From the NCBI GenBank assembly GCA_004366385.1, contig SIRU01000014.1, forward strand, positions 1-32,252: a stretch of 32,252 nt of DNA, read 5' to 3'. The DNA comes from Actinomycetota bacterium. GTDB taxonomy: Bacteria > Actinomycetota > Thermoleophilia > Gaiellales > Gaiellaceae. Shown here piece by piece: positions 1 to 32,252 of the stretch. The notes beneath the pieces were generated by a model. The model did no database searches. It worked only from the letters and a program-made list of their open reading frames with translations, and was not told where the DNA came from. Made by a program: the position numbers and the translations under genes. Numbering within the stretch: the first letter of the stretch is position 1; each line of letters starts with the position of its first letter.

Positions 1-1161
1 GAGTGCCTGAGCCGGGGTGTGCTGCCTAGCGTCCCGTCGCGTGGGTCGGTCGGGGCGAGCGGCGCCCTCGCGCCACTGGCGCACCTCGCGCTGCCGCTCG
101 TCGGGGAGGGCGAGGCGACGGTGAACGGCGAGCGTCTCCCGGGTGGCGCGGCGCTGCGCGCGGTCGGCCTCGAGCCGATCCGGCTCGCGAGCAAGGAGGG
201 GCTCTCGCTCGTCAACGGGACGCAGTTCATGACTGCGATGGCCGCGCTCGGGCTCGTCCGCGCGCGCCGCCTTGCGCGAACGGCGGACATCGCCTGCTCG
301 CTGTCGCTCGAGGCGCTCCAGGGCTCCAGGTCGAGCTTCGCGCCGGCGGTGCACCGCTCGCGTCCGCTGCGCGGGCAGCTGGACGCGGCCGCGAACGTCC
401 TCGCGCTCCTGGACGGCTCGGCCATCACCGAGTCGCACCGCTGGTGCGACAAGATCCAGGACGCGTACGCGTTGCGCTGCGCGCCGCAGGTGCACGGCGC
501 CTGTCGCGATCTCCTCGACTACGTCGAGACCACCGTGTCCGTCGAGGTGAACGCCGCCACGGACAACCCGCTCGTGCTGCTGGAGGAAGGCGAGATCGTG
601 TCCGCCGGCAACTTTCACGGGCAGCCGCTCGCCTTCGCGCTCGACGCGCTCGCTCTGGCGGTCGCGGAGCTCGCCAGCATCTCCGAGCGCCGGGTCGAGC
701 GCCTCGTGAACCCGAGCCTCTCGGACGGGCTCCCCCCGTTCCTCGTCGAGGAGGGTGGGCTCAACTCCGGGTTCATGATCCCGCAGTACGTGGCCGCCGC
801 GCTCGTGTCCGAGAACAAGGTGCTCGCGCATCCGGCGAGCGTCGACTCGATCCCGACGAGCGCCGGGCAGGAAGACCACGTGTCGATGGGTAACGCGGCC
901 GGGCTCAAGGCGCTACGCGTGCTCGACAACACCGAGCGAGCGCTCGCGATCGAGCTGCTGGCGGCCGCGCAGGGCGTCGAGTTCCTGGCGCCGCTGCGGC
1001 CGGGCCGGGGAGCGGCAGCCGCGCACGACTTCGTCCGCACGCTCTCGGCCCGGCTCACCGAGGACCGGTCGCTGAGCGCGGACATCGAGCGGGTGGCCGA
1101 GGCGATCCGAGACGGCGCCGTCGTCGCCGAGGTGGAACGGGAGACGGGAGTGCTCGCATGA
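1..1161 (+). CDS. hutH: Histidine ammonia-lyase, 5'-truncated by the window edge
   Basis: First enzyme of histidine degradation, deaminating L-histidine to trans-urocanate in the cytoplasm. The reading frame is open from base 1, so the start and roughly the first 120-130 residues lie outside the window; 386 residues are visible of a family norm near 510. Family hallmarks seen are the MIO-forming Ala-Ser-Gly region (bases about 49-84), an NGTQFM segment, AGNFHGQPL, the QYVAAAL segment holding the active-site Tyr, and QEDHVSMG near the C-terminus. One residue is odd: the normally near-invariant ASGD after the MIO triad reads ASGA, from one base (GCC where GAC is expected). The stop overlaps the hutU start as ATGA, so the two are translationally coupled. 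Family assignment is secure; full activity is less certain because of the substitution. Confidence 0.96.
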
Positions 1162-2888
1162 CCGACGTCGCGACGACGGCGGAGGCGGTCGAGGCCCTGT
1201 GCGGCGACCTCGGCACGATCCGCGCACCGCGCGGGACGGCGCTGAACGCCCGCTCCTGGCAGACGGAGGCACCGCTGCGCATGCTCCTGAACAACCTCGA
1301 CCCGGAGGTCGCCGAGCACCCCGAGCGGCTCGTCGTGTACGGAGGGACGGGCAAGGCTGCGCGGAGCCACGAGGCGCTGAAGGCGATCGTCGGCACGCTC
1401 CTCCGGCTCGACGCCGACGAGACGCTGCTCGTGCAGAGCGGCAAGCCGGTCGGCGTCTTCCGGACGCACGAGTGGGCGCCGCGCGTGCTGATCGCCAACG
1501 CGCTGCTCGTCCCGCGCTGGGCGACGTGGGACGAGTTCCGGCGGCTCGAGGCGGACGGGCTGACGATGTTCGGCCAGATGACCGCCGGCAGCTGGATCTA
1601 CATCGGCACCCAGGGGATCCTCCAGGGGACGTACCAGACGTTCGCGGCGGCGGGGGAGGCGCACTTCGGCTCGCCCGACCTCTCCGGGCGGACGATCCTC
1701 ACCGCCGGCCTCGGGGGAATGGGAGGCGCGCAGCCGCTCGCCGCGACGATGGCGGGTGCCGCGATCCTCTGCGTCGAGGTCGACCCCTCGCGGATCGAGC
1801 GGCGGCTGGAGACGCGCTACCTCGACGAGGCGGCCGACTCGCTCGACGATGCCCTCGAGCAGGTGCGGGCCGCCGCGGCGGGGGGGAGGGCGCTGTCGGT
1901 CGGCCTGCTCGGGAACGCGGCCGACGTCGTGCCCGAGCTCGTTCGCCGCGGCGAGCGCTTCGACCTCGTGACCGACCAGACCGCAGCCCACGACCCGCTG
2001 ACCGGGTACGTGCCACGCGGGCTCGACGTCGGAGAGGCGGCCGCGCTGCGGGAGAGCGACGCAGACGAGTACCTGCGCCGGGCCCGGGAGTCGATCGCAG
2101 CGCACGTGGAGGCGCTGCTCGAGCTCGTCCGGGCCGGCTGCTACGTTTTCGATTATGGAAACAATCTCCGAGGGGAGGCCTATGAGGCGGGCGTAACGGA
2201 CGCGTTCACATACCCGGGCTTCGTCCCGGCCTACATCCGACCGCTCTTCAGTCGAGGGATCGGGCCGTTTCGCTGGGCCGCGCTCTCGGGTGACCCCGCC
2301 GACATCCAGGCGATCGACGATGAGCTCGCACGGCTGTTCCCGGACGATGTGCTGCTCCGTCGCTGGCTGGAGCTGGCGCCCGGACGAGTCGCGTTCCAGG
2401 GTCTCCCGGCCCGCATCTGCTGGCTCGGCTACGGCGATCGTGCCCGCGCCGGGCTCGCGATCAACGAGCTCGTCCGGTCGGGAGTCGTTGGGGCTCCGGT
2501 CGTCATCGGCCGCGACCACCTCGACTCGGGCTCGGTCGCCTCGCCCTACCGGGAGACCGAGTCGATGCTCGACGGATCGGACGCGATCGCCGACTGGCCG
2601 ATCCTCAACGCGCTCGTCAACGTCGCAGCGGGAGCGACGTGGGTGAGCGTCCACCACGGTGGCGGTGTCGGGATCGGGAACTCGATCCACGCCGGCATGG
2701 TCGTGGTCGCGGACGGCACCGACGCGGCGGCCGAGCGGCTCGAGCGCGTGCTGACGACCGACCCCGGCACGGGCGTCATGCGTCACGCCGACGCGGGCTA
2801 CGGGGAGGCGCTCGACACCGCACGGGCACACGGTCTCGACCTGCCCTCCCTCGCCGGCAAAGGCGGCTCGACCGGCGAGACGGCGTGA
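1158..2888 (+). CDS. hutU: Urocanate hydratase
   Basis: Second step of histidine degradation: hydrates urocanate to 4-imidazolone-5-propionate using tightly bound NAD+. The 576-residue product is close to the usual 550-560. Visible signatures are the N-terminal region with [13 protein letters not shown] and [11 protein letters not shown], a [14 protein letters not shown] segment, the dinucleotide-binding [10 protein letters not shown], the [13 protein letters not shown] region, and a Gly-rich [15 protein letters not shown] stretch near the C-terminus. The ATG at 1158 overlaps the hutH stop by four bases, and the gene ends in a GTGA overlap with hutI, so the three enzymes form one operon in pathway order. 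No truncation or key-residue loss was noticed. Confidence 0.97.
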
Positions 2889-4144
2889 GTCTCCGCGACG
2901 GCCACGATCGCGGGCCCGAGCGGCTCCTGATCCGTGACCTCTCGCAGGTGGCGTCGCCAGCCGGGCGGGCGGCTCCCGTGCGCGGCCCGGCCCTCGGCGA
3001 GGTCGACGTCCTCGAGGAGGCGTACGTCCTGTGCGAGGGCGGTCGCGTGGCTCGAGTCGGGCCCATGCGCGAGCTCGGAGCGATCGAGGGCGACGTCGTC
3101 GAGCTCGACGGCCGCGGGCTCTCGGCCGTCCCCGGGCTGGTCGACTGCCACACGCATGCGTGCTTCGCGGGCGATCGCGTCGAGGAGTTCGCACTCCGCG
3201 CCGCCGGCGCGAGCTACGAGGAGCTCCACGCCGCGGGCGGAGGCATCCTCTCGACGGTGCGGGCGACGCGCGCCGCAGGCGAGGACGCCCTGCGCGCAGC
3301 AGTCGAGCGGCATGCCTCGTGGATGCTCCGCGCCGGCACGACGACGTTCGAGGCGAAGTCGGGCTACGGCCTCGATCGCGAGACCGAGCTCGCGCAGCTG
3401 CGCGCGATCCGTGCGGCGGGCGGCGTTCCCACTTGGCTCGGCGCGCACGCCGTGCCGCCCGAGCACGCCGACGCGGGAGCGGCCGCGTACGTCGACTTCC
3501 TCCTCGCAGAGGTGCTCGCTGAGGCGGCGGAGCTCGCCGAGGCCGCGGACGTCTTCCTCGAGCGCGGCGCGTTCGACGCCACGCAGGCGCGCAGGTACCT
3601 CGAGGGGTGCGCCGCCGCCGGCCTCGCGCTCCGGCTGCACGGCGACCAGTTCACGGAGGCAGGGGCGATCCCGCTGGCGATCGAGATCGGGGCCCGCTCC
3701 GTCGACCACCTCGAGGCAACGGGCCACGCGGGTGTCCTCGCGCTGGCCGCGAGCGACGTGGTCGGCGTGCTCCTTCCGGCCAGCGCCCTCTTTCTCGGCC
3801 GCCCGCTGCCTCCCGCGCGCGCGCTCGCCGACGCGGGCGCGGCGATCGCCCTCGCGACCGACTTCAACCCGGGGAGCGCCTACTGCGAGAGCCTTCCGGT
3901 CGTCCTCTCGCTCGCGTGCACCCAGCTCGGGCTCTCTCCGAACGAGGCGCTCGCCGCCTGCACGGTGAACGCTGCGCACGTCCTCGCGCGCGCCGACCGG
4001 AAAGGGCGCATCGCCCCCGGCTTCGATGCAGACGTCGTCCTGGTCGCCGCCGACGACTGGCGCCACCTTGCGTACCACCTCGCCGGGCCTGTGGTGCACA
4101 CCGTCGTCAGAGCCGGCCGAGTCGCCTGCAGCAGCCGGGCATAA
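2885..4144 (+). CDS. hutI: Imidazolonepropionase
   Basis: Third step of histidine degradation: a metal-dependent amidohydrolase opening 4-imidazolone-5-propionate to N-formimino-L-glutamate. From the GTG at 2885 the product is 419 residues, the normal family length. Signatures are the metal-binding HxH at residues 89 and 91 ([12 protein letters not shown]), [25 protein letters not shown], the DHLEATG segment, and [13 protein letters not shown] with the late catalytic Asp. The start is chosen because GTG overlaps the hutU stop as GTGA, as at most junctions here; the frame is open further upstream, but that stretch lies inside hutU and is a shadow. The fourth step (hutF or hutG type) is not in the window and may lie upstream of hutH. 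Confidence 0.96.
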
Positions 4145-4145
4145 T
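4140..4145 (+). promoter_or_regulatory. Candidate -10 element for the small membrane protein gene
   Basis: CATAAT sits six bases before the ATG at 4152 and contains the TAA stop of hutI. There is no Shine-Dalgarno sequence, which fits a leaderless transcript. No convincing -35 was seen. Confidence 0.4.
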
Positions 4146-4151
4146 CGCTGC

Positions 4152-4541
4152 ATGCCGACACGCAAGCAGCGTCGCCGCCGGGCGAAGGAGCTCCGCCACG
4201 AGTACGTCTGGGAGGACGAGGAGGGGAACGAGGTCGAGCCCGATGACGTCAAGGAGCGGAAGACCGGGATGCCGCCCTCGCGGGCGTCGGCCCGTGCCGG
4301 GCGTGAGCCCCAGCCGCCGTCGTGGCCGCGCACGCTGAAGCGGGGCGTGGTCTTCGCGCCGATCATGTTCGTGGTGGTGATGCTGCTCTCGAACGACCTC
4401 ACGCTCGTCCAGCAGCTCACGCAGACCGCCTTCATCGTCGCGATCTTCATCCCGTTCAGCTACCTCCTCGACGGCGTCATGTGGCGGTCGTACAAGCGGC
4501 GCGCGGCGCGGCGGGCGGCAGACGGCGGGCGCGGGAGCTGA
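4152..4541 (+). CDS. Small basic two-helix membrane protein, function unknown
   Basis: A 129-residue protein I do not recognise. It starts with a very basic stretch (MPTRKQRRRRAK), continues with an acidic and proline-rich soluble segment, then has two hydrophobic helices at about residues 65-81 and 91-109, and ends in a basic RRAARRAADGG tail. The predicted topology is two membrane spans with both ends on the cytoplasmic, positively charged side. The ATG at 4152 is preceded at six bases by CATAAT and lacks a ribosome binding site. It lies 7 bases after hutI and 2 bases before the metallo-beta-lactamase-fold gene, so it may be co-transcribed with the hydrolase-hisS-aspS group rather than belonging to histidine degradation. 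Coding status rests on high-GC codon usage and the clear membrane pattern. Confidence 0.75.
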   Translation: MPTRKQRRRRAKELRHEYVWEDEEGNEVEPDDVKERKTGMPPSRASARAGREPQPPSWPRTLKRGVVFAPIMFVVVMLLSNDLTLVQQLTQTAFIVAIFIPFSYLLDGVMWRSYKRRAARRAADGGRGS

Positions 4542-4543
4542 GC

Positions 4544-5191
4544 GTGCCCCTACGGGTCGACGCGCTCCCGCTCGGGCCGATCGGGACGAACTGCTACGTC
4601 GTGCGCGCGGACGCGCCCGCCGCCGAGGCAGTGGTCGTCGATCCGAGCGGTGCCGCCGCCGAGATCCGCATCGAGCTCGCGCGGCTCGGCACGCGGTGCG
4701 TCGCGATCCTCGTGACACACGGCCACTGGGATCACCTCGTCGGCGTGGGAGAGCTCGCGACCGGTACCGGCGCCCCCGTGCACATGCCCGAGGGCGAGCG
4801 CGTGCTGCTCGAGCAACCTGGGCCGTACGTCCCGGCCGGCATCGCGATGACCCCCCACACGCCCGACGTGCTGCTCTCGGGAGGCGAGTCCTTGGAGCTC
4901 GCGGGCATGACCTTCGACGTGCTCTCGGTTCCGGGCCACTCGCCCGCGCATCTCGCGTACGCGGCCGACGGCTGCCTGTTCTCGGGGGACGTCCTCTTCG
5001 CCGGCTCCGTGGGCAGGACCGACCTCCCGGGCGCCGACTGGGACACGCTCCTCGAGTCCATCCGGGCGCTCGTCGACGCCTATCCACCGGAGACCGTCGT
5101 CTACCCGGGCCACGGGCCCACGACGACACTCGGCGCCGAGCTCGCGCGCAACCCGTTCCTCGCCGACCTCCGCGCGGAGCGTACGCCGTGA
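4544..5191 (+). CDS. Metallo-beta-lactamase-fold hydrolase (glyoxalase II-like)
   Basis: A 215-residue cytoplasmic hydrolase of the metallo-beta-lactamase superfamily, most like hydroxyacylglutathione hydrolase-type proteins. The full metal site is present: THGHWDH (His59, His61, Asp63, His64), His132 in PGHSPAH, Asp149 in SGDVLF, and His190 in YPGHGP. The N-terminal LPLGPIGTNCYVV is typical of glyoxalase II-like members. The substrate cannot be deduced; actinobacteria use mycothiol rather than glutathione, so a thioester of another thiol is possible. The GTG at 4544 lies 2 bases after the previous stop, and the gene ends in a GTGA overlap with hisS. Association of such a hydrolase with hisS is recurrent in bacteria, but its reason is unknown. 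Confidence 0.92.
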   Translation: MPLRVDALPLGPIGTNCYVVRADAPAAEAVVVDPSGAAAEIRIELARLGTRCVAILVTHGHWDHLVGVGELATGTGAPVHMPEGERVLLEQPGPYVPAGIAMTPHTPDVLLSGGESLELAGMTFDVLSVPGHSPAHLAYAADGCLFSGDVLFAGSVGRTDLPGADWDTLLESIRALVDAYPPETVVYPGHGPTTTLGAELARNPFLADLRAERTP

Positions 5192-6441
5192 CGGCCACGA
5201 AGATCGAGCGGCCGCGTGGCACGCACGACGTCACGCCCTCGGAGCAGCCGCTCTGGCGCCTCGCGGTCGGCGAGGCGGAGCGGCTGTGCGCGCTGTACGG
5301 CTACCGCCCGATCACGACGCCCGTGTTCGAGGACACCGCGCTGTTCGAGCGCACCTCGGGTGCGGGCTCGGACGTCGTGCAGAAGGAGATGTACACGTTC
5401 GAGGACCGCGGCGGCCGCTCGCTCACGCTGCGCCCGGAGGCGACCGCGCCGATCTGTCGCGCCTACGTCGAGCACGGGATGCATCGCGGCCCGCAGCCCG
5501 CGAAGCTGTACACCGTCGCGCCGATGTACCGCTACGCGGCGCCCCAGCGGGGCCGCTACCGCGAGCACTGGCAGCTCTCCGTCGAGGCGGTCGGCTCCGA
5601 ACACCCGTCCGTCGATGCCGAGATCATCCAGCTCTACCACGCGCTCCTGCGCAGGCTCGGCGTGTCCGAGTTCTCACTCGAGATCAACTCGATCGGCTGC
5701 GCCGAGTGCCGGCCCGCCTACCTCGAGTCGCTCCGCGCGTGGCTCGCGGCCACCGACGCGCGCCTCGACGAGGCGACGCGCGAGAAGGCGGCCACCAGCC
5801 CGCTCCGGGTGTTCGACAACCTCGACACGAAGCCGGCCGGCGTCCAGGAGGCCCTGCGCGAGGCTCCGAAGATCGGCGGCTCGCTCTGCGACGCCTGCGA
5901 GGAGCACTTCGCGGCCGTCCGCCGCGATCTGGATGCCTACGGCGTCGAGTACACCGTCATGCCGACGCTGGTCCGCGGCCTCGACTACTACACCCGCACG
6001 ACGTGGGAGTTCGCCGGGCCCGAGGAGGGCGCCCAGAGCGCGCTCTCGGGCGGCGGCCGCTACGACGGCCTGGTCGAGGAGATCGGCGGGCCGCCGACGC
6101 CCGGCGTCGGCTTCGGCGCCGGCCTCGAGCGCCTGCTCATCGCGCTCGAGCACGCTGGCGTGACCGCGCCGCCGCCGGCGATCGACGTCTTCTTCGCACT
6201 CGCGGACGACACCTCCCGTGACCACGTGACCCGGCTCGTGGAGGCAGCCCGCTCTGCCGGCCTCGCCGCCGACACCGACTACGCCGGCCGCTCGCTCAAG
6301 GGTCAGCTGACCCAGGCGGGCAGGCTCGGCGCGGCGACGGTCGCAGTGGTCGACGCCGACCGCGCGACGCTCCGCCGGCCCGGGCGCGAGGACGAGGACG
6401 TCCCGCTCGACGCAGTCCTGGAGAGGCTGGCCACGTCGTGA
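5188..6441 (+). CDS. hisS: Histidine--tRNA ligase
   Basis: Class II aminoacyl-tRNA synthetase charging tRNA-His. The 417-residue product matches the family (about 420). Seen in order: RPRGTHDVTP near the N-terminus; motif 2 region MYRYAAPQRGRYREHWQ; the histidine-specific VRGLDYYTRTTWEF; SGGGRYDGLVEEIGG; motif 3 as GVGFGAGLERL; then a C-terminal anticodon-binding domain ending in DVPLDAVLERLATS. The GTG start overlaps the preceding hydrolase stop as GTGA, and the stop overlaps aspS the same way, so hydrolase-hisS-aspS is a coupled operon. The hisS-aspS pairing is common in bacteria. Confidence 0.97.
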   Translation: MTATKIERPRGTHDVTPSEQPLWRLAVGEAERLCALYGYRPITTPVFEDTALFERTSGAGSDVVQKEMYTFEDRGGRSLTLRPEATAPICRAYVEHGMHRGPQPAKLYTVAPMYRYAAPQRGRYREHWQLSVEAVGSEHPSVDAEIIQLYHALLRRLGVSEFSLEINSIGCAECRPAYLESLRAWLAATDARLDEATREKAATSPLRVFDNLDTKPAGVQEALREAPKIGGSLCDACEEHFAAVRRDLDAYGVEYTVMPTLVRGLDYYTRTTWEFAGPEEGAQSALSGGGRYDGLVEEIGGPPTPGVGFGAGLERLLIALEHAGVTAPPPAIDVFFALADDTSRDHVTRLVEAARSAGLAADTDYAGRSLKGQLTQAGRLGAATVAVVDADRATLRRPGREDEDVPLDAVLERLATS

Positions 6442-8177
6442 GCTGGCGCGACCTCTACTGCGGCGAGCCGCGCCCCGAGCACGTCGGGCAGTCGCTGACG
6501 CTCGCCGGCTGGGTCTCGACGCGCCGCGACCACGGCGGCCTCGTCTTCGTCGACCTCCGCGACCACACGGGGATCACGCAGCTCGTCGTCAACCCCGAGC
6601 GCGCGCCCGCCGCCGCGGAGCTGGCGAAGGAGATCCGGAACGAGTTCGTGCTGCGCGCGAGCGGCGAGGTCGTCGAGCGCTCGCCCGAGACCGTGAACGA
6701 GAAGATGCCGACCGGCGCGGTGGAGCTTCACGTCGACGCGCTCGAGGTCATCTCGCGCTCGACGCCGCTCCCGTTCCAGCTCGACGAGGAGAACGTGGAC
6801 GAGACGCTGCGGCTGCGCTACCGCTGGCTCGACCTCCGCAACGACCGCATGCAACGGAACCTGCGGCTCTCGGGCACTGCGGTGTCGGCGATCCGCCGCC
6901 GCATGGAGGAGCTCGGCTTCGTCGACCTGTGGACGCCCAACCTCACACGGGCGACGCCGGAGGGAGCGCGCGACTTCATCGTGCCGGTGCGCCTCCAGCC
7001 GGGGACGTTCTTCGCGCTGCCCCAGTCACCGCAGATCTTCAAGCAGCTGTTCATGATCGCCGGCTTCGACCGCTACTACCAGATCGCCACGTGCTTCCGG
7101 GACGAGGATCTCCGCGCCGACCGCCAGTTCGAGTTCCGGCAGCTCGACGTCGAGCTGGCGTTCGCCGAGCGCGAGGACGTCCTCGACGTCCTCGAGCAGG
7201 CGGTGTGCGCGGCATTCGAGGCGCTCGGGCGCGAGCCGCCGCCGACCCCGTTCCCGAGGCTGCCGTGGAGCGAGGTGATGGCGCGGTTCGGCTCCGACAA
7301 GCCGGATCTCCGCTTCGGGCTGGAGATCGAGGATCGCACCGAGGTGACGCGCGGCTCGGAGTTCGGCGTCTTCGGGAACGCGGAGAGCGTGCGCTCGCTC
7401 ACGGCGCCGAAGGCGTTCTCCCGCGGCGAGCTCGCGCAGCTGGAGACCATGGCGAAGGAGTGGGGCGCGAAGGGGCTCGCCTACCTCGTGTACGACGAGT
7501 CGGGCGAGGTGCGCTCGCCGATCGCGAAGTTCCTCGCCGAACGCGAGCTCGACGCGTTCCGTGCCGAGCCGGGGTCGACGGTGCTCTTCGGCGCCGGCGA
7601 CCCGCGGGCGGTCGCGCGCGTCCTCGGCTTCCTCCGGCTCCACCTGGGCAACGAGCTCGGGCTCGTCGACCGGAGCCACGACGAGTTCCTGTGGGTGGTC
7701 GACTTCCCGCTCTTCGAGCCCGACGAGGAGACGGGCGAGTGGACGTTCAGCCACCACCCGTTCACGGGCGTCGCGGAGGGACACGAGGAGCTGATCGAGA
7801 GCGAGCCGGGGCAGGCGTTGAGCCTCGCGTACGACCTCGTGTGGAACGGCTGGGAGCTCGGGTCCGGGTCGATCCGGATCCACCGGCAGGACGTGCAGCA
7901 GCGCGTCTTCCGGGCGCTCGGGCTCACGGATGAAGAGGCGCGGGAGAAGTTCGGGTTCCTGCTCGATGCGCTCCAGATGGGCGCTCCGCCGCACGGGGGC
8001 TTCGCGCTGGGGCTCGATCGCTTCGTCGCGCTGCTCGCGGGCGAGCCGAACATCCGCGAGGTGATCGCGTTCCCCAAGGTGTCCAGCGGCGCCGACCCGC
8101 TGACGGGAGCGCCGGCGCCCGTGCCGGCCGAGCAGCTCGCCGAGCTCGGCATCGCGGTCATCGTCGAGGACGAGTAG
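6438..8177 (+). CDS. aspS: Aspartate--tRNA ligase (bacterial type)
   Basis: Class II synthetase charging tRNA-Asp, possibly also tRNA-Asn if the organism uses the amidotransferase route. The 579-residue length is the bacterial norm. An N-terminal OB-fold anticodon domain (GWVSTRRDHGGLVFVDLRD) is followed by the catalytic core with SPQIFKQLFMIAGFDRYYQI and CFRDEDLRADRQFEFRQLD, an inserted GAD-type domain between about residues 285 and 410, HHPFTG, and motif 3 as GGFALGLDRFVALL ending in IREVIAFPK. The GTG start overlaps the hisS stop. No discriminating or non-discriminating status is claimed. The gene appears intact. Confidence 0.97.
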   Translation: MSWRDLYCGEPRPEHVGQSLTLAGWVSTRRDHGGLVFVDLRDHTGITQLVVNPERAPAAAELAKEIRNEFVLRASGEVVERSPETVNEKMPTGAVELHVDALEVISRSTPLPFQLDEENVDETLRLRYRWLDLRNDRMQRNLRLSGTAVSAIRRRMEELGFVDLWTPNLTRATPEGARDFIVPVRLQPGTFFALPQSPQIFKQLFMIAGFDRYYQIATCFRDEDLRADRQFEFRQLDVELAFAEREDVLDVLEQAVCAAFEALGREPPPTPFPRLPWSEVMARFGSDKPDLRFGLEIEDRTEVTRGSEFGVFGNAESVRSLTAPKAFSRGELAQLETMAKEWGAKGLAYLVYDESGEVRSPIAKFLAERELDAFRAEPGSTVLFGAGDPRAVARVLGFLRLHLGNELGLVDRSHDEFLWVVDFPLFEPDEETGEWTFSHHPFTGVAEGHEELIESEPGQALSLAYDLVWNGWELGSGSIRIHRQDVQQRVFRALGLTDEEAREKFGFLLDALQMGAPPHGGFALGLDRFVALLAGEPNIREVIAFPKVSSGADPLTGAPAPVPAEQLAELGIAVIVEDE

Positions 8178-8199
8178 CTCCGACTCCGGGCGCGCGGCG

Positions 8200-8511
8200 C
8201 TATCCGGGGATCGCGCCCCGCGTACGGATGCCCATCGCGGTGAGCCGGGTCATCCCGAGGCGCTCGTAGAACGGCACGAGCTCCTCGTCGCAGCGGAGAT
8301 CGACCAGGTACCGATCCTCGAGGAGCGCCCGGACGGCGTTCACGAAGCCGACGATCCGCCCGCTCTCGGCGTCGCGCGCGAGCACGACGTGCTCGCTCCC
8401 GCGCAGGAGCTCGGGATGGCGCTGGGGCGTCGGCTGCACCGGCCAGCCGACGAAGAAGCCCTCCAGATCGACCGGCTCGACGCCCTCGAGCGACGTCACG
8501 TACTCGATCAC
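8200..8511 (-). CDS. Shortened GNAT-family protein lacking the acetyl-CoA loop
   Basis: A 103-residue protein starting at a GTG (8511-8509). Its two ends match a compact GNAT family: FFVGWPVQPTP, the HVVLARD and RIVGFVNAV strands, and then RYLVDLRCDEELVPFYERLGM. In that family the two halves are normally separated by about 30 residues holding strand 4 and the RGxGxG pyrophosphate loop that binds acetyl-CoA. Here VGFVNAV runs straight into RALLEDRYLVDL, as if that part had been removed in frame. The product probably cannot bind acetyl-CoA normally. It lies antisense between aspS and the RlpA-like gene. It may be a decaying gene, a non-enzymatic remnant, or an assembly deletion. The family call rests on my memory of its consensus. 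Confidence 0.65.
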   Translation of the reverse strand: MIEYVTSLEGVEPVDLEGFFVGWPVQPTPQRHPELLRGSEHVVLARDAESGRIVGFVNAVRALLEDRYLVDLRCDEELVPFYERLGMTRLTAMGIRTRGAIPG

Positions 8512-8550
8512 CGGGCCACCGTAGCCGCGCCGTGAGCCACACTAGGTCGC

Positions 8551-8976
8551 GTGACCGAGTCCTTCGCGCAACGCCTGGTGCTCCTCGCCGCAGTCGCGCT
8601 GCTCGCTGGCGCCCTCGCGCTCGCCGCCGTCGAGCGCCTCGAGGCGGACTCCGGCACGAGCCTGACCGGAGCGGTCGCCCCCTCCGGCTGGAACGTCGCG
8701 TTCGCCGGCTCGCGCGGGCCCGCCGCCGACGCACAGCGGACGTCGTGCGGGCAGGTGCTCTCACCCGAGTCGATGGGGATCACCCACCCGGTGCTGCCGT
8801 GCGGCGCAAAGCTCGTGCTTCGGCGAGAGGACAAGCTCGTGCTCTCCGAGGTGATCGACAACGTGCTCGTCGAGGGCGGGCGGCAGCTCGAGGTGACCGA
8901 GTCGCTCGCGGAGCTCCTCGAGCTCGAGGGCACGACCGAGATCGAGTGGCGGTTCGCGACCGAGACGAGCGGCTAG
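8551..8976 (+). CDS. Membrane-anchored double-psi beta-barrel (RlpA-like) protein
   Basis: A 141-residue protein with an N-terminal hydrophobic helix (about residues 8-27) that anchors or exports it, followed by an extracytoplasmic domain from about residue 48. The domain follows the RlpA-type double-psi beta-barrel pattern: Cys66, a THPVLPCGAKLVL strand (Cys84), the SEVIDNV strand whose Asp103 aligns with the catalytic Asp of RlpA lytic transglycosylases, and RQLEVTESLAELLEL before a final strand. Two Cys could form a disulfide. A role in peptidoglycan turnover is plausible but unproven, because the RNDRGP core motif is not conserved. The start is a GTG without a Shine-Dalgarno sequence. Its TAG stop lies inside the presumed -10 element of the 6S RNA candidate. 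Confidence 0.68.
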   Translation: MTESFAQRLVLLAAVALLAGALALAAVERLEADSGTSLTGAVAPSGWNVAFAGSRGPAADAQRTSCGQVLSPESMGITHPVLPCGAKLVLRREDKLVLSEVIDNVLVEGGRQLEVTESLAELLELEGTTEIEWRFATETSG

Positions 8977-8979
8977 GAT
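8974..8979 (+). promoter_or_regulatory. Candidate -10 element for the 6S RNA
   Basis: TAGGAT overlaps the stop codon of the RlpA-like gene and would place transcription start near 8984-8986, exactly where the 5' arm of the RNA closing stem begins. No strong -35 was found. Confidence 0.4.
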
Positions 8980-8983
8980 TCGG

Positions 8984-9140
8984 GTGCTCGACCCTGTACG
9001 TGGCCCCGGCCCAAACGTGAACCAACATGCACGTGAAGGGAGCCGGCGTCGGGGATAGGCGTTGCCGACGCCCCGCACGGCACCCACCTGGCGAAGCCAG
9101 GTTCCCGGTCGGTCGGGGCATCATCGGCAGGGTGGAGCAC
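8984..9140 (+). ncRNA. ssrS: Candidate 6S RNA
   Basis: This region has no protein-coding gene but folds like 6S RNA, the regulator that mimics an open promoter and binds housekeeping RNA polymerase. The 5' arm 8984-8996 pairs with 9128-9140: GTGCTC with GAGCAC, one G-G mismatch, then ACCCTG with CAGGGT. A second stem pairs 9004-9011 with 9111-9118 (CCCCGGCC with GGTCGGGG). The distal hairpin pairs 9045-9052 with 9065-9072 (GGCGTCGG with CCGACGCC). A 7-bp hairpin at 9086-9102 with a GAA loop lies on the 3' side, where 6S RNAs have a hairpin near the central bubble. The predicted length, about 157 bases, is near the short end for 6S. The fold was done by eye; a covariance model was not run. SRP RNA and tmRNA were considered and fit worse. 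Confidence 0.58.
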
Positions 9141-9291
9141 TTTCCCGGCTCGGTGCGCCGCCACGAGTTCTTGCGAAGTCGGCGCGGTCCCGTGACCCAT
9201 CCGTGAACGTTTCCTCGCTACGCTGACCGCAGGGGTCTCGGAACCCCCTGGGGGACGTTGGGCGTCCGCGTGGGTGCCGGCGGCGATGGCC
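9141..9291 (+). other. Non-coding spacer with two hairpins between the 6S candidate and mnmA
   Basis: No gene is supported here. One hairpin spans 9155-9185 (GCGCCG with CGGCGC, and an inner TTC-TTGC-GAA). A second spans 9230-9250 (CAGGGGT with ACCCCCTG, one bulged C). Neither is followed by a T-run, so terminator function for the upstream RNA is only possible. Confidence 0.4.
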
Positions 9292-9297
9292 TACTCT
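9292..9297 (+). promoter_or_regulatory. Candidate -10 element for mnmA
   Basis: TACTCT lies exactly six bases before the GTG at 9304, matching the spacing seen before alaS, aroQ and other genes here. It helps choose 9304 over the in-frame ATG at 9286 and GTG at 9274. Confidence 0.42.
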
Positions 9298-9303
9298 GGC
9301 GGC

Positions 9304-10566
9304 GTGGCCCCGGTCGAGATCCTCGGAGACGCGACGCGCGGGGGCGAGTGGCGCGCCGTTCGGCTCGTCGTCGACGGCGAGCGCATCGTCGAGGCGGGCG
9401 GGGGAGAGGGCCTCGCGCGCGACGTCGCCGGGCTGACGCTGCTCGAGGCTGCAGCGGTCGGCGGCGACCCGCTCGCCGTCGAGGCGCTCGCCGCCGCGAT
9501 CGGCCAAGTGTTCATGGCCCGGCCTGCGCCCCGCCGCGTGGCAGTCGCGATGAGCGGCGGGGTCGACAGCGCCGTCACGCTGCTCCGAGCGGGGCCGAGC
9601 GCCGTCGGCGTCACGCTCCGCCTCTGGCAGGACCCGCAGGGCCCGTCCGCCGAGCGGGCGTGCTGCTCCGCCGAGTCCGTCGCCGCCGCCCGCGCGACGT
9701 GTCACGCGCGGGGCCTCTCGCACGTGACACTGGATCTGCGCGAGGAGTTCCTCGAGGCGGTGGTCGACCCGTTCGTGGCCGGCTACGCGGCTGGGGAGAC
9801 GCCGAACCCGTGCACGCGCTGCAACGGCGCCTTCCGGTTCGATGCGCTGCTCGCGTTCGCCGAGCGCGCGGGCGCGGAGGAGCTCTGGACGGGCCACTAC
9901 GCGCGCGTCGTGGAGCGGGACGGCACACGACTCGTCGCCCGCGCCGCCGACTCGGAGAAGGACCAGTCGTACATGCTCTCGACGCTCGACCCGGCCGCGC
10001 TCGAGCGGATCCGCTTCCCGCTCGGGGAGCAGACGAAGGCCGAGACCCGCGCCGAGGCCGCGAGCGCCGGGCTCGCCGCCGCAACCCGCCGGGAGAGCCA
10101 GGAGGCGTGCTTCCTGGCCGGCGGCGACTACCGCGACTTCCTGGAGCGGCAGGGTCTCGCCTCCCGCGAGGGCGAGATCGTCGCGGAGGACGGCAGTGTC
10201 GTGGGCCGTCACGACGGGTACTGGCGCTTCACGCGCGGGCAGCGGCGAGGGCTCGGAGTCGCCTCCGGGACGAGGCTGCACGTGCTGCGCACCGATCGCG
10301 AGACGAACACGGTCGTCGTCGGCTCTGAGCGGTCGCTCGCAGCGACGCGCGTCGAGGTGCACGGCCGGCTCTACGCCCCGGTCGAGCGCGTGGGCGTGAA
10401 GCTCCGATACCGCTCGGCTGCCGTCCCGGCACGGGTTCACGCCGCGAACGGCGGTTTCGTGCTCGAGCTCGAGGAGCCGGCCCATGCAGTCGCGGCGGGC
10501 CAGGTGGCAGCGCTCTACGACGGCGACGCGGTTGTCGGCGCAGGCGTCGTCACGGCCGTCGAGTAG
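9304..10566 (+). CDS. mnmA: tRNA 2-thiouridylase MnmA with an N-terminal extension
   Basis: ATP-dependent enzyme that thiolates uridine 34 of Lys, Glu and Gln tRNAs using persulfide sulfur. From GTG 9304 the protein has 420 residues against a norm near 360. The PP-loop SGGVDS is at residues 84-89, the catalytic Cys170 in TPNPCTRC, the second catalytic Cys269 in QEACF, and DQSYMLSTL precedes it; a C-terminal beta-barrel follows. The extra part is the first 70 residues, before ARPAPRRVAVAMSGG. It has paired strands (AVRLVVDGERIVEA) and helices (GLTLLEAAAV, PLAVEALAAAIG) in an order recalling the NifU/IscU scaffold fold, but with no Cys. The start is chosen from the upstream TACTCT; alternatives are ATG 9286 and GTG 9274. 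MnmA identity is firm; the identity of the extension is tentative. Confidence 0.93.
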   Translation: MAPVEILGDATRGGEWRAVRLVVDGERIVEAGGGEGLARDVAGLTLLEAAAVGGDPLAVEALAAAIGQVFMARPAPRRVAVAMSGGVDSAVTLLRAGPSAVGVTLRLWQDPQGPSAERACCSAESVAAARATCHARGLSHVTLDLREEFLEAVVDPFVAGYAAGETPNPCTRCNGAFRFDALLAFAERAGAEELWTGHYARVVERDGTRLVARAADSEKDQSYMLSTLDPAALERIRFPLGEQTKAETRAEAASAGLAAATRRESQEACFLAGGDYRDFLERQGLASREGEIVAEDGSVVGRHDGYWRFTRGQRRGLGVASGTRLHVLRTDRETNTVVVGSERSLAATRVEVHGRLYAPVERVGVKLRYRSAAVPARVHAANGGFVLELEEPAHAVAAGQVAALYDGDAVVGAGVVTAVE

Positions 10567-10577
10567 ACCCCACCGTC

Positions 10578-10583
10578 TAGGAT
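10578..10583 (+). promoter_or_regulatory. Candidate -10 element for the DUF948-like gene
   Basis: TAGGAT is ten bases before the ATG at 10594 in a 27-base gap, giving an expected leader of only a few bases. No Shine-Dalgarno sequence is present. Confidence 0.35.
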
Positions 10584-10593
10584 CCGCCGCACG

Positions 10594-11088
10594 ATGGTTC
10601 TCGGCGCCTTCAGCGACACGCTGGACGACGTCTACACGGTCGCGCTGATCGTGTTCTTCCTCGGCACCGGGATCGGCTTCGCGTACATGCTCTTCCGGCT
10701 CGGCGGCACGTTCGGCCGCCTCTCGTCGCTGATCAAGGGCACGGAGCGGGACCTCCTGCCCGTGCTCGTCAAGGCCGGCGAGACGGTCGACCATGTGAAC
10801 GACCAGCTGGCGAAGGTCGACGTCGTGACCGACAGCGCCGTCTCCATGGCGGACAGCGCCGACACGGCGGTCCGCGCCGTGTCCATGGCGATCACGGCGC
10901 CCGTGAAGAAGGTGACGGGACTCGCGGCGGCGATCTCGCACGGGTTCTCGGCACTCCGCTCGAGGCGCGACGTGGGCGAGGCCGTCACCGTCGCGAAGGA
11001 GGCGGCCGCCCGCCGCGAGGCGGAGCTCGACGAGGAGCTCCACGCGGCCGGCCAGGCGGAGCCCGAAGAGCAGCCGCCTGCGGCGTAG
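10594..11088 (+). CDS. DUF948-like membrane-anchored helical protein
   Basis: A 164-residue protein with one N-terminal transmembrane helix (about residues 15-37, VYTVALIVFFLGTGIGFAYML) followed by long amphipathic helices rich in Ala, Val and Asp (VDHVNDQLAKVDVVTDSAVSM and similar heptad-like segments), then an Ala- and Glu-rich tail. This layout, and the SLIKGTERDLLPVLVKAGETVDHVN-like pattern, resemble DUF948 proteins. The function of that family is unknown; a cell-envelope or scaffolding role is only a guess. It sits between mnmA and alaS, 27 bases after mnmA and 39 before alaS. The ATG at 10594 fits the adjacent TAGGAT. Confidence 0.8.
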   Translation: MVLGAFSDTLDDVYTVALIVFFLGTGIGFAYMLFRLGGTFGRLSSLIKGTERDLLPVLVKAGETVDHVNDQLAKVDVVTDSAVSMADSADTAVRAVSMAITAPVKKVTGLAAAISHGFSALRSRRDVGEAVTVAKEAAARREAELDEELHAAGQAEPEEQPPAA

Positions 11089-11115
11089 CCGTCCGGGCGC
11101 GCGAGACACCCTTCG

Positions 11116-11121
11116 TAGAAT
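11116..11121 (+). promoter_or_regulatory. Candidate -10 element for alaS
   Basis: TAGAAT, close to the TATAAT consensus, lies six bases before the ATG at 11128, and there is no ribosome binding site. This is one of the clearest leaderless-type starts in the window. Confidence 0.48.
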
Positions 11122-11127
11122 CACGGC

Positions 11128-13989
11128 ATGCGGACGACGGCCGAGCTGCGCGAGGGCTTCCTCTCCTTCTTCGAGGAGAAGGGCCACCTGCGCGTGCCGT
11201 CGGCCTCGCTCGTCCCGCGCGCCGACGATCAGTCGAGCCTGCTCACGACGGCGGGCATGCAGCCGCAGATGCCGTTCTTCCTCGGTCTCGAGCCACCGCC
11301 CGCGCCGCTCACGACGACGTCGCAGAAGTGCTTCCGGACCGTCGACATCGACGAGGTCGGCCTCGACGGCCACCACCTGACCTTCTTCGAGATGCTCGGG
11401 AACTTCTCGTTCGGCCAGTACTTCAAGGAGGGTGCGATCGCGTTCGCGACCGAGTTCGTCCAGGAGCGGATGCGGCTCGACTGGGATCGCATCTGGGTCA
11501 CGGTGCACGCAGGCGATCCGCAGCTGAAGCTCGGGCCGGACGAGGACGCGATCGAGCTCTGGAAGGCGATCGGGATGCCACCCGAGCGCATCGTCCCGCT
11601 CCCGACCTCCGAGAACTTCTGGTCGGTCGGCGGGCCGGGTCCGTGCGGGCCGGACTCCGAGATCTACTGGGACTGGGGGGCGGAGCACGGCTGCGGCGAG
11701 CCCGACTGCGCCCCTGCGTGCGCGCGCTGCGACCGCTTCCTCGAGTTCTGGAACCTCGTCTTCATGTCGTACGAGCAGCACGCGGACGGCACGCTCACGC
11801 CGCTTCCGACGCCGAACATCGACACCGGCATGGGGCTCGAGCGCGGCGCCGCGATCCTCCAGGACGTCCGCTCGGTGTACGAGGCGGACGGCTACCAGCA
11901 GATCATGGGGTGGATCGCGGCGGAGTCGGGTGTCGCGTACGGCGACTCGCCCGCCGCGACGAAGGCGCACCGCGTGCTTGCCGACCACGGCCGCGGGATG
12001 ACGTTCATCGTCTCCGACGGCGTGACGCCCTCGAACGAGGGGCGCGGATACGTCCTGCGTCGCATCATCCGGCGCGCGATCGTGCAGGCGCGGCGGATCG
12101 GCCTGCCGGCGGTGTACCCGCTGACGGGCGTGGTCGCCGAGCAGATGCGCGACGCCTATCCCGAGCTCTCGCAGGGAGCGTCCGAGATCGAGGCGACGGT
12201 GCAGGCGGAGGAGGAGCGCTTCCGGGAGACGCTCGAGCGCGGGCTCAAGCTGTTCGAGGAGCTCGCGGGCAGCGACGGTATCTCGGGCGAGGACGCGTTC
12301 ACGCTCGCCGCCACGTACGGCTTCCCCGTCGAGCTGACCGTCGAGCTCGCCGAAGAGCGCGGGCAGGCGGTCGACGTCGACGGGTACCAGGTCGCGATGG
12401 AGGAGCACCGCGAGGTCTCGCGCGCGGGCGTCGGCGGCGAGCTCAGGCGCGCGGCGGAGTTCGCGGCCGCGGCCGGCTTCGAGGCCGAGTTCGTGGGCGA
12501 CCGCAAGACCGAGGTGATCACGCAGATCGGCGCGCTCGCGGGGCTCGAGGACGGGCTCTTCCTCGCGAAGCTGCGCGAGTCGCCGTTCTACGCGGCGGGC
12601 GGCGGCCAGGTCTCCGACCAGGGCGTGCTGGTGCTCGACTCGGACGAGAGCGTGCGCGCGGAGCTCGTCGAGGCGTACCGCTTCGGCGACGACCAGGCGC
12701 TGCTCTTCCGCGGCAGCGGCTTCTCCGAGGGCGACCGCGTGCGCGCGACCGTGCCCTGGAACGTCCGTTTCCCGACGATGGCGAACCACACCGGCACCCA
12801 TCTCCTGCACCAGGCGCTGCGCGACGTGCTCGGTGACCACGTCAGGCAGGCGGGCTCGGCCGTGCGGCCGGACAAGCTGCGCTTCGACTTCACCCACGGC
12901 GAGGCGCTGAGTACGGAGGAGCGGGACGAGATCGAGCGGCGCGTGAACGCGAAGATCTTCGAGGCGCTCCCGGTGAACGTGTTCGAGACGCCGATCGACG
13001 AGGCGCGGAAGCTCGGCGCAACGATGCTCTTCGGCGAGAAGTACGGCGACATCGTGCGCGTCGTGGAGATACCGGGGTACTCGACAGAGCTGTGCGGCGG
13101 GACGCACGTCTCTACGACCGCGGAGATCGGCGCGTTCGCGATCCTCTCCGAGAGCTCCGTCGGCTCCGGCGCGCGGCGGATCGAGGCGGTGACGTCGGGC
13201 GATGCCTGGGCCTACCTGGACGAGCGCTCGCGCGAGCTCGACACGCTGCGAGCGGAGCTCCAGGAGCTGCGCAAGGAAGCGAAGAAGAAGCCGGCGGCGG
13301 CGGCTGCGACCCCCGCCGACCCGGATGCGGACGTGCGCGTCGAGGGCGACGTGAACGTGATCGTCCAGTCGGTCGACGGCCTCGGCGCGGACGATCTCCT
13401 CGACCTCTCCGACCGCTTCAAGCAGCGGCACGCGCCCGCGGCAGTCGTGCTCGGATCGCGCGAGGACGGCACCGTGCACCTCGTCGCAAACTTCGATCCG
13501 GCCGTCGCGGAGAAGGTCAGCGCGTCGGATGTCGTGCGGCAGGCTGCGGCTCCCGTGGGCGGCCGCGGAGGCCGAGCGGCTCATCGTCGACGCGCTGTGA
13601 GGGTGCTCGCGCTGGACTACGGCGCCGCGCGGACCGGCGTGGCGATCTCGGACGTGACCGGGACGATCGCGCGCCCGCTCAGCGTCGTCGAGCGGGCGGC
13701 GAGCCCGGCAGGGCTCGAGCGGATCCGCGAGCTCGCGAACGACGAGGGCGTCGAGCGGATCGTCGTCGGGCTGCCGCTGACGCTGCGCGGCGAGCACGGC
13801 GCCCAGGCCCGCGAGACGGAGGCGTTCGTGGAGGCGCTGCGCGCGGCCGTCTCCGTCCCGGTGGAGACCTACGACGAGCGCTTCACGACCGCGCTCGCCG
13901 CACAGGGCGGCGGAGGCGCGCCCGAGGACGCGCGCGCGGCCGCGCACCTCCTCGAGAGTTGGCTCGCACGAACCGGGAGCGAGTCCTGA
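11128..13989 (+). CDS. alaS: Alanine--tRNA ligase fused in frame to RuvX after a 3' deletion
   Basis: One uninterrupted 953-codon frame joins AlaRS (residues 1 to about 820) to RuvX (from residue 824). AlaRS signatures include FFEMLGNFSFGQYFKEG, WSVGGPGPCGPDSEIYW, DTGMGLERGAAIL, and the editing-site zinc residues HTGTH (His554, His558) and CGGTH (Cys656, His660). At the C-terminal end the frame reads VGGRGG and then a basic, AlaRS-unlike run RAAHRRRAV. The expected AlaRS tail AEAERLIVDAL and its TGA stop (13598-13600) are present, but in the next reading frame from 13562. The usual GGGRP..AQAGG segment between these points, about 20 residues, is absent. A deletion that also shifted frame explains this best. 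The fusion is either real in this strain or an assembly error. The start fits the TAGAAT six bases upstream. Confidence 0.9.
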   Translation: MRTTAELREGFLSFFEEKGHLRVPSASLVPRADDQSSLLTTAGMQPQMPFFLGLEPPPAPLTTTSQKCFRTVDIDEVGLDGHHLTFFEMLGNFSFGQYFKEGAIAFATEFVQERMRLDWDRIWVTVHAGDPQLKLGPDEDAIELWKAIGMPPERIVPLPTSENFWSVGGPGPCGPDSEIYWDWGAEHGCGEPDCAPACARCDRFLEFWNLVFMSYEQHADGTLTPLPTPNIDTGMGLERGAAILQDVRSVYEADGYQQIMGWIAAESGVAYGDSPAATKAHRVLADHGRGMTFIVSDGVTPSNEGRGYVLRRIIRRAIVQARRIGLPAVYPLTGVVAEQMRDAYPELSQGASEIEATVQAEEERFRETLERGLKLFEELAGSDGISGEDAFTLAATYGFPVELTVELAEERGQAVDVDGYQVAMEEHREVSRAGVGGELRRAAEFAAAAGFEAEFVGDRKTEVITQIGALAGLEDGLFLAKLRESPFYAAGGGQVSDQGVLVLDSDESVRAELVEAYRFGDDQALLFRGSGFSEGDRVRATVPWNVRFPTMANHTGTHLLHQALRDVLGDHVRQAGSAVRPDKLRFDFTHGEALSTEERDEIERRVNAKIFEALPVNVFETPIDEARKLGATMLFGEKYGDIVRVVEIPGYSTELCGGTHVSTTAEIGAFAILSESSVGSGARRIEAVTSGDAWAYLDERSRELDTLRAELQELRKEAKKKPAAAAATPADPDADVRVEGDVNVIVQSVDGLGADDLLDLSDRFKQRHAPAAVVLGSREDGTVHLVANFDPAVAEKVSASDVVRQAAAPVGGRGGRAAHRRRAVRVLALDYGAARTGVAISDVTGTIARPLSVVERAASPAGLERIRELANDEGVERIVVGLPLTLRGEHGAQARETEAFVEALRAAVSVPVETYDERFTTALAAQGGGGAPEDARAAAHLLESWLARTGSES
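13597..13989 (+). CDS. ruvX: Holliday junction resolvase-like RuvX (YqgF), internal start within the fused frame
   Basis: A 130-residue RNase H-fold protein implicated in pre-16S rRNA 5' processing and/or Holliday junction resolution. Seen are LALDYGAARTGVAISD with the first catalytic Asp, IVVGLPLTLRGEHG, YDERFTT, and the late EDARAAAHLLESWL with the last catalytic Asp. The GTG at 13597 overlaps the out-of-frame original alaS stop (TGA 13598-13600) as GTGA, the standard junction in this window, so this was very probably the native start before the alaS deletion. In the present sequence it lies in the same frame as alaS, so RuvX may be made as the tail of AlaRS, from this internal start, or both. 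It is followed by a CTGA overlap with mltG. Confidence 0.85.
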   Translation: MRVLALDYGAARTGVAISDVTGTIARPLSVVERAASPAGLERIRELANDEGVERIVVGLPLTLRGEHGAQARETEAFVEALRAAVSVPVETYDERFTTALAAQGGGGAPEDARAAAHLLESWLARTGSES

Positions 13990-14882
13990 GCGAGTACAGC
14001 CAGTACGGCAAGCCGGGTCGCGGGCGCATCTGGCTGCGGCGCGTGGTCGGGACCGTCGCGATCGGGGCGCTGGTCGTCGCGGGCGCGTGGGTCGGCGTGT
14101 CCTTCGTGCGCGCGGACGACCCACCGCCTCCGCCCCCGCCGACGGAGCCGCTCCAGGTGCTCCGCGTGATCTTCCCCGAGGGGTTCACGCGGCAGGAGAT
14201 GGCCGAGCGCGTCGACGCGGTGCGCGAGATCGCGATCGCGAAGCGGGGGGTCACACCGCGGCTGACGAAGGCGGGCTACCTCGCCGCCACGGAGGCCGCA
14301 AAGCCGCCGCCGGCGTTCCGGAAGGACGCGGCCGGCAAGTCGCTCGAGGGGTTCCTCTTCCCGGCGACGTACGAGTTCACGAGGCTGACGCCGTCCGCGC
14401 AGCTCGTTCGCGAGCAGCTCGAACTCTTCCGCGAGCAGTGGGGCCGCGTGAACATGCGCTACGCGCGCTCGAAGAACCTCACGCCGTACGACGTGCTGAT
14501 CATCGCCTCCATGATCGAGAAGGAGACCGTCGTGCCCGCCGAGCGGCGGCTCGTGTCGGCCGTGATCTACAACCGGCTGCGGCTCGGGATGCCGCTGGGG
14601 ATCGACGCGACGATCCGGTACGGGCGCGACGTGCCGGGGACGGAGTCGCTGAAGCGGTCGGACATCGAGACCGACCACCCGTACAACTCGCGCAAGCGCC
14701 TCGGCCTGCCGCCGACGCCGATCGCGAACCCGGGCCTCGCCTCGCTGCGCGCTGCTGCGAACCCGGCGCGGGTGGACTACGTCTACTTCGTGCGCAGGGG
14801 CGACAGCAACCGGCACTTCTTCACGGCCAGCCAGGCCGAGTTCTGCCAGAAGTCGCTCGAGTACGGCTTCGGCGGCTGCTGA
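13986..14882 (+). CDS. mltG: Endolytic murein transglycosylase MltG
   Basis: Inner-membrane lytic transglycosylase that cleaves nascent glycan strands and sets their length. From a CTG at 13986 the protein has 298 residues: a short cytoplasmic tail, one transmembrane helix (about residues 20-40), a proline-rich linker, a substrate-binding region (FPEGFTRQEMAERV), LEGFLFPATYEF, and the catalytic segment ASMIEKET with Glu178, followed by SAVIYNRL, HPYNSRKRLGLPPTPIANPG and a final RHFFT. The CTG overlaps the ruvX stop as CTGA and is preceded at six bases by GGAG. TTG at 13959 is the nearest standard start and would add nine residues. It is somewhat shorter than typical MltG. In related actinobacteria aroE lies nearby downstream; here 13 kb intervenes. 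Confidence 0.93.
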   Translation: MSEYSQYGKPGRGRIWLRRVVGTVAIGALVVAGAWVGVSFVRADDPPPPPPPTEPLQVLRVIFPEGFTRQEMAERVDAVREIAIAKRGVTPRLTKAGYLAATEAAKPPPAFRKDAAGKSLEGFLFPATYEFTRLTPSAQLVREQLELFREQWGRVNMRYARSKNLTPYDVLIIASMIEKETVVPAERRLVSAVIYNRLRLGMPLGIDATIRYGRDVPGTESLKRSDIETDHPYNSRKRLGLPPTPIANPGLASLRAAANPARVDYVYFVRRGDSNRHFFTASQAEFCQKSLEYGFGGC

Positions 14883-14903
14883 CACCTCCGATTCGGAAGG
14901 CTG

Positions 14904-14933
14904 TTGACCCGACGTCGGCCGAGGGCCTACCAT
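14904..14933 (+). promoter_or_regulatory. Promoter with -35 and -10 for the DUF4760-like gene
   Basis: TTGACC at 14904-14909 and TACCAT at 14928-14933 are separated by 18 bases, and the ATG begins five bases after the -10. This is the most complete sigma-70-type promoter seen here and it implies a leaderless transcript. Confidence 0.6.
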
Positions 14934-14938
14934 CGCCC

Positions 14939-15478
14939 ATGGCCGAGATCGAGCCGATCCTCCGCGTGATCGGCGTCATCGCAGTGATCGCGGGGACGAT
15001 CCTGGTGGTGCTCCAGCTCAGGGTGAACGCGAAGAACGTCAGGTCGCGCAACGCGTTCGACCTGGTCGCGAAGGTGATCGACCCCTCGTTCCCACGTCGA
15101 CGCCATCTCCTGTACGAGGTGGCGGACAAGCACGCGGGCGGCGACTGGACCGGCTTCGACCGGAGCCTGGACGACTTCGAGGTGAGGAACTTCGCGAACA
15201 TCTACGAGCAGCTCGGCCTCCTCGCTCGAAGAGGCGTCGTCGATCTCGAGGATGTGCTGGACGCCCTCTCGGCTCAGCCGCTGGCGGACTGGAACACCTT
15301 CGAGCCGATACGAGCCCACATCATGGAAGAGGCGAGCAAGGCGTTTCCCGCGCTCGCGGACAATCAGCCCGGGCTGGACGCGATCTACTGGCCGAACTTC
15401 AGATGGCTCGCAGAGGAGAGCCGGACGTGGACGCTGCAACGAGCGTCGCCCGGCGCAGGGCCGGTGACTCCGAGCTAG
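14939..15478 (+). CDS. DUF4760-like membrane-anchored protein
   Basis: A 179-residue protein with one N-terminal transmembrane helix (about residues 6-25, ILRVIGVIAVIAGTILVVLQ) and a soluble cytoplasmic helical domain. Features such as the RNAFDLVAKVIDPSF start of that domain, DDFEVRNFANIYEQLGLLARRGVVDLEDV, and a late WPNFRWLAEE resemble DUF4760-type proteins, whose function is unknown. It has its own leaderless-type promoter, which marks it as an independent unit. It is the first gene of the accessory stretch between mltG and aroE. No enzyme motif was seen. Confidence 0.72.
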   Translation: MAEIEPILRVIGVIAVIAGTILVVLQLRVNAKNVRSRNAFDLVAKVIDPSFPRRRHLLYEVADKHAGGDWTGFDRSLDDFEVRNFANIYEQLGLLARRGVVDLEDVLDALSAQPLADWNTFEPIRAHIMEEASKAFPALADNQPGLDAIYWPNFRWLAEESRTWTLQRASPGAGPVTPS

Positions 15479-15619
15479 CCACGCGTCGGGTAGTGCTTCA
15501 GACGCGACGGCCGCCCCGTAGTCATCGGTTCCCCCGGTGACGCGCTCGCCAGACACCGATGAGTAATGGATTGGCGCGCGGTCTCTCCCAGAACACGTCC
15601 ACGGCAACCCGGAGGCAGC

Positions 15620-16314
15620 ATGAGGCTTCTGCTCACGTCCGCAGGCATGAAGAACCCGAGCATCCAGGACGCGCTGGTCGGCCTGCTCGGCAAGCCGGTC
15701 GCCGACTCGAGCGCCCTCTGCATCCCCACCGCGATGTACGGGCACCCTCGGGTCGGCCCAGGAGCGGGGGCATGGCGTTTCATCAGCGGACGAGCGCCCG
15801 AGACGCCGATGTGCGAGCTGGGCTGGAACTCCGTGGGAGTGCTGGAGCTGACCGCGCTGCCCAGCATCGACGAAGAGCGCTGGGTTCCCCTGTACGGGAG
15901 ACCGACGTCCTGCTGGCGGCGGGCGGCGATGCCCTGTACCTGTGCCACTGGCTGCGGCAGTCCGGGCTGGCGGATCTCTTCCCGTCGCTGCGCGAGACGG
16001 TGTGGGTGGGGCTGAGCGCGGGGAGCATGGTGATGACCCCCCGGATCGGGGAGGACTTCGTCGGCTGGAAGCCGCCCGGCGGGGGCGACAGCGCGCTGGG
16101 GATCGTCGACTTCTCGATCTTCCCGCACGTGGACCACGAGGATCTGCCTGAGAACACGATGGCCCACGCGGAGCGATGGGCGGCCGGTATCCCGGGCCCG
16201 GCGTACGCGATCGACGACGGGACCGCCATCAGCGTGGTCGACGGCACCGTCGACGTCGTCTCCGAGGGTCACTGGAAGCTGTTCGCCCCCGAACGCCTCG
16301 ACCGCGAGTCATAG
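15620..16314 (+). pseudogene. Peptidase E-like (S51 family) gene with a one-base frameshift
   Basis: Two overlapping frames together encode one S51-family protein of about 230 residues. The first runs from ATG 15620 (MRLLLTSAGMKNPSIQDAL) to LPSIDEERWVPL near 15892. The second continues as VRETDVLLAAGGDALYLCHW to the stop at 16314, and includes the nucleophile segment VGLSAGSMVM and the His-bearing FSIFPHVDH. Reading CTG then GTA at 15890-15894 would need one more G, so a single-base deletion explains the break. Without frameshifting the product lacks its catalytic Ser. The start has a good Shine-Dalgarno GGAGG at 15611-15615, unlike most genes here. It could be a true pseudogene or a sequencing error; I see no classic slippery heptamer. 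Confidence 0.8.
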
Positions 16315-16317
16315 GGT
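16312..16317 (+). promoter_or_regulatory. Candidate -10 element for the first cupin gene
   Basis: TAGGGT contains the TAG stop of the peptidase gene and lies six bases before the GTG at 16324. No Shine-Dalgarno sequence is present. Confidence 0.4.
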
Positions 16318-16323
16318 TACGCA

Positions 16324-16725
16324 GTGCCGTTCACACTCATCAACATCAAGGCGGATCTCGAGGACATCGGCCATCGGTTCGACGGCGCGCCGGACCTGGA
16401 GTTCCGCGCGGCGACCAAGGCGCTCGAGCTCGAGAAGTGCGCCCTGAGCTACCAGCGCGTCCCGCCCGGCTATCGCTTCCCGTACGGCCACACGCACACG
16501 ACGCAGGAGGAGGCGTACGTGGTCCTGCGCGGGAGCGGGCGGATGAAACTCGACGACGAGATCGTCGAGCTCGGGGAGTGGGACGCGGTGCGCGTCCCGC
16601 CCGGCACGTGGCGAGGCTACGAGGCCGGGCCGGAGGGCCTCGAGCTCCTCGTCATCGGCGCGCCCAACCTCGGTGAGGATCCGCGCGAGGACGTCGATGG
16701 CCGGCGCGACTGGTGGGCTGACTAG
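16324..16725 (+). CDS. Small single-domain cupin protein
   Basis: A 133-residue single-domain cupin. The first cupin motif appears as YGHTHTTQEEAYVVLRGSG, with the HxH pair, a later Glu and the Gly turn; the second motif, VPPGTWRGYEAG, lacks the usual His. Such proteins bind a divalent metal and may act as isomerases, dioxygenases or ligand sensors; no substrate can be named. The GTG start fits the TAGGGT six bases upstream. Its stop shares the palindromic CTAG with the stop of the convergent VOC gene, so the two genes end on the same four bases. Confidence 0.85.
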   Translation: MPFTLINIKADLEDIGHRFDGAPDLEFRAATKALELEKCALSYQRVPPGYRFPYGHTHTTQEEAYVVLRGSGRMKLDDEIVELGEWDAVRVPPGTWRGYEAGPEGLELLVIGAPNLGEDPREDVDGRRDWWAD

Positions 16726-17159
16726 GCGAGCTGCTCGGCCAGCCCGATGAGGATGCCCTCGGGGCCGCGGACGTAGCAGAGCCGATACTCGTCTTCGTAC
16801 TGGACCACTTCGTCGACGAGCTTCGCGCCGTGTCTGCCGAGCCGGGCGAGCGTGTCGTCGAGGTCCTCGACGGCGAACATGACACGCAGGTACCCCAGAG
16901 TGTTCACCGGGGCGGTCCGGTGATCGGCAACCACAGGCGGCGCGATGAAGCGCGAGAGCTCGAGCCGGCTGTGGCCGTCCGGCGTGCGCATCATGGCGAT
17001 CTCGACGCGCATGTCGCGCAGGCCGGTGACGCGCCCTGCCCACTCTCCTTCGATCGTCGCTCGCCCTTCGAGCTCGAGCCCGAGCTCGGCGAAGAACGCA
17101 ACGGCGGCGTCGAGGGACTCCACCACGATGCCGACGTTGTCCATCCTTCGAACCGTCAC
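16722..17159 (-). CDS. VOC-fold (glyoxalase/dioxygenase superfamily) protein
   Basis: A 145-residue protein of the vicinal oxygen chelate superfamily with the paired beta-alpha-beta-beta-beta layout. The N-terminal half contains MDNVGIVVESLDAAVAFFAELG and the C-terminal half YLRVMFAVEDLDDTLARL followed by YVRGPEGILIGLAEQL with the expected late Glu. These resemble lactoylglutathione lyase-like proteins of unknown substrate. The frame is open 27 codons further upstream, but the GTG at 17159 is preferred because TACAGT lies seven bases before it and because the added residues are low-complexity. It converges with the cupin gene, sharing its terminal CTAG. Confidence 0.88.
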   Translation of the reverse strand: MTVRRMDNVGIVVESLDAAVAFFAELGLELEGRATIEGEWAGRVTGLRDMRVEIAMMRTPDGHSRLELSRFIAPPVVADHRTAPVNTLGYLRVMFAVEDLDDTLARLGRHGAKLVDEVVQYEDEYRLCYVRGPEGILIGLAEQLA

Positions 17160-17166
17160 GCGGCCC

Positions 17167-17172
17167 ACTGTA
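17167..17172 (-). promoter_or_regulatory. Candidate -10 element for the VOC gene
   Basis: On the minus strand TACAGT lies seven bases before the GTG at 17159. There is no Shine-Dalgarno sequence in the gap. Confidence 0.42.
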
Positions 17173-17210
17173 CTCCTGCCTCCTCCGTCAGCCGCGTCCC
17201 CGAGACGAGC

Positions 17211-17235
17211 GGGGCCGCCGTCGACCGGCGGCCCC
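17211..17235 (-). terminator. Strong GC hairpin after the small secreted protein gene
   Basis: A perfect 10-bp stem (GGGGCCGCCG with CGGCGGCCCC) with a 5-base loop lies 21 bases past the secreted-protein stop and before the VOC promoter. It has no U-tract, so termination is inferred from the strength and place of the hairpin, as often seen in high-GC actinobacteria. Confidence 0.55.
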
Positions 17236-17256
17236 GTCATGCGTCGTAAGGAGGGC

Positions 17257-17538
17257 TTACGACCTCGGCTGGTGCTCGCCGAGCTTGTACTGCTGGTTGA
17301 GCGCCTCGCTCCGAATGCGCAGCGCGCGGAGCCACGGAGCCTCGTCCCCGAGCTGCGTCGCGCTCGTCTCGAACGCCGACACGCCGAGACCGTACTGCTC
17401 GTTGAGCGCCTGGCTGCGCGCCTCGAGCGCCTTCCTCCACCCGTCGCCGCCGCCGCCTCCGCTCACCGCCGCGCCCGAGCCGACCAGGGCGACGAGCGCA
17501 GAAGCTACGAGGATCGAGCCTTTGGTGCGAGCCTTCAT
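17257..17538 (-). CDS. Small secreted protein with a duplicated ALNxQYxLG motif
   Basis: A 93-residue protein not recognised by name. It has a classical signal peptide (basic MKARTKG, hydrophobic SILVASALVALVGSGAAVS), a Gly run, and then two copies of a motif of about 18 residues that fits W-x-(K/R)-A-L-x-x-R-S-x-A-L-N-x-Q-Y-x-L-G, separated by about 18 residues rich in Thr, Ala and Asp. The two copies share most positions, so an internal duplication is clear. The start is secure: ATG 17538 with AAGGAG six bases upstream. It is divergently transcribed from the SARP-propeller regulator and has its own inverted repeat in the leader and a hairpin terminator, so it is a single-gene unit. A role in the cell wall or signalling is possible; nothing shows an enzyme. 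Confidence 0.82.
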   Translation of the reverse strand: MKARTKGSILVASALVALVGSGAAVSGGGGGDGWRKALEARSQALNEQYGLGVSAFETSATQLGDEAPWLRALRIRSEALNQQYKLGEHQPRS

Positions 17539-17558
17539 CGTGGACTCCTTCTGCCGGT

Positions 17559-17577
17559 GAGCCGCTACGTGCGGCTC
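17559..17577. promoter_or_regulatory. Inverted repeat upstream of the secreted protein gene
   Basis: GAGCCGC-TACGT-GCGGCTC is a perfect 7-bp inverted repeat lying 21 bases upstream of the secreted-protein start, within the 119-base divergent spacer shared with the SARP-type regulator. It could be an operator or a leader hairpin; binding by the neighbouring regulator is speculative. Confidence 0.4.
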
Positions 17578-17657
17578 GTTGGCTGCAGAGTCCTGGGGGC
17601 CGCTCACGAGGCGCCCATTTCCGGTAACGCGACGGTAATGGAGCATGCTTCGGCTCT

Positions 17658-19355
17658 GTGGCAGCCCATCCGACACGCATGGTGATTCGCATCCTCGGCC
17701 CGCTCGAGGTGTCGGACGGCGGTCGCATCGTCGAGCTGGGAGCAGGGCGACAGCGCGCGTTGCTCGCGCTTCTCGCATTGCACTCGCCCGAGATCGTCGC
17801 CACGGATCGTCTGATCGAGGAGCTCTGGGGTGGCTCGCCCCCGCCGACCGCTGCGAAGGCCCTCCAGAACCTCGTCTCGCAGCTTCGACGTTCACTCGGC
17901 GCGGATGCGATCGCAACGAGACCTCCCGGCTACGGCCTTCGGCTCGACGCCGACGACCTCGACGCCAGGCGGTTCGAGCGCCTCGCAGCAGAAGCCCATC
18001 GTCTGCTCCAGGAGGATCCCGGCCGAGCCGGGCAGACGCTCCGCGAGGCGCTCGGGTTGTGGCGAGGACGCGCGCTCGCCGACTTCGCCTACGAGGACTT
18101 CGCACAGAGCGAGATCGCGCGACTCGAAGAGCTCCGGCTCGGAGCGATCGAGGATCGGGTCGACGCGGACCTGGCACTGGGTCGAGCGGCCAAGCTCGTT
18201 CCCGAGCTCGAGCCGCTCGTGTCGGCGCATCCGCTACGCGGGCGGCTGCGAGGCCAGCTCATGCTCGCGCTGTACCGGAGCGGCCGCCAGGCGGACGCCC
18301 TCGACGTCTACCGCTCGGGCCGGCGGTTGCTGGACGAGGAGCTCGGGCTCGAGCCGGACAACGAGCTCCAACGCCTCGAGAAAGCCATCCTCAACCACGA
18401 TCCGTCGCTCGAGTCACCGGTCGCCGCCGAGGTCGAACGACCCTCTGTCGGGAAGCGTCGCGGAGCGTCGTCGCGGGCTCGACCGGTTCCTCCCGACTCG
18501 GTCGCCGTGATCGACGAGCAACGCTCCCGGGTCGTGGGCCACGTGCTCGTGGGCAGAAGGCCCGTCGCCCTCGCGATCGGGCACGGCTCGGTGTGGGTCG
18601 CCAACGCAGACGATGGAACGGTCTCTCGCATCCAACCGGATCGCGGCGAAGTCGTGAGGACGATTGGGATCGGAGCGCCGGCGATAGACCTCGCTGTCAC
18701 CAGCGATGCGGTCTGGGTGGCGAACGGAAGCGACGGAACACTCTCGCGCATCGATCCCAGCGCCGACGCGGTCGTCGAGACGATCGACCTGAGGGGCTCG
18801 AGCGAGATCGCGTGGAACACGACCTACGCGGTCGACGCCGACGACGAGTCCGTCTGGATCGGCTCGGGCACTCATCACGTGCTCCGCATCGACCCGGCGA
18901 CGAACGAGCCCGTCGCGACCATCGACGTCGGCCGTGTGCCGGTAGGCGTGGCACTCGGCGAGGAGGCACTCTGGGTGGTGACGATCGCCGAACGGGCCCT
19001 GCGCATTGAGCCTCGCACGAACGAAGTCACGACCGAGGTGCCGATCGGGTACCCCGTCGCCGTGACGGCCGGAAAGCAGGCTGTCTGGGTCTCCGACGCG
19101 CAAGGCCAGGTCTGGCGCATCAACCCGGACACCGGAACGGTGTCCCAGACGACCCCGGTCGGCTATGGGCTCGTGGGTCTGTGCGCGACGGAGAGAGCGG
19201 TGTTCGCAGCCAGCAACGCCGACGGCACCGTCGTCCACATCGATCCGCAGGACGGCCGTGTTGCAGGCGTCATCCCGGTCGGCCACGCGCCGACCGACGT
19301 GGCCTCCCGTGACGGGACCATCTGGGTTGCGGTACAGAGCGAGAGCGCTATGTGA
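17658..19355 (+). CDS. SARP/BTAD-type regulator with a C-terminal seven-bladed beta-propeller
   Basis: A 565-residue protein. Residues about 10-100 form an OmpR/SARP winged-helix DNA-binding domain (IRILGPLEVSDGGRIVELG, then RQRALLALLALHS and NLVSQLRRSLG). Residues about 105-250 form the bacterial transcriptional activation (BTAD) helical domain, ending AILNHDPSL. After a basic linker, residues about 285-565 carry repeated VWVAN-, VWIGS- or LWVVT-type strands with DG turns and RIDP or RINP segments, giving seven blades of a YVTN/Vgb-like propeller. No transmembrane segment is seen, so it is probably a cytoplasmic one-component regulator whose propeller senses a ligand or partner. The start is GTG 17658, with ATG 17679 as an alternative. 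Its 3' end overlaps the convergent BMP-type gene by eight bases. The target genes are unknown; the divergent secreted protein is a candidate. Confidence 0.9.
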   Translation: MAAHPTRMVIRILGPLEVSDGGRIVELGAGRQRALLALLALHSPEIVATDRLIEELWGGSPPPTAAKALQNLVSQLRRSLGADAIATRPPGYGLRLDADDLDARRFERLAAEAHRLLQEDPGRAGQTLREALGLWRGRALADFAYEDFAQSEIARLEELRLGAIEDRVDADLALGRAAKLVPELEPLVSAHPLRGRLRGQLMLALYRSGRQADALDVYRSGRRLLDEELGLEPDNELQRLEKAILNHDPSLESPVAAEVERPSVGKRRGASSRARPVPPDSVAVIDEQRSRVVGHVLVGRRPVALAIGHGSVWVANADDGTVSRIQPDRGEVVRTIGIGAPAIDLAVTSDAVWVANGSDGTLSRIDPSADAVVETIDLRGSSEIAWNTTYAVDADDESVWIGSGTHHVLRIDPATNEPVATIDVGRVPVGVALGEEALWVVTIAERALRIEPRTNEVTTEVPIGYPVAVTAGKQAVWVSDAQGQVWRINPDTGTVSQTTPVGYGLVGLCATERAVFAASNADGTVVHIDPQDGRVAGVIPVGHAPTDVASRDGTIWVAVQSESAM

Positions 19356-20307
19356 CCGAGCTGGCGATCGGGATCTTCCCGGCGACGATCTCGGCCCTGA
19401 CGTCCTCGATCTCGGCCTCGAGCGCGCGGGGCACCGCCGCGCTGATCGTGCCGAGGCCGACACCGCCGTTCCGGAGAGAGAAGCGGGAAGTTCGACCGGT
19501 CTCGAGTGTCCCGCGCACGAGCTCTTCGATCGTGTCGAACACGGCCACGTCCAGCCTCTTGACCGCGCTCGTCAGGACGTGCCGGCCGAGGTCTGATTGA
19601 TCGACATCGACTCCGATCCCCCAGACTCCACGCTCTCTCGCGGCCTCCAGCGCCCCGAGCCCGCAACTGCTGGCGACCTGGAAGACGACTCGCGATCCCT
19701 TCGCGATCTGGCTCAGGGCGACCGACCTGCCTTTCACGGGGTCGATGAAGTCGTCGGTGTACGCGTTCAACGTCGTGACGCGGGGGTTGGCCTCTCTCGC
19801 ACCTGCCTGGTAGCCGGCGATGTACCTCTCGACAGCAGGTACCCGCTGGCCGCCGACCGAGCTGATCACCTCCTCTCCGGGAGAGAGCGTCAGCACGCGG
19901 GCGGCCAGGTGACCGGCCAGATAGCCGGCTTGCTCTTCGCTAAACACGAGGCCCAGGACGTTCTTCGGGCGATGCGCCAGGTCGTCGTGGGCGACGTCGA
20001 TGATCGCGAACCGCGTCTCGGGATACCCGGTTGCGACTCTGTCGATCGCGCGGGCGCCGAAGAAGTCTGGGGTTGCCCCGGGGGCCAGCTCGGCGCCGTT
20101 GTTTCCGATGACGAGGTCGTACTTCTGTCGCGCGAGAAGCGAGAGGCTCGGGACGTAGCCTTCTTTCGGGGCGGGTGTCAGTACCCGCCCTCTGACTCCC
20201 AGCTCTCGGACGGCCCGCTCGAGCCCGAGGTAGGCGCCGCGGTAGTACGGGCTGTCGATGCCTGTCGGCTCGATGACGAGCCCGACTCTCAGGCGCCTGT
20301 CGCTCAC
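19348..20307 (-). CDS. BMP/PnrA-family ligand-binding protein without a signal peptide
   Basis: A 319-residue protein of the basic membrane protein (PnrA-like) periplasmic-binding family, which usually binds nucleosides for ABC transporters. Visible features are VGLVIEPTGIDSPYYRGAYLG at the N-terminus, LGLVFSEEQAGYLAGHLAA, GGQRVPAVERYIAGYQAGAR, VVFQVASSCGLGALEAA, IGVDVDQSD and TSAVKRLDVAVFD. Unlike transport components it begins at MSDRRLRVG with no signal peptide or lipobox, and no ABC ATPase or permease gene lies nearby. It may therefore act as a cytoplasmic ligand sensor. It converges with the SARP-propeller regulator, overlapping by eight bases. GTG 20307 is favoured because GAGAAT lies six bases upstream; an upstream export signal was not found in the frame. 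Confidence 0.88.
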   Translation of the reverse strand: MSDRRLRVGLVIEPTGIDSPYYRGAYLGLERAVRELGVRGRVLTPAPKEGYVPSLSLLARQKYDLVIGNNGAELAPGATPDFFGARAIDRVATGYPETRFAIIDVAHDDLAHRPKNVLGLVFSEEQAGYLAGHLAARVLTLSPGEEVISSVGGQRVPAVERYIAGYQAGAREANPRVTTLNAYTDDFIDPVKGRSVALSQIAKGSRVVFQVASSCGLGALEAARERGVWGIGVDVDQSDLGRHVLTSAVKRLDVAVFDTIEELVRGTLETGRTSRFSLRNGGVGLGTISAAVPRALEAEIEDVRAEIVAGKIPIASSVT

Positions 20308-20313
20308 CAGGCC

Positions 20314-20319
20314 ATTCTC
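20314..20319 (-). promoter_or_regulatory. Candidate -10 element for the BMP-type gene
   Basis: On the minus strand GAGAAT lies six bases before the GTG at 20307, a leaderless-type arrangement. Confidence 0.35.
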
Positions 20320-20385
20320 GCGCGAGGCGTCACGTGAATGGGCCGGCGCGCGGGAGTGTGTCTCTCGAGCAGCCGGGGCGGGCGG

Positions 20386-20802
20386 CTACTCCGAGCGCTG
20401 GCCATCGGGCTCCGGATCCGCACGTGGTACCCAGGGCCCGTCCACGATCACGGCCTCGTCGTCCCCAGGCCACGGCGGCATGCCCGTGCAGGTGAAGACC
20501 AGGGGCACGTTCCCGGTGCAGCGATACTGAAAGACCGTGCCGAGCGGGATGTCGACACACACGCCGGGCACGAGCTGCGTGATGCTCTCACGGCCGCCCG
20601 GCGCTCGGCGCCAGATCTCTCCCTCACCCGAGAGGACGTACCAAAACTCGTCGATGGTCCGGAAGTGGCAGGCGCGGCCAACCATCCCCGGCGGCACGGT
20701 CGAGTGGATCATGTTGCCGTGCGATCCGTCCATCAGGAAACGGATCCGAGCTCCCAGAGGCGATCGGCCGCGCTCCGCAGTCTCCACGGTGGTCGTCTTC
20801 AT
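20386..20802 (-). CDS. Cupin-domain protein
   Basis: A 138-residue single-domain cupin starting MKTTTVETAERGRSP. The first motif region reads CHFRTIDEFWYVLSGEGEIW, retaining one His and a Glu; the usual first His of the HxH pair is replaced by Cys or shifted, so metal binding may be altered. The second motif region is VDIPLGTVFQYRCTG, without the common His. The frame is open 24 codons further upstream, but ATG 20802 is preferred because a CGGAG Shine-Dalgarno-like sequence lies about eight bases before it. It is divergent from the next cupin across a 155-base spacer. No substrate can be inferred. Confidence 0.82.
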   Translation of the reverse strand: MKTTTVETAERGRSPLGARIRFLMDGSHGNMIHSTVPPGMVGRACHFRTIDEFWYVLSGEGEIWRRAPGGRESITQLVPGVCVDIPLGTVFQYRCTGNVPLVFTCTGMPPWPGDDEAVIVDGPWVPRADPEPDGQRSE

Positions 20803-20944
20803 GTAGCCACTCCGAGAAGGGGACAGTACGCTAGCCCGTCCTCGACTACTGCGTGTCACCGCAAGCTGGCGCACCTTCTTGCACGCGCGGACGAAGAGCG
20901 GCCTGCCGTGCCCGAGTGTGCGGGATGTCCCTCGAGACGCAGGC

Positions 20945-20950
20945 TAGTGT
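20945..20950 (+). promoter_or_regulatory. Candidate -10 element for the third cupin gene
   Basis: TAGTGT lies seven bases before the ATG at 20958, and no Shine-Dalgarno sequence is present. Confidence 0.4.
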
Positions 20951-20957
20951 TGGTCGC

Positions 20958-21422
20958 ATGAAGATCTTCAACCTCGACAGCGACGAGTGGGATGCAACGA
21001 GGGATCGCGAGGGCTGGCGCTGCAGCGGCACGCTCGTGGGCGAGAAGATCCGCGGTGAGCTGCTGGGCGCGACGATGTCGGAGATCGAGCCCGGCAGCAG
21101 GCTCTGGCCGTACCACACGCATTACCTCAACGAGGAGTGGGTGATCGTGCTCCGCGGTCAGCCGACGCTGCGCACGCCCGAAGGCGAGCAGGTCCTTGCG
21201 GAGGGTGACGTCGTGTGCTTCCCGCGCGGCAAGGCCGGCGCGCACCAGATCAGCAACCGAACGGACTCGCCGGTCCGCGTGCTCATGCTCTCCTCGATGA
21301 ACCGGGGCGAGATCATCGAGTACCTCGACACCGGCAAGGTCCTCGCAAAGGGCGTCGACGACGAAGACGTCATGTTCGCGAGGCCCGGGCCCGAGGTCGA
21401 GTACTGGGAGGGCGAGGACTAG
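20958..21422 (+). CDS. Cupin-domain protein
   Basis: A 154-residue single-domain cupin with a well-preserved metal site: YHTHYLNEEWVIVLRG gives the HxH pair and Glu, and FPRGKAGAHQISN gives the second motif with its His. The N-terminal MKIFNLDSDEWDATRD segment and the C-terminal YLDTGKVLAKGVDDED tail flank the barrel. The tail, with its GKV..KG pattern after the barrel, is typical of a broad family of uncharacterised cupins. The ATG at 20958 fits the TAGTGT seven bases upstream. It is transcribed divergently from another cupin gene. Function is unassigned. Confidence 0.87.
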   Translation: MKIFNLDSDEWDATRDREGWRCSGTLVGEKIRGELLGATMSEIEPGSRLWPYHTHYLNEEWVIVLRGQPTLRTPEGEQVLAEGDVVCFPRGKAGAHQISNRTDSPVRVLMLSSMNRGEIIEYLDTGKVLAKGVDDEDVMFARPGPEVEYWEGED

Positions 21423-21491
21423 GCAGGTCGACGCTCCTCGAGTTCCGGCCCCCTCGCCGTTCGAGCGACGCCCGTCTGAAAGACTGCTCCC

Positions 21492-22124
21492 ATGCGCGAG
21501 CTGCGCCACGGCGTCTGGCATTGGCGATCGCCGCATCCGGACTGGGACGAGGAGGAGTGGTGGCCCGAGCTCGTCTCGTCCTACGGGATCGAGCTCGGCG
21601 ACGACGTCGTGCTGTTCGACCCGCTCTCCGTTCCGGACGAGCTACGTGAGCGCGCGACCGCCGTCGTCCTGACCGCCCCGTACCACGAGCGCGACGCCCG
21701 TCAGCTCGGCCTTCCCGTACACACCCCGCCCGCGGACACCTGGCAGGACTGGGTCGAGAAGTTCGGCGTCGACCCTGAACGCGTGCGCGGCATGGAGAGC
21801 GAGGACCTCGCCTGGTTGCGGGCGGGCGAAGGCGAAGGGCATTTCCACGGTCCCGGGCCCTGGCCGTTCGGCATGACCGCGTACGCAGGCCGCGAGGACA
21901 ACGACCTCATCCTCTGGCTCCCGCCCATCAACGCGATCGTCACCGGCGACTCGCTCTCCGACTTCGGCGACGGGCTCGACATCCAGCTCGGCGGCCGCAA
22001 GCACGTGACGCGGGACGAGATCGCGCACCGCCTCCGTCCGCTGCTCGACTTGCCCGTCGAGCTCGTCCTACCGGCCCACGGCGAGCCGACGGATCGCGGA
22101 GCGCTCGAGCGCGTTCTGTCCTGA
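21492..22124 (+). CDS. Metallo-beta-lactamase-fold protein with a degenerate metal site
   Basis: A 210-residue protein with the overall strand order of metallo-beta-lactamase-fold proteins, as in VVLTAPYHERDARQLG, NAIVTGDSLSDFGDG and ELVLPAHGEPT. The first metal motif is not HxHxDH but PYHERDA, keeping one His and an Asp; the GDSL segment keeps an Asp and PAHGEP the last His. It may bind a single metal or none, and hydrolase activity cannot be assumed. The N-terminal MRELRHGVWHWRSPHPDWDEEEWW is rich in Trp. The start is ATG 21492, preceded at six bases by the weak hexamer AAGACT. It lies 69 bases after the cupin on the same strand. Confidence 0.78.
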   Translation: MRELRHGVWHWRSPHPDWDEEEWWPELVSSYGIELGDDVVLFDPLSVPDELRERATAVVLTAPYHERDARQLGLPVHTPPADTWQDWVEKFGVDPERVRGMESEDLAWLRAGEGEGHFHGPGPWPFGMTAYAGREDNDLILWLPPINAIVTGDSLSDFGDGLDIQLGGRKHVTRDEIAHRLRPLLDLPVELVLPAHGEPTDRGALERVLS

Positions 22125-22234
22125 GCCGCGCCGGCAAGACAGAGGCTCAGGAGACGTGGCGTCGTCCTGGGCCAGCGTTCGGGAGTCGACGGAGACGGAG
22201 CGTCTCGAGCCTAGAAAGCTCGGAGGTCGGGACG

Positions 22235-22240
22235 TAGGAT
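22235..22240 (+). promoter_or_regulatory. Candidate -10 element for the SDR gene
   Basis: TAGGAT lies nine bases before the GTG at 22250. An ATG at 22246 is nearer but is in another frame from the SDR domain. Confidence 0.35.
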
Positions 22241-22249
22241 CGGCCATGC

Positions 22250-22966
22250 GTGAGCGAAGTCGTCGTGGTCACGGGGTCGTCGAGCGGCATCGGCCGAGCG
22301 GTCGCGGAGCGGTTCGCGAGGGACGGCGCTTCCATCATCGTCAACTCATCGCGCTCGGTCGAGGAGGGCGAGACGCTCGCGCGCTCGCTTCCGGACGCCG
22401 CGTACGTGCAAGGCGATCTCTCACGCGAGGAGGACGCGCAACGGCTGGTCGCGACCGCCGTCGAGCGGTTCGGCCGTCTCGACGTCGTCGTGAACAACGC
22501 GGGAACGACCAAGCGCCTCCCGTTCGCGGACCTCGACGGCGCCGACGACGAGCTGTGGTGGCGGATCCTGGGCGTGAACCTGATGGGCCCCTGGTACCTC
22601 AGCCGTGCGGCGGCGCCTGCATTGCGCGAGGCGAAGGGGGCGATCGTCAACGTGGGATCCGTCGCCGGGATCGTCGCGGCCGGGAGCTCGCTCCCGTACT
22701 CGGTCTCGAAGGCGGCGCTGCACCACCTGACACGAGCTCTTGCGCAGGCGCTGGCTCCCGATGTGCGCGTGAACGCGGTCGCGCCGGGGCTCGTGGACAC
22801 GCCCTGGACGGCGGGGTGGGAGTCCAACGAGGAGATACTCGCCCGGATCCGCCTCGGTCGCGTGGCCACGCCGGGGGACATCGCGGACGCTGTCGTCTCA
22901 CTCGCCCGCACACCGTACGCGACTGGCCAGGTGCTCGTTGTCGACGGCGGACTGACGCTCGCCTGA
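22250..22966 (+). CDS. Short-chain dehydrogenase/reductase (SDR)
   Basis: A 238-residue classical SDR using NAD(P)(H). Seen are the TGSSSGIG cofactor loop (residues 8-15), NNAG (82-85), catalytic Ser137 in NVGSVAG, and the YSVSK segment with Tyr150 and Lys154, followed by VNAVAPGLVDTPW and the usual C-terminal GQVLVVDGGLTLA. An intact FabG-like fold is indicated; the substrate is unknown. The GTG start gives the canonical MSEVVVVTG opening. It converges with the XdhC-YHS gene of the CO dehydrogenase operon, separated by about 110 bases in which I see no clear terminator. Confidence 0.93.
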   Translation: MSEVVVVTGSSSGIGRAVAERFARDGASIIVNSSRSVEEGETLARSLPDAAYVQGDLSREEDAQRLVATAVERFGRLDVVVNNAGTTKRLPFADLDGADDELWWRILGVNLMGPWYLSRAAAPALREAKGAIVNVGSVAGIVAAGSSLPYSVSKAALHHLTRALAQALAPDVRVNAVAPGLVDTPWTAGWESNEEILARIRLGRVATPGDIADAVVSLARTPYATGQVLVVDGGLTLA

Positions 22967-23078
22967 CCGACGGACTCATCGGACATGGAGCACTGACGGC
23001 CCCGGCAAGGCATCGCTCTCTTGGGCCAGCGTCCTCTCACCTGGCTGGGCCACTCGCAATGCGCCGATGCCGGGATGT

Positions 23079-23977
23079 TCAGTGCGAAATGCCGGCGTTT
23101 CCGGTGAGGTACGCGGCCGGGTCGGCTTCGAAGCGCTCGCGGCAGCCGGCGTGGCAGAAGTAGTACGTCACGCCCTCGTGGACCGCTGACTCCGCGGCGG
23201 GAGAGACCGCGACGGTCATCCCGCACACCGGGTCGAGCGCCTCCACGAGCAGCGGCTCGGCGGCCGCCCGGCGCGCCTGGCGCCACGCGACGAGCTCGGC
23301 GAGGATCGCGACTGCGATCTCCTCCTGCGCGACCGGGCCCAGGTCGAGACCGGCCGGGCTGCGGATCGACGCGAGCGCCTCCTCGTCGAGGCCGCGCTCG
23401 CGTAGCGCCGCGAGCACGACGCCCGCCCGCTTCGAGCTCGCGACGAGCCCGATGTATCCGGCTCCGCCGGCGACAGCGGCTGCGAGCGCGTCCTCGTCGC
23501 CATGGCCCATCGTCGCGACCACGACCGCGTCCGAGCGCTCGCCGACCTCGGACGACACACGCCAGCCGACGACCTCGGCGAGCTTCGCCAGAGTCACAGC
23601 CGCCGGGCTCGAGCCCACAACCGCGAGCAGCGGCTTCGGCCGGCCGGGCTCGATCAGGACCTCCACCGTGCCTTCCGACGCGCACGAGCTCTCGGCGACG
23701 ACGACGTCTGACGGCGCGGCGCCACCACGACCCGGAGGCCCGATGAGCACGACCCGCGGCTCTCCGTCCTCGAGCGCGCGCAGCGCCTCGCGGACGACGA
23801 TCGGCTCCGAGCACGCGCCGCCGATCCAGCCCCGGACGGCGCCGTCCGCGGTGACGAGCGCCCGGTCTCCACGGCGAGTGGACGCCGGGCGCTCGACCCG
23901 CACCACGGTCGCGAGCGCGAACGGCTCGCCGGCCTCCGCGAGCCGCGCCGCCTCGAGCAGGACGTCGTCGGCAGCCG

Positions 23978-23981
<4 letters not shown>
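23079..23981 (-). CDS. XdhC/CoxF-family maturation protein fused to a C-terminal YHS domain
   Basis: A 300-residue protein. Residues 1 to about 240 are an XdhC-family factor that handles sulfurated molybdenum cofactor for insertion into CO dehydrogenase or xanthine dehydrogenase: FALATVVRVERPASTRRGDR, VRGWIGGACSEPIVVREA with Cys57, a Rossmann-like VVGSSPAAVTLAKLA, and GAGYIGLVASSKRA. Residues about 248-294 form a YHS domain: DPVCGM (Cys253), then YYFCHAGCRERFEADPAAYL (Cys276, Cys280). YHS domains occur in metal-handling proteins, often copper-related. The GTG start overlaps the coxL stop as GTGA, so the two are coupled. A fused YHS domain in an operon for a Mo-Cu enzyme suggests, but does not prove, a part in metal delivery. 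Confidence 0.92.
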
Positions 23982-26326
<2,345 letters not shown>

Positions 26327-26327
26327 C

Positions 26328-26825
26328 TCAGCTCCCTTCCTTCATCGCGGCCGCGGCGTGGTGAACTGCCTTGACGATGTTCTGGTAGCCGGTGCAGCGG
26401 CAGACGTTCCCCGAGATCGCCCACCGGATCTCCTCGTCGGTCGGGCTCGGGCTCTGCTCGAGGAGCGCGATCGAGGTCAGCATCATCCCCGGCGTGCAGA
26501 ACCCGCACTGGAGCCCGTGCTCCGCGGAGAACGCCTCCTGGATCGGTGGCGGGCCGCCGGCTCCCTCGAGGCCCTCGACGGTCGTGAGCTCGCGGCCCTC
26601 GGCCTGGACCGCGAACATCGTGCAGGACTTCATCGGCGTCCCGTCCACGAGGACGGTGCACGCGCCGCAGCTCGTGGTGTCGCAGCCGACGTGCGTGCCG
26701 GTGAGCCCGAGCGTCTCGCGGAGGAAGTGCACGAGCAGCAGCCGCGTCTCCACCTCTTCCGCGCGCTCTTGGCCGTTGACGGTGACCGTCAGCGGCGTCG
26801 TGACGACGGCTTCCTGGACTGCCAT
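26328..26825 (-). CDS. coxS: Aerobic CO dehydrogenase small iron-sulfur subunit
   Basis: Electron-transfer subunit with two [2Fe-2S] clusters. The N-terminal plant-type ferredoxin cluster uses Cys48, Cys53, Cys56 and Cys68 (GCDTTSCGACTVLVDG and MKSC); the second cluster uses Cys107, Cys110, Cys142 and Cys144 (QCGFCTPGM and GNVCRCTGYQNIV). At 165 residues it matches family length. ATG 26825 has a strong GGAGGGG ribosome binding site in the 12-base gap after coxM, in contrast to the leaderless genes elsewhere. It is followed by coxL after one base. It moves electrons from the Mo-Cu site of CoxL to FAD in CoxM. Confidence 0.96.
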   Translation of the reverse strand: MAVQEAVVTTPLTVTVNGQERAEEVETRLLLVHFLRETLGLTGTHVGCDTTSCGACTVLVDGTPMKSCTMFAVQAEGRELTTVEGLEGAGGPPPIQEAFSAEHGLQCGFCTPGMMLTSIALLEQSPSPTDEEIRWAISGNVCRCTGYQNIVKAVHHAAAAMKEGS

Positions 26826-26837
26826 GACCCCTCCTCT

Positions 26838-27704
<867 letters not shown>

Positions 27705-27728
27705 CGAGACGCCTCCTCTCTCGCGGAA

Positions 27729-27747
27729 GCGCCGGTTCGACCGGCGC
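27729..27747. promoter_or_regulatory. Inverted repeat in the cox operon leader
   Basis: GCGCCGG-TTCGA-CCGGCGC is a perfect 7-bp inverted repeat 25 bases upstream of coxM. It is either an operator or a hairpin in the cox 5' leader. A TATATG sequence on the minus strand at 27777-27782 could be the cox -10, which would place the repeat in the transcript. Confidence 0.4.
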
Positions 27748-27801
27748 CCCCTCGGGCCGATCGTGTCGTTCGTGACCATATACGACCTTCGCCGCGGGTT
27801 G

Positions 27802-27821
27802 GATGGGTGCGGAGACCCATC
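27802..27821. promoter_or_regulatory. Inverted repeat between the cox and aroE promoters
   Basis: GATGGGT-GCGGAG-ACCCATC is a perfect 7-bp inverted repeat nine bases before the presumed aroE -10. Its place in the divergent region suggests an operator for aroE, the cox operon, or both; nothing identifies the binding protein. Confidence 0.42.
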
Positions 27822-27830
27822 TCGACGCGG

Positions 27831-27836
27831 GATACT
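27831..27836 (+). promoter_or_regulatory. Candidate -10 element for aroE
   Basis: GATACT lies seven bases before the GTG at 27844 with no Shine-Dalgarno sequence between them. Confidence 0.42.
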
Positions 27837-27843
27837 CGCGCCC

Positions 27844-28533
27844 GTGCGCGACGTCACCGGGAGCACGCGGCTCGTGGGGATCCTCGGCTGGCCGGTCGAG
27901 CACTCGCTCTCGCCGCGGATGCAGAACGCCGCGTTCGCCGAGCTCGGGCTCGACTGGGCGTACGTCCCGCTGCCGACTCCTCCCGAGCGGCTCGCGGAGG
28001 CCGTGCGGGGGCTCGCGGCGCTCGGCTTCGCGGGCGCGAACGTGACGACGCCGCACAAGGTCGCGGTCACCGCGCTGTGCGAGACCGTGCTGCCCTCGGT
28101 CAACACGCTCGTCGTGCGGGACGGCGTCGTGCGCGGTCTCTCCACGGACGCGGCGGTCCTCGACGGGCTCGCGGACGAGCGCCCGGTGGTGCTGGGAGAC
28201 GGGGGTGCCGCGATCGCCTTCCTCGAGGCGCTGCCGCACGCACGGCGGTTCTCGCGCCGCGGCGAGTGGCCGCCGGACGTCTCCGGCGCCGACCTCGTTG
28301 TGAACGCCACGGCGGCGCGAGACGAGGTGCTCGTCGAGCTGGGGCCCGGGCAGACCCTCGTCGACCTCCCGTACCCGGAGACGGCGACCGCGCGCGCGGC
28401 TCGGGCCGCCGGCGCGCGGGTCCTCGACGGCCTCGAGGTGCTCGTCGCCCAGGGCGCCGCGTCGTTCGAGCTCTGGACCGGGAAGCCCGCGCCGGTGGCC
28501 GTCATGCGGGCCGCACTAGGCTTGCCGCCGTGA
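27844..28533 (+). CDS. aroE: Shikimate dehydrogenase, short form
   Basis: NADPH-dependent reduction of 3-dehydroshikimate to shikimate. From GTG 27844 the protein has only 229 residues against about 270. The substrate domain is intact: GWPVEHSLSPRMQNAAF, ANVTTPHK with the catalytic Lys, and GLSTDAAV in place of GxNTDGxG, keeping the Asp. The cofactor domain is compressed: LGDGGAAIAF stands for GxGGAxRA, no NRT loop is evident, and NATAARDE replaces NATPxGM. A normal end follows, with VAQGAASFELWTG. It may therefore bind NADP weakly or prefer another cofactor. The stop overlaps aroC as GTGA. It is probably the only AroE here, since the following genes complete the pathway. Confidence 0.9.
   Translation: MRDVTGSTRLVGILGWPVEHSLSPRMQNAAFAELGLDWAYVPLPTPPERLAEAVRGLAALGFAGANVTTPHKVAVTALCETVLPSVNTLVVRDGVVRGLSTDAAVLDGLADERPVVLGDGGAAIAFLEALPHARRFSRRGEWPPDVSGADLVVNATAARDEVLVELGPGQTLVDLPYPETATARAARAAGARVLDGLEVLVAQGAASFELWTGKPAPVAVMRAALGLPP
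28517..28522 (+). promoter_or_regulatory. Possible internal -10 element for aroC
   Basis: TAGGCT inside the aroE 3' end lies seven bases before the aroC GTG at 28530. aroC may thus have its own promoter besides coupling to aroE. Confidence 0.3.
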
Positions 28534-29624
28534 CCCTCGGCCTCGTCACCGCCGGCGAGTCGCACGGGCCTGCGCTCGTCGCGATCCTCACCGGCCTCCC
28601 AGCGGGCCTCCGGCTCGAGCGCGAGGCCCTCGACGCCGACCTCGCGCGCCGGCGGGAGGGCTACGGCCGCAGCCCGCGGCAGAAGCTGGAGCGAGACGAG
28701 GTCGAGGTGCTCGCCGGCCTTCGTCACGGCCTCACGCTGGGGACGCCGCTCGCGCTCGTGATCCGCAACCGCGACCACGCGAACTGGGCGTGGGGGATGA
28801 GCCCGTGGTCGCCGGAGGGGGAGCCGAGCGGGAAGGGGACGAAGCCGGTGACGCTGCCGCGGCCGGGCCACGCCGACCTCGCGGGCGCGCTCAAGTTCGG
28901 CCACGACGACGTGCGCAACACGCTCGAGCGGGCAAGCGCGCGCCAGACGGCCGTGCACGTCGCCGCGGGCGCGGTCGCGAAGGCGCTCGTCCGGGAGATC
29001 GGCGTCACGGTGACGGGGCGCGTGCTCGAGATCGGCGGGGAGACGAGCGAGGCGGGCTGGGAGCGCGCTACGGACGCAGCGCGCGCCGACCGCGACACGC
29101 TCGGCGGCGTCGTCGAGGTGGTTGCCGAGGGCGTGCCGCCCGGCCTCGGCTCCTACGCGGAGAGGGCCGACCGCCTCGACGCGAGGCTCGCAGCCGCGCT
29201 CATGGGCGTCCAGGCGGTGAAGGGCGTCGAGGTCGGGGACGGCCTCGCGCTCGCCCGCTCCCGCGGCTCCGAGGCGCACGACGAGATCGAGCCGGGCCTC
29301 GTCCGCCGGACGAACCGTGCGGGCGGGCTCGAAGGCGGCGTCACGAACGGCCGGCCCGTCGTCGTGCGCGCCGCGATGAAGCCGCTGCCGACGCTCATGC
29401 GCCCGCTCGGCTCGATCGACCTCGCGACCGGGGAGCCCGCGGACGCGCTGGTCGAGCGGAGCGACGTGCAGGCGGTCGAGGCGCTCGCGGTCGTCGCGGA
29501 GGCGGCGGTCGCGTGGGAGCTCGCCCGCGCCGCGCGCGAGAAGTACGGCGGCGACGCGCTCGAGGACTTCACCGGCGCCCACCGTGCGTACCTGGAGCGG
29601 ATCCGCTGGCCGCGCGAGCGCTGA
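28530..29624 (+). CDS. aroC: Chorismate synthase
   Basis: Final step of the shikimate pathway: converts EPSP to chorismate using reduced FMN. The 364-residue protein matches the family. Seen are GLVTAGESHGPALVAILTG at the N-terminus, RRREGYGRSPRQKLERDEVE, RPGHADLAGALKF, the ERASARQTAVHVAAGAVAK segment, SRGSEAHDE, RRTNRAGGLEGGVTNG and MKPLPTLMRPLGSIDLATG with the usual C-terminal VERSDVQAVEALAVVAEA. The GTG start overlaps the aroE stop. The gene ends in a CTGA overlap with the aroK-aroB fusion. Confidence 0.97.
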   Translation: MTLGLVTAGESHGPALVAILTGLPAGLRLEREALDADLARRREGYGRSPRQKLERDEVEVLAGLRHGLTLGTPLALVIRNRDHANWAWGMSPWSPEGEPSGKGTKPVTLPRPGHADLAGALKFGHDDVRNTLERASARQTAVHVAAGAVAKALVREIGVTVTGRVLEIGGETSEAGWERATDAARADRDTLGGVVEVVAEGVPPGLGSYAERADRLDARLAAALMGVQAVKGVEVGDGLALARSRGSEAHDEIEPGLVRRTNRAGGLEGGVTNGRPVVVRAAMKPLPTLMRPLGSIDLATGEPADALVERSDVQAVEALAVVAEAAVAWELARAAREKYGGDALEDFTGAHRAYLERIRWPRER

Positions 29625-31048
29625 ACGCCCTCGGCCGGCACGTCGCGCTCGTCGGCTTCATGGGCGCGGGCAAGACGATGCTCGGGCCCGTTCTCGCCGA
29701 GCGGCTCGGCCGCCGGTTCCTCTCGGTCGACGCTCTCGTGGAGGAGCGCACCGGGACGCGTGTCGCCGACCTGTTCGTGGAGCGCGGCGAGGCCGGCTTC
29801 CGCGAGCTCGAGGAGCGCGTGGCGGCCGAGGCGCTGGCCGCGCGCCCGCCGGCGGTGATCGAGCTCGGCGGCGGCGCGCTCGCCTCCGAGCGGACGCGGG
29901 CGCTCCTCGGCGAGCACGCGTTCGCACTGCTCCTGGAGACGACTCCGGAGGAGGCGTGGGGACGCGTCGCCGCGAGCGACCGGCCGCTCGCCCGCGACCT
30001 GGAGAGCTTCGCCGCGCTGTACGCACGCAGGAGGCACCTGTACGAGACGACCGCGGACGGGCGTGCGCGCGACGTCGACGGCGCCGTGCTCGCGTGCGCC
30101 GGCGTCCACGTCGAGCCCGGCTCCGTGGCGTCGCTGCGGGAGCTCGTCCCCGGTGGCGGCGACGTCGAGCTCGTCGTCGACGCCGGCGTCGACCGCCTGC
30201 ACGGCCCCGCCGCACGCGCGGCGGCCGGCGGCCGGCTCACGGCGTCACACGTCGTCCCCGCGGGGGAGGGCGCGAAGACGCTCGCGGAGCTCGAGCGCCT
30301 GTGGGCGGCGCTGCGTCTCGACCGCGAGGGCACCCTCGTCGCGCTCGGCGGCGGCTCGGCCTGCGATCTCACGGGCTTCGCGGCGGCGACGTATCTGCGC
30401 GGCGTGCCGTGGGTCGCGGTGCCGACGACGCTGGTGGGCCAGGTGGACGCTGCGATCGGCGGCAAGACCGCGGTCGACATCCCCGACGGCAAGAACCTCG
30501 TGGGCGCCTTCCACTGGCCGGCGCGCGTCGTGACCGACCCCGAGCTGCTCGCGACGCTGCCCGAGGAGGAGCGCGGGAACGGGCTCGCCGAGGTGGTGAA
30601 GACGGGCCTCCTCGCGGGCGAGGACCTCTGGGAGCTCGACCTCACGGACCAGGTGCGCCGCTGCGCCGTGTTCAAGGCGGCGATCTGCCTGCGCGACCCG
30701 CACGACCGCGGCGAGCGCCTCCAGCTGAACCTCGGCCACACCTTCGCGCACGCGCTCGAGGCCGGCTCGGGCTTCTCGCTCCCGCACGGGCGGGCGGTCG
30801 CGCTGGGCCTGCTCGCCGCGCTGCGCCTGTCCGGGCTCGAGTCGCTCGCCGACACGGTGGCCTCGCTGCTGCACCCGGAGCGCGTGCACGTCGACCGCGA
30901 GCGGGCCTGGCAGGCGCTCATGCGCGACAAGAAGGTCGTGGACGGGAAGATCCGGCTCGTCCTGCTCGACGCGCCGGGGAGGCCGTTCGTCGGGGCACGC
31001 TTCGACCCCGAGACCGTGCGCGCGGCCCTCGACTCCCTGATCGCGTAG
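29621..31048 (+). CDS. aroKB: Bifunctional shikimate kinase / 3-dehydroquinate synthase fusion
   Basis: A 475-residue fusion. Residues about 1-165 are shikimate kinase: the P-loop GFMGAGKT (12-19), DALVEERTG with the Asp for shikimate, FRELEERV, ELGGGA (81-86) and the RPLAR lid. Residues about 170-475 are NAD-dependent 3-dehydroquinate synthase: ALGGGSACDLTGFAAATYLRG, PTTLVGQVDAAIGGKTAVD, GLAEVVKTGLL with Glu324, LGHTFAHALE (His373, His377) and SLPHGRAVALG (His389). AroKB fusions are known, for example in Thermotoga. The start is unusual: the only candidate that keeps the full P-loop strand is CTG 29621, overlapping the aroC stop as CTGA; the first ATG, at 29660, falls inside the P-loop. It covers pathway steps 2 and 5. 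Confidence 0.95.
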   Translation: MNALGRHVALVGFMGAGKTMLGPVLAERLGRRFLSVDALVEERTGTRVADLFVERGEAGFRELEERVAAEALAARPPAVIELGGGALASERTRALLGEHAFALLLETTPEEAWGRVAASDRPLARDLESFAALYARRRHLYETTADGRARDVDGAVLACAGVHVEPGSVASLRELVPGGGDVELVVDAGVDRLHGPAARAAAGGRLTASHVVPAGEGAKTLAELERLWAALRLDREGTLVALGGGSACDLTGFAAATYLRGVPWVAVPTTLVGQVDAAIGGKTAVDIPDGKNLVGAFHWPARVVTDPELLATLPEEERGNGLAEVVKTGLLAGEDLWELDLTDQVRRCAVFKAAICLRDPHDRGERLQLNLGHTFAHALEAGSGFSLPHGRAVALGLLAALRLSGLESLADTVASLLHPERVHVDRERAWQALMRDKKVVDGKIRLVLLDAPGRPFVGARFDPETVRAALDSLIA

Positions 31049-31051
31049 GGT
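31046..31051 (+). promoter_or_regulatory. Candidate -10 element for aroQ
   Basis: TAGGGT contains the TAG stop of aroKB and lies six bases before the GTG at 31058. No Shine-Dalgarno sequence is present. Confidence 0.42.
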
Positions 31052-31057
31052 CGAGAG

Positions 31058-31489
31058 GTGCGGATCGTCGTCCTGAACGGCGTGAACCTCGACGTCATCG
31101 GGCGGCGCGACCCCGGGCTCTACGGCGGCCTCGCGCTCTCCGAGCTCGAGACCCGGATCTACGAGTGGGCCTCCGAGCTCGGATGCACGGTGCGCTGCCG
31201 GCAGACGAACCACGAGGGCGAGCTCATCGACTGGTGCCACGACGCGTTCGACTGGGCCGACGGCGTGATCATCAACCCCGGCGCGTGGAGCCACTACTCG
31301 TACGCCGTTCGCGACGCGGTCGAGCTCTTCGCCGTCCCCGTCGTCGAGGTGCACCTCTCGAACATCCTCGAGCGCGAGGAGTGGCGGCGGTTCTCGGTGC
31401 TCGAGGACGTCGTCACCGCGCGCGTCATCGGGAAGGGCCCGGACGGGTATCGCGAGGCGCTCGAGCTGCTGGTGAAGGGGAACGAGTGA
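31058..31489 (+). CDS. aroQ: Type II 3-dehydroquinate dehydratase
   Basis: Dehydrates 3-dehydroquinate to 3-dehydroshikimate (third step of the pathway) by the type II mechanism. The 143-residue length is typical of this dodecameric enzyme. Active-site features are Tyr22 in GLYGG, RQTNHEGELIDW, NPGAWSHYSYAVRDA with Asn73 and His79, EVHLSN with His99, and a late Arg in the WRRFSVLEDV segment. WSHYSY replaces the more common YTHTSI. The GTG start fits the upstream TAGGGT. Its stop overlaps the following M24 peptidase gene as GTGA. Confidence 0.95.
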   Translation: MRIVVLNGVNLDVIGRRDPGLYGGLALSELETRIYEWASELGCTVRCRQTNHEGELIDWCHDAFDWADGVIINPGAWSHYSYAVRDAVELFAVPVVEVHLSNILEREEWRRFSVLEDVVTARVIGKGPDGYREALELLVKGNE

Positions 31490-32252
31490 GCCGGATCCGG
31501 CGGCTGGCCGGGCTCCTCGAAGGGCCGCTGCTCGTCGCCGGACCGCCCTACGTCCTCGGCGGGCAGGCGAACGTGCGCTACCTCACAGGGCTCCAGAGCT
31601 CGAACGCGGCCGTGCTCGTGGAGCCGGACGGGTCGGCGACGCTCTTCGCCGACTTCCGCTACGCGGCGCGCGGGCGCGAGGTCGAGGGCGTCGAGTTCGT
31701 CGAGGTGCCGCGGAACCTGCTCGCCGCGATCGGCGAGCGGCTCGCGGGGCAGCGGATCGGCTTCGAGGAGGCGCACCTGCCGTACGCCGGGTACCGCGTG
31801 CTCGCGGACGCGGGCGTCGAGCTCGTGCCGGCGAGTGGGCCTGTGGAGTCGCTGCGTGCCGTCAAGGACGAGGAGGAGCAGGCGATCATGCGCCGCGCGG
31901 GCGCGCTCTCCGACCGAGTGTTCGAGGCGCTCTCGCAGGAGCGCTTCTCCGGGCGGACCGAGCGCGAGCTCGCGTGGTGGGTCGAGCGGGCGTTCCGAGA
32001 CGCGGGCGCCGAGGGCGTCTCGTTCCCGGCGGTCGTGGCCGCGGGCGAGACGGCTGCCTCGCCGCACGCCGAGCCGGGCACGAGCCCGATCGAGGAGGGC
32101 GTGCTCGTCGTCGTCGACGCGGGCTGCGTGCTCGACGGGTACTGCTCGGACTGCACGCGCACGTTCGCGGTCGGAGAGATCTCCGACCGGCTGCAGGAGA
32201 TCTACGCGCTCTGCCTGGAGGCGCAGCTCGCGGGGCTGGCGGCGGTCGCGCC
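31486..32252 (+). CDS. M24-family Xaa-Pro peptidase, 3'-truncated by the window edge
   Basis: The first 255 residues of a metallopeptidase of the Xaa-Pro aminopeptidase/dipeptidase (creatinase-fold) family, which removes residues next to proline. An N-terminal creatinase-type domain (VRYLTGLQSSNAAVLVEPDG, ADFRYAARGREVEG, LRAVKDEEEQAIMRRAG) is followed by the start of the pita-bread catalytic domain with His194 in ASPHAEPG and metal-ligand Asp211 and Asp222 in DAGCVLDGYCSDCTRTF. The GTG at 31486 overlaps the aroQ stop. The remaining metal ligands and the stop lie beyond base 32252. In other actinobacteria pepQ and efp follow aroQ, so efp would be expected next. Confidence 0.94.
   Translation, partial: MSRIRRLAGLLEGPLLVAGPPYVLGGQANVRYLTGLQSSNAAVLVEPDGSATLFADFRYAARGREVEGVEFVEVPRNLLAAIGERLAGQRIGFEEAHLPYAGYRVLADAGVELVPASGPVESLRAVKDEEEQAIMRRAGALSDRVFEALSQERFSGRTERELAWWVERAFRDAGAEGVSFPAVVAAGETAASPHAEPGTSPIEEGVLVVVDAGCVLDGYCSDCTRTFAVGEISDRLQEIYALCLEAQLAGLAAVA

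Follow-up and report, generated by a model that had tools for sequence, protein, structure and literature searches.

SARPs are major antibiotic-pathway activators of actinobacteria, and the signals that the larger ones respond to are mostly unknown. Among sensor systems, the LuxP-LuxQ type relies on a binding protein that reports to a receptor, and in the ToxR/CadC type a single membrane helix anchors a winged helix-turn-helix (wHTH) domain beneath an external sensor. A review of SARPs (PMC10972967) contains no propeller or membrane-bound class, the terms 'WD40' and 'transmembrane' being absent from its text, and no relevant papers on SARPs or BTAD proteins linked to a propeller, a membrane helix or a binding protein were found in the open-access literature. 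Among binding proteins, Med is a PnrA-like activator of comK in Bacillus and provides a regulatory precedent for the BMP fold (PMC12892991); going only by the title of a paper cited there, Med is located at the cell surface.

The window considered here is the whole analysed stretch of 32,252 nucleotides from a Gaiellaceae genome of 2.7 Mb (class Thermoleophilia), which belongs to a group of soil bacteria that has received little study. Its genes include a molybdenum hydroxylase large subunit (23981-26341, reverse strand) with an AYRCSFR motif, which we take to be the form I CO dehydrogenase motif, and the 2Fe-2S subunit belonging to it (26331-26837, reverse strand). The subject of this analysis is a convergent pair in the same window, a SARP-type regulator (REG) and a PnrA-like binding protein (BMP). 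AfsR, EmbR and the SARP-LAL regulator PimR are like REG in combining wHTH and BTAD domains with an extra sensory C-terminus and in having 11-bp direct repeats upstream, whereas their C-termini are of the NOD/TPR, FHA or LAL type and REG ends in a propeller that is coupled to a binding protein. T. pallidum PnrA (2fqw), C. thermocellum Lbp (7x0r) and mycoplasma P48 have the same fold as BMP (TM about 0.8) and share with it the C-lobe pocket residues D104, F209, D234 and K250. In contrast to the PnrA/BMP proteins of ABC transporters, BMP has no signal peptide, no ABC partner and an altered N-lobe, and is linked to a regulator. Med (2hqb) and BMP would be alike in using this fold in a regulatory role, which for BMP is a proposal, and we know of no SARP-propeller partner for Med. 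Compared with LuxP-LuxQ and ToxR/CadC, the REG-BMP pair has no kinase, a SARP output and a propeller as the proposed docking platform, and the version in the window is predicted to be entirely cytoplasmic. We are largely confident that REG and BMP are functional partners. With moderate confidence, we further propose that they form a two-part chemosensor based on docking, of which the docking, the ligand switching, the ligand and the targets are all inferred.

The regulator and its convergent neighbour

The REG open reading frame (17658-19355, forward strand) gives 565 residues from a GTG at 17658, which the earlier note took as the start; alignment with relatives makes an ATG at 17679 likelier, and the gene is therefore placed at 17679..19355. 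Pfam matches to Trans_reg_C (3e-8), BTAD (9e-47) and propeller repeats, together with a fold match to AfsR (TMt 0.91), meet the definition of a SARP, namely an N-terminal OmpR-type wHTH followed by BTAD. This DNA-binding and BTAD half (residues about 8-251; 17679..18410, forward strand), delimited by Pfam, AlphaFold and fold match, is 42% identical to AfsR in a structural alignment. In the AlphaFold model (pLDDT 90, pTM 0.54), a floppy linker is followed by 28 propeller strands, equal to seven blades, and the fold is closest to those of AfsR, a YVTN propeller, EmbR and YncE. The YVTN/YncE-like propeller (residues about 281-561; 18498..19340, forward strand) is supported by Pfam, AlphaFold and identity profiles and constitutes the REG half of the sensor cassette discussed below. 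No membrane helix was found in REG of the window by hydropathy, the highest 19-residue value being 1.33 and that of the linker 1.05.

BMP is encoded on the reverse strand (19348-20307) and comprises 319 residues from a GTG start. PF02608 (Bmp) covers residues 7-315 (8e-48), and the matches of the structure model (pLDDT 93.5) are Lbp with bound guanosine, PnrA, BmpD and 2hqb, a Med-like comK activator, so the PnrA/BMP fold is supported by Pfam, model and fold match. Transport-type members are exported proteins or lipoproteins, and BMP does not qualify as one: it has no hydrophobic N-terminus and no signal peptide, and only 26 in-frame codons, none of them hydrophobic, lie upstream of the GTG. 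Nor is there an ABC ATPase or permease gene beside the pair as transport-type proteins would require; two other BMPs of this genome adjoin an ABC ATPase on contig C30. The stop-codon ends of the two genes overlap by 8 bases on opposite strands. The locus had been described from its letters alone as a DNA-binding and BTAD regulator with a seven-bladed propeller and no membrane segment, overlapping by 8 bases with a convergent BMP-type protein that lacks a signal peptide and an ABC transporter partner. Pfam, AlphaFold, hydropathy and the ORF coordinates bear out this description in each of these respects, with no export signal upstream of the BMP start and no ABC gene adjoining the pair.

The pocket residues of the fold were taken from a published list (PMC12892991) and mapped by alignment; the length of the N-terminal loop differs, and exact equivalence is uncertain. 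The N-lobe D-F-N residues of the nucleoside pocket (D18, F21, N22) are kept in 27/27 unpaired BMPs of alignment A3, whereas the BMPs paired with a REG differ at these positions (D18, Y21, Y22 in the window) and keep D104, F209, D234 and K250 of the C-lobe. The altered N-lobe weakens the nucleoside guess of the earlier note. As far as can be inferred from sequence, the ligand of paired BMPs is probably different or modified and unlikely to be an ordinary nucleoside.

Conservation and compartment of the pair

A search of 103 family genomes and 399 class genomes showed that, class-wide, one set of eight genomes (G000, which is that of the window, G036, G051, G093, G097, G087, G031 and G035) supplies both the eight top-scoring REG relatives and the eight top-scoring BMP relatives, with the genes convergent and tail-to-tail in each. 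Seven of the eight paired REGs score at least 843 bits, compared with 592 for the best unpaired REG and 524, over the 3' part, for the REG of G097. The lower scores of this frameshift-split REG and of the G031 BMP, which is cut by a contig end, are due only to their being partial. Frameshifts also occur in the REG of G035, and a stop in the BMP of G087, all these genomes being MAGs. Elsewhere in the family, most BMPs either lie next to an ABC ATPase gene or are standalone exported proteins. In a BMP tree of 124 rows, a single change accounts for the label 'paired' in the nine paired BMPs (support 71/52, and 98/91 in a seven-row core), and a single origin of paired BMPs is not excluded. Purifying selection acts on both genes (dN/dS about 0.22 in BMP and 0.3 in the propeller) and the pairing recurs in eight genomes, which places the arrangement beyond chance. 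The conserved adjacency that the earlier note named as a check of its idea is thus present.

Several loci vary the arrangement. In G093 (L130, C38, 1920-4132), two tandem BMP genes lie behind the converging REG and represent a duplicated paired BMP. In G015 (L362, C61:8000-14500, 4160-4342 and 5891-6220), such a pair survives only as a remnant, with one decayed fragment from a REG and another from a window-like BMP, the latter 82% identical over 38 residues. In G087 (L220, C143, 4952-7176), two BPD_transp_2 permease genes adjoin the pair, possibly as a target operon or as ancestral context.

The gene ends also permit an explanation at the RNA level, by which the convergent transcripts interfere and the proteins are otherwise unrelated. 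No clear terminator was seen between REG and BMP, and the overlap of 8 bp in the window branch increases to about 17 bp in G093, G097 and G087. However, its length varies, with a 2-bp gap in G031, and transcript interference leaves unexplained the protein fusions and matched compartments described below, so that we give it very little credence.

Compartment was judged by hydropathy, without trained predictors. A hydrophobic 19-residue segment between BTAD and propeller (2.07-2.96) is present in every inspected BTAD-propeller relative, paired or unpaired, except the window, G036 and G051, where the linker reaches only 0.8-1.1; one relative with unknown residues gave 1.66. A single membrane helix between the DNA-binding and sensor parts is accordingly absent from these three and present in the other relatives inspected. 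Likewise, BMPs with a complete readable N-terminus are hydrophobic there, with the same three exceptions (that of locus L240 was unreadable in frame). The five distant pairs thus combine a REG with a membrane helix and a BMP that is exported where readable (G093, G097, G035), and the three soluble pairs have neither helix nor signal peptide. These three probably represent one evolutionary event, and their joint loss of both features is therefore a single observation. The ancestor apparently was a membrane receptor whose BMP partner was exported, and the cytoplasmic version would be derived from it.

Truncation could also have removed the helix and the signal peptide and left the soluble branch a broken relic of non-working proteins, as the decayed remnant in G015 and the missing membrane anchor of the divergent protein in the window (see below) might suggest. 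Yet three intact copies of the soluble pair exist, whose DNA is about 80% identical and whose dN/dS is near 0.2-0.3; the frames and the C-lobe pocket are intact and the fold is confident, which makes decay highly improbable.

Fusions to binding proteins and a probable propeller-BMP cassette

The genome of the window itself encodes a BTAD domain, a membrane helix, a propeller and an SBP_bac_5 domain on one chain (L122, G000:C58:12000-22000, 3152-6085). The same one-chain order is found at L264, L352, L354 and L360, and with Peripla_BP_6 as the last domain at L272, L273 and L351. Binding proteins also occur beside such regulators as separate genes: at L345 (G049) a BTAD-helix-propeller gene is tail-to-tail with an exported SBP_bac_5 protein, and at L277 (G011) such a gene has a divergent exported Peripla_BP_4 neighbour. 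Together with the BMP pairs, these loci indicate that regulators of this type have repeatedly become associated with binding proteins, of which four families are involved. A single chain of BTAD, propeller and BMP was not found in the 103 family and 399 class genomes. The one-chain relatives mentioned in the earlier note therefore exist with SBP_bac_5 or Peripla_BP_6, but not with a BMP domain. Long BMP frames in G284, G182, G214 and G267 were ruled out as REG fusions by the absence of any REG match inside, and frames at L034, L062 and L032 proved to be other fusions, extended frames or tandem BMPs. The frame at L034 (5854-9165), from Anaerolineae, joins a BMP domain to GH32-like and beta-helix regions.

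Many BTAD-helix-propeller regulators have no adjacent binding protein, and a partner may thus not be obligatory. This observation, and the G087 pair adjoining two BPD_transp_2 permeases of the type that serves BMP transporters, would be compatible with REG and BMP being linked and co-inherited without contact, BMP serving to buffer or salvage a metabolite of a REG-controlled pathway. We regard the absence of contact as unlikely: the propeller is indicated as the partner by one-chain fusions of the same kinds of parts, by the shared lack of helix and signal peptide, and by a cassette border that lies inside REG near the propeller.

This border, on which the docking proposal also draws, emerges from comparison of the window, G036 and G051. 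Over most of the DNA-binding and BTAD half, third codon positions are about 45-55% identical; the value is about 75-80% from REG codon 200-245 on and 60-87% through BMP. At the protein level, the DNA-binding and BTAD half is 57-73% identical, the propeller 80-83% and BMP 84-85%. Across the compared genome pairs, propeller identity tracks BMP identity with r of 0.99, compared with 0.47 for the wHTH and 0.55 for BTAD, although genome pairs are non-independent. Because synonymous similarity rises abruptly where BTAD meets the propeller and continues through BMP, propeller and BMP look like one exchangeable cassette, and the simplest reading of these profiles is that it has been exchanged between SARP halves. 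Given the tail-to-tail arrangement, the two outer ends of this cassette would be where the membrane helix and the signal peptide lie. A one-step switch from receptor to cytoplasm, in which the cassette lost both of these ends and was placed behind new SARP halves, is conceivable and is offered only tentatively.

The DNA common to the soluble loci stops at the BMP start codon, and the flanking genes differ in all three, for which reason conserved flanking genes were rejected as REG targets. The same differing flanks, with common DNA ending at the pair, might mean that the two genes have no joint function and stay together only as a mobile segment that was recently transferred. Such an origin has little to commend it: distant pairs are old, with BMPs only about 40-49% identical to that of the window and still tail-to-tail, and the apparent recombination border falls inside REG and spares propeller and BMP.

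Candidate operator and proposed sensing

According to published work, SARPs recognise direct repeats with a spacing of 11 or 22 bp (PMC10936776), and PimR uses the heptamer CGGCAAG (PMC5930380). By this rule, a candidate SARP operator lies at 17622..17638 on the forward strand (CGGTAACGCGACGGTAA), comprising two CGGTAA repeats spaced 11 bp, for which there are no binding data. The motif [ACG][CG]TA[AG] is repeated at exactly 11 bp upstream of 7/7 testable paired REGs; other spacings from 6 to 20 are absent upstream of all seven, and 0.2-0.5% of control windows contain an 11-bp repeat. The motif was chosen after inspecting the sequences and counts as support, not as a test. The exact form CGGTAAN5CGGTAA has only three sites in the genome, too few to define a regulon, and it was discarded as a genome-wide target finder. 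Besides 17622-17638, these are a site on C39 (L372, near 1501-1517) upstream of another SARP (BTAD followed by an ATP-binding region), which likewise faces a divergent exported protein, and a site on C61 about 200 nt upstream of an rpoD-type gene. A sigma-70 promoter scan around the pair gave no match.

Divergent to REG, 17257..17538 (reverse strand) encodes a small exported protein of 93 residues with a signal peptide and two RSxALNxQYxLG motifs, without a Pfam match. Members of this family are found repeatedly beside SARP-propeller genes, and most have an FDWGDxGIGA membrane anchor at the C-terminus. An FDWGD-type anchor terminates the counterparts in G036, G051, G097 and G087, as well as those at the regulators L351, L353 and L327, but is missing from the window protein. 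Its gene is a candidate target of REG, an assignment that is inferred.

In the proposed sensor, BMP, a Venus-flytrap protein, would bind a small ligand and in one state dock on the REG propeller. Docking would control binding of the SARP half to the 11-bp direct repeats, where REG, like other SARPs, may recruit RNA polymerase and engage sigma region 4 (no transcription data) and so set its own expression and possibly that of the divergent exported protein. In the wider family, the same design would operate across the membrane, with the SARP half inside, one helix, and the propeller and binding protein outside, the latter fused (SBP_bac_5, Peripla_BP_6) or separately exported and encoded tail-to-tail. 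If docking holds, the window branch, without helix and signal peptide, would sense an intracellular ligand. We lean towards direct docking with ligand-dependent control, which is inferred in the absence of contact, ligand or DNA-binding data. What the sequences themselves establish are the domains, the conserved pairing, the combined lack of helix and signal peptide, the cassette-like divergence and the 11-bp repeats. The earlier suggestion of an intracellular ligand sensor that works with the regulator is supported, since the linkage proved to be conserved and the BMP start to have no export signal ahead of it, so that neither of the two outcomes named as contradicting it was obtained; its nucleoside component has lost ground, and the cytoplasmic form seems derived.

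The series of SARPs in which a propeller is combined with a solute-binding protein, on one chain or in trans, suggests that such regulators may read ligands bound by Venus-flytrap proteins. The soluble branch, in which both partners are without a membrane or export signal, represents a natural experiment on the partnership. Further, the cassette suggests exchange of sensor modules between regulators and could help to build ligand-responsive activators.
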